Below, in pieces: positions 1-64,000 of a stretch of DNA of 64,000 bases. Source of the DNA: Bacteroidaceae bacterium (lineage in GTDB: Bacteria > Bacteroidota > Bacteroidia > Bacteroidales > Bacteroidaceae); assembly GCA_017619585.1 (NCBI GenBank), contig JAFZSA010000006.1:43658-107657 (forward strand), given 5' to 3'. Position 1 is the stretch's first letter, and each line of letters begins with the position of its first letter. Made by a program: the position numbers and the translations under genes. The notes below the pieces were generated by a model. That model saw nothing but the letters and a program-made list of their open reading frames with translations. It was not told the origin of the DNA and did no database searches.

Positions 1-2
1 CC

Positions 3-1559
3 CTGAGCTTCCACAGAACGGACCATAAGGAGGGTGCTGCTGCCTATTTGCGTGATTACCTAAGGCAGATTCTGATGGCCAAGAAGCCCCAGAGGTCTGA
101 TTATGCCAGTTGGCAAGACCAGAAGTTCTATGAAGATTCACTTGCCTGGGAGACGGATCCTGCATACGGGTGGTGCAATAAGAATGTAAAAAGAGATGGA
201 ACCAACTATAATATATATACAGACGGATTGAAAGTTTACACTACCATTGATTCCCGAATGCAGCAGTATGCGGAAGAGGCAGTAAGGAAACATGTGGTAG
301 ATGAACTTCAACCCGTATTCGAAAAGGAATTGAGGACTAACAAGAATGCCCCGTATGCCAGCTCATTGAGCGCAGATGAGGTTGCCAAGAAATTCCAGCG
401 TGCAAAACGTCAGTGTGCACGGTATATTCAGATGAAGGCAGAAGGATACTCCGAGTCCGAAATAGAAGACGCTTTCAATAAGCCTATAGAAATGACCGTT
501 TATACTCCTCACGGAGAAATAGATACCCTGATGAGCCCTTCAGACAGTCTCAAGTATTACAAACGATTCCTTAGATCAGGCTTTATGGTCATGGAAAACG
601 AGACGGGATATGTAAAGGCCTATGTAGGTGGAACGGATTTCTCTCATTTCCAGTATGATATGTGTACCCAAGGAAGAAGGCAGGTGGGCTCTACCATCAA
701 ACCTTATCTGTACTCTCTGGCTATGGAGAATGGTTGGAGTCCTTGTGATGAAGCTCCTAATATACAACAGACCTATCAGGTTGGTAATCAGACATGGACG
801 CCAAGAAATGACAGTAGGGCAAGATATGGCGAGATGGTTACACTGAAGTGGGGTTTGGCTATGAGTAACAACTGGATTTCAGCCTGGCTGATGAGCCAGC
901 TTTCTCCTTCTGCTCTTGTAAGACTTCTGCATGAGTATGGTATTCTGAATAAGGATATTGTACCATCTATGTCTCTTTGTCTGGGTCCCTGCGACATATC
1001 TGTCTCTGAAATGGTAGGTGCATACTCTGCTTTCCCCATGAAGGGCGTAAGAAGAATTCCTATGTATATTACCAGAATTGAGGATTCTGAAGGTAATATT
1101 GTTGCTGAGTTCCTGCCTCGTGTTCATGAGGTCATTTCAGAGGAATCATCCTACAAAATGATTACACTGATGCGTGGTGTTGTTGACAGTGGTACGGGTG
1201 GTAGAATGCGTAACAGATATAAGATATACGCCCCTATGGGTGGTAAGACTGGTACTACTAACATGAACTCTGACGGATGGTTCGTTGGATATACTCCCTC
1301 CCTTACGTTCGGTTCGTGGGTAGGCGGTGAAGAGCGTGACATACACTTTGCCGCAACAGCATATGGTCAGGGTTCTAATTCTGCCTTGCCCATAGCGGCA
1401 TACTTCCTGCAGAAAGTATATGCAGATAACAGCCTGCACTATTCTCCTACTGAGAATTTTGTTGTGCCAAGTAATTTTAATCCCTGTGCTTCCTATAATG
1501 ACGAGTTCGAAGATGGCGAGGAAATAGAGGAGGTAATGCTGGATAATTTATCTAATTAG
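3..1559 (+). CDS. Penicillin-binding protein 1A (class A), 5'-truncated
   Basis: This is the C-terminal part of a bifunctional peptidoglycan glycosyltransferase/DD-transpeptidase; the reading frame is open from base 3, so the gene starts before the window and the glycosyltransferase domain is missing here. The transpeptidase motifs are all present in order: SxxK as STIK with the catalytic Ser codon at 690-692, SxN as SNN near 864, and KTG at 1245-1253 followed by a typical DGWFVGYTP stretch. The fragment ends with an acidic tail (DEFEDGEEIEE), common in Bacteroidota homologues. The enzyme would sit in the inner membrane and cross-link peptidoglycan in the periplasm. An internal TTG at 48 is not a real start, because the homologous sequence continues upstream of it. 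Confidence 0.93.
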   Translation: MSFHRTDHKEGAAAYLRDYLRQILMAKKPQRSDYASWQDQKFYEDSLAWETDPAYGWCNKNVKRDGTNYNIYTDGLKVYTTIDSRMQQYAEEAVRKHVVDELQPVFEKELRTNKNAPYASSLSADEVAKKFQRAKRQCARYIQMKAEGYSESEIEDAFNKPIEMTVYTPHGEIDTLMSPSDSLKYYKRFLRSGFMVMENETGYVKAYVGGTDFSHFQYDMCTQGRRQVGSTIKPYLYSLAMENGWSPCDEAPNIQQTYQVGNQTWTPRNDSRARYGEMVTLKWGLAMSNNWISAWLMSQLSPSALVRLLHEYGILNKDIVPSMSLCLGPCDISVSEMVGAYSAFPMKGVRRIPMYITRIEDSEGNIVAEFLPRVHEVISEESSYKMITLMRGVVDSGTGGRMRNRYKIYAPMGGKTGTTNMNSDGWFVGYTPSLTFGSWVGGEERDIHFAATAYGQGSNSALPIAAYFLQKVYADNSLHYSPTENFVVPSNFNPCASYNDEFEDGEEIEEVMLDNLSN

Positions 1560-1608
1560 CGTGTGTCGGGGATATAGTTTAAAAACATTTAAAGTCTATT
1601 AGTTGATC

Positions 1609-1638
1609 TTGCAGTGTTGAACCATATAATTAAATTTG
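1609..1638 (+). promoter_or_regulatory. Bacteroidota-type promoter of the MORN gene
   Basis: TTG at 1609-1611 (-33) is followed after 19 bp by TAAATTTG at 1631-1638 (-7). Transcription would start near 1645, which excludes the GTG at 1614 as a start and supports the ATG at 1656. Confidence 0.65.
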
Positions 1639-1655
1639 TTGAAAATATATACAAA

Positions 1656-2789
1656 ATGAGTTTGTCAAAACAATATATACTTACATTTCTTCTGTTATTC
1701 TGTTCCCAGATTTATGCACAACAAATAAAAATAGGGAACTATACTTTTCCTGCAGGAGGAGGCGAATATCAGGGTGAGATGTTCAAGGGAAAACCTTACG
1801 GAAAGGGCACGACAAAATATCCCAATGGTGATTTCCATACGGGTAACTATGTAAAAGGAAAAAGAGAAGGTCATGGCGTCTATCAGTTCTCTGACGGTGA
1901 GAAATATGATGGAGAATGGTTCCAGGACCAACAGCATGGATTCGGCACTTATTATTTCTCGAACAATAATCGGTATGAGGGTCTGTGGTTCCGCGACTAT
2001 CAGGAAGGAGAGGGAACCATGTATTACTACAACGGTGATGTTTATAAAGGCGAATGGGTTCAGGACAAGAGAGACGGTAAGGGAATATATACTCATGCCA
2101 ATGGAGCCTATTATAGCGGTCACTGGAAGGCTGATATGCGAGACGGTTATGGCGTCTATGACTGGCACAATGGTGACAAATACGAAGGTAATTGGAAGGA
2201 AAACAAGAAGAACGGCAAGGGAACTTATACATATGCTTCAGGCGATTCCTATACGGGTGATTGGTTGAATGACCAGAAACATGGTAAAGGCATTTACATC
2301 TTTGCCGACGGAACAAAGTATGAGGGACAATATCAACATGGAGAAAGAACCGGAGAAGGAATTTCCACTTTGCCAAACGGTGATAAATACGTTGGCCATT
2401 TCCTGAATGGAGAAAGAACGGGTTATGGTACATGTACATGGAATTCCGGAGCAACATATATAGGAAACTGGAAATCAGACAAGCCTCACGGGGCAGGCAA
2501 ATACACATGGGCTAACGGAGATGTCTATGATGGTAATTGGGTAAATGGTCTGATGGAAGGAAATGGTATACTCCGCCAGGCTGATGGCGTCAAATTCAAA
2601 GGCAGATTCCAGAAGGGAATGAAAGAAGGCTTCGGTATCCAGGAAGATGCCAATGGCGTAAGATCCGAGGGCGAATACCATTTGGGTAAACGTAACGGCG
2701 AATTTGTTGAGAAAGACAAAACCGGTACAATTATAAGAAAAGTAACGTACTTAAACGGTGAAGTAAGAACGACTTCAGAACAGAATTAA
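1656..2789 (+). CDS. Secreted MORN-repeat protein
   Basis: A 377-residue protein with an N-terminal signal peptide (hydrophobic stretch ending SQIYAQQ) followed by about 14 consecutive MORN repeats of 23 residues, each of the form Y-x-G-x-W-x(4-5)-hydrophilic-G-x-G-x-Y-x(4)-G-D/x. The repeats fill almost the whole mature protein, ending in a short charged tail. MORN repeats form extended beta-hairpin rods; in bacteria their ligands are mostly unknown, although lipid and peptidoglycan binding have been proposed for family members. The reading frame is open from a GTG at 1614, but the promoter -7 box lies downstream of it and the signal peptide begins at the ATG at 1656. It stands alone between a PBP gene and glgB. 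The function is not known. Confidence 0.88.
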   Translation: MSLSKQYILTFLLLFCSQIYAQQIKIGNYTFPAGGGEYQGEMFKGKPYGKGTTKYPNGDFHTGNYVKGKREGHGVYQFSDGEKYDGEWFQDQQHGFGTYYFSNNNRYEGLWFRDYQEGEGTMYYYNGDVYKGEWVQDKRDGKGIYTHANGAYYSGHWKADMRDGYGVYDWHNGDKYEGNWKENKKNGKGTYTYASGDSYTGDWLNDQKHGKGIYIFADGTKYEGQYQHGERTGEGISTLPNGDKYVGHFLNGERTGYGTCTWNSGATYIGNWKSDKPHGAGKYTWANGDVYDGNWVNGLMEGNGILRQADGVKFKGRFQKGMKEGFGIQEDANGVRSEGEYHLGKRNGEFVEKDKTGTIIRKVTYLNGEVRTTSEQN

Positions 2790-2837
2790 CAATCCACTAA
2801 AAACATAACTTTAGATTTAAATAAAAACTTATACATT

Positions 2838-4928
2838 ATGGCACGCACCAAAGCTACCACCAAGAAAACCGCAACAAATGTAACGAAAAAGGCAAAGAGT
2901 CCTTCTTGTGTTACACCGCGTCAGCTTAAGCTAATCAAGAATGACGCATATTTGGAACCTTTTTCTGATGCAATAAACGGCAGATATCAGGCTGCTATAG
3001 ACAAGAAAATTGAGTTAGTTGGCGAAAAGGGAAGTCTTAATGATTTTGCCACAGGTTATCTCTACTTCGGTCTGCACAAAACTGAAGATTCATGGATTCT
3101 AAGAGAATGGGCGCCCAATGCTATTGATATCTTTGTTGTAGGAGATTTTAATGACTGGAAAGAAAGTGCCAAATATGCTATGAAACGCATAAAGGGAACT
3201 GGAAACTGGGAAATCAAAATCAAGAACAAGAACTTCCGTCACGGAACCCACTTCAAACTGATGATTCATTGGGATGGCGGTTGTGGCGAGCGTATTCCTG
3301 CATGGGCAACCAGAGTCGTTCAGGATCCTGAAACACATTTGTTCAGTGCTCAGGTTTGGGATCCCGAAGAGAAGTTTGTCTGGCAGAATCCCAAGTTTAA
3401 GCCAGAGACAGACCCGTTGTTGATATATGAATGCCACATTGGAATGGGGCAGGATGCAGAAAAGGTAGGTACCTATACTGAGTTCCGTGATAATGTCTTA
3501 CCACGTATAGCAAAGTTAGGCTACAATTGCATACAGATAATGGCTATCCAGGAACATCCTTATTATGGGAGTTTCGGCTATCATGTAAGCAGTTTCTTTG
3601 CTGCAAGCAGCAGATTCGGTACGCCAGAAGAATTAAAGTCTTTGATTGATGCGGCTCATGCCAAAGGCATTGCTGTCATTATGGATATTGTACACAGCCA
3701 TGCTGTCAAAAACGAGAATGAAGGATTGGGTAACTTTGCAGGTGACCCTAACCAATATTTCTATCAGGGCGCTTTGCATGAGCATCCCGCATGGGATAGT
3801 CTTTGTTTCGACTATGGCAAGAATGAAGTCCTGCACTTCTTGCTTTCTAACTGCAAATACTGGCTTGAAGAATATCACTTTGACGGTTTCCGCTTTGATG
3901 GTGTTACTTCAATGCTCTACTATAGCCATGGATTAGGTGAGAGTTTCTGCGAATATGCCGATTATTACAACGGACATCAAGATGGAAACGCTATTACATA
4001 TCTGACGTTGGCAAACGATCTGATACATCAGGTCAACAAACATGCTATAACTATTGCCGAAGAGGTTAGTGGTATGCCAGGTCTGGCAGCTCCGATTAAG
4101 GATGGAGGCTACGGTTTTGACTACCGAATGGCTATGAACATTCCTGATTTCTGGATTAAGACCATCAAGGAGCTAAAGGATGAGGACTGGAAACCAAGTG
4201 CAATGCTTTGGGAATTAACCAATCGTAGAAAAGACGAGAAAACAATCTCTTATGCCGAGTCTCATGATCAGGCGCTTGTGGGAGACAAAACTATCATCTT
4301 CCGTCTAATAGATGCTGATATGTATTGGCATTTCAAGAAAGGTGATCAGACTTCTTCTGTAGAACGTGGTATTGCTTTACATAAGATGATTCGTTTGCTT
4401 ACTGCGACTACCATAAATGGCGGTTATCTGAACTTCATGGGTAATGAGTTCGGACATCCAGAATGGATTGACTTCCCACGTGAAGGTAATGGCTGGAGTT
4501 ATAAGTATGCACGTAGGCAATGGAATCTTGTAGATGATAAATCTCTGTGTTATCATTATTTGAATGATTTTGATATTGCCATGCTGAAGATTATCAAAAA
4601 GCAAAAGCATTTCGAGAAACAGCCTGTTCAGGAAATCTGTCATAATGATGGTGATCAGGTTTTTGCCTATCAACGTGGTGACTTGCTGTTCTTCTTCAAC
4701 TTCAGCCCGACAAGGTCATATTGCGGCTACGGATTCATGGTTAAGCAGGGATCTTATGAGTATCTGCTCAACACGGATGATGTGTCCTTTGGCGGTAATG
4801 GCTTTAATGATGATAAATTAACTCATTTGACAAACTATGATAATGTCTTGGCACGTGACAATAAGGGGTGGCTTCAATTATACTTGCCTGCCCGAACTGC
4901 CTGCGTGCTGAAAAAGGTAAAAGATTAA
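2838..4928 (+). CDS. glgB: 1,4-alpha-glucan branching enzyme, eukaryote-like GH13_8 type
   Basis: A 696-residue enzyme that makes alpha-1,6 branches in glycogen in the cytoplasm. After a Lys/Thr-rich N-terminus comes a CBM48-like domain (around residues 75-175, with VGDFNDW) and then the GH13 barrel. Conserved region I is DIVHSHAV; the catalytic nucleophile is Asp354 in GFRFDGVTSM, the acid/base Glu408 in AEEVSG, and the transition-state Asp477 in ESHDQ. The stretch from YYGSFGYHVSSFFAASSRFG onwards resembles eukaryotic branching enzymes (subfamily GH13_8) more than the E. coli GlgB type. The aminotransferase gene follows after 31 nt, suggesting co-transcription. No glycogen synthase or ADP-glucose pyrophosphorylase is in the window. 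Confidence 0.93.
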   Translation: MARTKATTKKTATNVTKKAKSPSCVTPRQLKLIKNDAYLEPFSDAINGRYQAAIDKKIELVGEKGSLNDFATGYLYFGLHKTEDSWILREWAPNAIDIFVVGDFNDWKESAKYAMKRIKGTGNWEIKIKNKNFRHGTHFKLMIHWDGGCGERIPAWATRVVQDPETHLFSAQVWDPEEKFVWQNPKFKPETDPLLIYECHIGMGQDAEKVGTYTEFRDNVLPRIAKLGYNCIQIMAIQEHPYYGSFGYHVSSFFAASSRFGTPEELKSLIDAAHAKGIAVIMDIVHSHAVKNENEGLGNFAGDPNQYFYQGALHEHPAWDSLCFDYGKNEVLHFLLSNCKYWLEEYHFDGFRFDGVTSMLYYSHGLGESFCEYADYYNGHQDGNAITYLTLANDLIHQVNKHAITIAEEVSGMPGLAAPIKDGGYGFDYRMAMNIPDFWIKTIKELKDEDWKPSAMLWELTNRRKDEKTISYAESHDQALVGDKTIIFRLIDADMYWHFKKGDQTSSVERGIALHKMIRLLTATTINGGYLNFMGNEFGHPEWIDFPREGNGWSYKYARRQWNLVDDKSLCYHYLNDFDIAMLKIIKKQKHFEKQPVQEICHNDGDQVFAYQRGDLLFFFNFSPTRSYCGYGFMVKQGSYEYLLNTDDVSFGGNGFNDDKLTHLTNYDNVLARDNKGWLQLYLPARTACVLKKVKD

Positions 4929-4959
4929 TAATAACTCATATTAGAAATAACGATTAAAG

Positions 4960-6162
4960 ATGCCAAAAATTTCTGTACGTGGATTTGAGATGCCCGAGTC
5001 GCCAATTCGTAAATTGGCACCATTGGCTTTTGCGGCTAAAGAACGTGGAGTTCATGTCTATCATCTTAATATTGGTCAGCCTGACCTCCCAACTCCTAAG
5101 GCGGCACTCGATGCAATCCATAACATAGACCGTAAGATCCTTGAATACAGTCCAAGTCAGGGATATCTTAGTTACAGAAAAAAACTTGTAAATTATTACG
5201 CAAAATACAATATCAACCTCACAGCTGACGATATTATTATCACCAGTGGCGGTTCTGAGGCTGTGTTGTTCTCATTCCTGGCATGTCTGAATCCTGGTGA
5301 CGAGATTATTGTTCCCGAGCCAGCTTATGCCAACTATATGGCATTTGCAATATCTGCCGGTGCAGTAATCCGTACGATTGCCACTACCATCGAGGAGGGT
5401 TTTTCTCTGCCTAAGGTTGAGAAATTCGAGGAGTTGATTAATGAGAAGACTCGTGCCATTCTGATATGCAATCCGAACAACCCAACAGGATACTTGTATA
5501 CCAGACGCGAGATGAACCAGATTCGTGATTTGGTTAAGAAGTACGATCTGTATCTTTTCTCTGACGAGGTATACCGTGAGTTTATCTATACTGGAAGTCC
5601 CTATATCAGCGCATGTCATCTGGAAGGTATAGAAAACAACGTTGTATTGATTGACTCTGTCAGCAAACGATATAGTGAGTGTGGAATCAGAATAGGTGCT
5701 CTCATTACCAAAAACCAGGAGGTACGTAAGGCTGTCATGAAATTCTGCCAGGCTCGTTTGAGTCCTCCACTTATTGGTCAGATTGCTGCAGAAGCCAGCT
5801 TGGATGAGCCGGAAGAGTATAGTCGTGAAGTATATGACGAGTATGTAGAGCGCAGAAAATGTCTTATTGACGGACTGAATCGTATTCCAGGTGTTTACAG
5901 TCCCATTCCTATGGGGGCCTTCTATACGGTTGCAAAACTGCCTGTTGACGATGCCGAAAAGTTCTGTGCTTGGTGCTTGAGCGATTTCAACTACGAAGGA
6001 GAAACTGTTATGATGGCTCCTGCCGCAGGTTTCTATACAACTCCAGGTTCTGGTAGAGATGAAGTCCGTCTGGCATATGTGCTCAAGAAGGAGGACTTAA
6101 CTCGTGCCCTTTTTGTATTGCGTAAAGCTCTCGAGGCTTATCCTGGTACAACGCTCAAGTAA
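4960..6162 (+). CDS. PLP-dependent class I/II aminotransferase
   Basis: A 400-residue fold-type I aminotransferase of the aspartate/aromatic transaminase superfamily. The Schiff-base lysine is Lys236 in DSVSKRYSECG, the phosphate-binding Arg follows in GIRIGAL, and the cofactor-contacting segment ICNPNNPTG is present, as is the N-terminal LNIGQPDLPTP substrate-arm motif. Substrate cannot be told from sequence; aspartate, aromatic or alanine-type activity are all possible. It sits between glgB (31 nt) and a LolC/E-like permease (25 nt), all on the same strand, so the three are probably one transcript, though no functional link is obvious. Confidence 0.88.
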   Translation: MPKISVRGFEMPESPIRKLAPLAFAAKERGVHVYHLNIGQPDLPTPKAALDAIHNIDRKILEYSPSQGYLSYRKKLVNYYAKYNINLTADDIIITSGGSEAVLFSFLACLNPGDEIIVPEPAYANYMAFAISAGAVIRTIATTIEEGFSLPKVEKFEELINEKTRAILICNPNNPTGYLYTRREMNQIRDLVKKYDLYLFSDEVYREFIYTGSPYISACHLEGIENNVVLIDSVSKRYSECGIRIGALITKNQEVRKAVMKFCQARLSPPLIGQIAAEASLDEPEEYSREVYDEYVERRKCLIDGLNRIPGVYSPIPMGAFYTVAKLPVDDAEKFCAWCLSDFNYEGETVMMAPAAGFYTTPGSGRDEVRLAYVLKKEDLTRALFVLRKALEAYPGTTLK

Positions 6163-6187
6163 TAACATTTAATTTACATAGAGGGAT

Positions 6188-7429
6188 ATGTTTACATGGT
6201 TTATAGCAAGTCGATTGTTCCGACATTCTGACGATGTTAAACGTGTCTCTAAACCGGCCATACGTATTGCAACACTTGGTGTTGCAGTAGGTGTGGCTAT
6301 TATGTTATTAAGTACTGGCGTTGTTTTAGCCTTCCAAAGCGAGATCAAGAACAAAGTTCTTGGCTTTGGCTCTCATATTCAGGTTATAAATTACGATAGT
6401 CAGAATTCTGAACAATATAAGCCTATTGTTTTCAACCAGGAAACCTTTTCGGTTCTTGATTCTGTTCCTGGTGCACAGACTGTTTCTCCATTCTGCATAA
6501 AACCTGGTATGCTTAAGACGGACAATTCGTTCAGAGGTGTTATGTTTAAAGGAGTAGGAGAGCGTTATGATTACAGTTTCTTCCGTAAACATCTTATTGA
6601 TGGAGAGATTGCCTCTTTCCCTGATACGTCAACTACGGGCAAGCTTATCATCTCCCAGTCGCTCTCCAAACAGATGTCCCTTAAGGTGGGCTCTGATGTA
6701 TATGCTTATTTCTTTGAGGATAGAGTTAAAGCACGTAAGTTCAAGGTTTCTGCTATCTATTGCACTAATCTGACCGACTTCGACAATAAACTTGTATTTA
6801 CAGATGTTTCTACAGTACAGAAACTTCTTGGTTTTGATACCTATCAGTATTCAGGGGCAGAAATCTGGTTAAGTGACTTTTCTCAGTTGCCAGAAGCATC
6901 GTCTTATATTATAAATAAGGTAAACAGAACACAAGACCCTTATGGAGCGTATTATACCAGTATGAGTATATACGAGATGTATCCCCAAATCTTTGCATGG
7001 CTACAGTTGCTGGATCTGGATGTTTGGGTTATTCTTATCCTTATGGTTTGTGTTGCAGGTGTGACTATGATAAGTGGATTGCTTATCATTATACTTGAGC
7101 GTACAAACTTTATTGGAATTCTGAAGGCACTTGGTGCAAGCAATTCGCGTATGCGTCATATCTTCCTTTATTTCAGCTTCTTTGTCATCTTGCGTGGCAT
7201 GTTATACGGTAACATCTTGGCATTTGCCCTTATTTTCATACAGCAACAATGGCATTTGATACACTTGGATCCGACTGTATATTATGTAGAAGCTGTTCCT
7301 GTAACTGTTGATTGGGCTTTCTTTACGATAATAAATGTTGCAACACTCGTTATTTGTGTATTGGCACTTGTTATCCCCAGTTATCTTATTTCAAATATTC
7401 ATCCAGCAAAGAGTATTCGTTTTGAATGA
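6188..7429 (+). CDS. LolC/LolE/FtsX-type ABC transporter permease
   Basis: A 413-residue inner-membrane protein with the MacB/FtsX architecture: one transmembrane segment near residues 30-50 (GVAVGVAIMLLSTGVVLAF), a large periplasmic domain to about residue 270, then three transmembrane segments (around 275-300, 325-350 and 375-400) ending with SNIHPAKSIRFE. The N-terminus FTWFIASRLF and the C-terminal P-A-x-S motif are typical of LolC/LolE proteins, which move lipoproteins from the inner membrane to the LolA carrier. The partner ATPase (LolD) is not adjacent, as is usual in Bacteroidota. The stop codon lies one base from the stop of the convergent prmA gene, leaving no room for a terminator. 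Confidence 0.85.
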   Translation: MFTWFIASRLFRHSDDVKRVSKPAIRIATLGVAVGVAIMLLSTGVVLAFQSEIKNKVLGFGSHIQVINYDSQNSEQYKPIVFNQETFSVLDSVPGAQTVSPFCIKPGMLKTDNSFRGVMFKGVGERYDYSFFRKHLIDGEIASFPDTSTTGKLIISQSLSKQMSLKVGSDVYAYFFEDRVKARKFKVSAIYCTNLTDFDNKLVFTDVSTVQKLLGFDTYQYSGAEIWLSDFSQLPEASSYIINKVNRTQDPYGAYYTSMSIYEMYPQIFAWLQLLDLDVWVILILMVCVAGVTMISGLLIIILERTNFIGILKALGASNSRMRHIFLYFSFFVILRGMLYGNILAFALIFIQQQWHLIHLDPTVYYVEAVPVTVDWAFFTIINVATLVICVLALVIPSYLISNIHPAKSIRFE

Positions 7430-7430
7430 T

Positions 7431-8279
7431 CTACTGTTTCTCCAAGAGAAGCATACACCAGTTTTCGTCGCTCTCTTTCTTAATCAGCTTTAGGTTTTCT
7501 TTTTGTGCTGCTTCCAGTAATACTGGTACATCTTCTGTGTAGAAACCACTCAGTAACATCTGCCCCTTGGGTGATAACTTGCTACTGAAGGCGTGCAGAT
7601 CGTTTAGCAGGATGTTTCTGTTAATGTTGGCTATCAGCAAGTCGGCATTTCCTGTTTTCGTCAGGACTGTTGAATCTCCTTCCTCTACAGTTATTTTATT
7701 TTGTACCCCATTCAAAAGAATGTTATCACGAGTATTTTCAACACTCCATTCGTCAATGTCATAGGCAAATACACTTGCAGCTCCTCTTTTGATACACATA
7801 ATGGAAAGTATGCCGGTACCTGTGCCTGCATCAATAATCTTTTTGTCTGTAAGGTCTTGAGTAGCTAACTCACGTAATATCATACGAGTGGTTTGGTGAC
7901 TTCCTGTTCCAAAAGCCAGTTTGGGGGATATAATGATGTCATAGGGTAGAACGGGTACATCCGTATGCTTTACGTCATGAATTACAATAGTATTATCTAT
8001 TATGATGGGGTGAAAGCCTTCTTCTTCCCATACGGCATTCCAATCTTCGTATTTTGCTTCTGCTATGCCGTATTTTATACTTACATCCGTAAAGGGGAAT
8101 TCCTCTATTGTCTGTCTTAGCCTTTCTTCGTCAAATAAGGGCTTCTGAATATAGGCTTGTAATCCTTTGTCCGTTGGAACGAAGGACTCAAATTCAATCT
8201 CTGCCAATGATGCGGACAAGACATCGCTATAAGCCTCTATGTATGGCTTTATGTTGAAGTTTACCTCGTAGTATTTCAT
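7431..8279 (-). CDS. prmA: Ribosomal protein L11 methyltransferase
   Basis: A 282-residue SAM-dependent methyltransferase expected to trimethylate ribosomal protein L11. The SAM-binding motif I is IIDAGTGTGILSI; motif IV reads LIANINRNIL, the N-x-N form typical of PrmA; and GTGSHQTTRM upstream is a family hallmark. An upstream in-frame TTG at 8291 exists, but the ATG at 8279 (MKYYEVNF) matches the start of Bacteroidota homologues. The gene converges on the LolC/E-like permease with a single base between the two stop codons. Confidence 0.93.
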   Translation of the reverse strand: MKYYEVNFNIKPYIEAYSDVLSASLAEIEFESFVPTDKGLQAYIQKPLFDEERLRQTIEEFPFTDVSIKYGIAEAKYEDWNAVWEEEGFHPIIIDNTIVIHDVKHTDVPVLPYDIIISPKLAFGTGSHQTTRMILRELATQDLTDKKIIDAGTGTGILSIMCIKRGAASVFAYDIDEWSVENTRDNILLNGVQNKITVEEGDSTVLTKTGNADLLIANINRNILLNDLHAFSSKLSPKGQMLLSGFYTEDVPVLLEAAQKENLKLIKKESDENWCMLLLEKQ

Positions 8280-8347
8280 AACAGAATGCAAAAATACATA
8301 TATTTTTGTAACTGGGGAAATTTCCTCGCCAAATTAGGTAAAATCCT

Positions 8348-8379
8348 TTTGGCTATTTCGTTTAATACTTCTACCTTTG
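8348..8379 (+). promoter_or_regulatory. Bacteroidota-type promoter of the aromatic/Gly-rich secreted protein
   Basis: TTTG at 8348-8351 and TACCTTTG at 8372-8379 are separated by 20 bp, matching the -33/-7 consensus. The ATG follows at 8408. Confidence 0.75.
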
Positions 8380-8407
8380 TATCATAAACAAATAAAACCA
8401 TAGTGTT

Positions 8408-9475
8408 ATGAAGTTTTTGTATCTTTTTCTTTTGTCGGTTTGGGGTCTTTCTGCAACTGTTCATGCACAAGACATAGATGATGATATGTACTTTGTTTCC
8501 AGCAAGAAGGAAGTTGCAAAATCTGTTGCTAAGACAACAAAGAACAAGTCCACCTACAAGGATGTATCAAATATTGTTACTTCCGAAGAGTATGAAGATG
8601 CCAATGTTGACTACCATACCGGACAACTGCGTGATGTAGATGATTACAACAGACGTGGTAATTTGGTTAACAATGGACAAGTTGTAGCCAAGTTGGTTAA
8701 TGACACCTTATATGTATTCAGCAATGATAGCACTAGTCAGAAGACATATGTATATGGTAGTGAGGCAGAATCTGGTAGCAATTACTATGATGATGATAAC
8801 TCCTACTATGATGACTATGTTCTGACTTCTCGTTTAGGTCGTTACCACAGTGTTCATTTTATTGACCCATGGTATTGGGATTATTGCTATGGATGGTATG
8901 ATCCCTGGTATGACCCATGGTACGGATGGTATGCCCCCTATTACCGTCACGGCTTCTATAGCTGGTATGACTGGGGATTGTATCATCGTCCTTCATGGTA
9001 TTTTGGCTGGGGTGGTTACATACATTATCCTTCATATCACCATCATGGAGGTATAAGTCATCATCCGAGTAGTCTTCCTATTCGTTATGGAGGACAACGA
9101 ATGGCTGGCTATACCAGCAGAGGTAATCGCACTGGTCTGTCTGTCCCTTCTCGCAATGACCGAAACACTGTTTCTACACGCGGAAATATTTCAACGCGTC
9201 AAGGAAATGTAAGATCAACTACTGAGCGTAATGTCTCTTCACGTTCTGACAGAGGAATTTCACGTGGGGAAAGAGGCTCATCACGTACAGAGTCATCATC
9301 CAGAACATACGAATCCAGCCGTTCTTCTTCATCCTCATCTCGCAGTTCGTCTGTAAGTGGCGGCTTTGGTGGTAGTTCCAGAGGTGGTAGCTTCGGAAGC
9401 GGTGGTAGTTTTGGAGGAGGATCACGTGGTGGTGGCTTTAGTGGTGGCGGTGCCTCTCGTGGTGGACGCAGATAA
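8408..9475 (+). CDS. Secreted Tyr/Trp-rich, Ser/Gly/Arg-rich protein, function unknown
   Basis: A 355-residue exported protein that I do not recognise as a characterised family. It has a signal peptide (to about residue 21, ATVHAQ), an acidic/polar region with a Tyr-Asp cluster (SNYYDDDNSYYDDY, around residues 125-140), and then a striking aromatic block (about 150-215) with repeated WYDPWYDPWYGWY and His/Tyr-rich segments. The last 120 residues are low complexity: repeated S-R-x then SSSSSRSSS, then GGSSRGGSFGSGG-type glycine repeats ending in GGRR. This composition suggests a disordered, possibly self-associating surface or periplasmic protein. It has its own promoter and is followed after 53 nt by the FadL-like porin gene. 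A Pro-rich reading frame on the opposite strand is only the complement of the Gly codons. Confidence 0.8.
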   Translation: MKFLYLFLLSVWGLSATVHAQDIDDDMYFVSSKKEVAKSVAKTTKNKSTYKDVSNIVTSEEYEDANVDYHTGQLRDVDDYNRRGNLVNNGQVVAKLVNDTLYVFSNDSTSQKTYVYGSEAESGSNYYDDDNSYYDDYVLTSRLGRYHSVHFIDPWYWDYCYGWYDPWYDPWYGWYAPYYRHGFYSWYDWGLYHRPSWYFGWGGYIHYPSYHHHGGISHHPSSLPIRYGGQRMAGYTSRGNRTGLSVPSRNDRNTVSTRGNISTRQGNVRSTTERNVSSRSDRGISRGERGSSRTESSSRTYESSRSSSSSSRSSSVSGGFGGSSRGGSFGSGGSFGGGSRGGGFSGGGASRGGRR

Positions 9476-9479
9476 GACT

Positions 9480-9500
9480 CCAATTGATAATTGATAATTG
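9480..9500. repeat. Short intergenic simple repeat
   Basis: CCAATTGATAATTGATAATTGAG, a copy of the AATTGATAATTGA-type simple repeat that recurs in other gaps of this window. Confidence 0.6.
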
Positions 9501-9528
9501 AGTATTTTATATCAAATAATATTGAATT

Positions 9529-11097
9529 ATGAAAAAGCTGTTTTCAATATCTTTGCTTCTATGTGCTGCTTCAGCTTATGCACAGGATACCTATATGAAT
9601 GAGCAGATGCTAAATAACTCCGATGATGTAATAGGTACATCACGTTATGTGGGTATGGGTGGAGCCTTAGGCGCACTTGGTGCCGATATGAGTGTTATCA
9701 GTTGGAATCCTGCAGGCATCGGACTTTACAGAAAAGGTGATGTGGCTCTAACTTTTGGCGGTCTCTGGAACAAGAACAGAATTAAGGAGGAGAACCGTGG
9801 GGCAGGAACTTTCGACCAGATAGGTGTTGTATTTAACTTCAAGACTGAATCTGACGTCTGTCCTTATGTAAATTTTGCTGTCAATTATCAGAAGAAAAAG
9901 AATTTCTTCTCTAATTTCTATGCTGATAGCGATTTAAATTATCCTCTCAACATTAGCCAGATGGATCAGCTGGCTGAACTTGCCAGCTATGGATATGGTA
10001 CAAATAGAAATCTTACTGGTCTTGCAATAGATAATAAAGCCTTGACCAGTTACACAGATGATGAGGGTAAATTAAGGTATTCAAACAAGTATTACGGAGA
10101 TTATAACACATATACGCATCATAGTGATGGTTCACTACGTGGTTGGGATTTCAATGTCAGCACTAATATAATGAATCGTGCCTTCTTGGGTCTAACTTTT
10201 GGAGTAGATAATATTGACTACAACGCATGGACAAACTATTTCGAAGCTAGCCATTTTATAGACGATAACGATGTTGAACATAAAGGCGACTATAGCATTT
10301 GGAACGATTATAATGTAACAGGATATGGCTTTAACTTCAAACTTGGTGGTATTGTCCTTCCTTTTGAAGACAATTCATTCCGTGTTGGTTTTGCAATAGA
10401 GTCTCCTACATGGTACAAACTCAAGAGTAGTGTCTGGATGAATTATGCTGACGAAACACAAAATCCAATTGAAATTTCGAAATCTGTTGAAAGCTATTTG
10501 CCCTTTAATATCAAAACTCCATGGAAGTTCCGTGCCAGCATGGGAAGTACCGTTAGTAATAAATTTGCATGGGATGTTGACTATGAATATGCTAGTTACA
10601 AGAATATGACGCAACGTTATCCCTATGATGATTCTTTCAGCGGAGAAAAGGATATAGCCATGAATGATCATATGTATGAGAATCTTAAGGGCGTTCATAC
10701 CATTCGTGCTGGTGTTGAGGTTCGTCCTATAACTCCTTTGGCATTCCGTCTGGGTTATAATTTCTCAACCTCCCCGTATGAAAAGAATGCTAACTTCGAC
10801 CAGATACTTATCAATAGTGCTTCAATGGATTATATAACACGCACTAACTATATGATTACCAAGCCTACACATATCCTCAGTTTAGGTGCTGGTTATAGAT
10901 GGAAGAAGTTCTATTTTGATTTGGCATACAAGATTCGTCATCAGAAAGCCGATTTCTATGCCTTTGACGACAGTTTTACAAGCCCTGATACAGATTTCTC
11001 AACTGCTAATCCTGATTTAATGAATGTACGCCTTGAGCCTGTGCCTGTAGATCTTACGCGTCATAGCATTACCTGTACCTTGGGTATAAAGTTCTGA
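9529..11097 (+). CDS. OmpP1/FadL/TodX-family outer-membrane protein
   Basis: A 522-residue predicted outer-membrane beta-barrel. The signal peptide ends at SAYAQ; the mature N-terminus contains RYVGMGGALGALGADMSVISWNPAGIGLYR, shortened here to its core motif GGALGALGADMS followed by WNPAGIGL, the hallmark of the FadL-like family that transports hydrophobic molecules. The remainder alternates amphipathic strands rich in Tyr, Asn and Phe, and the protein ends with a strand finishing in GIKF (terminal Phe as expected for BAM targeting). The transported substrate is unknown. It probably follows the upstream secreted protein in the same transcript; the gap holds only a simple repeat. Confidence 0.87.
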   Translation: MKKLFSISLLLCAASAYAQDTYMNEQMLNNSDDVIGTSRYVGMGGALGALGADMSVISWNPAGIGLYRKGDVALTFGGLWNKNRIKEENRGAGTFDQIGVVFNFKTESDVCPYVNFAVNYQKKKNFFSNFYADSDLNYPLNISQMDQLAELASYGYGTNRNLTGLAIDNKALTSYTDDEGKLRYSNKYYGDYNTYTHHSDGSLRGWDFNVSTNIMNRAFLGLTFGVDNIDYNAWTNYFEASHFIDDNDVEHKGDYSIWNDYNVTGYGFNFKLGGIVLPFEDNSFRVGFAIESPTWYKLKSSVWMNYADETQNPIEISKSVESYLPFNIKTPWKFRASMGSTVSNKFAWDVDYEYASYKNMTQRYPYDDSFSGEKDIAMNDHMYENLKGVHTIRAGVEVRPITPLAFRLGYNFSTSPYEKNANFDQILINSASMDYITRTNYMITKPTHILSLGAGYRWKKFYFDLAYKIRHQKADFYAFDDSFTSPDTDFSTANPDLMNVRLEPVPVDLTRHSITCTLGIKF

Positions 11098-11100
11098 TAT

Positions 11101-11137
11101 AAAAAAGAAGAGTAGGGGATTTGCCTCTACTCTTCTG
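11101..11137 (-). terminator. Intrinsic terminator overlapping the kinase stop codon
   Basis: On the minus strand an AGAAGAGTAG / CTACTCTTCT stem is followed by a run of T. The stem includes the last codons and stop of the kinase gene ending at 11127, so the hairpin and coding end overlap; it may also serve the convergent porin gene. Confidence 0.75.
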
Positions 11138-11747
11138 GGAATAAACCATATAGCTTAGCGTCTATCTGGTCAGTTATAAACTGAAAATCCTTAGGGTTCG
11201 CTTCAAATTTCAGACGATCTCCGTCTATAATCAGAAGCGGACCCTTATAAGTTTTAATCCAAGCCTCATAGCGGTCGTTCAGACCTTTTAGGTAGTCTAT
11301 GCGGATGCTTTGTTCGTAGTCCCTGCCTCGTTTACTGATTTGTGCAATCAGATTTGGAATGGTGCTTCGGATGTAAATCATCAAATCGGGTAACCCTACA
11401 AGAGACATCATCAGATCAAATAGTTCAGAATAGTTTGAAAAATCTCTGTCGCTCATGTATCCTTGTTCATGAAGGTTAGGAGCAAAAATGCGGGCATCCT
11501 CAAAGATTGTTCTGTCTTGGATGATGGTTTCCTTACTCTTGGATATTTCCACAACATCGCGGAAACGTTTGTTAAGGAAATAAACCTGTAAGTTAAAACT
11601 CCAGCGATTCATATCCTTGTAGAAGTCTTCCAGATAAGGATTCACATCAACGGGCTCGTATCGTGGAGTCCATCCGTACCTTTTCACCAACATCTTGGTA
11701 AGGGTTGTCTTTCCGCAACCGATATTACCTGCAATGGCTATATGCAT
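11127..11747 (-). CDS. Deoxynucleoside kinase (copy 2 of tandem pair)
   Basis: A 206-residue kinase of the deoxyadenosine/deoxyguanosine kinase family, which phosphorylates deoxynucleosides in salvage. The Walker A motif GNIGCGKT is at residues 7-14, the QDRTIFEDARIFA stretch carries the conserved D-R pair (ERS-like motif), and the lid region is KRGRDYEQSIRIDYL. It is closely related to the next gene upstream (same motifs and layout), so the two likely arose by duplication. In lactobacilli and mollicutes paired kinases of this family form heterodimers with distinct base specificity; whether that holds here is inference. The gap between them is 25 nt, consistent with one transcript. Confidence 0.88.
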   Translation of the reverse strand: MHIAIAGNIGCGKTTLTKMLVKRYGWTPRYEPVDVNPYLEDFYKDMNRWSFNLQVYFLNKRFRDVVEISKSKETIIQDRTIFEDARIFAPNLHEQGYMSDRDFSNYSELFDLMMSLVGLPDLMIYIRSTIPNLIAQISKRGRDYEQSIRIDYLKGLNDRYEAWIKTYKGPLLIIDGDRLKFEANPKDFQFITDQIDAKLYGLFPEE

Positions 11748-11772
11748 ATTTGTTGAGTTTAGAGTTGGGTGT

Positions 11773-12438
11773 TTATAGTTTAGGGTCTAAGGGAAAGAGT
11801 CCATATAACAGACTGTCTATTTTCTGAGTGATGGATGTGAAGTCCTGCTTGTTATGTAGGTAGTCCATGTTGTCCACATCAATGGTTAGAACTTTTCCCT
11901 TGTATTTGTTGTATATAAAATCCTCGTATAGATCATTCAAGCCTTTTAGGTAATCTATCTGAATGGCCTGCTCGTAATCACGACCTCTTTTTTGAATATT
12001 GGATACAAGGTGTGGAATACTGGCTCGCAGATAAATCATCAAGTCAGGATAGCGAACCATATCTGTCATCAATCCGAAGAGCTCCATATATGCCTCGTAA
12101 TCACGTTCCGAAAGGTGTCCCTGCTTGTAATTGTTGACAACGAATACATGAACACCCTCGTAGATTGTTCGATCCTGAATGAATGTCTTGGGGGATTGTT
12201 CCATCTCCAGAAGGTTTCGGAAACGCTCCTTCAGGAAATAGACCTCCATATTAAAACTCCATCGCATGATATCGCTGTAATAATCCTGAAGGTATGGATT
12301 ATTGGTTACAGCCTCGAATTGTGGTATCCAATTGTAATGGTCGGACAACAATTTTGTCAATGTTGTTTTACCACTTCCGATGTTACCGGCTACGGCTATA
12401 TGGAGTTTTTCTGTATTTTTATTTTGTTTTGCAATCAA
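11773..12438 (-). CDS. Deoxynucleoside kinase (copy 1 of tandem pair), TTG start
   Basis: A 221-residue paralogue of the following kinase, with Walker A GNIGSGKT, QDRTIYEGVHVFV and KRGRDYEQAIQIDYL. The reading frame has no ATG before the Walker motif; the start appears to be TTG at 12438, because the promoter -7 box is at 12458-12465 and an in-frame stop lies at 12463-12465. The untranslated leader would thus be only about a dozen bases. It is the first gene of the two-kinase transcript and is divergent from the M18 aminopeptidase gene. Confidence 0.86.
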   Translation of the reverse strand: MIAKQNKNTEKLHIAVAGNIGSGKTTLTKLLSDHYNWIPQFEAVTNNPYLQDYYSDIMRWSFNMEVYFLKERFRNLLEMEQSPKTFIQDRTIYEGVHVFVVNNYKQGHLSERDYEAYMELFGLMTDMVRYPDLMIYLRASIPHLVSNIQKRGRDYEQAIQIDYLKGLNDLYEDFIYNKYKGKVLTIDVDNMDYLHNKQDFTSITQKIDSLLYGLFPLDPKL

Positions 12439-12457
12439 CTTTTCGTAATTTTGTCTA

Positions 12458-12489
12458 CAAATTTAAAGAGAATATTTGAGAAAGACAAA
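12458..12489 (-). promoter_or_regulatory. Promoter of the deoxynucleoside kinase pair
   Basis: On the minus strand TTTG (plus 12486-12489) is followed after 20 bp by TAAATTTG (plus 12458-12465), a full match to the Bacteroidota consensus. Confidence 0.75.
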
Positions 12490-12512
12490 CACAAACAACC
12501 CTTTTTATTGAT

Positions 12513-13805
12513 ATGATACAAGATCTTCTATCTTTCCTTGATAGTTCACCAGTCAATTTTCTGGCAGTAGATACATTGCGCAAACGCTTAGAGAAAGCAG
12601 GTTTCCGCGAGTATAATGCCGCTGTGCCTCTTCAGGACTTACAGCCTGGCACTCAGTTCTATGTTACGAAGAACGATTCTTCTCTCTATGCTTTCCGTAT
12701 GGGTAGCAAACCGCTTGCCGAGGTAGGCTTTCATGTAATCTGTGCACATTGTGATTCACCCACTTTCCGTATTAAGCCTAATGCTGAGATTACATGCGAG
12801 GGCGGTATTACCAAACTGAATACTGAAGTGTACGGAGGCCCCATTATGAGTACGTGGTTTGATAGACCTCTTTCTCTGGCTGGTCGTGTTATTGTTAAGG
12901 GAAAGGATGCTATGAGTCCTCAGACACGTCTTTTTTTCTGTAAAAAACCTTTGATGCAGATAAGCAATCTTGCTATTCATTTCAATCGTCAGGTTAATGA
13001 TGGCGTAAAGCTTTCTAAGCAGAAAGATATGCTTCCTATTCTGGGTATTGTCCAGAACGAATTAGAGAAAGGTAATATGCTGATGAATCTGATTTGTGAT
13101 GAGGTAGGATGCAAAACTGATGATGTCTTGGATTTCGACCTTTATCTTTATGATGCAACACCTGCCTGCACATTTGGTATGCATGATGAATTCCTGTCCA
13201 GTGGACGCTTGGACGATTTAAGTATGGTCCATGCTGGACTGCAGGCTCTTCTACAGACCGGAGATGTTGTACCCAAAACGACTCAGGTACTTGCCATTTT
13301 CGATAATGAAGAGACTGGAAGTCAAACCAAGCAAGGTGCCGGTAGCCCCTTCTTGGCAAGCATACTTCAGAGGATTGTGTTGGCACAAGGTGATACATTG
13401 GAAGGTTTCTATTGTGCAGTCGAGAAAGCTTTCATGGTTTCTGCCGATAATGCTCATGGCTGGCATCCTAACTACAGCGATAAATATGATCCCACCAATC
13501 ATCCTGTTTTGGGCGGTGGACCTGTCATTAAGTTCAATGCTGCTCAGAAGTACGCCAGTGATGCTGTTTCGGCTGCAGTCTTTGCTAGCGTCTGTAAAGA
13601 GGCTGGTGTTCCTTGCCAGCGTTTTGTTAACCATAGTGACGTGGCAGGAGGCAGCACTTTAGGAAATATCCTGGCATCATCGTTGCCCCTTCGTGGTGTT
13701 GATATGGGAAATCCCGTTCTGGCTATGCACAGTGTTCGTGAGACTGCCTCATGTGCAGACCACGAGTATTGTATCCGTGCTTTTGCCGCATTTTATCGCA
13801 TGTAA
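12513..13805 (+). CDS. M18 family aminopeptidase (aspartyl aminopeptidase type)
   Basis: A 430-residue cytosolic dizinc metallopeptidase of family M18, which removes N-terminal acidic residues in characterised members. Metal ligands and catalytic residues are visible: HCDSP near residue 78, DDLSMVHAGL, DNEETGSQTKQGAGS with the general-base Glu pair, SADNAHGWHPNY, and NHSDVAGGSTLG near the C-terminus with the last metal His. The length fits the family. The upstream gap to the divergent kinase gene is 74 bp. Confidence 0.93.
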   Translation: MIQDLLSFLDSSPVNFLAVDTLRKRLEKAGFREYNAAVPLQDLQPGTQFYVTKNDSSLYAFRMGSKPLAEVGFHVICAHCDSPTFRIKPNAEITCEGGITKLNTEVYGGPIMSTWFDRPLSLAGRVIVKGKDAMSPQTRLFFCKKPLMQISNLAIHFNRQVNDGVKLSKQKDMLPILGIVQNELEKGNMLMNLICDEVGCKTDDVLDFDLYLYDATPACTFGMHDEFLSSGRLDDLSMVHAGLQALLQTGDVVPKTTQVLAIFDNEETGSQTKQGAGSPFLASILQRIVLAQGDTLEGFYCAVEKAFMVSADNAHGWHPNYSDKYDPTNHPVLGGGPVIKFNAAQKYASDAVSAAVFASVCKEAGVPCQRFVNHSDVAGGSTLGNILASSLPLRGVDMGNPVLAMHSVRETASCADHEYCIRAFAAFYRM

Positions 13806-13904
13806 TCTCTAAATAGATTTGGGCAACCTCGCTTCACTTGTGTTGTGATTTGGAGAGAGGTTGCCCTTCGAATAATTATAAATCAATGCTTGTGTTTTTG
13901 CAAT

Positions 13905-13967
13905 CATTTCCTTGGTTTTATCAAACATTCCCTTGGTTTTAACAAACAATGATGTGGTTTTAACTTT
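13905..13967. repeat. Three tandem 21-bp units upstream of mfd
   Basis: The units begin at 13905, 13926 and 13947. The first two differ at only a few positions (CATTYCCTTGGTTTTATCAAA-like); the third keeps the TGGTTTTAAC core. The spacing of exactly two helical turns would place each core on the same DNA face. Confidence 0.75.
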
Positions 13968-14072
13968 ACACCCTTTCTTCCCACCTTTTACAACGGCATT
14001 TTTATCCTTTAAGATAGGGGCAGCCTCCTTTTTTTACAAGTGAGCCTATTTTCTTATCTCGTTTTTTTGTTG

Positions 14073-14080
14073 TAACTTCG
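14073..14080 (+). promoter_or_regulatory. Possible -7 box of mfd
   Basis: TAACTTCG at 14073-14080 differs from TAnnTTTG at one position; no convincing -33 TTG is found at the expected distance. Confidence 0.35.
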
Positions 14081-14106
14081 CACCCGCAAATTGGCATTCT
14101 TTATTA

Positions 14107-17100
14107 ATGGAAATTCAGCAATTACAGAAAATATATGCTTTGCACCCGGGTGTGAAGGCGCTTACCGCAGCATTAGGGAGTAAACAGAAAACTATCCAAA
14201 TCTCAGGATTGCAAGGTAGCTGTGCCCCTATGGTGTTTGCAGCGATATCTACTTTTCCCCTTCCTTCCCGTGGAGATGTATATCTCTTTGTTATGGATGA
14301 TGAGGAAGAAGCTGGTTATTTCTATCACGACTTAACTCAGATAATGGGGCAAGAGCAAGTGCTGTTCTTTCCCTGCAGCTACAAACGTGCCATCAAATAC
14401 GGACAACGTGATGCCGGCAATGAAATCCTTCGTACAGAAGTGTTGAGCCGCATCAGTTCCCTTATCTCTCAACTTTATATTGTAACTTATCCTCAGGCGT
14501 TAGCAGAACTTGTTGTTACGAAGACGAAGTTGAGCGAACAGACACTTCGTCTACAGACTGGCGAGAAAATTGATATTATATTTGTACAGGAAACGTTGTT
14601 GGAATACGGTTTTCAGCGTGTAGACTATGTGTATGAGCCAGGACAGTTTGCTGTTCGTGGTAGTATCATAGACGTGTATTCTTACTCGTGCGAACTCCCT
14701 TATCGTATAGATTTCTTCGGCGATGAGGTGGATAGTATCCGCACTTTCGAGGTGCAGAGTCAGTTGAGTCGTACAAAACTGCAACAGATTAGCATTGTGC
14801 CTGAGATGACTACACAGCAGGAAGGGAGGGAGAGTTTCCTTAGTTTCCTGCCTCAGGAATCGGTGCTGGTAATGAAAGATCCCGCCTATGTTGCAGATGT
14901 TGTTGAGCAAGTGTATCAGGAAGGGTTTGTAAAGCAGGTGGCCGCCTCCCAGCTCCCCTCGAAGGAGGGAGAGACTCTTCTCTCTGTAGAACATATTCTG
15001 GTTAATCCTGAAGAATTCAAACATCAGCTGCTGGACTTCCGTTGTATAGAATTAAGAAACGGAAGTATAAATTCTCAACTCTCAACTATCAACTCTCAAC
15101 TGAATTTCCACACTCATCCTCAACCTGTCTTTCATAAGAATTTCGAGTTGCTGTTTCAGTCATTTTCGCGTTATCAGGAGGACGGTTATAAGCTTTATAT
15201 CTTAGCTGATAGTTCTAAGCAAACTGATCGTCTGGAGAATATCTTCCAGGAGAAAGCAACAGGTATTCAGTTTGAGGCTGTTTCGAAGACCATCCATGCA
15301 GGATTCGTAGATGATGATCTAAAGGCCTGTTTCTTTACTGACCATCAGATATTCGACCGTTATCATAAATACACTCTGCGTACCCAGCAAACTCGTACAG
15401 GAAAGGTTGCATTGACTTTGAAGGAACTGCAGCAGTTTGAAATTGGTGATTTTGTGGTACATTTGGATCACGGTGTAGGTAGGTTTGGAGGGTTGGTGCG
15501 TATTCCCAACGGAGATAAGATGCAGGAGGTAATAAAGATTATCTATAACCACGACGATGTGGTATTTGTTTCCATTCACGCCCTGCATAAAGTATCAAAA
15601 TATAAAGGAAAAGAAGGAGAGCCACCGCGCATCAGCACCTTAGGAACAGGAGCATGGGAGCGCATGAAGGAGCGCACAAAGACTAAGATTAAGGATATTG
15701 CCCGAGACCTTATAAAGCTATACAGTCGCCGACGTGAAGAGAAGGGCTTCTCTTATTCGCCCGACAGTTTCATGCAGCATGAATTGGAGGCCAGCTTCCT
15801 TTATGAGGATACGCCTGATCAGTTGAAGGCTACTCAGGATGTGAAGGCCGACATGGAACGCGCGCGTCCTATGGACCGTTTGGTATGCGGCGATGTGGGC
15901 TTTGGCAAGACCGAAGTTGCTGTGCGTGCTGCCTTTAAGGCTTGTGCTGATAATAAGCAGGTGGCTGTATTGGTACCAACCACGGTATTGGCATATCAGC
16001 ACTTTCGCACATTCTCAAGCCGTCTGAAGGATTTCCCCGTCACGATTGCATACTTGAGTCGTGCACGTACTGCGTCGCAGACAAAAGAGATTCTTGAAGG
16101 ACTGAAGAACGGCACCATCAATATTGTCATAGGTACGCATAAGCTGATAGGAAAGAGTGTTAAGTTCAAGGATTTGGGCTTGCTCATTATTGACGAGGAG
16201 CAGAAGTTTGGTGTTAGTACTAAGGAGAAGCTTCGTCAAATGAAGGTGAACGTTGACACGCTGACACTTACCGCTACGCCCATTCCGCGTACTTTGCAGT
16301 TCAGTCTGATGGGGGCACGTGATCTGAGTGTGATTCAGACACCACCTCCCAACCGCTATCCTATACAGACGCAGGTGAGCGTGTTCAGCGCTGAGATTAT
16401 AGCCGAGGCTATCAACTTTGAGATGAGTCGTAACGGACAGGTTTTCTTTGTGAATAACCGCATCAATAATCTACTAGATTTGGCGGCTCTCATACACAAG
16501 CATGTGCCTGATGCCCGTGTGGCTGTTGCACACGGACAGATGCCACCAGAGACGTTAGAGAATATTATGATGGCTTTTGCCAACTATGACTATGATGTGC
16601 TGTTGAGTACTACCATCATAGAGAGCGGATTGGATATTCCAAATGCCAATACCATTATTATAAACGGAGCACAGAACTTCGGATTGAGCGACCTGCACCA
16701 GATGCGTGGTAGAGTGGGGCGTTCGAATAAGAAGGCTTTCTGCTATCTGCTGGCTCCGCCTTTGAGTGCTCTGAATATAGATGCCCGCCGTCGTCTGCAA
16801 GCTATAGAGAATTTCTCTGATTTGGGCAGCGGTATTCATATTGCTATGCAGGATTTGGACATTCGTGGTGCTGGTAACATGTTAGGTGCCGAACAGAGCG
16901 GCTTCATAGCTGACCTTGGCTACGAGGCTTACCAGAAGATTCTGTCGCAAGCAGTTAAGGAGTTGCGTAACGATGAGTTCCAAGATCTGTACAAAGAGGA
17001 AGTGAAAGCTGGTATTATCACCAGTGGAACAGAATTTGTGGAGGAATGCATCATAGAGAGCGACCTGCCTATGTCCTTCAGCGAAGATTATGTTCCCACC

Positions 17101-17499
17101 AGTAGCGAACGTATGTTGCTTTATCGCGAGTTGGACGGATTAGAACGTGATGCTGATGTAGAGCAATTCCGTCAGCGCATGATTGACCGCTTTGGTACCA
17201 TCCCTGATGAGGGAGAGGAACTAATTCGGGTAGTGAAGTTGCGCAGCTTGGGACGTTACTTCGGTTGCGAGCGTATTATGCTGAAACAGGGACGTATGCG
17301 CATGCAGTTTGTCTCTAATCCCGACAGCCCCTTCTATGATAGCGAGGCTTTTCACAAGGTAATTGCCTTTGCTACCACCAATGCCCATATTTGCAAGGTG
17401 GATAACAGTAAGAACCAGTTTAAGCTCTTAGTTACAGAGGTTAACTCGGTAGAGCAAGCCAACGCACTGCTCTCGCAAATGCAGCAATGTAAGGCATAA
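14107..17499 (+). CDS. mfd: Transcription-repair coupling factor
   Basis: A 1130-residue ATP-driven DNA translocase that removes RNA polymerase stalled at lesions and recruits UvrA. The order is: UvrB-like N-terminal domain, the RNA polymerase interaction/CarD-like domain with VVHLDHGVGRFGGL (about residue 450), Walker A GDVGFGKTE (595-603), DEEQ (696-699), LTATPIPRTL, QMRGRVGRS and the C-terminal TRCF domain. Unusual: a low-complexity insert INSQLSTINSQLN lies at 15069-15107 between the N-terminal domains, encoded by an AATTCTCAACTCTCAACTATCAACT-type simple repeat that also occurs between genes. A second atypical stretch, SQLPSKEGET (around 14948-14977), is coded by a C/G-rich palindromic sequence. 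Both keep the frame. Confidence 0.96.
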   Translation: MEIQQLQKIYALHPGVKALTAALGSKQKTIQISGLQGSCAPMVFAAISTFPLPSRGDVYLFVMDDEEEAGYFYHDLTQIMGQEQVLFFPCSYKRAIKYGQRDAGNEILRTEVLSRISSLISQLYIVTYPQALAELVVTKTKLSEQTLRLQTGEKIDIIFVQETLLEYGFQRVDYVYEPGQFAVRGSIIDVYSYSCELPYRIDFFGDEVDSIRTFEVQSQLSRTKLQQISIVPEMTTQQEGRESFLSFLPQESVLVMKDPAYVADVVEQVYQEGFVKQVAASQLPSKEGETLLSVEHILVNPEEFKHQLLDFRCIELRNGSINSQLSTINSQLNFHTHPQPVFHKNFELLFQSFSRYQEDGYKLYILADSSKQTDRLENIFQEKATGIQFEAVSKTIHAGFVDDDLKACFFTDHQIFDRYHKYTLRTQQTRTGKVALTLKELQQFEIGDFVVHLDHGVGRFGGLVRIPNGDKMQEVIKIIYNHDDVVFVSIHALHKVSKYKGKEGEPPRISTLGTGAWERMKERTKTKIKDIARDLIKLYSRRREEKGFSYSPDSFMQHELEASFLYEDTPDQLKATQDVKADMERARPMDRLVCGDVGFGKTEVAVRAAFKACADNKQVAVLVPTTVLAYQHFRTFSSRLKDFPVTIAYLSRARTASQTKEILEGLKNGTINIVIGTHKLIGKSVKFKDLGLLIIDEEQKFGVSTKEKLRQMKVNVDTLTLTATPIPRTLQFSLMGARDLSVIQTPPPNRYPIQTQVSVFSAEIIAEAINFEMSRNGQVFFVNNRINNLLDLAALIHKHVPDARVAVAHGQMPPETLENIMMAFANYDYDVLLSTTIIESGLDIPNANTIIINGAQNFGLSDLHQMRGRVGRSNKKAFCYLLAPPLSALNIDARRRLQAIENFSDLGSGIHIAMQDLDIRGAGNMLGAEQSGFIADLGYEAYQKILSQAVKELRNDEFQDLYKEEVKAGIITSGTEFVEECIIESDLPMSFSEDYVPTSSERMLLYRELDGLERDADVEQFRQRMIDRFGTIPDEGEELIRVVKLRSLGRYFGCERIMLKQGRMRMQFVSNPDSPFYDSEAFHKVIAFATTNAHICKVDNSKNQFKLLVTEVNSVEQANALLSQMQQCKA
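15069..15107. repeat. In-frame simple repeat inside mfd
   Basis: AATTCTCAACTCTCAACTAT followed by CAACTCTCAACTGAATTT, similar to the AATTCTCAATTCTCAATT repeats at 54364-54383 and 60071-60090. It encodes the INSQLSTINSQLN segment. Confidence 0.75.
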
Positions 17500-17503
17500 A
17501 AGA

Positions 17504-17544
17504 AAAAGACCCTTGAGCATCGAAAACTCAAGGGCCTTTCTTTT
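17504..17544. terminator. Bidirectional intrinsic terminator between mfd and the SusCD operon end
   Basis: CCCTTGAG (17510-17517) pairs with CTCAAGGG (17527-17534), flanked on one side by CCTTTCTTTT and on the other by an A-rich run that becomes TCTTTTTC on the minus strand. It serves mfd and the convergent operon. Confidence 0.85.
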
Positions 17545-17574
17545 GTATTCTGATAATAGGGAGAGTTTTTCCCT

Positions 17575-18732
17575 TTACTTATTCAACTGGTCGATAGTCT
17601 TTTGGAAGTTGTTGATCATGAATTCAGCTGCTGTCATCTGCTTACCCTCAACGGTAACTTTGCCGCCAGGGTTCTGAGTCTCCTGATTCTTCAAGATTTC
17701 TATTCGGTTCTTAGCTTCTGCTATAACCAACTTCTTCATCTTCTTGTCCTGGCTGCAGTTCTGTGACATGCCCATCAGAATAGGCCAGAGGTCGCGTGCG
17801 CTGGGCCATACGGCACCTTTGGTTTTGATGTCCTTCTGAAGGTACTTGGCTAATGTAGCATAGTCCTTCTTGTAGTTTGCAACAGCTATCAGAGTGGCAT
17901 CTTCAATCTGCTCTATGCCAGGTACATTGTAGTCCTTCATCATCTGCTTGAAAGTTTCGAATTTTGCTGGGTCGAAGTTCTTAAACTCACGTCCTTCGAA
18001 CTCGATGATCATGCGTGCGCCCAACTTCCAGGCTTTGTCAAGTGTTTCGGCAGACGTCTCTCCGTACTTCTCTACAATGGTAGGGCGCAGACGATAAACA
18101 CCTAAGAAGAGTTCATCGTCAGTATCGTAGCTGGCATCAAAGAACTTCTTGAAGAGTATGCTGTCTTCTACTATCTGTTCGGGAGTCTTTCCCTGCAGTA
18201 GGACGCTGGTAACTTGTTTCTTCTCGTTACGCAAATAACGGCTGTCCAATAGGTCCATGTAGTCCTTCAGGAATGCCTCATCGCGATTGCCGTCCTTGAA
18301 TTGCTGCTGGTACCAGTTAAGTCCTTTCTCCTCGTTTAGCAGACCGTCTATAGTCTTTATGAATTTATCCAATGGGGCTGATCCAACTTGGCTGGCGCGA
18401 AGACTACCATCACTATTCACAATCAAAAAGGTGGGGTAGGCTGCCACATCATATTTCTTGGCTAACTCGGGGCCTTCTCCCTTCTCCATATCAACCTTCC
18501 AGCATACGAACTTGCTGTTGAAGTAATCTCCTGCCTCTTTCTGAGGGAACACTACTGTTGCCATATGCTTGCAGGGACCGCACCAAGAGGTGTAGCAGTC
18601 TATGAATACGGGCTTACCCTCTGCTTTAGCCTGATCCAGAATCTGCTGGAATGTCTTGCCCTCGTTGAAGTTTGTCTGAGCGCTAGCCGTGATTGCAAAC
18701 ACGGCCAGCACTATACTGATGAAATATCTCAT
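17575..18732 (-). CDS. Secreted thioredoxin-fold protein
   Basis: A 385-residue exported protein: signal peptide ending ITASAQ, then a thioredoxin domain (about residues 25-140) with the redox-active motif WCGPC at Cys51/Cys54 and the cis-Pro loop VAAYPTFLI, then about 240 mostly helical residues of unrecognised type. In the periplasm it would reduce or isomerise disulfides. It is the last gene of the operon SusC-SusD-DUF4843-PKD-like, 32 nt after its neighbour, so its substrate may be connected to what that system imports; this is inference from position. Confidence 0.83.
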   Translation of the reverse strand: MRYFISIVLAVFAITASAQTNFNEGKTFQQILDQAKAEGKPVFIDCYTSWCGPCKHMATVVFPQKEAGDYFNSKFVCWKVDMEKGEGPELAKKYDVAAYPTFLIVNSDGSLRASQVGSAPLDKFIKTIDGLLNEEKGLNWYQQQFKDGNRDEAFLKDYMDLLDSRYLRNEKKQVTSVLLQGKTPEQIVEDSILFKKFFDASYDTDDELFLGVYRLRPTIVEKYGETSAETLDKAWKLGARMIIEFEGREFKNFDPAKFETFKQMMKDYNVPGIEQIEDATLIAVANYKKDYATLAKYLQKDIKTKGAVWPSARDLWPILMGMSQNCSQDKKMKKLVIAEAKNRIEILKNQETQNPGGKVTVEGKQMTAAEFMINNFQKTIDQLNK

Positions 18733-18764
18733 TTTCTTTTTGTTTTTCTCTGTATTCTAAACTA

Positions 18765-20315
18765 TTATTCACTAGTGGGGAAAATAGGCATTGGTGAGCG
18801 TGGTCCCATGGTAATAACCAAGTTATTGATTTCGCTGGGCGTACAACGACGAATAGCGCAAACCTTACCTGTTCCTGAAACTGTTCGGTAGGCTGCTTCG
18901 GTGGGTGTTCCACCAGTCAATTTGTCGAAGAAATACAGGGTGTATTCGTTACCATTTTGAGTACCGACAATAAGGTTGTCGTAGTTGCGGAACTTGTCAC
19001 CGAACATTAGAGACAACCACTGGTTGGTTACGAAGGTGACAGGCTCTGTAACGCCAGGTAGAGGAATCTCAACCTCGGTATTAGACTCCCATGCATAGGC
19101 ATAGAGCTTGCCACCGTCAATGGCGTAGATGTAGGCTGCACTACCGCCGCAGGCACCTACGCATGTAGCCTTAGAGATGTGTAGATCGGGGGCTAATTCG
19201 CGAACCTCGGTCTGCTGAGCTAACTTGCCATTGATGATATGCAGGAAACGCTTGCCTGTGCCCTGCTCCTGAGCCAAGAACCAAACGGTTTCTATGGCAG
19301 CGCTTTTACGGTTTATTCCGCTGGCAATACACTCACAAATTCCTGTTGTATCCACAGAGATATCGAAACAGTTTACACCGTTCATGTCTATGTTACGAAC
19401 ACCTGGTAGCTGCTTGCTCCAATAAGCAATACCACGCTGACCGCCAGAACACATTTGAACGTGTTTGGTAATGTCATCCTCGAAGATGGGTAGTGTGAAC
19501 TTACCCGTTGACAGAGAGTTTTTACCCTTCATGTCCATGCTGCTAATGCCTTTCTTAGACAGCATGAAGCCGATGTTGTAGGCATTAGTCATGTTATAGT
19601 AAACATCATCGTTGTCCTCACCTGCATAGCAGATGCTTTTCTGGTCGAAAATCTGCTTCATATCCTCTGTGCGGTAGCCGCGATATTCCTGAGTAGTGAA
19701 GATGTTCAGCATGTTGGTCATCTCCATTTTGTTTACGTCGGGGTTCACGTAGTTTTGCTGGTAAACCATAGCCAAAGAGACGGGTTCACCTGCAAGGGGA
19801 GCACCAGTTAGCTTTTTGATGATGTCTGTTGACATGCCTGATTCGGCAGACAGGTCGATATCGGTATTACCGTCTTCGGTTTGCTTCATGATGTAGAAAC
19901 CGTCAGAGAACTCTGTAGAAACTTCCAAGTCGGCACGAGCATACTGTGCCAGACCGGTCTCTTTAACCTTAACTTCGAGACATACAACATAAAGACCTGA
20001 CGAGAGGTTTACCTCGTAGTCGAGATTACGTTCTGTTCCGATTACATTCTTGCGGAATCCATCCTTGTCGTGTGCCTTGTCAATATACAGATACCATGTG
20101 TACTGCAACTGTGAGTCGTCATAGACAGAAGTAATCTCGGGATTGATAACCAGATGGTTGCCTTTGTATGAGACTATAGCCTGTCTGGCAATTTCAGCAA
20201 TATTTATAGTGGGGACGCTATTAGGGTCGCCCAGTGAACTGTCGTCACTGAAACAAGAGCTGAGTGCGAATGTCAGCAGTCCCGTTACTGCTATATTTAA
20301 AATACGTTTTTTCAT
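18765..20315 (-). CDS. PKD-like family surface lipoprotein (SusE-position)
   Basis: A 516-residue lipoprotein with signal peptidase II site LSSC followed by FSDDSS; acidic residues directly after the Cys fit the Bacteroidota surface-export signal. The N-terminal part (to about residue 130, SGLYVVCLEVKVKETG) looks like the PKD-like domain family that accompanies DUF4843 proteins in SusCD loci; the C-terminal part appears beta-rich with repeated short strands. It occupies the SusE/F position, where proteins usually bind ligand at the cell surface. The ligand is unknown. Confidence 0.75.
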   Translation of the reverse strand: MKKRILNIAVTGLLTFALSSCFSDDSSLGDPNSVPTINIAEIARQAIVSYKGNHLVINPEITSVYDDSQLQYTWYLYIDKAHDKDGFRKNVIGTERNLDYEVNLSSGLYVVCLEVKVKETGLAQYARADLEVSTEFSDGFYIMKQTEDGNTDIDLSAESGMSTDIIKKLTGAPLAGEPVSLAMVYQQNYVNPDVNKMEMTNMLNIFTTQEYRGYRTEDMKQIFDQKSICYAGEDNDDVYYNMTNAYNIGFMLSKKGISSMDMKGKNSLSTGKFTLPIFEDDITKHVQMCSGGQRGIAYWSKQLPGVRNIDMNGVNCFDISVDTTGICECIASGINRKSAAIETVWFLAQEQGTGKRFLHIINGKLAQQTEVRELAPDLHISKATCVGACGGSAAYIYAIDGGKLYAYAWESNTEVEIPLPGVTEPVTFVTNQWLSLMFGDKFRNYDNLIVGTQNGNEYTLYFFDKLTGGTPTEAAYRTVSGTGKVCAIRRCTPSEINNLVITMGPRSPMPIFPTSE

Positions 20316-20345
20316 ATCTGTTTAATTTTATAATGCTAAAGCTGA

Positions 20346-21167
20346 TTACTCTTTAGCTTTGGGATTAAATGAAATAGGTGTACCGTCTTCTTCTGCCCAG
20401 ACAGGTTGTCCTGCTTCGATTCGTTCGGCGTTCTCTTTTTCCAAACGCTTCTGGAATACCTGAGCCATATAAGAAAGGTATGCCTTGTCCTGATTGTAAT
20501 TCTCAAGGATGAACTCATCGCTCCAGGATTTGCCGCTCCAGTCAATCATCAACTGATATTTAACGTCACCATATTCGCCAAAGATGTCATCTAGTCCACA
20601 CTGATCCCAAACGGTAGGCTTGGAAACACGGTCGGTGAAGGAGATGATGCGCTCCTGCATTTTGGTAAATCCGTTTTTGAAGTTTTCATTTTCCTTGAAT
20701 CGGATCTTCAGTATAACATCCTGAGTTTGCAGAGTTGCACTACGCAGAATAATTACGGGAACCTTGAACAAAGTCTCACCGGCCTTGACAATCTGAGCGC
20801 GTTTTGCTTCTTCTGAGTCAAAGGGGACATAGTCAACACCAGGTTCGGCATTCTTGACTCCCTCAACTTGTATTTGTTCCAAATCGAAAGAACGGTCATA
20901 ATCCTTAACAAATCCTGCAGTCTTGGCTTCAATCCATACGGTATCGCTCTCTATTTTGCCATGTGTTTTAAAATTGTAAAGTACAGGTACAGTGGCTATA
21001 GATGGAATTTTGGCAATATCCTCGTTCTGATAATCATTACCTTCGCTATCTATAAAGCGGAAGTTCAAGTAGCAGTCAGGATTGGAGTATGGCTCCAACG
21101 CCTTCTCACACGAGGTGGCTGTGGTCAGCATGATGGCAGCCAAAGCCATATATTTTATAGTCTTCAT
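20346..21167 (-). CDS. DUF4843 domain-containing lipoprotein
   Basis: A 273-residue lipoprotein (lipobox TSC at residues 18-20, then EKALEPYSN). The layout, including YLNFRF near the start and the strand-rich middle ending in a WDQCGLDDIFGEYGDVKYQ segment, is that of DUF4843 proteins, which are found almost only between SusD and PKD-like genes in Bacteroidota. It lies 30 nt upstream of the PKD-like gene. Its molecular role is not established. Confidence 0.78.
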   Translation of the reverse strand: MKTIKYMALAAIMLTTATSCEKALEPYSNPDCYLNFRFIDSEGNDYQNEDIAKIPSIATVPVLYNFKTHGKIESDTVWIEAKTAGFVKDYDRSFDLEQIQVEGVKNAEPGVDYVPFDSEEAKRAQIVKAGETLFKVPVIILRSATLQTQDVILKIRFKENENFKNGFTKMQERIISFTDRVSKPTVWDQCGLDDIFGEYGDVKYQLMIDWSGKSWSDEFILENYNQDKAYLSYMAQVFQKRLEKENAERIEAGQPVWAEEDGTPISFNPKAKE

Positions 21168-21198
21168 ATTTCTTTTTTTACACTGTTATACGTCTTGA

Positions 21199-22770
21199 TT
21201 ACTTCTTTACGGTAGCTGGATCGTACTCGGTCTCAGGCAGAGGAATGATGTAGGTGTTTTCGTTGGCCTGTGTCTTAGCCCAAAGAATGTTGCTTTCGCC
21301 CAAACGCTTGTATGTATAGAACATCTGTCCCTCACCATAGAACTCACGACGGTATTCGTTTTCAATCCATGTGCTAACTTCCTCCAAGGTGTTAAAAGGA
21401 GTTGGTAGGGCTACGTTGTGTGAATCCATATATTCGGTATACAACTGGTTTACTTCTGCCAAATCTGTAGAAGTCTCCATTGCGATGAGGTACATCTCAG
21501 AAGTACGCAGCATGGGGATAAGCTGGTAGTAGAGATTAGGATTAGGTACGTCGTCATCGTAGCAGTAACGAAGAAAACCGCACCAGAGTGTTCCATCACC
21601 ATCTTTTAGACGCTGATTCCAAATGTTAGCATAACGGTTGTGGCTGGCAATGTTCTCTCCGTCGAAGAGGTCTGCCAACATGTTCTGGCTGATGGCATAT
21701 TGGTTGGCTCCGTAGCTTGAGACAACATTGTCTTTATTGTCGGTGAAGTAATTAACGGCATATTCCTTAATGTCGTACTTGCTGATAGAGAAGTAGCACT
21801 CGTTGGGGCAAGTTGTGTAACCGGAAATGTAGTCTTTCTTTCCGCTGAGTGCACGAACGGTTGTTCCATCGGGTAGAGTGGCAGCAATAAGTTCGCGGGC
21901 AATATTTTGGGCTGCATCTTTGTCACCAGTATAGAGTGCCATACGTGCATGGAGGGCGCGAACAGCCCAGTAGTTAAGACGCATCTGACGATACATCAGG
22001 AAAGAATTCTTTTCGTAAACTTCGCCCGTAGCATAGGTGCGATTGTAGGGATACAAGGTGGCGGGGTCGCTCTCCTTCAGTAAAGCCTCTGCAGTTTCAA
22101 TGTCCTTCAGCAGTTTGACTGTATAATCATTAAAGTTGTAGTAGGACGGGATCTCGTTGATGTTAGTAGCCTCAGAATAAGGAAGGCTAACAACTTTTTG
22201 GGGATTGTTTGGCATCTGACCGAAGAGACGCAATACGTCTAATTGACAATAGGCACGGATGGCGTACGCCTCGCCCAGAATGATATTGTACATTCGTTTT
22301 TCTGTGAAGACCTCTGGGTTTTCCTGAGCATTCTTGATGATAAGACTTGCCTGGGCAATGGTCTTGAAGAGATTGGTGTATATAGCCTTGATTGTAGATT
22401 TGGCATTGTCTGTAGTGTAGTCATGCAGAGCAAGGTCGCGCTCGCCAAGACGTGTTGTGCTTGGGTTAATTCGCCACAGGTTGGCTAGATTCTCAACGCT
22501 TGTCATTGTAAGCTGCAGACCATATCCACTTTGGTTGGCCATCTGCAGATAGCAACCTGTAAGCGCCATCTGGAATCCACTCTCGGTTGAGAACTGGTCT
22601 TCTTCTTTTTGCTCAGTCTCAGGACGCACATCGAGCCAGTTGTTGCACGACGTGAGCATTGTGCTGAATGCTAAAATACAAATGATAAAGGCACAGCCTA
22701 TCATCTGTTTGTTATTTATCTTGATATTCATATTTCTGAATGCTGAATTATAATTCTTTATTTCTTTCAT
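21199..22770 (-). CDS. SusD/RagB-family nutrient-binding outer-membrane lipoprotein
   Basis: A 523-residue SusD-type lipoprotein that forms the surface lid of the SusC transporter. The lipobox is LTSC followed by NNWLDVRPETEQ, and the SusD hallmark FSTESGFQMALTGCYLQM follows, with TPR-like helices (GEAYAIRAYCQLDVLRLFG) and the C-terminal EYRREFYGEGQMFYTYKRLG. The ATG at 22770 overlaps the SusC stop as TAATG, which suggests translational coupling; an internal ATG at 22731 gives a more standard signal peptide and is an alternative start. Confidence 0.92.
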   Translation of the reverse strand: MKEIKNYNSAFRNMNIKINNKQMIGCAFIICILAFSTMLTSCNNWLDVRPETEQKEEDQFSTESGFQMALTGCYLQMANQSGYGLQLTMTSVENLANLWRINPSTTRLGERDLALHDYTTDNAKSTIKAIYTNLFKTIAQASLIIKNAQENPEVFTEKRMYNIILGEAYAIRAYCQLDVLRLFGQMPNNPQKVVSLPYSEATNINEIPSYYNFNDYTVKLLKDIETAEALLKESDPATLYPYNRTYATGEVYEKNSFLMYRQMRLNYWAVRALHARMALYTGDKDAAQNIARELIAATLPDGTTVRALSGKKDYISGYTTCPNECYFSISKYDIKEYAVNYFTDNKDNVVSSYGANQYAISQNMLADLFDGENIASHNRYANIWNQRLKDGDGTLWCGFLRYCYDDDVPNPNLYYQLIPMLRTSEMYLIAMETSTDLAEVNQLYTEYMDSHNVALPTPFNTLEEVSTWIENEYRREFYGEGQMFYTYKRLGESNILWAKTQANENTYIIPLPETEYDPATVKK

Positions 22771-25700
22771 TAGAACAAAAGTTTCACGCTACCCAGTATG
22801 TTACGTGCATAAGGATAGCTTGTACCACGCTCCTGCTTTACACTGCCCCAGTGAACCAGATCGTTGCAATTCAAACCGAAGGTCACGGACTGCATTCTAA
22901 GGTTGTTACGTACAAACTTGCTGTCCCAACGGTACTGCAGGCTGAGAGAAGAAAGCTCCAGAACATTGTCCTTCATTACGAAACGTGAAGTAGCACGTGT
23001 TTGATCCTCTTCGTAACCCTTGAAGAATGTTACATCGCCAGGATTCATCCAACGGTCTGTGAGGGCGCGGCGGTCAACATTCTGAGACTTCAGTGCATTG
23101 ATAGGAACCTCTACTTTATCACGCAGAGTGCTGTTGTAGGTGTATCCACCCCAGTAATAAGAGAAGGTAAAGTTCAGCGTCCAGCCCTTATAGCGGATAA
23201 CGTTTGAGAAGTTACCACGATATTTTGGGTCTGCTTGTCCGCAGAATACTTTGTCGCCGGCACGCCATGTGTCTGTTACGTTGCCATCGCGATCCAAGTA
23301 GATTTCCTTACCTGTTGAGGGGTCGATGCCCAGAGACTTAACAGCGTAGATGGCATTCTGAGGCATTCCCTCGTAGAAGAGGTTGGCAACTTCAACATCT
23401 TGCTCGCGATAAGCCTCTGTCTGTGCTTTTACAGCATCAGATAGCTTGGATATCCAGTTCTTATTGTAAACTAACTGACCTGTCATCATCCAGGTGAAGT
23501 CGTGCTTAAGGTCGCGGATGGGGTATCCTGTAAGAGAAAGCTCCCAACCACGGTTACGAACCTCGCCAATGTTGGCAATGTAGCTGTTCCAACCCATGCT
23601 TGAGGGGAGATCCATTGAAGAGAGTAGGTTAGAAGTCTTTTTGGTATAGTAGTTGAACTCACCCTTGAGACGACCCTTCAGCATGCCGAATTCAAGTCCG
23701 AAATTGCTGGAGAAGGTTGTCTGCCATGTTAAACGTGGATTGCCCCATGCAGAGAGCTGAGAACCAACCCATGTCATGTATTTGTTGTTGGTAATAGAAT
23801 TATATATGGTATTTGCACCAGACCCGCTACCCATCTGAGAACCAACTTCACCGATTGATGCTTTTAGACGTAAAATGCTCAGTATAGGATTTGCCTTGAA
23901 GAATTTCTCGTTATGAACATTCCATCCGATTCCTGTTGACCAGAAAGGAGCCCATTTTTTCTCTGCGCCGAAGGTGGAGCTACCATCAACACGATATGAA
24001 AGGTCAGCATAGTAACGTGAATCATAGGTGTAGTTAACGTTACCAGTGAATCCGATACGGCGTGTCTTGCCCTTTGTTCCTGATGGTGTTCCGTTCTTGT
24101 AATACTGACGTGCATTACCCAGGAATGGATTATCGCTGTCAGAGATACCCTCGGCGGTGAAGGAATAAGAGAGATTTTCGTTTGAAGCGATGTTATAGTC
24201 GGCACCTACATAAAGTTGATGCTTGTCTGCAAAGACATGGCTATATGCTAAGTTGATGTTGCCGTCGTAGCTAGTCCCCTTACCAGTTCCATAACGGTAG
24301 AGACCACGACGTAGGAATCCCTCATCGTCCTGATAAGCAGAACCTGTGGTGAAGGTTGAGTGCTCAGCTGGCAAGAAGTAGTCGCTGTCATTTGTCAATC
24401 TGCTGATACCGAGTTGACCACGTAGGGTTAGGTCGGGGATAATCTTCCATTCAATAGAGAAGTTGTTGGTCAGTGTCTCGTGCCCCGATTTATTGATGGT
24501 GTTCAACTCTGCATCATAAAGTGGGTTAGCACGACCCAAATCACCCTGAGAAGGGCCTAGGAAAGGCTCGAACTTCTGAACCAACTGTCCATTCTCATCG
24601 TATGGAATATCATAGGGCTGTAAAGCAACGTATTGGCTGTAGCTACCGTAATTACTTTCCTGGGAACGTACATGACCAAATGTTGTGTAGTTCTTAAACT
24701 TAAAGTTCTTAAGGTTATAAACCAACTGAATGCTGCCGTTGAATGAGTTACGGTGAGAGTTCTTCATGGCACCCTCGGTGTCTTTGTAGTTAACACTGGC
24801 AGCCCAGCGGAATTCATTGCTACCGCCTTCAAGACGAACATTGTAATGTGAACCTACACCTGTGCGAACGGGCTTACTCAACCAGTCCGTTGTTGCTCCG
24901 CTAAGCACTCTGCGCAACTTTGTGTTATAGTGCTCCTGAAAGTTGAAATCATTGGGAATGTAGTCTGCTGAGTAAAGCCCCAGAGCATTTTCCAGTTCCA
25001 ACTTTTCCTTGGCATTCAGATAGTCATAACTTGAGAGGTCTGGTGCCTCGATGTCAATTCCAACCTCTGCCTGAACGCGCAGTTTGCCAGCTTCAGGTTG
25101 ACGTGTTGTAACAACGATAACACCGTTAGAACCACGTGAACCGTAGATGGCTGTTGCAGCTGCATCCTTCAAAATGTTGATACTTTCAATTTCCTCGTCG
25201 TTATAATCCATCAACTTCTCCAGTGACATCTCAAATCCATCCAAGATAATAAGTGGGGTATTGACAGATGTGCTTGTTGAACTGTTGAACTCTGCAACGC
25301 TCATAGGCAGACTAGAGTTACCACGGATGTTAATCTGAGGTAGGTTGTTGGGGTTACTACCAGCCAGATTGTTTACCTGAAAATTCAGTGAGGCGTCAAT
25401 GGTCTTTAGAGTCTGTAGCAAATTCTGTCCCTTGTGCAGCTTCAGGTCTTCTGCTTTAATGGTAGAAACAGCACCGGTGTAGCTTTCACGTGCTTTAGAG
25501 AAGATACCGGTAACTACTACGTCATGTAGCGCGTTATTGTCCTTCATTACTACGTCTTGCTTCAGATCCTTGGTTCCTGATGCCAATGATACTTGTTGCT
25601 CTTTCATGCCGACATAGGTGAATTTCAACTGGCAGGCTTTTGTTGGAACTTTCACAGAATAGAATCCCTTTTCATTAGTAATTGCAACAGCCTGGCCATT

Positions 25701-25913
25701 GCCAATTCTGATGGGAACTCCAACCAACTCTTCGCCTTGTTCGTCACGTACAGTACCACTAACGGTTCTTTGTTTACCATCCGGAGCTTTTGAAGTCTGC
25801 TCCTTGCTATTGCTTGTAGTTTGTGCATAAGCACATGTGCCCCATGGTACAAATGCCCATAGCGCAAGTACAACAAGCAAGAGCTTTTTCAGTTCAATTG
25901 CTAATTTACTCAT
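22770..25913 (-). CDS. SusC/RagA-family TonB-dependent outer-membrane transporter
   Basis: A 1047-residue TonB-dependent transporter: signal peptide (to about residue 30, CAYAQ), a carboxypeptidase-regulatory-like domain (RTVSGTVRDEQGEELVGVPIR), the plug with VVVTGIFSKARESYTGAV and the SusC-type INIRGNSSLPM and DAAATAIYGSRGSNGVIVVTT motifs, and a beta-barrel ending in SVKLLF. The frame extends upstream to 25958, but ATG 25913 begins the signal peptide. It imports a ligand with SusD using TonB energy. No sigma/anti-sigma pair, hybrid sensor or glycoside hydrolase is adjacent, so this is not a typical polysaccharide locus. Confidence 0.94.
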   Translation of the reverse strand: MSKLAIELKKLLLVVLALWAFVPWGTCAYAQTTSNSKEQTSKAPDGKQRTVSGTVRDEQGEELVGVPIRIGNGQAVAITNEKGFYSVKVPTKACQLKFTYVGMKEQQVSLASGTKDLKQDVVMKDNNALHDVVVTGIFSKARESYTGAVSTIKAEDLKLHKGQNLLQTLKTIDASLNFQVNNLAGSNPNNLPQINIRGNSSLPMSVAEFNSSTSTSVNTPLIILDGFEMSLEKLMDYNDEEIESINILKDAAATAIYGSRGSNGVIVVTTRQPEAGKLRVQAEVGIDIEAPDLSSYDYLNAKEKLELENALGLYSADYIPNDFNFQEHYNTKLRRVLSGATTDWLSKPVRTGVGSHYNVRLEGGSNEFRWAASVNYKDTEGAMKNSHRNSFNGSIQLVYNLKNFKFKNYTTFGHVRSQESNYGSYSQYVALQPYDIPYDENGQLVQKFEPFLGPSQGDLGRANPLYDAELNTINKSGHETLTNNFSIEWKIIPDLTLRGQLGISRLTNDSDYFLPAEHSTFTTGSAYQDDEGFLRRGLYRYGTGKGTSYDGNINLAYSHVFADKHQLYVGADYNIASNENLSYSFTAEGISDSDNPFLGNARQYYKNGTPSGTKGKTRRIGFTGNVNYTYDSRYYADLSYRVDGSSTFGAEKKWAPFWSTGIGWNVHNEKFFKANPILSILRLKASIGEVGSQMGSGSGANTIYNSITNNKYMTWVGSQLSAWGNPRLTWQTTFSSNFGLEFGMLKGRLKGEFNYYTKKTSNLLSSMDLPSSMGWNSYIANIGEVRNRGWELSLTGYPIRDLKHDFTWMMTGQLVYNKNWISKLSDAVKAQTEAYREQDVEVANLFYEGMPQNAIYAVKSLGIDPSTGKEIYLDRDGNVTDTWRAGDKVFCGQADPKYRGNFSNVIRYKGWTLNFTFSYYWGGYTYNSTLRDKVEVPINALKSQNVDRRALTDRWMNPGDVTFFKGYEEDQTRATSRFVMKDNVLELSSLSLQYRWDSKFVRNNLRMQSVTFGLNCNDLVHWGSVKQERGTSYPYARNILGSVKLLF

Positions 25914-25968
25914 TGATTTACTTGAAATTAATATATAATGTATGTGTGTATTTTCCAATAAATCTGCG

Positions 25969-25998
25969 CAAAGATACGAATTAAAAACATATATGCAA
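25969..25998 (-). promoter_or_regulatory. Promoter of the SusCD operon
   Basis: On the minus strand TTG (plus 25996-25998) and TATCTTTG (plus 25969-25976) are 19 bp apart. The leader to the SusC ATG at 25913 is about 50 nt. The upstream gap to 26120 is very A/T-rich and holds no gene. Confidence 0.7.
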
Positions 25999-26120
25999 TA
26001 AAAATGCTTAATTTTAGATGAAATTTCTTAAAATATTTAAATTCGCATAATATTTGTTTGTATTTGTTGTAAAAATGTCATTTTAATAGAATATTATTCT
26101 GCAATTGAGCTGTATGCAAA

Positions 26121-26156
26121 GAAAAAAGCCGGCACCCTGACGGGCGTCGGCTTTCC
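26121..26156 (-). terminator. Intrinsic terminator of ppdK
   Basis: Minus-strand stem AAAGCCGACGCCC / GGGTGCCGGCTTT (with G-U pairs) around a 4-nt loop, followed by a T-run. Confidence 0.85.
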
Positions 26157-26179
26157 TTTTTATGGATTTTATGAGTATT

Positions 26180-28900
26180 TTACTCTTCAACAGCTGCCTG
26201 TGCGGCTGCCAGACGTGCGATGGGCACACGGAAGGGAGAACAAGAGGTGTAGTTCATACCTACCTTAGCGCAGAACTTAACAGAGCTGGGCTCGCCTCCG
26301 TGCTCACCACAGATACCGGTGCGCAGGTTGGGTCGAACGGCACGTCCGTTTTCAACTGCCATCTTAATCAGTTGACCAACACCGTTCTGATCCAGAACCT
26401 GGAATGGGTCAACCTTCAGAATCTTCTTCTCCAAGTATGCTGGTAAGAAGCTGGCAATATCGTCACGAGAGTAACCGAAGGTCATCTGTGTCAGGTCATT
26501 AGTACCGAATGAGAAGTACTCTGCCTCCTGAGCAATCTTGTCGGCTGTAAGGGCAGCGCGAGGTATCTCAATCATAGTACCAATCTCGAAGTCGATGCGT
26601 ACACCTTCCTCTGCAAATACCTCTTCTGCCACTGCCTTGATGATTTCCTTCTGTTGCTTCAACTCATAGAGGATACCGATAAGGGGGACCATGATTTCGG
26701 GATGAGGATCATAGCCTTCCTTCTTCAACTGGCAAGCTGCGCCAAGGATGGCACGTGTCTGCATTGCTGTAATCTCAGGGAATGTGATACCTAGACGACA
26801 ACCACGGTGACCTAGCATGGGGTTGTTCTCTGCCAGTGAGTTCACACGCTTGTTGATTTCCTCAACTGTTACGCCCATTTCTTTTGCCATAGTCTCCTGG
26901 CCGGCTGCATCATGGGGAACAAACTCATGCAATGGGGGATCCAACAGACGGATGTTAACATGTAATCCATCCATTGCTTTCAGGATTCCGTAGAAGTCTG
27001 CCTTTTGGTAGGGAAGTAACTTGGCAAGAGCCTTCTCACGACCTTCAACGGTATCAGCCAGAATCATCTCGCGCATAGCGATAATCTTCTGTCCGTCAAA
27101 GAACATGTGCTCTGTACGAGTCAGACCAATACCCTTGGCACCGAAGGCACGTGCTACCTGAGCATCGTGTGGTGTATCGGCATTGGTACGAACCTCCATC
27201 TTAGTGTACTTGTCGCAGAGATCCATAAGAGCCTTGAAGTCGCCGCTGAGCTCAGCAGCCTTGGTGGGAATCTCACCAGCAAATACCTGACCGGTTGTAC
27301 CGTTCAGTGAAATGTAGTCACCTTCTTTATATACAACGCCTTCAATCTCCACGGTCTTAGTCTTGTAGTTCACGTTGATAGCACCTGCACCTGAAACGCA
27401 GCACTTACCCATACCACGGGCAACAACGGCAGCGTGAGAGGTCATACCACCACGGGCAGTGAGGATACCCTCTGCTGCAGACATACCTGCAAGGTCTTCG
27501 GGAGATGTCTCTATACGAACCATGATAACCTTGTGTCCATCTTCGTGCCATGCTTCTGCATCGTCAGCGTGGAATACAATCTGTCCGCAAGCAGCACCTG
27601 GGGAAGCGGGCAGACCCTGAGTGATGGCCTTAGCCTTCTTCAATGCGTCCTTGTCGAATACGGGGTGCAACAGCTCGTCCAACTTCTGAGGTTCGCAGCG
27701 CAAGATGGCAGTCTTTTCGTCAATCATTCCTTCACGCAACAGATCCATGGCAATCTTAACCATAGCGGTACCTGTGCGCTTACCGTTACGGGTCTGCAAG
27801 AACCACAGCTTGCCTTCCTGAACAGTGAACTCCATATCCTGCATATCGCGGTAGTGCTTCTCCAGTTTGTCCTGCAGAGCATCCAGTTCCTTATAAAGCT
27901 CAGGCATTGCCTCTTCCATTGAAGGATATTTGGCAGCACGCTCAGCCTCTGAGATACCTGCACGCTCAGCCCAGCGCTGTGAACCGATCTTTGTAATCTG
28001 CTGAGGTGTACGGATACCAGCTACAACGTCCTCGCCCTGAGCGTTAATCAGATACTCACCATTGAAGAGGTTCTCACCGTTACCGGCATCACGGCTGAAG
28101 CATACTCCAGTTGCTGAGGTATCGCCCATGTTACTGAATACCATTGCCATAACAGATACTGCAGTTCCCCATTCATCGGGTATGCCTTCCATCTTACGGT
28201 AGAGGATGGCACGCTCGTTCATCCAGCTGCGGAATACAGCACAGATAGCACCCCAAAGCTGCTCCTTAGGATCGGTGGGGAAGTCCTGACCAGTCTGCTC
28301 CTTGATGGCTGCCTTGAAAAGTTCAACCAGCTTCTTCAGAGACTCTACTGAGAGGTCTTTGTCCAGAACAACGCCCTGCTCTTCCTTTACTTTCTCGATG
28401 ATAGCCTCAAAGGGGTCGATATCTTCCTTGTTGACAGGCTTCAAACCCAAAACGACATCACCGTACATCTGAACAAAGCGGCGGTAGCTGTCATATACGA
28501 AGTGGGGGTTGCCTGTCTTCTTAACCATACCCTCGGCAACTTCGTCGTTCAGACCCAGGTTTAAGATGGTGTCCATCATACCAGGCATAGAAGCACGTGC
28601 ACCTGAACGTACAGAAACCAACAGTGGGTTGTTGGGATCTCCGAATTTGCACTTCATCAAGTTTTCCGTATGAGCAACTGCAGCATTTACTTCATCCTGC
28701 AATAACTCAACGATTTTTTCTTGTCCTACCTTATAATATTCATTACAAGTATCAGTGGTAATAGTGAAACCAGGAGGAACGGGTACTCCAATGTGATTCA
28801 TCTCGGCGAGATTAGCGCCCTTACCGCCCAGAACTTCGCGCATCTGAGCATTACCTTCGGCTTGTCCGTTTCCGAAGGTGTAAACACGTTTTTGACTCAT
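26180..28900 (-). CDS. ppdK: Pyruvate, phosphate dikinase
   Basis: A 906-residue cytosolic enzyme interconverting pyruvate + ATP + phosphate and PEP + AMP + PPi. The N-terminal ATP-grasp domain starts RVYTFGNGQAEG and GGKGANLAEM; the swivelling phosphohistidine is His489 in GGMTSHAAVVARG, and the C-terminal PEP barrel carries RTEHMFF, GHRGCRLG, SFGTNDLTQ and the catalytic Cys in GICGEHGG. In Bacteroidota it can act in both glycolysis and gluconeogenesis; fbp is nearby at 30.5-32.5 kb, though not co-transcribed. The gene has its own promoter and terminator. Confidence 0.97.
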   Translation of the reverse strand: MSQKRVYTFGNGQAEGNAQMREVLGGKGANLAEMNHIGVPVPPGFTITTDTCNEYYKVGQEKIVELLQDEVNAAVAHTENLMKCKFGDPNNPLLVSVRSGARASMPGMMDTILNLGLNDEVAEGMVKKTGNPHFVYDSYRRFVQMYGDVVLGLKPVNKEDIDPFEAIIEKVKEEQGVVLDKDLSVESLKKLVELFKAAIKEQTGQDFPTDPKEQLWGAICAVFRSWMNERAILYRKMEGIPDEWGTAVSVMAMVFSNMGDTSATGVCFSRDAGNGENLFNGEYLINAQGEDVVAGIRTPQQITKIGSQRWAERAGISEAERAAKYPSMEEAMPELYKELDALQDKLEKHYRDMQDMEFTVQEGKLWFLQTRNGKRTGTAMVKIAMDLLREGMIDEKTAILRCEPQKLDELLHPVFDKDALKKAKAITQGLPASPGAACGQIVFHADDAEAWHEDGHKVIMVRIETSPEDLAGMSAAEGILTARGGMTSHAAVVARGMGKCCVSGAGAINVNYKTKTVEIEGVVYKEGDYISLNGTTGQVFAGEIPTKAAELSGDFKALMDLCDKYTKMEVRTNADTPHDAQVARAFGAKGIGLTRTEHMFFDGQKIIAMREMILADTVEGREKALAKLLPYQKADFYGILKAMDGLHVNIRLLDPPLHEFVPHDAAGQETMAKEMGVTVEEINKRVNSLAENNPMLGHRGCRLGITFPEITAMQTRAILGAACQLKKEGYDPHPEIMVPLIGILYELKQQKEIIKAVAEEVFAEEGVRIDFEIGTMIEIPRAALTADKIAQEAEYFSFGTNDLTQMTFGYSRDDIASFLPAYLEKKILKVDPFQVLDQNGVGQLIKMAVENGRAVRPNLRTGICGEHGGEPSSVKFCAKVGMNYTSCSPFRVPIARLAAAQAAVEE

Positions 28901-28940
28901 AATTTCAAATCAGTTATATTAGTTAGTTTGTTGTTTTTTG

Positions 28941-28972
28941 CAAATATAGACCAAATTCCTTATTATTCCAAA
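28941..28972 (-). promoter_or_regulatory. Promoter of ppdK
   Basis: On the minus strand TTTG (plus 28969-28972) and TATATTTG (plus 28941-28948) are 20 bp apart, a full consensus match; the leader is about 35 nt. Confidence 0.78.
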
Positions 28973-29002
28973 GAAAATGATGATTTTTGTTGATTTATTA
29001 TC

Positions 29003-29010
29003 TAATTTTG
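29003..29010 (+). promoter_or_regulatory. Probable -7 box of the RlmD gene
   Basis: TAATTTTG at 29003-29010 fits the -7 consensus and lies 25 nt before the ATG at 29036; the -33 element is not at the ideal distance. Confidence 0.45.
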
Positions 29011-29035
29011 CAAAATCAATCATGAATAAAGTTAT

Positions 29036-30499
29036 ATGACAAGAAAAAAGAAACAATTACCGATATACGAGGAGGTAGAGATTCAGGATGTTGCAGCTGA
29101 GGGTAAGGCGCTGGTTAGGATTAATGATCTGGTGGTTTTTGTACCCTATGTTGTACCTGGTGATGTGGTGGATCTGAAAGTAACCCGTAAGAAAAACCAT
29201 TATGCTGAGGCTGTTGCAGTTAAGTTCCATAAGTTCAGCCAGCAGAGAGCAGTTCCTTTCTGCGAGCATTTCGGCTTGTGTGGCGGATGTAAGTGGCAGT
29301 GTCTGCCTTATGAAGAGCAGATACGTTACAAACAGAAACAGGTGATGGATAACCTGACGCGCATTGGCAAAGTTGAATTACCTGAATGTTCTCCTATCCT
29401 TGGCAGTAAGAAAACTCAGGAATACCGTAACAAATTGGATTTCGCATGCAGTAACAAACAGTGGCTAACTGAGGAGCAGATGCATGCCGGCGTTCCCTTC
29501 GAGCCAGGAATTGGCTTCCATATTAGTGGAGCTTTCGATAAGGTGCTGCCCATTCAGAAGTGCTGGCTGATGGATAATCTTAATAACGAGGTCAGAAACT
29601 GGCTCTATGACTATGCCCGTACCAACAACCTTACCTTTTATGATTTAAGGGCTCAGCAAGGTTTCTTGCGTGGTATTGTTATGAGGAACTCTCTTTCGGG
29701 CGAGTGGATGATGACAGTACAGTTCGGACCCACAGCTCATGTTGAAGCCAGCAAGGAAGCTGCTGACGAGGAGATTCGTACAGAAAGCCTGTTTGATAAG
29801 GAGGAGGCTCAGAAACTCTTGCAGGCCATGCATGACCAGTTCCCTCAGATCACCAGCCTGATGTATGTCTATAATCCTAAGTGCAATGATACTTTCGGAG
29901 ATTTGGACGTCAAGTGTTTCTGTGGTACTGATCATATCTTTGAACTGATGGAAGACCTTCGTTTCAAGGTCGGTCCCAAGAGTTTCTATCAGACCAATAC
30001 CGAGCAGGCTTATGAATTGTACAAGGTTGCAAGGGATTTTGCAGGACTGACGGGTAGTGAGCTGGTGTATGATTTGTATACTGGAACAGGTACCATTGCC
30101 AACTTTGTGGCCAAGAAGGCCAAGAAGGTGATAGGTATTGAGTATGTGCCAGAGGCTATTGAGGATGCCAAGGTTAACTCGTCCATTAACAACATAGACA
30201 ACACCTTGTTCTATGCCGGCGACATGAAGGATATCCTGAACCGTGAGTTTATTGAGCAACACGGACGCCCGGATATTATCATTACAGATCCTCCACGTGC
30301 CGGCATGCACCAGGATGTTATCGATACCATTCTGTTTGCCGAGCCTAAACGTATAGTCTATGTAAGCTGTAACCCTGCAACTCAGGCTCGTGATCTGCAA
30401 CTTTTAGACGCGGATTACAAGGTAATGAAGATACAACCTGTAGATATGTTCCCGCATACGCAGCATGTAGAGAATGTTGTTCTTTTGGAACGTAGATAA
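29036..30499 (+). CDS. rlmD: 23S rRNA (uracil-5-)-methyltransferase RlmD-type
   Basis: A 487-residue TrmA/RumA-family RNA methyltransferase that would form 5-methyluridine in 23S rRNA. It has an N-terminal TRAM domain (residues 1-65), the 4Fe-4S cysteines in CEHFGLCGGCKWQC (about 76-89), the SAM motif YDLYTGTGTIANF, the DPPRAGMH motif, and the catalytic Cys in VSCNPATQARDL. RlmD is the usual Bacteroidota annotation, but the target uridine cannot be read from sequence. It shares a terminator with the convergent fbp gene. Confidence 0.9.
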   Translation: MTRKKKQLPIYEEVEIQDVAAEGKALVRINDLVVFVPYVVPGDVVDLKVTRKKNHYAEAVAVKFHKFSQQRAVPFCEHFGLCGGCKWQCLPYEEQIRYKQKQVMDNLTRIGKVELPECSPILGSKKTQEYRNKLDFACSNKQWLTEEQMHAGVPFEPGIGFHISGAFDKVLPIQKCWLMDNLNNEVRNWLYDYARTNNLTFYDLRAQQGFLRGIVMRNSLSGEWMMTVQFGPTAHVEASKEAADEEIRTESLFDKEEAQKLLQAMHDQFPQITSLMYVYNPKCNDTFGDLDVKCFCGTDHIFELMEDLRFKVGPKSFYQTNTEQAYELYKVARDFAGLTGSELVYDLYTGTGTIANFVAKKAKKVIGIEYVPEAIEDAKVNSSINNIDNTLFYAGDMKDILNREFIEQHGRPDIIITDPPRAGMHQDVIDTILFAEPKRIVYVSCNPATQARDLQLLDADYKVMKIQPVDMFPHTQHVENVVLLERR

Positions 30500-30512
30500 G
30501 ATACAGAAAATC

Positions 30513-30550
30513 AACGCCTCTCATTTATTTTGTTAATGAGGGGCGTTAAC
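30513..30550. terminator. Bidirectional terminator between rlmD and fbp
   Basis: AACGCCTCTCATT (30513-30525) pairs with AATGAGGGGCGTT (30535-30547) with one G-U pair, followed by AACTTTTATTT on the plus strand. Confidence 0.82.
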
Positions 30551-30552
30551 TT

Positions 30553-32526
30553 TTATTTCTCTTTGATAATTCCGTGCTGATAGGCGTAGAGAAGCTCACG
30601 TAATTCCTTAATCTGACGTTGTAGGATCTCACCTTTGTCAGTGTCTCTTACACGTACTCTCTTTCCTGTCATAACCTCAATCTGTGTACTGCTCTTGATA
30701 TCGGTTTCATTGATGATAGCCTGTCGTGTGCTGGTGAAAGGCTCATGTTGTATCAACAGGAATCCGCGGCTGTGATATACCAGCGTGTATCCTGCAATAC
30801 CTGTTGTGTTATGGTATGCTTTTGCAAATCCTCCGTCTATCACCATCAGACGTCCGTCTGCCTTTATGGGATTCTCTCCTTGTGATGCATGAACGGGTAC
30901 GTGTCCGTTTATAATGTGACGGTTGTTGCCCTTAACGCCGAAGGCATCCAGAATGCTGTCGCATATTTCCGGCTTTTCGCGCAGCTTGTAGTAATTACCT
31001 TTCTCTTCGTGGTGAAGGGATGGGTCTGTCAGAAAGTAGCGTTCAAAGGTGGTCATCTTATCCTTGTCGAACAGAGGACTGTCAGGTCCGCACCATAGAT
31101 ACCAGAAGTAGTCTCTGGCCTTTTGACGTTCTGTTTTGGGAACATCGTTCTGAAAGGCTGTTCTCAGGTACATACCTATGTGATGCAACAAATCTTTTCC
31201 TTTGTATGGCCGGCCATTGACTGTTACCTCTTTCAGGCTTCCGTCAACGTTCAGCGGTATAGATGCATGAAAGAGCAGGTTGCCATTGAATATGCCATAC
31301 ATACAGCCATGCGAGAGTAGGCAGCGGATATGCTTCTGCAGTTTCTCTGATATGCGGAACGAGTGGTGCAGCTTGCCTACCAAATCCTCTTCCTCGGGTG
31401 TCAGATGGTAGGGATCTTTGGCGTCAACGGTGGGGAAGAGTTTGTCTTTCAGTTTATATTCTTTTCTTTCTAAGACATATATACCTTTCTGGTAGTCTAT
31501 GTTTTCCAACGTACCCAGATTGCTCATCTTCCATTCAGGGTATTTCTTTCGCATCTGAGCCTCCAACTTAAACTGGATGATGCTGATGGCCTTGTGCATT
31601 TGTGCTATCAGACGTTTAGTCTTTTCGTCGAGCGGCTTCTCTGTGTGTGGTATGAACTCCTTGCAGGGATCATTGGCGTAAAATTCCATTGCGAAGGTTG
31701 CCAGTGGAAGTAAGTTGATACCATATCCCTCTTCCAGGGTAGCCATATTGCCGAATCTTAAGGAGAGCCTGAGTACATTGGCAATGCAAGGGTCACAACC
31801 TGCTGCGGCTCCCATCCATAGGGCGTCATGGTTGCCCCATTGTATGTCGTAGTTCTCGCGTGTCAGCAGATAATCCATAATGATATGGGCACCTGGACCT
31901 CTGTCGAAGATATCTCCCAGTATATGCAACTGGTCTATGCTTAGTCGCTGTATAACGTTACAGATTGCAGTGATGAAGTTCTGAGCTTGTCCTGTCTGTA
32001 TGATAGTCTCGATGATACGTTGGAAATAAGCTTCCTTATCATCGTCTATGGGATTCTCGTGTAGCAGCTCCTCTATGATATAGGCAAATTGCTTGGGTAG
32101 TGCTTTGCGCACCTTGCTTCTGGTGTACTTGCTGCTTACGGATTGTAGTACTGGAATCAGTCTGAATAGCGTTGTGGCATAGTAAGGGCTCAGGTCGTCG
32201 TCTGTTCGCTCCTTTATCATCTCCAGCTTCTTTTCAGGGTAGTATATAAGGGTGCAAAGCTCGCGTATTTCATGTTCGGTAAGGGTTTGTGCAAAAAGCT
32301 CCTTTACCTTGCGTTTTATGTTTCCGCTGGCATTGCGCAGTATATGCAGGAAAGCCTCGTGTTCGCCGTGAATATCAGCTACAAAGTGTTCCGTCCCTTT
32401 GGGTAGGTTTAGAATGGACTCCAGGTTTATGATTTCTGTGCTGGCGCTTTGACTGTTTGGAAACGTTTGTGAGAGAATTTCCAGTAGTCGCATATCTGCT
32501 TCAATTGCTTTTGAATTCATGCTCAT
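30553..32526 (-). CDS. fbp: Fructose-1,6-bisphosphatase, class III
   Basis: A 657-residue FBPase of the Bacillus type (class III), which dephosphorylates fructose 1,6-bisphosphate in gluconeogenesis. It has calcineurin-like phosphoesterase metal motifs: VADIHGEHEAF near residue 48, GDIFDRGPGAHI, WGNHDALWMGAAAG, and the C-terminal INGHVPVHASQGENP plus DGGFAKAYH. The length fits the family. ATGs at 32526 and 32520 are both possible starts. Its divergent neighbour is a PCMD protein, and a complete promoter lies between them. Confidence 0.95.
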   Translation of the reverse strand: MSMNSKAIEADMRLLEILSQTFPNSQSASTEIINLESILNLPKGTEHFVADIHGEHEAFLHILRNASGNIKRKVKELFAQTLTEHEIRELCTLIYYPEKKLEMIKERTDDDLSPYYATTLFRLIPVLQSVSSKYTRSKVRKALPKQFAYIIEELLHENPIDDDKEAYFQRIIETIIQTGQAQNFITAICNVIQRLSIDQLHILGDIFDRGPGAHIIMDYLLTRENYDIQWGNHDALWMGAAAGCDPCIANVLRLSLRFGNMATLEEGYGINLLPLATFAMEFYANDPCKEFIPHTEKPLDEKTKRLIAQMHKAISIIQFKLEAQMRKKYPEWKMSNLGTLENIDYQKGIYVLERKEYKLKDKLFPTVDAKDPYHLTPEEEDLVGKLHHSFRISEKLQKHIRCLLSHGCMYGIFNGNLLFHASIPLNVDGSLKEVTVNGRPYKGKDLLHHIGMYLRTAFQNDVPKTERQKARDYFWYLWCGPDSPLFDKDKMTTFERYFLTDPSLHHEEKGNYYKLREKPEICDSILDAFGVKGNNRHIINGHVPVHASQGENPIKADGRLMVIDGGFAKAYHNTTGIAGYTLVYHSRGFLLIQHEPFTSTRQAIINETDIKSSTQIEVMTGKRVRVRDTDKGEILQRQIKELRELLYAYQHGIIKEK

Positions 32527-32554
32527 AGATTGAGGTTTCTTTTCTATAACTATA

Positions 32555-32586
32555 CAAAATTACTCCTTTTTTGTGTTTTTTGCAAA
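32555..32586 (-). promoter_or_regulatory. Promoter of fbp
   Basis: On the minus strand TTTG (plus 32583-32586) and TAATTTTG (plus 32555-32562) are separated by 20 bp. Confidence 0.75.
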
Positions 32587-32613
32587 GGATTACGCGTAAA
32601 TTGTGTAACTTTG
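32579..32613 (+). promoter_or_regulatory. Promoter of the PCMD gene
   Basis: TAACTTTG at 32606-32613 is a full -7 match; TTTG at 32579-32582 is 23 bp upstream, slightly long. The -33 regions of this promoter and the fbp promoter overlap. Confidence 0.6.
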
Positions 32614-32640
32614 TCTCCAGAAAGGATAAAAAGATAAAGT

Positions 32641-33591
32641 ATGAAGATTAAATGCCTTCTTTTGGCTCTCTCAATCATTTCTCTAAATGCTTTTTCAGAA
32701 GAAGGGCAGCTAAGCTATAGTAATTTTGATACGTGGATTACACGTTCCATCAAGGAAAGTGTCTTGGTGGGCGGTAACACCCGGACATTGTATGAGGTAG
32801 GACCTACAGGTACATTTAATGGGGCTTATGCCTTTACCAATCAGGGCGGATGTCCTTGGGCAAACAGTAATGTGTATGCCAAGGTTGCCGGCATTGTCAA
32901 GACCAACGTCAGTGTCTATCCTGACACGCACGGAAGCGGTAAGTGTGCAAAACTGTGCACACATATTGTTACTTGTAAGGCTATGGGGGTTGTTAATATT
33001 AGTGTCCTTGCTGCTGGCAGTATGTTTACCGGTACCATGGTTGAACCTGTCACTGGTTCTTCTAATCCCATGTCAAGAATCAGTTTGGGAGTTCCTTTTT
33101 CCAAACGTCCCAAGGCTATACAGTTCGACTACAAGTACTACAACAACGGCAGCAATTCCCGTATCAGGGAAACTGGTTTCAGTAAAACTAAAGTCATACC
33201 TGGCAAGGATATGGGCGGATGTGTTTGTCTTTTGCAGAAACGATGGGAGGATGCAGATGGCAAGATACATGCCTTGCGTGTAGGAACCATGAGGGTTCGT
33301 TTCGACAAGAATACCAAGGGGTGGGTAGAGGCAAAGGAATTCCCCATCCATTATGGTGATATCACCAAGGAAAGCTATTATCGCGACTATATGAACCTCT
33401 TTACTGGCGAACATGTTCTATATGCCATGAACAGCAAGGGCAAGAATGTTCCTATCCTTGAAGAAGGGTGGGCTGATGCCACTGAGACGCCTACTCATCT
33501 GATTGTCAAGTTCGACAGTAGTACGGGTGGCGCCTATATTGGCACAGAAGGTAACACACTTTGGATTGATAACGTAAAATTTGTGTATTGA
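32641..33591 (+). CDS. Secreted PCMD-domain-like protein
   Basis: A 316-residue exported protein with a signal peptide (to about residue 19, LNAFSEE). The body resembles the PCMD domain (putative carbohydrate metabolism domain) of Bacteroidota: YSNFDTWITR at the start, RPKAIQFDYKYYN in the middle and a final strand with GGAYIGTEGNTLWIDNVKFVY reduced here to its ending LWIDNVKFVY. These proteins look like beta-sandwich ligand binders, usually at the cell surface. Its stop overlaps the next start as TGATG, so translation is coupled to the carboxynorspermidine decarboxylase, an unexpected partner for an exported protein. Confidence 0.75.
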   Translation: MKIKCLLLALSIISLNAFSEEGQLSYSNFDTWITRSIKESVLVGGNTRTLYEVGPTGTFNGAYAFTNQGGCPWANSNVYAKVAGIVKTNVSVYPDTHGSGKCAKLCTHIVTCKAMGVVNISVLAAGSMFTGTMVEPVTGSSNPMSRISLGVPFSKRPKAIQFDYKYYNNGSNSRIRETGFSKTKVIPGKDMGGCVCLLQKRWEDADGKIHALRVGTMRVRFDKNTKGWVEAKEFPIHYGDITKESYYRDYMNLFTGEHVLYAMNSKGKNVPILEEGWADATETPTHLIVKFDSSTGGAYIGTEGNTLWIDNVKFVY

Positions 33592-34736
33592 TGACTCCAT
33601 ATTATCTTTTAGAAGAAAAACTGCTACGACGCAATCTGGAATTGATTAAGCATGTTGCAGATACGGCAGGTGTTGAGATAATCCTGGCTTTTAAGGCTTA
33701 TGCTCTTTGGAAGACCTTCCCCGTTTTTCGTGAGTATATCAGTCATACTACGGCCAGCAGTATCAACGAAGCTTTACTGTCATATCGTCATTTTGGTAGC
33801 CTGGCTCATACATACAGCCCTGCGTATACCGAGGAGGATTTTTCTACCATACTGGATTGTAGCGGACATATAACTTTCAATTCTCTTTCGCAGTATCAGC
33901 GTTTCATGCCTATGGTTAAGGCTTATCAGAGACATCCCGTAAGTATAGGCATTAGGGTAAATCCTGAGTATAGCGAAATAGAGACAGAACTTTACAATCC
34001 ATGTGCTCCTGGCAGTCGTTTTGGCGTGTTGGCTGATCAGTTGCCTGATACTTTGCCTGAGGGGATAGAGGGATTCCATTGTCATTGCCATTGCGAGAGT
34101 TCTGCCGAGGCGCTGGCTAACACTCTAGTTCATCTTGAAGAGAAGTTTGGCCGCTGGTTCGGTCAGATCAAGTGGCTTAATCTGGGAGGCGGACATCTCA
34201 TGACTCGTGCCGATTATAATGTTCCTTACCTTATTAATATATTACAGGCACTTAGACAGCGCTATCCTCATCTCAAGATAATACTGGAGCCCGGTAGTGC
34301 CTTTGCCTGGCAGACGGGTCCTTTGGTATCCCATATTGTGGATATCGTAGAGAATCATGGAATACGGACTGCCATTCTCGACGTGTCCTTTACCTGTCAT
34401 ATGCCGGATTGTTTGGAGATGCCTTACCAGCCAGCCGTTCGTGGAGCAGAGTCTTTGCCTGCTGAGGCTGTCAAGACGGCACGTCCTGAGGAGAATGTCT
34501 ACCGTTTGGGTGGAAACAGCTGTCTGAGTGGCGACTATATGGGTAGCTGGAAATTTTCAGAGCCATTAAGGGTGGGGCAGGAGATAATCTTCGAGGATAT
34601 GATTCATTATACCACTGTCAAGACTTGTATGTTTAACGGTATTTCGCACCCTTCAATTGTCTTTGAACGCCTTGATGGAACCCGTGAATTGCTCCGTGAA
34701 TATAATTTTAACGATTATCTTACAAGAATGGATTAA
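33591..34736 (+). CDS. nspC: Carboxynorspermidine decarboxylase
   Basis: A 381-residue fold-type III PLP decarboxylase that makes spermidine (or norspermidine) from its carboxy-precursor, the last step of the aspartate-semialdehyde polyamine route. The PLP lysine is Lys35 in LAFKAYALW, the glycine-rich phosphate loop is LNLGGGH, and the active-site Cys is in NSCLSGDYMGSW. The frame is open from a TTG at 33588, but ATG 33591 matches family starts. It overlaps the PCMD gene by one base. The partner carboxynorspermidine synthase is not in this window. Confidence 0.92.
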   Translation: MTPYYLLEEKLLRRNLELIKHVADTAGVEIILAFKAYALWKTFPVFREYISHTTASSINEALLSYRHFGSLAHTYSPAYTEEDFSTILDCSGHITFNSLSQYQRFMPMVKAYQRHPVSIGIRVNPEYSEIETELYNPCAPGSRFGVLADQLPDTLPEGIEGFHCHCHCESSAEALANTLVHLEEKFGRWFGQIKWLNLGGGHLMTRADYNVPYLINILQALRQRYPHLKIILEPGSAFAWQTGPLVSHIVDIVENHGIRTAILDVSFTCHMPDCLEMPYQPAVRGAESLPAEAVKTARPEENVYRLGGNSCLSGDYMGSWKFSEPLRVGQEIIFEDMIHYTTVKTCMFNGISHPSIVFERLDGTRELLREYNFNDYLTRMD

Positions 34737-34751
34737 AAAGTTGGGGAAATG

Positions 34752-34783
34752 TTTGGCAGTTTCACCAAAATGTTATACCTTTG
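34752..34783 (+). promoter_or_regulatory. Promoter of the tRNA cluster
   Basis: TTTG at 34752-34755 and TACCTTTG at 34776-34783 are separated by 20 bp. The first tRNA begins about 75 nt downstream of the expected start. Confidence 0.75.
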
Positions 34784-34862
34784 CACTCGCAATTCAGGGG
34801 AATTGGTTAAATCCTTAGGGATACGCAATTGAAATATTGAGGAATATCTAAGCAAGTATCCT

Positions 34863-34935
34863 GCGGCAATAGCTCAGTTGGTAGAGCACAACCTTGCCAA
34901 GGTTGGGGTCGCGAGTTCGAGTCTCGTTTGCCGCT
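34863..34935 (+). tRNA. tRNA-Gly (GCC)
   Basis: Complete cloverleaf of 73 nt: acceptor GCGGCAA pairs with TTGCCGC, D-loop AGCTCAGTTGGTAGAGC, anticodon loop with GCC, T-arm GGTTCGAGTC-type (GAGTTCGAGTCTC). CCA is not encoded. It is nearly identical to the second Gly gene in the cluster. Confidence 0.96.
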
Positions 34936-34984
34936 CGCAGAACAAAGTTCTGTAGAGCAAAAAAGAGCTCAAGTTTATTTAGCG

Positions 34985-35009
34985 TCGAGTCTCGTTTGCC
35001 GCTCGCAGA
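34985..35009 (+). repeat. Duplicate of the tRNA-Gly 3' end plus flank
   Basis: A 25-nt exact repeat of the T-arm/acceptor end of the preceding tRNA-Gly and 4-5 bases beyond it, about 60 nt downstream of the gene. It cannot fold as a tRNA. Confidence 0.85.
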
Positions 35010-35039
35010 TTTTAATCTGTGGGAATGGATAACACAAAT

Positions 35040-35121
35040 GCCCAAGTGGCGGAATTGGTAGACGCGCACGTTTCAGGTGCGTGTGCCGCAAGGCGTGCAG
35101 GTTCGAGTCCTGTTTTGGGCA
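35040..35121 (+). tRNA. tRNA-Leu (CAG)
   Basis: A class II tRNA of 82 nt with a long variable arm (GTGCCGCAAGGCGTG region). Acceptor GCCCAAG pairs with TTTGGGC (one G-U); anticodon stem CACGT/GCGTG encloses the loop TTCAGGT, giving anticodon CAG. Confidence 0.95.
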
Positions 35122-35142
35122 CAAGTTCTTAGATATCCTCTC

Positions 35143-35223
35143 GGAGAGGTGGCGGAATGGTAGACGCGCTACTTTGAGGTGGTAGTGCCGCGAGGCGTGG
35201 GAGTTCGAGTCTCCTCCTCTTCA
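35143..35223 (+). tRNA. tRNA-Leu (GAG)
   Basis: A class II tRNA of 81 nt. Acceptor GGAGAGG pairs with CCTCTTC; anticodon stem CTACT/GGTAG with loop TTGAGGT gives anticodon GAG; variable arm TGCCGCGAGGCGTG. Confidence 0.95.
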
Positions 35224-35251
35224 CTCATAATGCGGGAAATGTATTAGACAT

Positions 35252-35324
35252 GCGGCAATAGCTCAGTTGGTAGAGCACAACCTTGCCAAGGTTGGGGTCG
35301 CGAGTTCGAGTCTCGTTTGCCGCT
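35252..35324 (+). tRNA. tRNA-Gly (GCC), second copy
   Basis: The same 73-nt sequence as the first tRNA-Gly of the cluster, with anticodon GCC. It is the last tRNA before the cluster terminator. Confidence 0.96.
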
Positions 35325-35376
35325 CACAGAGCAAAGCTCTGTTGGGCTAAAGAGACTCAAGGTTCTCAAAGTTTTC

Positions 35377-35392
35377 AGTCTCGTTTGCCGCT
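35377..35392 (+). repeat. Second duplicated tRNA-Gly 3' end
   Basis: AGTCTCGTTTGCCGCT repeats the end of the tRNA-Gly gene about 50 nt after it, mirroring the arrangement behind the first Gly copy. Confidence 0.8.
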
Positions 35393-35424
35393 CTTCGTTT
35401 AATCGTTGAACTAAGGTATAGAAA

Positions 35425-35459
35425 AGAGTTGTTACTAATAGTGACAACTCTTTTTTTTT
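35425..35459 (+). terminator. Terminator of the tRNA operon
   Basis: AGAGTTGTTAC pairs with GTGACAACTCT across a 5-nt loop, followed by nine T residues. Confidence 0.92.
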
Positions 35460-35576
35460 GTTCTATAATGTAGAATTATAATCAACTTGTTTATGTATGA
35501 TAATCAACTTAGATAATTTTTTTTGCAAGTTGTTTTTTCGCGGTAATTAGGTTAGTTTTCTTTAATAGGTATTAGA

Positions 35577-35610
35577 AAGAAAAAACTGACTGAACAAAAC
35601 GTTCGGTCAG
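35577..35610 (-). terminator. Terminator of mgsA
   Basis: Minus-strand stem formed by CTGACCGAAC and GTTCAGTCAG (plus 35586-35610), followed on the minus strand by TTTTTCTTTC. Confidence 0.82.
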
Positions 35611-35621
35611 CTCTTCTGTTT

Positions 35622-36098
35622 CTATTTCAGCTTTCTGTTTGCATATTGCTGGATGCATTCCGGTACTATGCGGGAATACGACTCATCACCAAGCAGGGTA
35701 GAGGTAAGCAGCAAGTCGGCTGTTGTACGGTTGGTGGCAAATGCTATGTTGTAGAGCGATGCCAGTCGGCTTAGTGCAGATACGTCGTTCTGGTGGCCTT
35801 GCATGGCCAGGTTGTCGCAGAAGAATATCAGCATGTCTATCTTGCCTTCGGCTATCATAGCGCCAATCTGCTGGTCGCCTCCTAATGGACCGCTCAACAG
35901 TCGTGTTACCTTACCTGTAAAGGGATAATCGGGTTCGTCCTCTGTTCCGCATGCTAACTCACTGATTAGCTTGCCTGTGGTACCAGTTGCATAAAGGTGG
36001 TGTTTTGATAGCAGTTCAGCGTTATAGCCTACCCATTCTATCAGTTCGTTCTTTCTGGAGTCGTGAGCAACAAGTGCGATGTTCAGAATTTCTTTCAT
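35622..36098 (-). CDS. mgsA: Methylglyoxal synthase
   Basis: A 158-residue cytosolic enzyme turning dihydroxyacetone phosphate into methylglyoxal plus phosphate. It has IALVAHD with the first active-site Asp, TGTTGKLI for phosphate binding, SGPLGGDQQIGA with the catalytic base Asp, and HQNDVSALSRLA carrying the conserved His and Asp (E. coli has HDPDV). The frame is open up to 36176, but ATG 36098 is preceded by a rare clear Shine-Dalgarno (AAAGGAG, 8 nt upstream) and aligns with the E. coli protein start. Confidence 0.93.
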   Translation of the reverse strand: MKEILNIALVAHDSRKNELIEWVGYNAELLSKHHLYATGTTGKLISELACGTEDEPDYPFTGKVTRLLSGPLGGDQQIGAMIAEGKIDMLIFFCDNLAMQGHQNDVSALSRLASLYNIAFATNRTTADLLLTSTLLGDESYSRIVPECIQQYANRKLK

Positions 36099-36173
36099 AA
36101 TTAACTCCTTTCTTCTTAAATTAAAAACAATCTTTTTACTCTTGTGGTACGGTGTACCTTTTGTTATCCGCTG

Positions 36174-36181
36174 CAAAGGTA
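36174..36181 (-). promoter_or_regulatory. Probable -7 box of mgsA
   Basis: TACCTTTG on the minus strand; no -33 TTG at the ideal distance. It would give a leader of about 70 nt. Confidence 0.45.
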
Positions 36182-36279
36182 CGTCTATTTTGTAAAATTT
36201 ATTCTAGGAATTCTTCTGCTTTTGTATATTTGGTGCTGTTTTCTTGCCTTAAGTCAAGTTTGTGTGGTGTTAAGGTAAA

Positions 36280-36313
36280 GAAAAAAGCCCCAGCTTCGCA
36301 GCTGAGGCTTTTC
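36280..36313 (-). terminator. Terminator of the DASS transporter gene
   Basis: Stem AAGCCTCAGCT / AGCTGGGGCTT around a 4-nt GCGA loop, followed on the minus strand by TTTTTTC. Confidence 0.88.
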
Positions 36314-36363
36314 AAATGTTAATAAAATATGCAGATAGTAATAAGTGTCTTATTTTAGTGTGA

Positions 36364-37872
36364 TTAGCATAAAATGCCGTATTTGCCTATGAAGAACAAC
36401 AGGACGTAGCCTGTGGCCAAACCAATGATACCCATGATGATACCTACGCGCATCATCTGCTTCTGGTCTATAAGACCAGTAGCGTGAGCCAATGCGTTGG
36501 GAGGTGTTGATATAGGCAGAACCATTGCCAATGATGAGCTGAGGGCTACACCTATCAGCAGTGTGCTTACGCCTCCGTAAGGCTCAAGCGTTGCAGCAGT
36601 TGACACACCTGCCAAAGCCAGGATGGGGAAGAGCAGGTTGGCTGTTGCTGTGTGGCTGATGAAGTTAGCCATAGCATAGCACAGCAGGCCGCTTCCTAAG
36701 ATCATCAGCAGGGGAGACCATGAACCGAAAGGTATGGTTGAGATCAGATGCTCTGCCAGGTGTGAATCCTGAAGAGCCAGTCCCAGTGCAAAACCACCGG
36801 CTACCATCCATAGTACAGACCAGTTGATTTCCTCCAGGTCTCTGCGGGTGATAATACCACAGGTACAGAAGACACCTACGGGTAGCATGGCTACAACGTT
36901 AGAGTTGATGCCGGTCTTCTTGTCGAACATCCACAGCAGAACGGTGATGGCGAAGGTGATGTACACTACCACAGAGCGCCAGTCGTTCTTTGTCTCTCCC
37001 TCTATATTCAGTTCAATCTTCTTCTGTGTGAAGGGGAACATGGTCTTTAGAATAAACCATGCAATGAACAGTAAGATAATAACATAAGGGCACATTACCT
37101 TCATCCACTCTCCGAAGCCTACCTGAATGTTCAGACCGTTGGGGTCACCCAGATAAGAGAGTGCTATGGAGTTGGGAGGTGTACCTATGGGAGTGCCTAT
37201 TCCGCCTATGTTTGCTCCGATGGGGATTGCCAGTGCCAGGCCTATCTTGCCTTTTCCGTTGGCAGGCAGAGACTTTAGTACGGGAGTCAGGAAGGTAAGC
37301 ATCATAGCAGCTGTGGCTGTGTTACTCAGGAACATAGAGAACAGACCTGTTACCAGAAGGAATCCCAGCAATACATTCTCTGATTTTGTGCCGAAGGGCT
37401 TCAGCAGCACCTTGGCCAGTTTGACGTCCAGTCCGCTTTTTGTTGCTGCAATGGCTAGGATGAATCCTCCGATGAACAGCATGATGATGGGGTTGGCAAA
37501 GCATGCCATGATAGCTTTGTGTGAGATGACGGTGCCCAGTTCTTCTACAGGCTTGTCTATCAACAGGCATAGTGCGCTGTCAGAGCAGGTGAAGAGCAGA
37601 ATGACTACGATGGCTACAGAGGTTGTCCAGGAGGGAATAGCTTCTGTAATCCACATCATGGTGGCAAAGCAGAAAAGGGCAATTACACGCTGCTCGATAA
37701 TTGTCAGTCCCTCAATGCCGAAGGCTTCTGTAGGGAGTGCCCATATAACAATTCCGATGATGACTGCAAGGAGCAGTTTGGCAGCTTTGCAGATGAGGCA
37801 ATCGTTTCGCAATTCTTTCTTTCGGCGATGATAAGCCTCAACCAGGTTATTACCAGTAAAGATTTTAAACAT
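36364..37872 (-). CDS. DASS/SLC13-family anion (dicarboxylate) symporter
   Basis: A 502-residue polytopic inner-membrane protein of the divalent anion:sodium symporter family, whose members move succinate, fumarate, malate, citrate or sulfate. The two family signatures are present: SNTATAAMMLTFLTPVL and SHTATANLLFPILA (the paired S-N/H-T motifs of the two inverted repeats), together with GTPIGTPPNSIAL and ISTPPNALAHATG. About 11-12 hydrophobic helices are visible. No Shine-Dalgarno is seen. A cobalamin riboswitch lies about 170 nt upstream on the same strand with no other gene between, so expression is probably repressed by B12. Direction of transport and substrate are not certain. Confidence 0.92.
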   Translation of the reverse strand: MFKIFTGNNLVEAYHRRKKELRNDCLICKAAKLLLAVIIGIVIWALPTEAFGIEGLTIIEQRVIALFCFATMMWITEAIPSWTTSVAIVVILLFTCSDSALCLLIDKPVEELGTVISHKAIMACFANPIIMLFIGGFILAIAATKSGLDVKLAKVLLKPFGTKSENVLLGFLLVTGLFSMFLSNTATAAMMLTFLTPVLKSLPANGKGKIGLALAIPIGANIGGIGTPIGTPPNSIALSYLGDPNGLNIQVGFGEWMKVMCPYVIILLFIAWFILKTMFPFTQKKIELNIEGETKNDWRSVVVYITFAITVLLWMFDKKTGINSNVVAMLPVGVFCTCGIITRRDLEEINWSVLWMVAGGFALGLALQDSHLAEHLISTIPFGSWSPLLMILGSGLLCYAMANFISHTATANLLFPILALAGVSTAATLEPYGGVSTLLIGVALSSSLAMVLPISTPPNALAHATGLIDQKQMMRVGIIMGIIGLATGYVLLFFIGKYGILC

Positions 37873-38048
37873 ATATGTTAATTTTTAATACATAATTATA
37901 CACTACACTGAATCTACACTCACTCATGATGTCTCACGGAGGTTAGTTCAGGTGTGTTCTGTGACCGTTGTAGGTTCGCATCCCATGTTAGGGCTGAGTT
38001 AGATTAGCGCAGTGCCCGTAAACCCGCAGGCAGGCGTTTTTCTTGCAA

Positions 38049-38264
38049 GAGGCAGGTCTTCTGACTTTATCCTTATGGCGGTGCTGTCTTCCCAGAGTTT
38101 TCTTGATGTTTCAACCTTGCACCCTGTCAGGGTTTCTGGTTGGCTCCAGTGACACTGTTGACCGTTTTTTCAGAAAGGACTTACAGCATCGGGTAATGTC
38201 GCAGAATTTCACTGCGTTCCCGTCTTAGCTCCTTGTTTCTTGTGATTTAAGGCATAGGAGAACC
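38049..38264 (-). ncRNA. Cobalamin (B12) riboswitch
   Basis: The minus strand shows the conserved elements in the right order: GGTTCTCC at the 5' end; GGGAACGCAGTGAAATTCTG then CGACATTACCCGATGCTGTA (core of the aptamer, matching GGGAA-x-GGTG-x-AA and CCCGC-x-ACTGTAA); GTGTCACTGG (matching GCCACTG); CTGGGAAGAC (matching GGGAAGG); and AAAGTCAGAAGACCTGCC, the B12 box (consensus AGCCAGGAGACCTGCC). It binds adenosyl- or related cobalamins in the family and usually shuts off expression. The next gene on this strand is the DASS transporter. Confidence 0.92.
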
Positions 38265-38275
38265 AATTGCGGGTG

Positions 38276-38283
38276 CAAAATTA
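38276..38283 (-). promoter_or_regulatory. -7 box driving the riboswitch transcript
   Basis: TAATTTTG on the minus strand lies just upstream of the aptamer; the -33 element is not clear. Confidence 0.5.
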
Positions 38284-38336
38284 CAAAAAATTGTGAACAT
38301 AGAAGAATTAAGAGTGAATTATTTGCTACCAGTGTC

Positions 38337-38367
38337 AAAAAAAGAGACCCAACAGATTTTGAGTCCC
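38337..38367 (-). terminator. Terminator of the GxGYxYP gene
   Basis: Minus-strand stem GGGACTC / GGGTCTC (two G-U pairs) with a 10-nt loop, followed by seven T residues. Confidence 0.7.
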
Positions 38368-38404
38368 TTTATTTGCAGCTTTTAGTTTAGTGTTTGAGGA
38401 TTAT

Positions 38405-40669
38405 TTAGTGGGCTCCATAGATCTCTATGTCGCCTATGCGTACAAAGCCGTCGTTACCGCCGTTGGTGACGTTTACTCGTAAATAACGTGCATCAACTGG
38501 CGTGATTTTTATGTCGTTTACGGGTTCTGTGTTAGCCACATGTGTTCCTACCGTTGTCCATGTTTCGCCGTCCAGGCTTGTCTCCACGGTGTAGTTTCGT
38601 GTATTCAGCTCTGCATCCAGGCCGCCTGCTTCTGCATGTCGTACCACGTAACGGCTAATCTTGAAGGTCTCCTTGAAGTCCATCTGTATCCATGCAGTAT
38701 CAGTGGCTGTTTGTGATACCCACATATAGCCATCCGATGGCGTTCCGTTGGCAGCATACTTTGCGTATGTCTTGGTAGGAGAGCATGTAATCTCCATATC
38801 CTGCAGTATGGTGATGTTGAACGGCAGGTGTTTTGATTCGTTGTAGTAGCTGAACCAGTGGTCGGCACGTACGATATTGACATTGCCTGGAGAGAGTTCG
38901 TCCAGCCTGTCCTTCAGGGCTACAAGCTTGTCGGGACCTAGGTTCCATACATCAGCCTGTCCTGTTACGAACATGGGCGCAGCGCCTTTGAAGTTTTTGA
39001 TGTCACGGTTGAAGAAGTCAGTTATACCATCTATGTCTCCGCGATAGCAGGGGTACTGAGGTGCGATGGGCAGCCATCCGGACTGTACGGCGTAGGCCAG
39101 CCTGCCACTCTGCTTCTCATAGTCGTTGATGGTAAGTCCGTAGAGGTATGGGCAGTTGTCGGCAAAGGCTTTGCGTTGAGCCGGGCTGATATTGTCCCAA
39201 ATAGTGATGACTCGCAGCCCTGACTTCTCAATGTAACGTTGGGTTAGCTTGATGTAAGGCGTAAGTTTTGGACCTGAGTTTTGATAGTATGTGCCTTCGC
39301 CACCGCCTAACCCGTTGAATGGCATGGAATAGCCCATGCCGGAAGGTCCGCAGACAAAGCAGTCGTTGGTGGTTGCCTTACGGTAGTAGTAGTTCAGCAT
39401 AGAGGGTGAGATATCTGCCAGGGCAGGGCTGATAGTCCAGTTCAGGGCAATCTTGCCTCTTCCGCTCTGCTCGAAGATTTTTGCCATGGCATGCTGACAG
39501 TACTGTATGTTGTCACCGTCGCTGATATAGACGGCAGCATAGACTTTGTTCTCCAGCTTGGGACGCTTAGGTACGGGAGATATCTTTACAGGCTTGTTGA
39601 CAGCCGTATAGACGGTTGTATTCTCGAAGAAGTCGCCTGGCACGCTTGATAGTCCGTATAGTGTTGCTTCTCCTACGCCTGAGCGTTCTTCGGGGTACCA
39701 TCCCATAATGAAGTCCCTGCCTGGTGTCATTCCCTTGAGGAACTTGTCAAGCACCGCCTTTTCCCCTGCATTTCTTGGGTCCAGCCATACGCAGGCTGAT
39801 CCGCAGGCAGCGCCGATGTCATGCACATAGGGGATGGCGGGACGCTCGCTGATGAGCAGACGATGGTTGCAGCGGCTCCAATAGTTGTTGTATAAGTAAT
39901 TGTAAATGGTCTGTGCTGTGTTCATTGTCAGTCCCGTCAGGTCTTCCATTACGGGGAAGTCCATGCCGTTAGCTACCAGCTTGTCCCTGACTTCGGCCGT
40001 TACGGGCAGCAGGCGGTCCAGTCCGGCTATAGTGACGGCCAGATTGGCGTAGTGGTTACTCAGTTCGTTGCTGTACAGCACCAGACCTTTGATTTCCTCT
40101 TTGAACAGTTTCACCAGCGTATAGGGCGTGGAGGTTGAGACGGCAGTGGTCTTGATGTTGTGTGCCGTGGGCCAAGTTGTTCGTGGTTCCTCGTTGTGGT
40201 TGTAGAGGAGGATGCGCGGACGGGTACGGTTTACAATACCCTGCAGTGTGCAGAACATCACGCGTTCCGCGTCGCTCAGACCGGCGCCACTCATATCCAA
40301 TGCTCTGAGTGTGGGGGCAGGTGCAAGGAAACAGGGCAGCAGCCTGTCTTCTGGCCAGCACAGCTCATCGGCTTCCAAAACATGGTAACCGGTACTGTTC
40401 AGATTGTATGTTGTGTCGGCAAATGTGATGTCTTCCACCTCTTCCATTTCCGTACGGAAGGCAGCACCGTTCACTAGTTTTGTAACCATTGTTGAGGGTT
40501 GTGCAGTCTGTCCGTCTTCGTTCAGGCCCAGAAAGCTTATTTGCTTCAGGTCAGCCACGCGTGTCTTGGTAACTGTCCCGTCCGTCTTCTGGACCTTCAT
40601 GACCATTTCCTGAGCAGAAATGGATAGGGTAGAAAGTAATAGGGTTGCTATGATAAGGTTTCTTTTCAT
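38405..40669 (-). CDS. GxGYxYP-family putative glycoside hydrolase with C-terminal F5/8C (discoidin) domain
   Basis: A 754-residue exported protein. The signal peptide ends ISISAQ and is followed by a short strand module (KTDGTVTKTRVADLKQISFL shortened: TRVADLKQISF) seen in Prevotella secreted proteins. The central region carries the GxGYxYP signature as GPSGMGYSMP around residues 441-450, with YISDGDNIQYCQH upstream; the C-terminal 140 residues look like an F5/8 type C carbohydrate-binding domain (SDGYMWVSQTATDTAWIQMDF, shortened: TAWIQMDFKETFKISRYVVR) ending RIGDIEIYGAH. The family is predicted to act on glycans; substrate unknown. It is a single-gene unit with its own terminator. Confidence 0.85.
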   Translation of the reverse strand: MKRNLIIATLLLSTLSISAQEMVMKVQKTDGTVTKTRVADLKQISFLGLNEDGQTAQPSTMVTKLVNGAAFRTEMEEVEDITFADTTYNLNSTGYHVLEADELCWPEDRLLPCFLAPAPTLRALDMSGAGLSDAERVMFCTLQGIVNRTRPRILLYNHNEEPRTTWPTAHNIKTTAVSTSTPYTLVKLFKEEIKGLVLYSNELSNHYANLAVTIAGLDRLLPVTAEVRDKLVANGMDFPVMEDLTGLTMNTAQTIYNYLYNNYWSRCNHRLLISERPAIPYVHDIGAACGSACVWLDPRNAGEKAVLDKFLKGMTPGRDFIMGWYPEERSGVGEATLYGLSSVPGDFFENTTVYTAVNKPVKISPVPKRPKLENKVYAAVYISDGDNIQYCQHAMAKIFEQSGRGKIALNWTISPALADISPSMLNYYYRKATTNDCFVCGPSGMGYSMPFNGLGGGEGTYYQNSGPKLTPYIKLTQRYIEKSGLRVITIWDNISPAQRKAFADNCPYLYGLTINDYEKQSGRLAYAVQSGWLPIAPQYPCYRGDIDGITDFFNRDIKNFKGAAPMFVTGQADVWNLGPDKLVALKDRLDELSPGNVNIVRADHWFSYYNESKHLPFNITILQDMEITCSPTKTYAKYAANGTPSDGYMWVSQTATDTAWIQMDFKETFKISRYVVRHAEAGGLDAELNTRNYTVETSLDGETWTTVGTHVANTEPVNDIKITPVDARYLRVNVTNGGNDGFVRIGDIEIYGAH

Positions 40670-40728
40670 TACGTTATATATGGTTAATTTTCTTTGTAAT
40701 AAGGTGTCGTTACATCTGAATGACGGGA

Positions 40729-40736
40729 CAAAGCTA
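40729..40736 (-). promoter_or_regulatory. Possible -7 box of the GxGYxYP gene
   Basis: TAGCTTTG on the minus strand about 60 nt upstream of the start; no good -33 element. Confidence 0.35.
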
Positions 40737-40787
40737 CAAATAAAATCTGATAATCAGCACCTTTTGACTGAAAAATTTCGTTTGTGG

Positions 40788-40819
40788 TTGAATTATTACA
40801 TCAAAAAGCCGTAACTTTG
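40788..40819 (+). promoter_or_regulatory. Promoter of the EamA transporter gene
   Basis: TTG at 40788-40790 and TAACTTTG at 40812-40819 are 21 bp apart; the ATG follows 14 nt after the -7 box, so the leader is very short. Confidence 0.7.
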
Positions 40820-40833
40820 CGCCCACATTTCTA

Positions 40834-41760
40834 ATGACAAATAACAGTATTTTTCAGCGCCCTGTTTGGGCTGCTCTCTTTGCTTTTACGGCTGCATTCC
40901 TGTGGGGATGGGCTTATCCGTTCATTAAGCTCGGATTTGCCGAGTTTCAGATTACCCCAGAGATGACGGGTAGTAAGATGCTCTTTGCCGGCATCCGTTT
41001 CTTCATCTCCGGACTCATCATCTTGTCCGTTGCCCGCCTCACTCATCGGTCATTCTGGCTTAAAGAATCAGTTAAAACAAAGGTTTTGCAGAGTAGCCTT
41101 TTCCTTTTGGTTTTCACGCTGTTGAACACAACGCTTCATTACGCCTGTTTTTATATCGGTCTGTCGCATAGTCAGGGCAGCAGAGCAGCCATCCTGAACT
41201 CATTGAGTGTCTTTGTCTTGGTGATTCTTGCCTGTCTTTTCTTTAAGTCCGACAGGCTTACCCTTCGCAAGCTTCTGGGCTGTAGCGTAGGTTTTGCGGG
41301 TATCCTGGCATTGAATATCGGGGGTGCAGAGAGCGGCTTCTTTACCTTGCTTGGCGATGGCATGATAATCCTCAATGCCCTATGCGGTGCCAGTGCAGGA
41401 CTCATGACTCGCGGTGTAGGTAAGCGTGTGGATGTGTTTGTGGGTACGGGCTACAGCCTTGGCATTGGAGGTGCCCTGTTGATTATACCGGGTCTGCTGA
41501 TGGGCGGCTCGCTACCTCACGTCACCGTCTTGGGACTCTTCTACCTGCTTATGCTTATAGGCATCTCCACCATAGGTTTCACGCTTTACAACAAACTGCT
41601 GACGTGTAACCCTGTTGGCAAGATAGCCATCTGGAACTCCCTGATACCCGTTGTAGGTGCCGTCACCTCATGCCTCTGCCTGCACGAACCCTTTGTATGG
41701 AACTATGTTGTTGCTGCCACGCTCACCACAGCGGGAATTTACACAATTCACAATTCATAA
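40834..41760 (+). CDS. EamA/DMT-family transporter
   Basis: A 308-residue inner-membrane protein of the drug/metabolite transporter superfamily, with about ten hydrophobic helices in two EamA repeats (first repeat starts AALFAFTAAFLWGWAYPFIK; the second around residue 165 with GDGMIILNALCGASAGLM). Members export amino acids, nucleosides or other small metabolites; the substrate is unknown here. The last five residues (TIHNS) are coded by the first units of an ACAATTCACAATTCATAA simple repeat that supplies the stop codon and continues into the intergenic gap. Confidence 0.86.
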   Translation: MTNNSIFQRPVWAALFAFTAAFLWGWAYPFIKLGFAEFQITPEMTGSKMLFAGIRFFISGLIILSVARLTHRSFWLKESVKTKVLQSSLFLLVFTLLNTTLHYACFYIGLSHSQGSRAAILNSLSVFVLVILACLFFKSDRLTLRKLLGCSVGFAGILALNIGGAESGFFTLLGDGMIILNALCGASAGLMTRGVGKRVDVFVGTGYSLGIGGALLIIPGLLMGGSLPHVTVLGLFYLLMLIGISTIGFTLYNKLLTCNPVGKIAIWNSLIPVVGAVTSCLCLHEPFVWNYVVAATLTTAGIYTIHNS

Positions 41761-41818
41761 TTCATAATTTATAATCGCAGCTTTCACAGTGCATAGTTCA
41801 TAGTGCATAGTTCATAAT
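41743..41818. repeat. TTCATAATTCATAG-type simple repeat array
   Basis: Successive ATTCAC/ATTCAT/GTTCAT hexa- to nonanucleotide units start inside the EamA coding end and run to about 41818, directly before the 42-nt unit at 41825. Confidence 0.75.
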
Positions 41819-41824
41819 AAAAAG

Positions 41825-41867
41825 TCGGAGTACTCTGATTATTCTGAATACTCCGATTACTCCGATT
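41825..41867. repeat. Dispersed 42-nt repeat, copy 1
   Basis: It starts TCGGAGTACTCTGATTATTC and matches the copy at 54302-54343 at 39 of 42 positions by eye. Internally it is built of ACTCTGATT/ACTCCGATT units. Confidence 0.85.
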
Positions 41868-41879
41868 GAATCCCTAATC

Positions 41880-41943
41880 CTTTTCTCATCTCCCTTTGGA
41901 GAGGGCTAGGGTGAGGCTTTTCCCCCTAAGGGGGGAAGGGGCT
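41880..41943. repeat. G/C-rich palindromic repeat-like sequence
   Basis: CTCCCTTTGGAGAGGGCTAG followed by a CCCCCTAAGGGGGG palindrome, ending at the stop of the GH109-like gene. It may act as a minus-strand 3' hairpin; similar blocks are common in Bacteroidales gaps. Confidence 0.55.
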
Positions 41944-43497
41944 TTATTTCCTCTTATCGTACTTCTCCCACAGCTTCTTCTTTGCTGTCATCTCCTTCTG
42001 ACGGGCGGTACTTTCGCGTGCAGCCTTTTCTGCTGCTGCCTCATCCTCGGGATTGGCGTAGGCATGGCGGTAACCCTGCTGTTGGTTCCATCCGCCACGG
42101 GTAAAGTCGGGGAATGCTACGGCAGCACAGCCGTTGTCCATACTCAGGGAACCCAGTTCAGATAGGGCACACCATTCAGCCAGGTCATAGACATCTATAT
42201 CCAAAGGCAGTCCGTTCTGCAGACAATAAACCAGACGTGCATCCATTGTGTAGTCCATACCTCCATGACCGAACTCACGGCCCAGCTCGCCGAACTTCTT
42301 CAGAATGGGGTGGTAGTACTGCTTCATCAAGGCATCATATTCATTCTTCGGCAGGAAATTGTGTCCTGATATCTTGCCTGCCATCTCAGCCAGTCCCATA
42401 TCGCTGGCCCCCTTCTTGCTGAGATAAATCTTAGGATCAGGGTATTTGGTGCAGTAGCCTTTCATACCCGTCAGCTTGTACATGCGGTCGTAGGGTTGGG
42501 GGCTCATAACGTTGTGCTGAATCTCTATAACCTTACCTTTTTCTGTACGCATGAGCGTGGTGGTGTGGTCGCCATTGCGGAAGTCGTCGCATTCCTTGCC
42601 CGTCACCTCCTTGTATCCTTCACGTCCGCAGAAACTCTCTGTGTCCATGGCAATGAGGGTCTTTATGCGGTCGCCGCGATGGATGTTCATAACCTGTGCA
42701 ACAGGGCCCAGTCCGTGAGTGGAATAGATATCGCCACGGTTTTCCTTGTTGTATTTCAGACGCCAATGGATGTTTTCAGGGTCTGAACCGTCAGGATTAT
42801 GCCAGTATCCCTTCCAAATTTTTGCCTCGTTCAATGTATGGATGTAGGCACCCTCGGCTCTGATAATCTCGCCAAAGAGGCCATGCTGTGCCATGTTCAG
42901 GGCACACATCTCGTAATAGTCGTAGCAGCAGTTTTCCAGCATCATACAATGCAGACGGTTCTTCTCGCTTAGGTCAATGAGCTGCCAGCACTGTTCCAGG
43001 TTCATAGCACTCGGTACTTCTATGGCTGTATGCTTGCCGTTCTCCAGTGCACACTTGGCTACGGGGAAGTGATGGTCCCAATCCGTAGCCACGTAAATCA
43101 GGTCAATATCATTACGCTTGCACATCTCAACGTACCCTGTACTTCCGCTGTATATCTCAGCAGGGGGCAGACCTGCTTCCCTCAGATATTTTTGGGCATC
43201 CCTGGCACGTGTCTCTTCATAGTCGCAGAGCACTACAATCTGCACGCCTGGTATGTGGCAGTACCTTTTCACTGCCCAAGGGCCACGGCTGCCCAGACCG
43301 GCAAATCCCACTCTTACGGTCTCCAGCTTGGGAGCTGTCAGTCCTAGAGCCGACTGTTGCCCGGCTGGACGGGTAGGGGTGTCAATTACGATGGTTCCTT
43401 TCTCCCAATGCCATTTAGTATTGGGGCTTAAACTCTGAGCATAGATAAATGTGCTTACTGCAAGCAGTGCAATGCTTAAAATGTATCTTGTTTTCAT
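41944..43497 (-). CDS. Gfo/Idh/MocA-family oxidoreductase, GH109-like
   Basis: A 517-residue exported protein: signal peptide (ending STFIYAQ), then an NAD-binding Rossmann fold with GFAGLGSRG at residues 64-72 and a C-terminal alpha/beta domain. Motifs such as ATDWDHHFPVA, IEVPSAM, ENCCYDYYEM and YSTHGLGPVAQV match the GH109 group, in which NAD-dependent enzymes release alpha-N-acetylgalactosamine by an oxidation-elimination mechanism. The C-terminus is charged (KKKLWEKYDKRK). Activity on GalNAc is inferred from the family; other Gfo/Idh/MocA activities remain possible. Confidence 0.86.
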   Translation of the reverse strand: MKTRYILSIALLAVSTFIYAQSLSPNTKWHWEKGTIVIDTPTRPAGQQSALGLTAPKLETVRVGFAGLGSRGPWAVKRYCHIPGVQIVVLCDYEETRARDAQKYLREAGLPPAEIYSGSTGYVEMCKRNDIDLIYVATDWDHHFPVAKCALENGKHTAIEVPSAMNLEQCWQLIDLSEKNRLHCMMLENCCYDYYEMCALNMAQHGLFGEIIRAEGAYIHTLNEAKIWKGYWHNPDGSDPENIHWRLKYNKENRGDIYSTHGLGPVAQVMNIHRGDRIKTLIAMDTESFCGREGYKEVTGKECDDFRNGDHTTTLMRTEKGKVIEIQHNVMSPQPYDRMYKLTGMKGYCTKYPDPKIYLSKKGASDMGLAEMAGKISGHNFLPKNEYDALMKQYYHPILKKFGELGREFGHGGMDYTMDARLVYCLQNGLPLDIDVYDLAEWCALSELGSLSMDNGCAAVAFPDFTRGGWNQQQGYRHAYANPEDEAAAEKAARESTARQKEMTAKKKLWEKYDKRK

Positions 43498-43520
43498 ATC
43501 TTTTTGGTTATTTGGGTCTG

Positions 43521-43528
43521 CAAATATA
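43521..43528 (-). promoter_or_regulatory. -7 box of the GH109-like gene
   Basis: TATATTTG on the minus strand, about 25 nt upstream of the ATG; -33 not clear. Confidence 0.45.
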
Positions 43529-43698
43529 CGTTTTTTTATTTATTATGACTTAAATGAGCAGAAAAAATGGAAGGAATTTAACAAAATTGTGGCGGTCGAA
43601 TGATATGTCTTATATGACTATGGCTATTTTACATCACCGCATAATTGGCGTACCTATGCAGTGTCAATATATAATGGTTAATAATTACTCCCACACGA

Positions 43699-43757
43699 GG
43701 CTGCAAAAATTCCCACGTGCACTAACGAGTTTTTCCTAACGTGGCTGCAAAAATTCC
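43699..43757. repeat. Paired 15-nt direct repeats with inverted repeat between
   Basis: GGCTGCAAAAATTCC occurs at 43699-43713 and 43743-43757; CCACGT at 43713-43718 can pair with ACGTGG at 43739-43744. Confidence 0.7.
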
Positions 43758-43828
43758 GAATCAATGACAAATGGGAAATAATTGAAAACAGAAGGAAGAA
43801 GGAGATAGATGAAGAAAGAAAATTCTTG

Positions 43829-44038
43829 TTAACGGGAGTTCTTTCCCTTTGTAATCCACTTAGTCAAAATCCAGCAAATGCCGATTAATGACAGGAAGAG
43901 TAGCAGGAATATTAACCCCCAAATCAACAACAATGTAAAAGGAAAACAATCTCCTGTAGTGTCACCAGCAACATCCACCTGTGCAAACACGTAGGCAAAC
44001 ATCATAACACCTAATAGGGACAGAAGGATTCGCTTCAT
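43829..44038 (-). CDS. Small membrane protein, unknown function
   Basis: A 69-residue protein: an N-terminal signal-like helix (MKRILLSLLGVMMFAYVFA), a short polar loop (QVDVAGDTTGDCFPF), one strong transmembrane helix (TLLLIWGLIFLLLFLSLIGI) and a basic C-terminus. The frame extends to a start at 44071, but the ATG at 44038 begins the signal-like sequence and the promoter box overlaps the longer version. No family recognised. Confidence 0.65.
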   Translation of the reverse strand: MKRILLSLLGVMMFAYVFAQVDVAGDTTGDCFPFTLLLIWGLIFLLLFLSLIGICWILTKWITKGKNSR

Positions 44039-44068
44039 AACAATCCAATGTTGTGTATTATACAAAAG

Positions 44069-44076
44069 CAAAGATA
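44069..44076 (-). promoter_or_regulatory. -7 box of the small membrane protein gene
   Basis: TATCTTTG on the minus strand; a TTTG lies 24 bp upstream, longer than usual. Confidence 0.45.
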
Positions 44077-44147
44077 CGTTGTTCTTCCGTATATTAGTTA
44101 CAAACCACCAATTATTTAAAGATAATTAGCAAACGGGTCTGGAAATT

Positions 44148-44756
44148 CTAGCAGTTCTGGATTATCTCCACTGCCGATACATCCAGGCAGAGGTCTCCCA
44201 GTTCCATCATGGCGTTGATGAGACTGACCCTCTGGTAGTGGGGGATGTCGGTAGCAAGGATGTGACGTGGTTTGATGAGACCTTGGTCCAGCAGGTACTG
44301 GCGCATGGTGCCTGGCAGGAGAGGGGTATCTGGGGTGAACCACTCGTGGCCGTCGTAGAAGCAGAGGTTGGTATAGGAGGTGTCTGTGACGCATCCGTCC
44401 TTGATGATGATGACTTCGTCTGCATGAGGGGCTTTCTCGCGCTGACGGGTGAGAGGGGTGCGGTCGGTACTCTTCCAACGGTAATTGATTTCGTTATCCT
44501 CTACCAAGGCTATGCTCTGAATGGTGCGTAGGGCATAAGGGGCGAAGGTGCGTTCCGTAATGCCCTCTGCACTATATACCACGCGGGCTTTCTGCAGGCC
44601 TGACTCCTGGGGAATCTGGGGAAGCAGGTCGGCCTCGGTAACAGATGTCAGATGGGGGAAGAACTGGCGGATGGTACGGTTCATCCTATCTATATGGTAG
44701 CGGAGGTTGCGGGCTTTGCCGTCCTGGATGCAAATGGTCTCAACAAACTGGCACAT
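44148..44756 (-). CDS. pabC: Aminotransferase class IV, likely aminodeoxychorismate lyase
   Basis: A 202-residue fold-type IV PLP enzyme, shorter than typical PabC. The PLP lysine is probably in NYRWKSTDRTP, and EVIIIKDGCVTDTSYTNLCF is the class IV signature. It overlaps the PabB-like gene by 17 bp, so together they would convert chorismate to 4-aminobenzoate for folate. Assignment rests on this context; the fold alone also includes branched-chain and D-amino acid aminotransferases. Confidence 0.83.
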   Translation of the reverse strand: MCQFVETICIQDGKARNLRYHIDRMNRTIRQFFPHLTSVTEADLLPQIPQESGLQKARVVYSAEGITERTFAPYALRTIQSIALVEDNEINYRWKSTDRTPLTRQREKAPHADEVIIIKDGCVTDTSYTNLCFYDGHEWFTPDTPLLPGTMRQYLLDQGLIKPRHILATDIPHYQRVSLINAMMELGDLCLDVSAVEIIQNC

Positions 44757-45744
44757 AAATCTTTTCTATTACTTCATTATACTCACTTTCCTCGTCGCTC
44801 ATGGCCGTTATGCCGCCTCCTGCCTTGTAATAGAGGTGGCCGTCTTCCTGATCCACGAAACGTATCATTACGGCACTATCTATATTACCATCCTGCCAGA
44901 TGCCCATGCAGCCGGTATAGTATCCGCGGTCATAGGGTTCGGCACCATGTATGATGGACATGGTCTTGGGCTTAGGGGACCCTGTGATGGAGCCGGCAGG
45001 TAGGAGTTGCATAATCAACTGCCCTGGGTGCTCCTGAAAGAAAGGACGTACATGGCCGTTTATCTGGGTGCTGGTTTGTAGGATGGAGCCCCTATGGGTG
45101 GTAATCTCCTCGACATACCTATAGCGCTCTACCGTAACGTGGTCCGCCACCATGCTGAGGTCGTTACGTATCAGGTCTACAATGGTGGCATGTTCGGCAG
45201 CCTCTTTGGGGTTACGCAATAGCTGCTCTCTGGCCATAGGTAGGGTGGCATCTATGGTGCCCTTCATAGGATAGGAGCTGATGATGCCATTCTGCAGGCG
45301 GACGAATATCTCAGGCGAAAAGCACACCAGTTTGCCACGAATCCAAAGGCGGTAACGGGCCTTGGTACGCAGGAAGATATCGCGCAAGGAGAGGTTGGTA
45401 GTGAGGGGCACCCGACAGGTGAGGTTGACAAGGTAGCTGTTGCCAGCCCTCTCGGCATCCTGCACCATGGTGAAGCTACGATGGTACGACTGGCGCGAGG
45501 GTTGGGTGAACTGCCATTCTATCTCCGACTCCGTGGCTGACAACGTGGGCGGGATATTGGTAATGCCGCTGAAGTTGTATAGCAACTGGGAGGGGTTTAT
45601 ATCCTCTAACGCCTCTACAATGGCGCGGGTCTTATCATAACTGATAACAAAGATAAACGGCTTCCGGGCGTTGGCGAAAGCCTGCATACGCGCTATGGCT
45701 TCTTCCTGATCAATCTCTTTCATATATTTCTTCTTATCTGCCAC
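44740..45744 (-). CDS. pabB: Aminodeoxychorismate synthase component I
   Basis: A 334-residue chorismate-binding enzyme, the short PabB form without the N-terminal extension of anthranilate synthases. The signature regions are LIRNDLSMVADHVTV, PAGSITGSPKPKTMSII and DRGYYTGCMGIW. No glutaminase partner (PabA) is adjacent. The start at 45744 overlaps the AddB-like gene by 11 bp; ATG 45723 is an alternative. The lyase gene follows with a 17-bp overlap. Confidence 0.9.
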   Translation of the reverse strand: MADKKKYMKEIDQEEAIARMQAFANARKPFIFVISYDKTRAIVEALEDINPSQLLYNFSGITNIPPTLSATESEIEWQFTQPSRQSYHRSFTMVQDAERAGNSYLVNLTCRVPLTTNLSLRDIFLRTKARYRLWIRGKLVCFSPEIFVRLQNGIISSYPMKGTIDATLPMAREQLLRNPKEAAEHATIVDLIRNDLSMVADHVTVERYRYVEEITTHRGSILQTSTQINGHVRPFFQEHPGQLIMQLLPAGSITGSPKPKTMSIIHGAEPYDRGYYTGCMGIWQDGNIDSAVMIRFVDQEDGHLYYKAGGGITAMSDEESEYNEVIEKIYVPVC

Positions 45745-48586
45745 AAAGGAGTTTGAAGTCGCAATTAGAGCAGTCCTTCACCTCGGGCGTCTGAGTGAAG
45801 CTGTAGTCAGGCGAGAAGATCTGTTCTATAATATGTGTGAGGCCCTCATAAAACTCGTCGGCCAAAGGAGCAAAGTCCTCTATCACATCCTTGCCAATGG
45901 TGAGGGTGGGGGTGTAGTCCTCCTTGTACGCCTTGCCGGGATAGAAGAGGGCAGGTACCAAGGGAGAAGAGGGCTTGTCGTTTTGCAGGACGGCATAGGA
46001 GTAGAGGAAGGCTTGTAGGAAATAGCCTTCGTGCTTGCCGGCTGTATTGGTGACATCATCCATACCCTTGATGCTGGGCACATGATAGCCTGTCTTGTAA
46101 TCTACCACACGGATGCGACCGTCCATCTCGTCAAGTCGGTCTATGCGACCACCGGTTATAACATTGAACGTTGAACATTGAACATTGACCATTCTATCAG
46201 TCTCTGTAGCGATGATGCGGAAGGGAGCGTGACGGAGGTCGTAACGCAGTAGGTTGGTAAGATACTGCATCAGGACGCGACGGATGATGATAAGCTCGCC
46301 CGTGTACTGGTTGCCGGGACGGGTATCGCGGCAAACCATCTTCCAAGCCTCTACGGTACGGTTCCAGCGGTCGGCAGGATGGAAGTAGATGGTGTCAAAG
46401 ACTATATCCAGGATGGGGCCAACCAGGCCTTCCATATCATTGAGCACCTCGGAGAGGGTGTTACGCTGGATGATATGACTGCCTGTATGATGGATGATGC
46501 GCTTGTAAATCAACTCTGCCGTATCATGGAAGATATCGCCTATGAGGGGCGCATTGAGGCCCTCCTGCGGGTCGACATCGGCTCGGAGGCCTGATACATG
46601 CGTAAGGAAGAACTTCAGGGGGCACGTCATGTAGGTATTGATGGCAGACGGGCTGAGCGGAATGGCTTTCTTGCCGCTGGTATTCTGGTCGTACCGCTCC
46701 AGCATTCGTTGCAGAATCTCAGGCGTCTTCGGTACGGAAAGCTCCTGCACATCTTGGATGCTGCTTTCGCTCTTCAGCCAAAGGGTGCGGATGGGGATGT
46801 CCGTCTCTGCCAGCATCTGACGTAGGAAGCGTGACATCTCATGCCGACTGGTACCTACGCAATTCTCGTTGTAGACGCAGGTAAGATGTTCCGTTCGCTG
46901 GATGAGCCGGTAGAAGTAATAAGAGAAGACGGCTATACGATGGCGAGGGGTGGTAAGACTGAATGCCTCGCGGATATTAGCCGGTATCATGGTGTTGCTT
47001 TGCGTGTTGCGTGGCAGCATACCTTCCTCGACTGACAACATCAGCATGTGCGAGAAGTCCAGACAACGGGTCTCCAACACACCCATCACCTGCAGGCCTT
47101 GTGCCGGTTCTCCGTGGAAGGGGATGCTGGTGCTGCAAAGGAGGGTACGTAATAATCGCCTTAAAGTAACGTGCTGAACGCATAGGGGATTCTCCTGGCG
47201 GCTGGTCAGCTGCAGGAACTTACCCAGGATACGATGCGTCTGGAAGATAGCCTCGATGTAAAGCTGCTCGTAGACATCGGGTTCCTGGATGCCTGAGAAA
47301 TGCATACCTACCTGCTGCACCATCTCTATCAGATAGGTGAGCAACTGCACATTATCCGTTGCCTGATAGCGAAGCCATTGCTCCTCGGGCACAAAGGGGG
47401 CATAGACATGATGCTGAACCGCCTGCACAAAGGGGTGGCGGAAACGTTGTTGGGTGGCATCGAAGCCATCGGTCTGCAAAGCCAGCAAGGCCATGACAAA
47501 GCTATAGACGGGGGCATCCGTTAGGGGAAAGCCCATGGTGATGTTGACCTTGCCAACCTGCTGAGGTAGGGAGTGCAGGACGGGTTGGAGGAGGGATTCG
47601 TTGCACAAGACAACCGAATTATGGTTGGCGATAGGGTCATGAGAGCCGGCTAACCACTGGTGGGCATAGCGGGCGGCGGCATTGTCGGTATTGCAGGAGA
47701 TGAAGGTAACGTCCTGCAAGTGGCGCAGATTGTCGAAGTGTTCCTTGCCAAGGGCGCAGGGGAAGTCCTTCAGGTTCTGGCGCATGAAGACGCCTGCCTC
47801 GTGTTCGGGATTCTCAACGTAGTAGCTGTCGTAATCCCAATAGAAGATGGCCTTGCCTTGCTTCTGGATGGCCGACATGAGGGCATGCTCCACATCGTTC
47901 AGCACATTGAAGCCGGCAAAGACGATGGCTTTTCTGTTCTCGAGTAATGTCTGCAAGGGGGAATCATCCTGCCGGAGGTTTTCTATCACGCTACGGAAGA
48001 TGGCACCCTCATAGACGGCACCTGCCTGCATCTGCTCCTGGCGCAACTGCGTGTACATATCATGCATCTGGGACCAGATGCGGAGGAAGCGCTCCTTGAG
48101 CTGGGAATTGCCCTCGGTAGAGAAATTGCGGAAGAAATGCTGGAGGGTCTGCTTTTGCTCGTCGGTCAGATAATCCAACGACTCCAGCTGCATCAGCTCA
48201 TAGACATTTAGAAAGATAGCCTCGGCATCTGCCAGGTGCTTGTCTATATCATCGAAGTCGGAGAGGATAATCTCTCCCCATCCCCAGAACTTATCCAACG
48301 TATATTCCTCCTGCATCTCCTCTGAGAGGATGGTCTGGCTGAATATCTGATAGAGGGATGTGATGCTGTCTATGGGGTCGGCCTTCACGTAGGGCGAGAG
48401 GCGGTAGAAGAGGTCGCTCATGGTGATGTAACGAGGCGCCCAGACGGGTGTGTCGCTAGCCATGGCCAACTCTTGATTAAGGAAAAGACTTGCACGCTTG
48501 CCTGGAAAGACAACCGTAACATCGTGCATATTGGTTCCGAAACGCTGCAGAAGGTCACGGGCTACTAAACTTAGGAATGTCTTCAT
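45734..48586 (-). CDS. AddB-like PD-(D/E)XK nuclease of a helicase-nuclease pair
   Basis: A 950-residue protein. The N-terminal part is an inactivated helicase-like region (no Walker A is seen), and the C-terminal part is a PDDEXK_1 nuclease with GGRIDRLDE and VVDYKTG. Cys655 in MTCPLKFF together with Cys939, Cys942 and Cys948 at the very C-terminus form the 4Fe-4S staple found in AddB proteins. With the adjacent AddA-like protein (ATGA overlap) it should resect double-strand breaks for recombination. A GTTGAACATTGAACATTG repeat is inserted in frame just before the nuclease motif, coding NVQCSTFNV at 46161-46191. Confidence 0.87.
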   Translation of the reverse strand: MKTFLSLVARDLLQRFGTNMHDVTVVFPGKRASLFLNQELAMASDTPVWAPRYITMSDLFYRLSPYVKADPIDSITSLYQIFSQTILSEEMQEEYTLDKFWGWGEIILSDFDDIDKHLADAEAIFLNVYELMQLESLDYLTDEQKQTLQHFFRNFSTEGNSQLKERFLRIWSQMHDMYTQLRQEQMQAGAVYEGAIFRSVIENLRQDDSPLQTLLENRKAIVFAGFNVLNDVEHALMSAIQKQGKAIFYWDYDSYYVENPEHEAGVFMRQNLKDFPCALGKEHFDNLRHLQDVTFISCNTDNAAARYAHQWLAGSHDPIANHNSVVLCNESLLQPVLHSLPQQVGKVNITMGFPLTDAPVYSFVMALLALQTDGFDATQQRFRHPFVQAVQHHVYAPFVPEEQWLRYQATDNVQLLTYLIEMVQQVGMHFSGIQEPDVYEQLYIEAIFQTHRILGKFLQLTSRQENPLCVQHVTLRRLLRTLLCSTSIPFHGEPAQGLQVMGVLETRCLDFSHMLMLSVEEGMLPRNTQSNTMIPANIREAFSLTTPRHRIAVFSYYFYRLIQRTEHLTCVYNENCVGTSRHEMSRFLRQMLAETDIPIRTLWLKSESSIQDVQELSVPKTPEILQRMLERYDQNTSGKKAIPLSPSAINTYMTCPLKFFLTHVSGLRADVDPQEGLNAPLIGDIFHDTAELIYKRIIHHTGSHIIQRNTLSEVLNDMEGLVGPILDIVFDTIYFHPADRWNRTVEAWKMVCRDTRPGNQYTGELIIIRRVLMQYLTNLLRYDLRHAPFRIIATETDRMVNVQCSTFNVITGGRIDRLDEMDGRIRVVDYKTGYHVPSIKGMDDVTNTAGKHEGYFLQAFLYSYAVLQNDKPSSPLVPALFYPGKAYKEDYTPTLTIGKDVIEDFAPLADEFYEGLTHIIEQIFSPDYSFTQTPEVKDCSNCDFKLLCGR
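46161..46191. repeat. In-frame GTTGAACATTGAACATT repeat inside the addB-like gene
   Basis: The 19-nt core CGTTGAACATTGAACATTG at 46169-46187 is identical to 49297-49315 in the addA-like gene. Confidence 0.85.
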
Positions 48587-51500
48587 GCCTTTACCTCCTC
48601 TGTTTTACCTGAATAAATATACCATAGATAACCCTCTACCTGTTTCTGGGGGTACATAGCGTGCATCAGTTGTTTGTATGCCTCGACCTGGGCGTGATGC
48701 TCCGCCTCGGGACGACCGAACTTGAAGTCGATGACTGTAATCATATTGCCGTTGATGATGACGCGGTCAGGACGTAGGGTGCAGGGTTCGCCCGTCTCCT
48801 TGCTGATGCTGGTGATGCTGCACTCGTTGAACACCTGATTGCCTGGGGCAAACCATTGGGCAATCTTGGGATTGGAGAATCCCTTCTGGAGCCTCTTGAT
48901 GACAACGTCCATCAGTTTTCTGTCTGTTATGATGCCTTCTGCCATACAGCGGTTGAGTACCTTCTGTATCTGGTCTGAATGTTCTATCTGACTGAGCACA
49001 TAGTGCATGATCTTGCCCACCTCCAGGTATGTCTGCTGACCGGTCTCTTCTGCCTCCTCCGACCCCAGGCTGCCTATGAACTTACGCGACTGGTTGCTTT
49101 GCATGAAGTCGAGCGTGGGCGCATTGGAAGCCATGACAACCTCTAGCGCCTCTTCCTTCTCATGCGAACTCTTCATGCGGTTCTTATGTTCAGCCTTGGC
49201 TGTTTTATGAGTAGTCACGGGAGTGCCCAACTCATAAACCAATTGAGCATTGAACATTGCCACTTCGTTCTCGCTTTCAGCTCGCGACCCCTTCGGCGTT
49301 GAACATTGAACATTGGGTAGGGCGGCACGGATGAGGTCGCCGGCAGAGGCGATGGTGCCTTCCTTCTCGGCTGCTAAGCCCCAGACGAAGAGGTTGCTCT
49401 CGGCACGGGTGAAGGCCACATATATCATATTGAGGGCATCTACACGTCGTTGTAAATGCTCCTCGTTGTAATCGGGCGCGAAGTCCGACTGCTGCATGTT
49501 CTTGCCTGCATTGATGGGCAACGAGCCTAAGGCGTTATAGGGTTCCTTCTCCATCTGACACCAGATGGTATCGTCGTTGCGGTCCTTCTCGATGGTCCAA
49601 TCCATATAGGGCAACAGGACGGTATGGAACTGAAGACCCTTACTCTTGTGAATGGTAAGGATGCGGATGCCGTCCACCTCTCCGGCTGGGATGGAGTGAT
49701 TGTGGATGCTCTCGTCCCACGCCTGCAGGAAGGTATGGATATCCGATGGGTTGCTGCGAAGGTGGTTCTGCAACTCGTCCATAAAGGTGAAGATATAGGT
49801 ATCCTGACCCGGAATTCTGTCTAACTGGAATAGCTGATACAGGCGTTCGCAAAGCAAGTATAGGGGTAACTGCGCCAGTTCCTGCTTGTGCTGAGTGAAA
49901 GCCTCGGGCAGGAGGTTGTCTGGGTTATCCGTAGCGATATTGAGCATGCTAAGCGGTTGCCCTAAAACATCGCTATAATAATGCATCAGCAGGTAGCGCT
50001 CGGGGATGGGGTTCAGCTTCTTGTTGTCGTTCAGCACAAAGAGGGCTGCCACCAGCATCTGAACGGCTACGGAGGATTCCAACAGGAAGGCCTCGTCGCT
50101 GACCAGCTTTATATCGGGCGCCAACTGGTGGAACCATTGCAGCAGGCTCTCGGCATTGCCCTTCTTGCGTACCAAGATGGCAAAGTCCTGCGTGGTGAGG
50201 CCTGCCTTCATAAGGCTGCGGATTCGGGTTATCATATCCGTTATCATGCCTTCCTCGTAATCCTCAGGTGCCGAGTTACCGCTCTTGGTATAGAGAGTTA
50301 CGGAGGCATAGCCCTCGTCCTGCGTCTGATGGGTCAGCTGCTCCACATCGCTATAGATATCCTGCAGCTGAAAGCGTGCCTTGGGCTCTATATCGTCCAA
50401 CGCCTTGGCTGCCCTGGGGAAGAAGGCGTTGTTGAAGTCTATGATGTTCTTCTTGCTACGGAAGTTGAAGCGCAGTTCCTTGTCCTGAGGTGAGAGAGTG
50501 GCCAGCTCCTCCTTGACATTCTTCAGGATGGCCCAGTCGCCATTTCGCCAACGGTAGATGCTTTGCTTGATATCACCCACCAGGAGGTCGTTACCGCCCG
50601 TCGACTGGTTCTCGAGGAGCAGCACCTTGAAGTTGTTCCATTGCAGGCGGCTGGTATCCTGAAACTCGTCGATCATCACGTTATGAAACTGCGTACCTAT
50701 CTTCTCAAAGACAAACGGAGCATCCGTCTTCTCCACCAACTTGCTTAGGAGGGTGGGGGTCTTGCTCAGGTTGAACTGGTTGTTCTCGGCATTGATGGTA
50801 TTGGCCTCCTGCTCTATGACATTCAGCAGTCGCAACGGGTTCAGATAGCGAAGCGAGAGCTTAGCCGTATTGATGGCGATGCTGTTCTTCTCATACAGAT
50901 GAAGCAGGTCTGATAATGCTGCCTGAATCTCCTTCGCATCTGCCACCAGAACGGGGTCGTTCTTGTCCTTGGCCTTCAGCATCACCTCATAGTCATCAGC
51001 CGCCTTATAGATAGTATTAGAGGCACTATCCATCTTCTCGCTTCTGACCAGATTCAGGAAGCTAATGTAAATCCTTCCATTACTGATACGTTCAAAATTA
51101 AGCGTCTTTTCATTAACCAATGTTTCAAGTGAATCGGCAGCCTCCTTGAGTTGGGATTTACAGCCGTTGATGATGGCGTGCATCTCCTTCTTGAAGTCGG
51201 TCATCTGACGGGAATCCGAGAGTTTCTCGCGCTCTTCCTCGGAACGGTTCTGGAAGGCCTCCTCGAAGATACAACGGGCAAACTGCTTTATCATGCCCGA
51301 GATGTTCCAACGCTCGCCCGTCTGCAATTGCTCCTCCACATAATCCATAATCCAGCCTTGCACATCCTTGCGGTTCTGCATGTTCTCTATCACACGGTCA
51401 ACGGAACGGGAAATGACCTCGTCATTGTTGAGTTCTACCTGTAGGTTGGCTGTCAGACCCAACTCGTGTGCCAGATTGTGCAAGACACTCTGGAAGAAAG

Positions 51501-51852
51501 AGTCGATAGTCTCTACGCGGAAGTGGGTATAATCATGCAAGATAGAGCTGAGTGCCTCTCCTGCCCGCTGGCGAATCATCTCGTCGCCCATCTCCTCGTC
51601 AAGTTCATTCAGTCGTTTCTGAATGACCTGCAGGTATCCGTCGCATTCGGGGATGTTATGTTTGAGACCATAGAGGGTCTCCAGAATTCGTTCCTTCATC
51701 TCGGCAGTAGCCTTGTTGGTAAAGGTTACGGCAAGGGTGTGTTCGAATTCCTTCCGGCCTTTGCGCAACAGGAGCAGAATGTACTCAACGGTCAGCGTGA
51801 ACGTCTTTCCTGCTCCGGCAGAGGCTTTATATATAGATAATGTGTTACTCAT
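48583..51852 (-). CDS. AddA/RecB-like UvrD-family helicase-exonuclease
   Basis: A 1089-residue SF1 helicase with a C-terminal nuclease domain. Walker A is ASAGAGKTFT with Lys17; other helicase motifs are MIDEFQDTSRLQW, GDIKQSIYRWR, LTIHKSKGLQF and YVAFTRAESNL. The nuclease part has LEVGKIMHYVL, RPDRVI and TVIDFKFG. It is the partner of the AddB-like protein encoded immediately downstream. Between the helicase and nuclease parts a repeat-derived linker NVQCSTPKGSRAESENEVA is encoded at 49241-49317. First gene of an operon that continues into pabB and pabC. Confidence 0.9.
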   Translation of the reverse strand: MSNTLSIYKASAGAGKTFTLTVEYILLLLRKGRKEFEHTLAVTFTNKATAEMKERILETLYGLKHNIPECDGYLQVIQKRLNELDEEMGDEMIRQRAGEALSSILHDYTHFRVETIDSFFQSVLHNLAHELGLTANLQVELNNDEVISRSVDRVIENMQNRKDVQGWIMDYVEEQLQTGERWNISGMIKQFARCIFEEAFQNRSEEEREKLSDSRQMTDFKKEMHAIINGCKSQLKEAADSLETLVNEKTLNFERISNGRIYISFLNLVRSEKMDSASNTIYKAADDYEVMLKAKDKNDPVLVADAKEIQAALSDLLHLYEKNSIAINTAKLSLRYLNPLRLLNVIEQEANTINAENNQFNLSKTPTLLSKLVEKTDAPFVFEKIGTQFHNVMIDEFQDTSRLQWNNFKVLLLENQSTGGNDLLVGDIKQSIYRWRNGDWAILKNVKEELATLSPQDKELRFNFRSKKNIIDFNNAFFPRAAKALDDIEPKARFQLQDIYSDVEQLTHQTQDEGYASVTLYTKSGNSAPEDYEEGMITDMITRIRSLMKAGLTTQDFAILVRKKGNAESLLQWFHQLAPDIKLVSDEAFLLESSVAVQMLVAALFVLNDNKKLNPIPERYLLMHYYSDVLGQPLSMLNIATDNPDNLLPEAFTQHKQELAQLPLYLLCERLYQLFQLDRIPGQDTYIFTFMDELQNHLRSNPSDIHTFLQAWDESIHNHSIPAGEVDGIRILTIHKSKGLQFHTVLLPYMDWTIEKDRNDDTIWCQMEKEPYNALGSLPINAGKNMQQSDFAPDYNEEHLQRRVDALNMIYVAFTRAESNLFVWGLAAEKEGTIASAGDLIRAALPNVQCSTPKGSRAESENEVAMFNAQLVYELGTPVTTHKTAKAEHKNRMKSSHEKEEALEVVMASNAPTLDFMQSNQSRKFIGSLGSEEAEETGQQTYLEVGKIMHYVLSQIEHSDQIQKVLNRCMAEGIITDRKLMDVVIKRLQKGFSNPKIAQWFAPGNQVFNECSITSISKETGEPCTLRPDRVIINGNMITVIDFKFGRPEAEHHAQVEAYKQLMHAMYPQKQVEGYLWYIYSGKTEEVKA
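49241..49317. repeat. In-frame composite repeat inside the addA-like gene
   Basis: Two GTTGAACATT/TGAGCATTGAACATTG units (49241-49261 and 49297-49317) flank a 35-nt block containing CTTTCAGCTCGCGACCCC. The whole element encodes an interdomain linker. Confidence 0.85.
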
Positions 51853-51878
51853 TCAAAGGGAAATGCTATAGATTTTTG

Positions 51879-51886
51879 CAAAGATA
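51879..51886 (-). promoter_or_regulatory. -7 box of the addA-addB-pabB-pabC operon
   Basis: TATCTTTG on the minus strand, about 25 nt upstream of the AddA-like start; -33 element weak. Confidence 0.5.
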
Positions 51887-51909
51887 AGGTTTTTTGTTTG
51901 AAAATGTTG

Positions 51910-51917
51910 TACCTTTG
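51910..51917 (+). promoter_or_regulatory. -7 box of panB
   Basis: TACCTTTG at 51910-51917. The divergent -7 boxes of panB and the AddA operon are only 23 bp apart. Confidence 0.5.
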
Positions 51918-51944
51918 CACCGCAAAAACAAAATAAAACACATA

Positions 51945-52763
51945 ATGGCAGCTTATATTGTTGAGGATACAAAGAAAATTACTACTCAGAAAATTATTCA
52001 GATGAAGAAGGATGGCAAGAAGATTGCCATGCTGACTTGTTACGACTATACAACGGCACAGATTGTTGATCAGGCTGGTGTGGACATCATCCTGGTGGGC
52101 GATAGTGCCAGCAACGTAATGGCAGGCAACCTGACCACCTTGCCCATTACCATAGATCAGATGATTTACCATGCCCGTAGCGTGGCCCGTGGCGTAAAGC
52201 GTGCCATGGTGATTTGCGATATGCCTTTCGGTACCTATCAGGTAAGTCGTGAAGAGGGCATCCGTAATGCTGTCCGTATGATGGCTGAGTCTGGCGTAGA
52301 CGGCCTGAAGTTGGAAGGCGGCGAGGAGATTATAGAGACCGTAAGGGGTATCATCAATGCCGGAATTCCCGTTTGCGGACACCTGGGCCTGACCCCTCAG
52401 AGCGTCTATAAATTCGGAGGCTTCGGAGTTAGAGCAAAGGAAGAGGCAGAAGCCGACAAGTTGCTGAAAGACGCCAAGTTGCTGGAAGAGGCTGGTTGTT
52501 TCGCCCTGGTGCTGGAAAAGATTCCTGCAGCCCTTTGTCAGAAGGTGTGCCAAAGCATCTCTATTCCCGTTATAGGTATAGGTGCCGGAAGTGCCGACGG
52601 ACAGGTGCTGGTCATTCAGGATATGCTGGGAATGAATGCCGGTTTTAAGCCTAAGTTCCTGCGCCAGTATGCCCAGTTGGGTGCCATTATGAACGATGCC
52701 ATCGGACAGTATATTACCGATGTGAAGAGTGGCGATTTCCCCAACGAGACAGAAAGTTATTGA
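51945..52763 (+). CDS. panB: 3-methyl-2-oxobutanoate hydroxymethyltransferase
   Basis: A 272-residue cytosolic enzyme that forms ketopantoate in the pathway to pantothenate and CoA. Family motifs include [19 protein letters not shown] (shortened: [10 protein letters not shown]), [10 protein letters not shown] with the metal Asp, [10 protein letters not shown] with the active-site Glu, and [13 protein letters not shown]. The frame is open from 51894, but the -7 box at 51910 lies inside that extension, so ATG 51945 (MAAYIVED) is the real start. No panC or panD is in the window. Confidence 0.95.
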
Positions 52764-52780
52764 AAAAAACGCTCGTTTTC

Positions 52781-52812
52781 TTGCGTATTGTTAGGTAAAT
52801 TGCGTAAATTTG
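52781..52812 (+). promoter_or_regulatory. Promoter of trpB2
   Basis: TTG at 52781-52783 and TAAATTTG at 52805-52812 are 21 bp apart. Confidence 0.7.
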
Positions 52813-52848
52813 CGGAGTTTTTTACCAATTTAACCAATTTTCTGAACA

Positions 52849-54216
52849 ATGAGTAATAAGATTCCGTACAAGATCTATCTTGATGAAAACGAGATACCGA
52901 CACAATGGTATAATGTAAGAGCCGACATGAAGAATAAGCCTGCTCCGCTTCTTAATCCCGGAACAGGCAAGCCTCTTACATTGGAGGATTTGAATCCTAT
53001 CTTCTGCGAGGACCTGAACAAGCAGGAGTTGGACAATGATACTCCATACTTTGATATCCCCGAGGAGATACAGAACTTCTATAAGATGTATCGTCCCTCT
53101 CCCTTGGTGCGTGCCTACTTCCTAGAGAAGGCATTGGGCACTCCTGCCAAGATATACTATAAGTTCGAGGGTAATAACACCTCTGGTAGCCATAAACTGA
53201 ACTCAGCTATTGCTCAGGCTTATTATGCCAAGAAGCAGGGGCTGAAAGGTGTGACCACCGAGACGGGTGCCGGACAATGGGGTACAGCCCTGAGTATGGC
53301 TTGTGCCTACTTCGGTTTGGACTGCCGTGTGTATATGGTAAAGTGCAGTTATGAGCAGAAGCCTTTCCGTCGTGAGGTAATGCGTACCTATGGCGCTACC
53401 GTTACTCCTTCTCCCAGCCTTACTACCGAGGTGGGCCGTAAGATTCTGGCCGACCATCCTGATACAACAGGTTCTCTGGGTTGTGCCATCAGCGAGGCTG
53501 TAGAGGCTGCTGTAACAAGCGAAGGCTACCGTTATGTGTTGGGTTCGGTACTGAACCAGGTGCTGCTGCATCAGACCGTTATTGGCCTAGAGGCTAAGAA
53601 AGCAATGGATAAGTATGGCGTTAAGCCCGATGTCATCATCGGTTGTGCCGGTGGTGGTAGTAATCTGGGCGGTCTGGTTTCTCCCTTCATAGGTGAGATG
53701 CTGAGAGGCGAAGCAGATTACAAGGTGATTGCCGTAGAACCCGCGTCGTGTCCTAGCTTAACCCGTGGTAAGTATGCATACGATTTCTGTGATACAGGTA
53801 TGATTTGCCCCTTGGCTAAGATGTATACTTTGGGTAGCCAGTTCATCCCTTCTGCTAACCATGCAGGCGGCTTGCGTTATCATGGTATGAGTCCTATCCT
53901 GTCTCAGTTGTATCACGATGGATTGTTCGAGGCTCGTGCCGTTGAGCAGACAGAAGTATTTGAGGCTGCAACGCAGTTTGCCCGTGTAGAAGGAATCCTG
54001 CCTGCACCCGAGAGTAGCCATGCCATCCGTGTAGCTATTGACGAGGCCTTGAAGTGCAAGGAGACAGGCGAGGAAAAGACAATTCTGTTCGGTTTGACCG
54101 GTACCGGATACTTTGATTTGTTCGCTTATGAGAAGTTCAACAACGGCACCATGACCGATATCATCCCCAGCGATGAGGTTATCAAGGAATACTTGGATAA
54201 GTTGCCAAAGGTGTGA
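52849..54216 (+). CDS. TrpB2-type tryptophan synthase beta-like PLP enzyme
   Basis: A 455-residue fold-type II PLP enzyme. The Schiff-base lysine is Lys116 in SGSHKLNSA, with ETGAGQWG and the phosphate loop CAGGGSNLGG. The long N-terminal extension (KIPYKIYLDENEIPTQWYN shortened: DENEIPTQWYN) and the overall length mark the TrpB2 group, distinct from TrpB1 encoded next to TrpA. TrpB2 enzymes make tryptophan from indole and serine and are thought to work without TrpA, possibly as indole salvage. No trp operon genes are nearby. It has its own promoter and terminator. Confidence 0.92.
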   Translation: MSNKIPYKIYLDENEIPTQWYNVRADMKNKPAPLLNPGTGKPLTLEDLNPIFCEDLNKQELDNDTPYFDIPEEIQNFYKMYRPSPLVRAYFLEKALGTPAKIYYKFEGNNTSGSHKLNSAIAQAYYAKKQGLKGVTTETGAGQWGTALSMACAYFGLDCRVYMVKCSYEQKPFRREVMRTYGATVTPSPSLTTEVGRKILADHPDTTGSLGCAISEAVEAAVTSEGYRYVLGSVLNQVLLHQTVIGLEAKKAMDKYGVKPDVIIGCAGGGSNLGGLVSPFIGEMLRGEADYKVIAVEPASCPSLTRGKYAYDFCDTGMICPLAKMYTLGSQFIPSANHAGGLRYHGMSPILSQLYHDGLFEARAVEQTEVFEAATQFARVEGILPAPESSHAIRVAIDEALKCKETGEEKTILFGLTGTGYFDLFAYEKFNNGTMTDIIPSDEVIKEYLDKLPKV

Positions 54217-54246
54217 TTTACGATTAATCCAATAATCACATATATG

Positions 54247-54279
54247 AGAGCTCCTGAATAAACGGGGGCTCTTTTTTTA
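54247..54279 (+). terminator. Terminator of trpB2
   Basis: AGAGCTCC pairs with GGGGCTCT (one G-U) around a loop of about ten bases, followed by seven T residues. Confidence 0.87.
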
Positions 54280-54383
54280 GTTCATAGTTCATGGCTGAAA
54301 ATCGGAATACTCTGATTATTCTGAATACTCTGATTGCTCCGATAAAATCGCTAACCGCTAACCTTAATTCTCAATTCTCAATT
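54280..54383. repeat. Composite intergenic repeat array
   Basis: In order: TTCATAGTTCATGG (54280-54294), the 42-nt ACTCTGATTATTCTG unit copy 2 (54302-54343), GCTAACCGCTAACC (54350-54363) and TTAATTCTCAATTCTCAATT (54364-54383). Each module has partners elsewhere in this window. Confidence 0.85.
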
Positions 54384-54395
54384 AGCACAGAATAA

Positions 54396-54416
54396 GATAT
54401 GGGAAAGAAATTTGGC
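54396..54416 (+). repeat. Partial copy of the ileS start region
   Basis: GATATGGGAAAGAAATTTGG at 54396-54415 nearly repeats the ileS start GATATGGGCAAGAAATTTGC at 54476-54495. The duplicate supplies the TTTG -33 element of the ileS promoter. Confidence 0.75.
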
Positions 54417-54442
54417 TATTTAGATGATTTTTCTTATCTTTG
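54411..54442 (+). promoter_or_regulatory. Promoter of ileS
   Basis: TTTG at 54411-54414 and TATCTTTG at 54435-54442 are 20 bp apart. Confidence 0.8.
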
Positions 54443-54478
54443 CACCCCAAATAAATAAGGATACAAATAAAATACGAT

Positions 54479-57400
54479 ATGGGCAAGAAATTTGCAGAAC
54501 ATAGTAAACTGAACCTCAGTGATGTGAACAAAGAGGTTCTGGAGCAGTGGAATGGAGAGGACCTCTTCCATAGAAGTATTTCTGAACGTGAAGGCTGTCC
54601 CTCTTTTGTCTTCTTTGAAGGACCTCCATCAGCCAACGGACATCCAGGTATCCACCATGTGATGGGTCGTACCATCAAGGATACTTTCCTGCGTTACAAG
54701 ACCATGCAGGGATTCCAAGTTAAGCGTAAAGCCGGATGGGATACACACGGACTCCCCGTCGAGTTGAGCGTGGAGAAGAGCTTGGGTATTACCAAGGAGG
54801 ATATTGGTAAGAAGATTAGCGTTGACGACTACAATGATGCTTGCCGCAAGAATGTGATGATGTATACCGACGAGTGGTCTGACCTTACCAACAAGATGGG
54901 CTACTGGGTAGATTTGGAACATCCCTATATCACATATGATAATAAGTATATTGAGAGTCTTTGGTGGTTGCTGAAGCAGCTGTACAACAAAGACTTGCTC
55001 TATAAGGGCTACACCATACAGCCCTATAGCCCTGCTGCCGGTACGGGCCTTTCTAGCCACGAGTTGAACCAACCCGGTTGCTACCGTGACGTAAAGGATA
55101 CTACCGTTACGGCACAGTTCAAAGTGATGGATAAACTAGCCGGACTAGATGGGCTAGCCGGACTAGAAACCTATATCTTAGCTTGGACAACAACACCTTG
55201 GACATTGCCCTCTAATACAGCACTCTGTGTTGGTCCTAAGATTGACTATGTAGCTGTAAAGGGTGCCAATCCCTACAGCGGTGAAGAGGCTGTCTATATC
55301 TTGGCCGAGAGCCGCCTGAGTGCTTACTTCCAGGCTGAAGAAGGTAAGGAAATAGAGATTCAGTGGCGTGGTAAGGGTACCGATTTGGTTGGCCTGCACT
55401 ATCAGCAGTTGATGCCTTGGGTGAAACCTTGTGCCTTGGAGGGTGACAAGGTGGTTGACAAGAGCGCAGATGCCTTCCGTGTTATCCCCGGTGACTATGT
55501 AACTACCGAGGATGGTACAGGTATTGTACATATTGCTCCTACCTTTGGTGCCGATGACGCCAAGGTGGCTAAGGATGCAGGTATCCCTTCTCTGTTTGTT
55601 ATTGACAAGGCTGGTGATACCCGTCCAATGGTTGACTTCCAGGGTAAGTACTTCCTGAAAGAGGATATGAATCCCGACTTCCTAGCTACTTGCGTCAACG
55701 TTTCATACTGGAAGCATAGCGGCAATTACGTAAAGAACGCCTACGATCCCAAATACAATATTGATGGTAAGTACGACGAGAAGGCTGCCACAAAGGATAT
55801 GGACCTGAACGTTGTATTGTGCCTGGAGATGAAGGAAGAGGGTACTGCCTTCAAGATTGAGAAGCATGTACACAATTATCCTCATTGCTGGCGTACAGAC
55901 AAGCCCGTACTTTACTATCCTCTGGATTCTTGGTTTATCCGCTCCACAGCTTGCAAGGACCGCATGGTTGAGCTCAACAAGACTATCAAGTGGAAGCCCG
56001 AAGCAACAGGCTCAGGCCGTTTTGGTAAGTGGCTGGAGAATCTGAACGACTGGAACCTCTCCCGTTCACGCTATTGGGGTACTCCCTTGCCCATCTGGCG
56101 CAACCGTGATACTAAGGAGGAGATCTGTATAGGTAGTGTAGAGGAACTCTATAACGAGATAGAAAAGGCTGTTGCTGCCGGCGTTATGTCAAGCAACCCC
56201 CTGAAGGATAAGGGTTTTGTTCCTGGCGATATGAGTCAGGAGAACTATGGCAGGATTGACCTGCACCGTCCCTATGTTGACGATATTAAACTTGTAGGCA
56301 AGAATGGCGATGTGCTGACACGTGAGCTTGACCTGATAGATGTATGGTTCGACTCAGGTGCCATGCCTTATGCCCAGATTCACTATCCCTTCGAGAATAA
56401 GGAGGCCCTCGACAGCCATGTCTGCTATCCTGCCGACTTCATTGCCGAAGGTGTTGACCAGACACGTGGATGGTTCTTTACTCTGCACGCCATTGCTACA
56501 ATGGTCTTTGACAGCGTAGCATACAAGGCTGTTATCAGTAATGGTCTGGTACTGGATAAGAATGGTATTAAGATGTCTAAGCGTCTGGGTAACGTCATCA
56601 ATCCCTTTGATTGTATAGAGACTTATGGTGTTGACCCCGTTCGTTGGTATATGGTTACCAATTCGGCTCCCTGGGATAACCTCAGCTTCGACCCCGATGG
56701 CGTGAAGGAGGTTAGCGGTAGTTTCTTTGTGAAGCTGCACCAGACCTACGGCTTGTTGGCTATGTATGCCAATGTTGACGGATGGAGCAACAGTCAGCCT
56801 CAGGTACCTTATTCAGAGCGTGCTCTCTTTGACCGTTGGATTCTAAGTCAGCTGAATACCCTTGTTAAGGATGTAACAGAGGCATTTGACGACTATGAGC
56901 CTACACGCGCAGGACGTGCCATCCAGACCTTTGTTGTTGACAACCTCAGCAACTGGTATGTTCGTCTGGCTAAGAAGCGTCTGTGGGGTGAGGGTATGTC
57001 GCAGGATAAGTTGGCTTGCTATCAGACTCTTTACGAGTGCCTGCTGACCGTCAGCAAACTGATTGCTCCTATCTCTCCCTTCTTTGCGGATCGTCTGTAT
57101 CGTGACCTTACCTTCGGTGAGGCTAAGACAAGTGTGCACCTTGATAGCTATCCCGTTGCTAACGAGAGCATCATAGACAAGAAGCTGGAGGAGAATATGG
57201 ACATTGTTCAGAAAATCTGTTCAATGGCACTCTCTCTGCGTAAGAAGGAGAAGATCGGTGTTCGTCAGCCCCTGCAGCGTATTGCCATCCCCGTTACGGA
57301 TAATAGTATTAAGGAAGGCATCATCTTCCTGAAGCATATCATCCTGGAAGAACTGAATATCAAGGATATTGAGTTCATTGAGGGACAGATGGTAGAAAAG

Positions 57401-57868
57401 AACGTGAAGCCCAACTTCCGCGTTATGGGTAAGAAGTTCGGTAAGCAGATGAAGGCCGCTGCCGCTGTTGTTACAGCCCTTTCTCAGGAGCAGATAGCAC
57501 AGTTGGAGAACGGAGCCATCACCATCAGTGTTGAGGGTACCGATTACGAACTGACCCGTGAGGATGTGGAGATCTCTGCTCAGGATATGCCAGGATGGAG
57601 TGTTACCAGCGAAGGCGTACTGACTGTTGCTCTGGATATCACCATTACCCCCGAGTTGCGTTTGGAAGGCGTAGCACGTGAACTGGTGCGCAGCATCCAG
57701 CAGATGCGTAAGGATACAGGTTTGGAGATTACAGACCGCATCAAGGTTACTGTTCCAAAAAACGAAGACAATGAAGCATGTGTCAAGACATACGGCGAGT
57801 ATATCGCATCGCAGGTTTTGGCAGATAATATAACCTTAGGAGAAGAACTAACAATACAAAAAAGTTAA
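54479..57868 (+). CDS. ileS: Isoleucyl-tRNA synthetase
   Basis: A 1129-residue class I synthetase. The HIGH-equivalent is HPGIHH at residues 55-60 and the KMSKS-equivalent KMSKR at 698-702; the CP1 editing domain lies between with TTPWTLPSNTALCV, and GWDTHGLPVE is conserved. The sequence resembles the eukaryote-like type 2 form and lacks the C-terminal zinc finger of the E. coli type; some type 2 enzymes are naturally tolerant of mupirocin, which is inference here. At the start of the editing domain an 18-nt tandem repeat encodes LAGLDGLAGLE. The stop is 4 nt from the DksA-like start. Confidence 0.96.
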   Translation: MGKKFAEHSKLNLSDVNKEVLEQWNGEDLFHRSISEREGCPSFVFFEGPPSANGHPGIHHVMGRTIKDTFLRYKTMQGFQVKRKAGWDTHGLPVELSVEKSLGITKEDIGKKISVDDYNDACRKNVMMYTDEWSDLTNKMGYWVDLEHPYITYDNKYIESLWWLLKQLYNKDLLYKGYTIQPYSPAAGTGLSSHELNQPGCYRDVKDTTVTAQFKVMDKLAGLDGLAGLETYILAWTTTPWTLPSNTALCVGPKIDYVAVKGANPYSGEEAVYILAESRLSAYFQAEEGKEIEIQWRGKGTDLVGLHYQQLMPWVKPCALEGDKVVDKSADAFRVIPGDYVTTEDGTGIVHIAPTFGADDAKVAKDAGIPSLFVIDKAGDTRPMVDFQGKYFLKEDMNPDFLATCVNVSYWKHSGNYVKNAYDPKYNIDGKYDEKAATKDMDLNVVLCLEMKEEGTAFKIEKHVHNYPHCWRTDKPVLYYPLDSWFIRSTACKDRMVELNKTIKWKPEATGSGRFGKWLENLNDWNLSRSRYWGTPLPIWRNRDTKEEICIGSVEELYNEIEKAVAAGVMSSNPLKDKGFVPGDMSQENYGRIDLHRPYVDDIKLVGKNGDVLTRELDLIDVWFDSGAMPYAQIHYPFENKEALDSHVCYPADFIAEGVDQTRGWFFTLHAIATMVFDSVAYKAVISNGLVLDKNGIKMSKRLGNVINPFDCIETYGVDPVRWYMVTNSAPWDNLSFDPDGVKEVSGSFFVKLHQTYGLLAMYANVDGWSNSQPQVPYSERALFDRWILSQLNTLVKDVTEAFDDYEPTRAGRAIQTFVVDNLSNWYVRLAKKRLWGEGMSQDKLACYQTLYECLLTVSKLIAPISPFFADRLYRDLTFGEAKTSVHLDSYPVANESIIDKKLEENMDIVQKICSMALSLRKKEKIGVRQPLQRIAIPVTDNSIKEGIIFLKHIILEELNIKDIEFIEGQMVEKNVKPNFRVMGKKFGKQMKAAAAVVTALSQEQIAQLENGAITISVEGTDYELTREDVEISAQDMPGWSVTSEGVLTVALDITITPELRLEGVARELVRSIQQMRKDTGLEITDRIKVTVPKNEDNEACVKTYGEYIASQVLADNITLGEELTIQKS
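55136..55167. repeat. In-frame 18-nt tandem repeat inside ileS
   Basis: CTAGCCGGACTAGA occurs at 55136-55149 and 55154-55167, encoding LAGLDG then LAGLET. Confidence 0.85.
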
Positions 57869-57872
57869 TAAC

Positions 57873-58262
57873 ATGGAAGAAGAAAAGAAACGTTATTCTG
57901 ACGAGGAACTGGAAGAGTTCCGTCAGATTATCCTGGACAAGTTGGCTGTAAACCGTAGAGACTATGAAGCCTATATGGATCAGCTTACCCGCCGTAATGA
58001 CAATGGTGCTGATGACACCGCCCCCACTTATCATCAGTTGGAGGAGGGCTCAGAGGCTTTGTCTAAGGAGACGTTGATGAACATGGCCGTTCGTACCCAG
58101 AAGTTTATCAAGGGACTGGAGCAGGCTTTGGTTCGCATCGACAACAAGACTTATGGTATCTGTCGTGAAACAGGCAAGTTGATTCCCAAAGAGCGTCTGC
58201 GCCTGGTTCCCCATGCAACTCTTAGTGTTGAAGCTAAGAATGCCCGTGACAAACGTAAGTAA
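57873..58262 (+). CDS. TraR/DksA-family protein lacking the zinc cysteines
   Basis: A 129-residue protein with an N-terminal coiled-coil (acidic, KRYSDEELEEFRQIILDK) and a C-terminal segment YGICRETGKLIPKERLRLVPHATLS that lines up with the DksA zinc finger YGxCxxCGxxIxxxRLxAxPxAxxCxxC. Only one of the four Cys remains. DksA-type proteins bind the RNA polymerase secondary channel and adjust rRNA and stress transcription; the metal-free form is common in Bacteroidota. It lies between ileS (4 nt) and lspA (3 nt), so the three genes are likely co-transcribed. Confidence 0.88.
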   Translation: MEEEKKRYSDEELEEFRQIILDKLAVNRRDYEAYMDQLTRRNDNGADDTAPTYHQLEEGSEALSKETLMNMAVRTQKFIKGLEQALVRIDNKTYGICRETGKLIPKERLRLVPHATLSVEAKNARDKRK

Positions 58263-58265
58263 TCT

Positions 58266-58880
58266 ATGACTCGCAGGCAAAAGCAGGTACTCTATAGCAT
58301 AATACTCTCGGTGGTCATACTCTGTACTGATCAGCTAATTAAAATAGCTGTGAAGACGGGTATGTACCTTCACCAGAGTATTCATGTAACGGATTGGTTC
58401 CAGATTCTCTTCACAGAGAATCGCGGTATGGCCTTTGGCATGGAACTCTTCGACAAGCTGTTCCTTACTTCGTTCCGTATCATTGCCGTCTCATTCCTTA
58501 TATATTATATCGGGAAGCTGATAAAGAAGGGAATAGGATGGGGGTATCTTTCTTGTCTGGTTCTGATAATGGCTGGAGCTGCAGGAAATATCTTTGACTG
58601 CGTCTTCTACGGCATGATATTCAATAACCCGCCAGCTCCCATGATTGCCGAGTTCGTGCCCTGGGGAACAGGATACGAAAGTCTGCTCCATGGTAGGGTG
58701 GTGGATATGTTCTACTTTCCTTTGGTGGAGTGGGATTGGCCATCGTGGTTGCCTTTATGGGGCGGCGAGCATTTCATATTCTTCAGCCCCATATTCAACT
58801 TTGCTGACGCATGCATATCATGTGGTGTTATAGCATTGCTCCTCTTCTTTAATAAAAAGGTATTACGGAATGAGGAGTAA
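58266..58880 (+). CDS. lspA: Lipoprotein signal peptidase II
   Basis: A 204-residue inner-membrane aspartyl protease that cleaves lipoprotein signal peptides. It has four transmembrane helices, TDQLIKIAVK near the start, ENRGMAFGME, the first catalytic Asp111 in GAAGNIFDC, RVVDMFYF, and the second catalytic Asp181 in FNFADACIS. The long loop before the last helix (VEWDWPSWLPLWGGEHFIFF shortened: WDWPSWLPLWGG) is a Bacteroidota feature. It overlaps the DUF4296 lipoprotein gene by 11 bp. Confidence 0.95.
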   Translation: MTRRQKQVLYSIILSVVILCTDQLIKIAVKTGMYLHQSIHVTDWFQILFTENRGMAFGMELFDKLFLTSFRIIAVSFLIYYIGKLIKKGIGWGYLSCLVLIMAGAAGNIFDCVFYGMIFNNPPAPMIAEFVPWGTGYESLLHGRVVDMFYFPLVEWDWPSWLPLWGGEHFIFFSPIFNFADACISCGVIALLLFFNKKVLRNEE

Positions 58881-59859
58881 TGCTTTTGTTTTCTGCTGCC
58901 TGACCTTGGCATCATGTGTGCTGTTGGGCTGTAAACCCAAGCGACCAAGTGGCATTCTCTCTGAAAGTAAAATGGAGAATGTGATGGTTGACTACCATCT
59001 GGCGCAGGGAATGGCTGATCAGGCGGATGGAGACATTGAAGCTGCACGTTACAGATACATTCAGGCTGTCTTCAGAAAACACCATATTACGGAGGCTGTC
59101 TTTGATTCTTCTTTGGTTTACTATTTCGAGAATTCAGAGAAGTTCAATGATATCTACAAGAATGTAAGCCAGCGCGTACAGGCTCAGGCTGAGAAATTCG
59201 GTGTAGATGCCATAGCTACCCAAAACCAGTACAGTCATCTTACCAGTCAGGGTGATACGGCCAACGTGTGGACCGACCACAGCAATGCCTGTATTATCCC
59301 CAACAAACTTCAGAACATCTATCAGTTTGTCTTGATGGCTGATAGTACGTATCAGATTGGTGATTCGTTTATCTGGCACTTCCATACACAGTACATCACT
59401 CAGGGAATTGACAGAGAGGCCTATGCCGTTCTTACCTTGCAGTATGAGAATGACTCTATTGTGAGTGTGATGCAGTATGTCAGGGGAAACAACAACTTTG
59501 ATGTGAGATTTTCTCCCAGTGCTCCGCTTGATACTGTGCCCTTACGCAAAATCAACGGTTTTGTATTTATGCCTACTATGCAGCCGGGCGAGAATAACCT
59601 GATGGTTCTCTTGCTTCAGGATCTTTCTATGGTTCGTATGCATCCTGAGAAGAAAGAGACTGTTGCGGTTGATTCAACTCTTACAGATTCTCTACAGCAT
59701 GATACTATGCCTGTACCTTCAGGCAAGCGTCTTTCTCCTTTGGAGATAAGGGACAAACAACCACATGAGAAGAAGATTGATGTTGTGAAGGAGAAGCCTG
59801 TACGCCCTATAAGACGTAATCAGGGAAACAGCAGACTAAAACGTCGTTACCAGTTATGA
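58870..59859 (+). CDS. DUF4296 domain-containing lipoprotein
   Basis: A 329-residue lipoprotein (lipobox VLLGC, Cys21, then KPKRPSG). The N-terminal domain with PSGILSESKMENVMVDYHLAQ (shortened: KMENVMVDYHLAQGMA) and FDSSLVYYFENSEKFNDIY matches DUF4296; the middle is beta-rich and the C-terminal 70 residues are low complexity, basic and Pro-rich (KPVRPIRRNQGNSRLKRRYQL shortened: RRNQGNSRLKRRY). It overlaps lspA by 11 bp and the next ORF by 4 bp (ATGA). In Bacteroidota it is normally found behind lspA; function unknown. Confidence 0.83.
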   Translation: MRSNAFVFCCLTLASCVLLGCKPKRPSGILSESKMENVMVDYHLAQGMADQADGDIEAARYRYIQAVFRKHHITEAVFDSSLVYYFENSEKFNDIYKNVSQRVQAQAEKFGVDAIATQNQYSHLTSQGDTANVWTDHSNACIIPNKLQNIYQFVLMADSTYQIGDSFIWHFHTQYITQGIDREAYAVLTLQYENDSIVSVMQYVRGNNNFDVRFSPSAPLDTVPLRKINGFVFMPTMQPGENNLMVLLLQDLSMVRMHPEKKETVAVDSTLTDSLQHDTMPVPSGKRLSPLEIRDKQPHEKKIDVVKEKPVRPIRRNQGNSRLKRRYQL

Positions 59860-60023
59860 TACTTAAACGTGCTTACCATAGAATGCAGAATGCCGAGGGG
59901 AACGTTATAGAGGGACCTTTGGTGGTTGAGCAGGAAGAAGACGGAACATACATCTCTTACCATTTGCTTCAGCAGGAAGAGGCTGCCACAGAGTGGGTAG
60001 GGGGAACGTATGTTAATTCATAA
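59856..60023 (+). CDS. Small coupled ORF, 55 aa, unknown
   Basis: An ATGA overlap with the DUF4296 stop starts a 55-codon frame reading MILKRAYHRMQNAEGNVIEG and so on, ending GGTYVNS. It contains a plausible beta-strand core (IEGPLVVEQEEDGTYISYH) and no signal or transmembrane segment. The N-terminal I-L-K-x-A-Y and strand pattern vaguely recalls the start of amidohydrolases, but the protein is far too short to be one. The last residues and the stop codon come from the TTAATTCATAATTCATAG repeat, so the natural C-terminus may have been truncated or replaced by repeat sequence. Confidence 0.6.
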   Translation: MILKRAYHRMQNAEGNVIEGPLVVEQEEDGTYISYHLLQQEEAATEWVGGTYVNS

Positions 60024-60090
60024 TTCATAGTTCATAGTTCATAGTTTGCGCTAACCTCTAACCGCAATTATTAATTTTCAATTCTCAATT
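60013..60090. repeat. Composite intergenic repeat array
   Basis: TTAATTCATAATTCATAGTT... (60013-60044), GCTAACCTCTAACC (60050-60063) and TTAATTTTCAATTCTCAATT (60071-60090): the same module order as at 54280-54383 but without the 42-nt unit. Confidence 0.85.
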
Positions 60091-60106
60091 TTAATACATA
60101 TTCCAC

Positions 60107-61102
60107 ATGAAAAGATTCTTTATCCTTGCACTTGCAATACTTGTCTTGGGCTCAAACGCTGTTGAAGCCAAGAAGAAAAAGACTAGTGGCAACCCAATTG
60201 CAGAGGGTTGGTATGCCGATCCTGAAGGTGCCGTCCTGGGCGGTAAGTATTGGATTTTCCCAACCTATAGTGCACCCTACAAGCAGCAGCTGCACTTTGA
60301 TGCTTTCAGTAGTACCGATTTGGTGAACTGGACCAAGCACGAGCGTGTGTTGGAACAGAAGAACATTCCCTGGTTGCATATGGCACTATGGGCTCCCGCT
60401 ATTATAGAGGCTAACAATAAGTTCTACCTGTTCTTTGGAGGTAACGATGTCCACGAAGGCGAAGTGGGAGGTATCGGCGTTGCTGTATCAGATAAGCCTG
60501 AGGGTCCTTATGTAGATGCTCTGGGCAAGCCTCTCATTAACGAGATTGTAAACGGGGCACAACCAATTGACCAGTTTGTGTTCCGTGACGATGACGGACA
60601 GTTCTATATGTTCTATGGCGGTTGGCGTCATTGTAATGTATGTAAGCTCAGTCCTGATCTGCTTAGCATTGTTCCATGGGAAGACGGACAGAAGTTCCAT
60701 GAGGTTACTCCCAGTGAAACTTACGTGGAAGGTCCTTTTATGCTGAAGCGTAACGGTAAGTATTACTTTATGTGGAGCGAAGGCGGATGGACAGGTCCTG
60801 ACTATTGCGTGGCATATGCTATTGCCGACAGTCCCTTTGGACCTTTCAAGCGCATTGGTAAGATACTTGAGCGCGACGAGAGCATAGCTCGTGGTGCAGG
60901 CCATCACTCCGTTATTCAGGTTCCCGGTAAGGATGAATACTACATTATCTATCACCGCCGTCCTTTGGAAGAGACAGACGGAAACCACCGTGTGACTTGC
61001 ATAGATAAGTTGGAGTTTAATCCGGACGGTACAATAAAGCCTGTGAAGATGACTTTTGAGGGTGTTCGACCCAACAAGATTAAGAAGACTTATAAGAAAT
61101 AG
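60107..61102 (+). CDS. Glycoside hydrolase family 43-like enzyme
   Basis: A 331-residue exported five-blade beta-propeller hydrolase (signal peptide MKRFFILALAILVLGSNAVEA shortened: ending SNAVEA). The three GH43 acidic residues are visible: general base Asp38 in YADPEG, pKa-modulating Asp155 in PIDQFVF, and general acid Glu208 in YVEGPF. Typical activities are arabinofuranosidase or xylosidase, but the exact substrate is not readable. It stands alone between repeat DNA and a perfect terminator. Confidence 0.86.
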   Translation: MKRFFILALAILVLGSNAVEAKKKKTSGNPIAEGWYADPEGAVLGGKYWIFPTYSAPYKQQLHFDAFSSTDLVNWTKHERVLEQKNIPWLHMALWAPAIIEANNKFYLFFGGNDVHEGEVGGIGVAVSDKPEGPYVDALGKPLINEIVNGAQPIDQFVFRDDDGQFYMFYGGWRHCNVCKLSPDLLSIVPWEDGQKFHEVTPSETYVEGPFMLKRNGKYYFMWSEGGWTGPDYCVAYAIADSPFGPFKRIGKILERDESIARGAGHHSVIQVPGKDEYYIIYHRRPLEETDGNHRVTCIDKLEFNPDGTIKPVKMTFEGVRPNKIKKTYKK

Positions 61103-61105
61103 GAT

Positions 61106-61146
61106 AATATAGAAAGGGAACTCATAACGGGTTCCCTTTCTATATT
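61106..61146. terminator. Bidirectional terminator between GH43 and DUF3667 genes
   Basis: A perfect 16-bp stem (AATATAGAAAGGGAAC at 61106-61121 with GTTCCCTTTCTATATT at 61131-61146) around a 9-nt loop. Its right end touches the stop codon of the DUF3667 gene. Confidence 0.88.
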
Positions 61147-62011
61147 AATGAGTCAGCCCTATTGTTATGATTATGATTGCAATTATTGTAATGGCAATAA
61201 AGATTGTAGAGGATATGAATGCTATTATGTTCATGATGACACTCCTCTTCCAACTGATTTTCAGTATTTGTTTATATATGATAATATAGAAGAGTACTGA
61301 TAATGTATTTCTGAATGCGAAGCTTTGCCAGTCTCCAGTTTTCACGAAATGTGACACTGGTAGTATAACTATGGCAAATAGCATCATCAGACAGGACTGG
61401 TAAATCATGGTGTAGAAATGCTCTGCTATATTTAGTTCCAACATTCTTCCGTCGGGTCTTTCCAACTTTCGTTTACGAAATATTAACCAGTATGGTATTA
61501 CAAAGAAAAATGCGTTTGTCAGTGCGTGATAGACCCTGTTTGAAGACAATACCTGAAGTAATGATAATGTTTCCTCCACTGTTTCCTCCACTTCTTCGTC
61601 AAAGTCTTCATCATAGCTATCTTCGTCTTGTGTTATGACTTCACATTTTTCTTCCACTTCTTTGAAGAAAGAATTATCCTTGCCGGTTACATAAGAGAAA
61701 AGAGCATAAATTGTAACCAGGTATATCAGCATCTTGATAGGAGGGACAAAGCGGATGCGTTTTCCCAGTATGAATTCTCTAATCATGTACCCTGGACGGG
61801 TGCAGAGGCTTTTGAGGGTGTGGATGAAATTGTTTTCACCAACCACAAATGTTGTGAACACATTTGTAACCAAGCCCTTAAGGTGCAGACGCTTGGTTGA
61901 GCCCTTCTGTCCGCATTCCGGGCAGTAGTTCCCTTCATAGGTGTTCCCACAATTCAGGCATTTTGTTCTATTGTCCTTTGTTTCCACGGTTTTATTTTTC
62001 AATGATGGCAA
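61145..62011 (-). CDS. DUF3667 membrane protein with zinc ribbon
   Basis: A 288-residue inner-membrane protein: an N-terminal zinc ribbon CLNCGNTYEGNYCPECG (residues 18-34), a conserved DUF3667 segment with FVVGENNFIHTLKSLCTRPG (shortened: HTLKSLCTRPGYMIREFI), one transmembrane helix (about 88-108), an acidic loop (EDSYDEDFDEEVEETVEE shortened to DEDFDEEVEE), and three or more C-terminal helices ending in a run of Ile. The function of the family is unknown. It overlaps the DMP19-like gene by 20 bp, so both are translated from one message. Confidence 0.83.
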   Translation of the reverse strand: MPSLKNKTVETKDNRTKCLNCGNTYEGNYCPECGQKGSTKRLHLKGLVTNVFTTFVVGENNFIHTLKSLCTRPGYMIREFILGKRIRFVPPIKMLIYLVTIYALFSYVTGKDNSFFKEVEEKCEVITQDEDSYDEDFDEEVEETVEETLSLLQVLSSNRVYHALTNAFFFVIPYWLIFRKRKLERPDGRMLELNIAEHFYTMIYQSCLMMLFAIVILPVSHFVKTGDWQSFAFRNTLSVLFYIIIYKQILKISWKRSVIMNIIAFISSTIFIAITIIAIIIITIGLTH

Positions 62012-62495
62012 ATTGCTCTAAATGTTCGTCAATGTAACGGGCTACTGTCTCTGTCACCTCTTCTTCCATCTCTATAAATTCATCGTCAAGGTCGTCAAAT
62101 TCGGGGTACTTCTCAAACAGCGCCATAAACTCCTCGTCAGAGTAATCCTTTGTTATTTCCTCTCCGTACTTCTCAAAGAGTTTCCTACCTTTATATATAA
62201 GGTTACAGAAATCCTTTGCTCCCCATAGGCGCATGGCTTTGGCAAAGGGATTCAGGAAAATGAAAGGTCCGTAGCCATTGTGAATAAGCTGAACAAAGCC
62301 TCCGTCCATTACTTCCTCACGGAAAATCATGTAGGCCATGAGGGTTATCTGGTCGGCTTGCAGCTTTTGCATGCCTTCTGCATTCAACTCTCCGCCGATG
62401 CTTTCCAGAATGTGCTTGTAAAAGACGTCAACAAAAGCATCCATTCCCTGCTGGGCAGCTTGAATAATCTCAGTTTCTTTAATCTGCACTTGCAT
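61992..62495 (-). CDS. DMP19-like (DUF4375) acidic protein
   Basis: A 167-residue acidic, mostly helical cytosolic protein. MIFREEVMDGGFVQLIHNGYG (shortened: EEVMDGGFVQLIHNG) and FLNPFAKAMRLWGAKDFCNL (shortened: AKAMRLWGAKDF) are hallmarks of the DUF4375 family named after the Neisseria DNA-mimic protein DMP19. The C-terminal third is rich in Asp/Glu (FDDLDDEFIEMEEE). Whether it mimics DNA here is inference. It is the first gene of a two-gene operon with the DUF3667 membrane protein and is divergent from the Fe-S scaffold-like gene. Confidence 0.78.
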   Translation of the reverse strand: MQVQIKETEIIQAAQQGMDAFVDVFYKHILESIGGELNAEGMQKLQADQITLMAYMIFREEVMDGGFVQLIHNGYGPFIFLNPFAKAMRLWGAKDFCNLIYKGRKLFEKYGEEITKDYSDEEFMALFEKYPEFDDLDDEFIEMEEEVTETVARYIDEHLEQFAIIEK

Positions 62496-62519
62496 GATAT
62501 GTTGTTGTTATTTGTAATG

Positions 62520-62527
62520 CAAAGGTA
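62520..62527 (-). promoter_or_regulatory. -7 box of the DMP19-DUF3667 operon
   Basis: TACCTTTG on the minus strand about 25 nt upstream of the ATG; -33 element not clear. Confidence 0.45.
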
Positions 62528-62577
62528 TCAAAAATAATGATAATTAGGTAGCCGTCGTGAAAAATCGCTTTCCTTTT

Positions 62578-62608
62578 TTTGATTTAAGCGCTTTTTTTAC
62601 TACTTTTG
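62578..62608 (+). promoter_or_regulatory. Promoter of the NifU-like/GGGtGRT operon
   Basis: TTTG at 62578-62581 and TACTTTTG at 62601-62608 are 19 bp apart; the leader is about 45 nt. Confidence 0.75.
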
Positions 62609-62661
62609 CATGATTTTTAGTGATAAAAAACATCAAATTATAATTAATAATTTAAGTAAAC

Positions 62662-63363
62662 ATGGTTTATTCACACGAAGTACAAAACATGTGTTGCGTG
62701 GCTAAAGGCCCCAACCATGGTCCTGCTCCCATCCCAGAAGAGGGTAAGTGGGTTCAGGCAAAGGAGATTAAGGACATCAGCGGTCTGACACACGGTATCG
62801 GTTGGTGTGCTCCCCAGCAGGGTGCTTGCAAGCTTACCCTGAATGTTAAGGATGGCGTTATCGAGGAAGCTTTGGTTGAGACCATCGGTTGCTCTGGTAT
62901 GACTCACTCTGCTGCTATGGCATCTGAGATTCTGCCCGGCAAGACTATCCTTGAGGCTTTGAATACCGACTTGGTTTGCGATGCTATCAACACAGCTATG
63001 CGCGAGCTCTTCCTGCAGATTGTTTATGGTCGTACACAGAGTGCCTTCTCTGAGGGTGGTCTGATGATTGGTGCTGGCCTTGAGGACCTGGGTAAGGGTC
63101 TTGTTTCTCAGTGCGGTACATTGTATGGTACCAAGGTTAAGGGTACTCGTTACCTGCAGCTGACTGAGGGTTACATCACTAAGATGTACCTCGACAAGGA
63201 CGACCAGGTTTGCGGTTATGAGTTTGTTCACATGGGCAAGTTCATGGACGCTGTCAAGAAGGGTGTTCCTGCAGAAGAGGCTTTGAAGAGTGTAACAGGT
63301 ACCTATGGACGTACAAAGGCTGAGGATGGTGCTGTTAAGAGTATTGACCCACGTAAAGAATAA
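62662..63363 (+). CDS. NifU-like iron-sulfur scaffold-family protein
   Basis: A 233-residue protein related to the IscU/NifU N-terminal fold, with Cys residues in MCCVAKG, WCAPQQGACKLTL, TIGCSGMTHSAAM and DLVCDAI that could bind a cluster or metal. The Gly-Cys-Ser-Gly motif is the best match to the scaffold family (its usual form GCxAxxAS). It is probably co-transcribed with the GGGtGRT gene 12 nt downstream; the two are found together in many strict anaerobes. Role unknown; scaffold activity is family inference. Confidence 0.78.
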   Translation: MVYSHEVQNMCCVAKGPNHGPAPIPEEGKWVQAKEIKDISGLTHGIGWCAPQQGACKLTLNVKDGVIEEALVETIGCSGMTHSAAMASEILPGKTILEALNTDLVCDAINTAMRELFLQIVYGRTQSAFSEGGLMIGAGLEDLGKGLVSQCGTLYGTKVKGTRYLQLTEGYITKMYLDKDDQVCGYEFVHMGKFMDAVKKGVPAEEALKSVTGTYGRTKAEDGAVKSIDPRKE

Positions 63364-63375
63364 GGAGGAACTGCT

Positions 63376-64000
63376 ATGATTAGAGAAGTAAAATTCGAGT
63401 CACAAGACCGTCGTATCAAGCAGATTCTTGCTTGTTTGAACGCTCATGGTATTGCTTCTATCGAGGAGGCAAACCAGATTTGCGAGGCTGCAGGCCTTGA
63501 TCCTTACAAGACTTGTGAGGAGACACAGATGATCTGCTTCGAGAATGCTAAGTGGGCTTACGTAGTAGGTACTGCCATCGCTCTGAAGGAGAAGGCTAAG
63601 GATGCTGTTGAGGCAGCTAACTATATTGGTGAGGGTTTGCAGAGCTTCTGTATCCCTGGTTCTGTTGCTGACGACCGTAAGGTAGGTATCGGCCACGGTG
63701 AGCTGGGTGCTCGTCTGCTGTCTCCCGACACCAAGTGTTTCGCTTTCTTGGCTGGCCACGAGTCTTTCGCTGCTGCTGAGGGCGCTATCAAGATTGCTCA
63801 GATGGCTAACAAGTCAAGACCAGCTGACAAGCCCCTTCGTTGTATCCTCAACGGTCTGGGTAAGGACGCTGCTATGATTATCAGCCGTATCAATGGTTTC
63901 ACATACGTACAGACACAGTTCGACTACTTCACAGGTGAGCTGAAGGAGGTTAAGCGTATCGCTTACTCTAACGGTCCCCGTGCTGCCGTTAACTGCTATG
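63376..64000 (+). CDS. GGGtGRT-family protein, 3'-truncated by the window
   Basis: The first 208 codons of a protein that continues past the window end. The start MIREVKFESQDRRIKQIL is preceded by AAGGAGGAA 5-6 nt upstream, the strongest Shine-Dalgarno in this window. The sequence (SVADDRKVGIGHGELGARLL, HESFAAAEGAIKIAQMA, RCILNGLGKDAA) matches the GGGtGRT family, whose naming motif lies further downstream. Codon use in this pair is strongly biased (GCT, GGT, AAG), suggesting high expression. Function not established. Confidence 0.85.
   Translation, partial: MIREVKFESQDRRIKQILACLNAHGIASIEEANQICEAAGLDPYKTCEETQMICFENAKWAYVVGTAIALKEKAKDAVEAANYIGEGLQSFCIPGSVADDRKVGIGHGELGARLLSPDTKCFAFLAGHESFAAAEGAIKIAQMANKSRPADKPLRCILNGLGKDAAMIISRINGFTYVQTQFDYFTGELKEVKRIAYSNGPRAAVNCY

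Follow-up and report, generated by a model that had tools for sequence, protein, structure and literature searches.

Vitamin B12 and the succinate-propionate branch

Many gut and rumen Bacteroidales produce succinate and propionate, and B12-dependent propionate was reportedly described by Strobel in 1992. In Xylanibacter, B12 decides whether succinate or propionate is released: X. ruminicola KHP1 formed no propionate unless cobalamin was supplied, and succinate then tended to be lower (P 0.07) (PMC11575231). That study places the four riboswitches of KHP1 away from the pathway genes and attributes the choice between succinate and propionate to post-translational control (PMC11575231).

Here we describe a locus in which a cobalamin riboswitch stands directly before a gene for an anion transporter of the DASS (SLC13) family. 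It lies in a window, by which we mean the whole stretch of DNA analyzed, of 64,000 nt from a Bacteroidaceae bacterium. The riboswitch, the transporter family, their adjacency and the recurrence of the pair in relatives were established by computation, and a riboswitch before a succinate-type transporter in several gut and rumen Bacteroidales lineages suggests that succinate traffic is tied to B12 supply. Aptamer and protein belong to RF00174 and DASS, respectively; their pairing, its recurrence and its tie to genomes bearing methylmalonyl-CoA mutase were not found in print in the open-access literature, as searched outside supplements such as those of PMC11575231 with its riboswitch tables. 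If a B12 riboswitch recurrently governs a dicarboxylate transporter, B12 supply would be linked directly to succinate traffic at the genetic level, and the regulon of cobalamin riboswitches would come to include the handling of a fermentation end product, with the DASS protein of the window as a candidate succinate carrier of these bacteria.

The cobalamin riboswitch and its leader

A first-pass annotation had placed a B12 riboswitch on the minus strand with a DASS/SLC13 transporter as the first gene downstream, at positions 36364-38285, and these coordinates are correct. The Infernal/Rfam search that it proposed bears out the riboswitch: cmscan of the 64-kb window matched RF00174 at 38282-38034 on the minus strand with 81.6 bits (gathering threshold 31.5, E 1.5e-18), and the match is full-length, covering all 189 model positions (1-189). 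It ends 161 nt before the ATG of the DASS gene, with no gene between aptamer and DASS in the window.

The consensus of the Bacteroidota -7 promoter box is TAnnTTTG, and such a box, TAATTTTG, sits at the 5′ edge of the aptamer (38276-38283, minus strand). TAnnTTTG occurs near the start of the aptamer match (-45 to +15) in 21 of 22 riboswitch-DASS leaders, a set that includes near-copies such as L176 and L177, where its rate in the same loci leads one to expect 0.59 leaders. Its position is at most 3 nt off the aptamer start in 17 leaders and 22-30 nt upstream in four, while the L039 leader has no TAnnTTTG within -45 to +15 of the match start. Given this placement of the box, the RNA is expected to start at the aptamer. 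A scan for sigma-70 promoters returned three sites, compared to 3.9 in shuffled sequence.

Directly behind the aptamer lies a P13-type hairpin (38013-38032, minus strand) with the stem TGCCTG/CGGGCA and the 8-nt loop CGGGTTTA, in which CGGGT can pair with the ACCCG segment of loop L5 (38190-38194, minus strand). This 5-bp match was equalled or exceeded in 11 of 200 shuffles. A hairpin with a 7-8 nt loop directly 3′ of the aptamer, in the place of P13, is present in 21 of the 22 leaders, a count made without a null. The next stretch (37901-38014, minus strand) is predicted by minimum free energy to form a long stem, which would compete for the 3′ arm of the P13-type hairpin, and is a weak candidate for an expression platform; the 251-nt fold does not clearly stand out from shuffles (z -1.40). 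Forcing the P13-type hairpin changed the accessibility of the start codon by at most 0.12, in both directions, across the 18 leaders that yielded both states. Nineteen of the 22 leaders were put in (all except L177, L027 and L079), L043 formed no P13, and in L039 and L174 the hairpin used differed from that of the P13-type hairpin survey. A hairpin scan of the minus strand of the window gave no terminator-like hairpin between aptamer and ATG. In the clade of L175, L176, L178 and L179 the leaders have, in addition to the P13-type hairpin, a second and strong one that is alike in sequence among them and precedes the start of DASS.

The flanks point to a short transcription unit. The upstream GxGYxYP gene runs into a hairpin and T-run at about 38337-38370 (minus strand); this hairpin was found by eye, its 10-nt loop falling outside the rule of the terminator scan. 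The scan itself placed an intrinsic-terminator-like hairpin of 14 pairs, followed by a T-rich tail, after the DASS gene (36282-36313, minus strand), and the next gene beyond it encodes methylglyoxal synthase. Since hairpins close both the upstream gene and the DASS gene, riboswitch and DASS look like a self-contained monocistronic unit. We regard it as very likely that the riboswitch controls the DASS gene. Upstream of this unit on the minus strand are a putative GxGYxYP glycoside hydrolase with an F5/8 type C domain (38405-40669) and a GH109-like oxidoreductase (41944-43497). Four tRNA genes cluster at 34863-35324 on the plus strand, two of them identical in sequence (70.0 bits each).

The DASS transporter

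The gene at 36364-37872 (minus strand) encodes a 502-aa anion transporter of the DASS/SLC13 family, as the first reading had it, an assignment made from profiles, the nearest solved sequence and a structure model. The protein scores 245.2 bits against TIGR00785 dass (cut-off 198.6) and is matched by both PF00939 and PF03600 (CitMHS). VcINDY is the nearest solved sequence (E 4e-35). The AlphaFold2 model has the DASS fold with a mean pLDDT of 82, and its best structural matches are Pho90, NaS1, NaDC3, NaCT and VcINDY. Identity is 28-29% to VcINDY versus 18-19% to LaINDY and the plant DiT exchangers, while structural Z alone does not separate cotransporter from exchanger (34.3 for DiT2.1 versus 34.5-37.1 for VcINDY).

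DASS exchangers conserve an arginine at the Na1 site, absent in cotransporters, and have a histidine at the Na2 site (PMC7553777). In our alignment, the first SNT motif reads SNTAT in the window protein, SNTAR in E. coli CitT and SNSAR in TtdT, so that the exchanger arginine at the Na1 site is missing from the window DASS and the residue that marks an exchanger is not there. For the Na2-site histidine, one column of the alignment has His in CitT, Tyr in TtdT and Thr in the window protein. The window protein has a histidine of its own three columns earlier, inside the second motif, which reads SHT in its clade and SNT or SNS in the other clades (101 DASS rows). A CitT-like exchanger is thus disfavored by the first motif, SNTAT rather than SNTAR. 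By its first motif the window DASS looks cotransporter-like, and because of SNTAT and of the closer identity to VcINDY than to exchangers, Na+-driven uptake is the default reading. The cargo is probably a C4/C5 dicarboxylate.

Recurrence of the pair in relatives

A comparison of the locus among relatives, which the first-pass annotation had suggested, showed that the riboswitch-DASS pair recurs. The relatives were the best 80 loci from a GTDB contig scan, 57-77% identical in the best segment, and their genomes were searched whole with RF00174 (187 matches) and with the DASS protein. Among the matches listed there were 95 close DASS genes (at least 54% identity) in the 80 genomes. RF00174 lies directly upstream on the same strand in 12 of these 95 genes, in 11 genomes, and with one gene between in two more (L027 and L079); the other 81 lack a riboswitch in either position. 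For 95 genes, chance placement would give about 0.02 pairs with the correct strand and a spacing of no more than 500 nt. Running cmscan on the fetched loci confirmed the two indirect pairs and 11 direct ones, the twelfth direct pair (G038:C16) being based on whole-genome coordinates. A second sample, 151 genomes of the family of G038, yielded 48 further genomes with a strong DASS match, seven of which have a direct pair, including G126 at 82% identity. In total, 18 genomes have a direct pair, their aptamers scoring 69-103 bits, and two genomes with an intervening gene bring the riboswitch-DASS genomes to 20.

Several candidates were dropped. At L025 and L059 cmscan gave no match, nor did it at L012, where the RF00174 match lay on a different contig from the DASS gene. 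Same-strand riboswitches far upstream of DASS were excluded, at 3.3 kb in G049 and at about 2 kb in G223, as was the riboswitch divergent from DASS in G226. Pairs may have been missed in these genomes of unstated completeness, since stricter filters applied in part of the 80-genome and in the 48-genome RF00174 searches and several loci had less than 1 kb of upstream sequence. A survey of genes behind other riboswitches took 60 loci (L081-L140). Thirteen of them lacked an anchor and 11 an ORF that satisfied the rule, L099, the known pair of G006, among the latter. The 36 usable loci included six DASS genes and 17 genes in one cluster, a sample of loci from which no rate is drawn. G089 and G117 have 12 and 10 cobalamin riboswitch matches, and the other 46 of the 48 genomes 1-5.

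On a tree of DASS proteins built by a quick method, with 34 of 98 inner branches open, the riboswitch trait takes eight changes, at least seven of them forced by starred branches, and was therefore gained or lost repeatedly. The tree and the motif counts rest on 101 rows, L051 having been left out because it gave no DASS ORF. The 22 riboswitch rows, which include the window and the two indirect loci, are more clustered on this tree than in any of 500 shuffles. G038 has two DASS genes, each with its own riboswitch, and G001 has one with and one without. No riboswitch precedes the close DASS gene of Prevotella sp. khp7 (L068), taken by its name to be a relative, and the pairing is therefore not universal.

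Neighboring genes and methylmalonyl-CoA mutase

Neighbors were sought within 4.5 kb using a simple longest-ORF caller; one member of each kind was profile-scanned, and cluster sizes are numbers of loci rather than of lineages. The first-pass annotation would have seen its reading refuted by relatives with a B12 gene ahead of the transporter; an intervening gene of this kind occurs in at most 2 of the 20 genomes, with DASS as the next gene in both. It encodes a cobA-like adenosyltransferase in L079 and a B12-independent-methionine-synthase-like protein in L027. Another methionine-synthase-like gene of the B12-independent type follows riboswitch and DASS by 2 nt in L041, and all three score below the NCBIfam cut-off. 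The DASS gene of L028 is followed by a truncated protein that by eye resembles the methionine-synthase-like ones, with no Pfam match in its 83 residues. In L043 a TonB receptor gene lies 19 nt behind the pair, and in L006, L010 and L022 a porin-like gene (Porin_O_P, scanned in L006) follows DASS by 3 nt. Genes for a biotin carboxylase, a BCCP and an mmdA-like carboxyltransferase stand after riboswitch and DASS in five related genomes (L175-L179); the mmdA-like protein of L175, the one scanned, scores 737.7 bits against TIGR01117, below the cut-off of 998.8. In L175 and L179 the carboxylase genes begin 10 nt behind DASS, in L176 and L177 the distance is 391 nt, and a 123-aa ORF intervenes in L178; because of these longer gaps and this ORF, the carboxylase genes of the last three may have a promoter of their own.

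DASS genes that lack a riboswitch have related company. In L184 the divergent neighbors are mutA (TIGR00642, above cut-off) and a partial mutB, and in L191 and L023 mutA is again divergent and a YidE/AspT-type transporter gene comes just before DASS. Proteins of the YidE/AspT type include a succinate exporter. Such a gene lies 33-112 nt before DASS in L191, L023 and L036 (L191 scanned), the pair in L036 belonging to a genome with no mutase match. A KorB-like gene is found within 4.5 kb in ten riboswitch-free loci and a glutamate dehydrogenase gene in ten, the loci being partly close relatives, and 2-oxoacid:ferredoxin oxidoreductase (KorAB) genes are among the DASS neighbors. Because of the mutA/mutB, mmdA-like, KorAB and glutamate dehydrogenase neighbors, C4/C5 dicarboxylates and the succinate-propionate branch are favored. 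A LysR-type regulator gene (L009 scanned) adjoins riboswitch-free DASS in L009, L185, L186, L187, L004 and L017, divergently except in L017.

The mutase itself (PF01642) is present in 20/20 riboswitch-DASS genomes versus 40/60 others with a close DASS (one-sided Fisher 0.0012), a comparison that covers the genomes of relatives, and in which G019 was scored present on the strength of about 31 residues at the edge of a contig. Without G133 and G168, two genomes added because their DASS adjoins mutA, p is 0.0009. The B12 activation domain of MetH (PF02965) was found in 17/20 versus 53/60 (p 0.70), approximate figures as a few matches are weak or short, and since MetH shows no difference, mere B12 use or assembly quality is disfavored as the cause. 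With DASS clusters counted once and G019 taken as absent, the mutase stands at 10/10 versus 14/22 at 80% identity (p 0.03); at 75% it is 7/7 versus 9/14 (p 0.098), at 70% 4/4 versus 5/7 (p 0.38), and at 65% p is 0.67. The association is support, not proof, and weaker once relatives are collapsed. In many of these genomes an open frame of its own, roughly 250-340 aa long, encodes PF02965, which would suit a split MetH; in others the domain belongs to a frame of about 1,200 aa.

Proposed mechanism and alternatives

We propose that the cobalamin riboswitch, transcribed from its own promoter, would control a DASS dicarboxylate transporter gene transcribed on its own. Adenosylcobalamin is the preferred ligand of class-I cobalamin riboswitches, and bound cobalamin, probably this mutase cofactor, would turn the DASS gene off, a direction of control that we regard as likely; the transporter would then be made when B12 is short. 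Its cargo would be succinate or a close C4/C5 dicarboxylate, and DASS would release succinate that cannot be converted to propionate while methylmalonyl-CoA mutase is without its cofactor. Repression and export are held most likely because most cobalamin riboswitches repress and three operons hold genes expected to help under B12 shortage. A B12-repressed dicarboxylate transporter serving the succinate-propionate branch point has, in our judgment, a little under an even chance; given the rest of the chain, net succinate export under B12 shortage is a toss-up, and the whole chain through to export is doubtful. The first-pass annotation had tied the transporter to the B12-dependent branch and proposed succinate export: the tie gains from the recurrence, the promoter box, the mutase in 20/20 genomes and the neighbors, while export loses ground with the cotransporter-like first SNT motif. 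An elaboration that we consider improbable is a B12-gated succinate valve, in which the riboswitch opens DASS when the mutase is not loaded and succinate exits together with Na+, partly restoring the sodium gradient, to which the Na+-pumping methylmalonyl-CoA decarboxylase, now idle, has ceased to contribute. If true, gut B12 would set the succinate:propionate ratio at the gene level.

The shared operons that favor repression can also be read more broadly. DASS may belong to a general B12-shortage regulon, carrying citrate, malate, fumarate or a metal-citrate complex with no special tie to propionate, which we rate as on the unlikely side, yet ahead of the other rivals. The cobA-like, methionine-synthase-like and TonB-receptor genes, each in single loci (L079, L027, L041, L043), would suit it, as would the CitMHS match of the window DASS and a mutase association that loses significance once clusters are collapsed at 75% identity or below. 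The mutase difference, 20/20 versus 40/60 with no difference in MetH, and the mutA/mutB, mmdA-like, KorAB and glutamate dehydrogenase neighbors argue for the branch point instead.

The opposite sign of control would turn export into import: cobalamin would induce a Na+-coupled DASS, and succinate would be taken up from the gut fluid for propionate through the B12-loaded mutase. The first SNT motif is cotransporter-like, the P. faecium DASS is a precedent for a succinate importer by the propionate pathway (PMC7568257), and mmdA-like carboxylase genes lie behind riboswitch and DASS at only 10 nt in L175 and L179. In L176, L177 and L178, however, the carboxylase genes may have their own promoter, and repression better fits the L079, L027 and L041 operons with their cobA-like or methionine-synthase-like gene. 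In B. thetaiotaomicron, B12 represses the genes under B12 riboswitches (PMC8941943), and downregulation is the rule among the cobalamin riboswitches known to date (PMC11575231). We regard import under induction by B12 as quite improbable. Less probable still is the alternative raised in the first-pass annotation, a riboswitch orphaned when a btuB-type gene was lost, and with it the reading that transcription ends before DASS. The long 161-nt leader with its predicted structure would allow it, but the minus strand of the window lists no terminator-like hairpin ahead of the ATG, and direct pairs with well-scoring aptamers recur in 18 genomes across the DASS tree; the orphan reading was rejected on this recurrence.

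Comparison with known systems

The B. thetaiotaomicron btuB, btuG and btuH cobamide transport loci likewise have a cobalamin-responsive leader, through which B12 represses the genes behind (PMC8941943), whereas here the riboswitch precedes the gene of a DASS anion transporter, a protein not known to take part in B12 uptake. Closer in logic is the cobalamin riboswitch before metE, again a gene useful when B12 is short and serving neither B12 uptake nor synthesis (PMC2211319), and methionine-synthase-like genes share an operon with DASS in L027 and L041. MetE, however, is a B12-independent isozyme, while DASS is a transporter, and the bypass would dispose of the blocked intermediate. Among the transporters, VcINDY (a Na+/dicarboxylate cotransporter) and the exchangers CitT, TtdT and LaINDY share the family, the fold and the SNT motifs, but the clade of the window protein has SHT in the second motif and is without the exchanger arginine. 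In Phascolarctobacterium faecium, as here, DASS is linked to succinate-to-propionate conversion, with one gene beside a succinate-pathway cluster; there, in passages that make no mention of a riboswitch, and unlike in the mechanism we favor, the DASS genes are read as succinate importers in a predicted B12 maker (PMC7568257).
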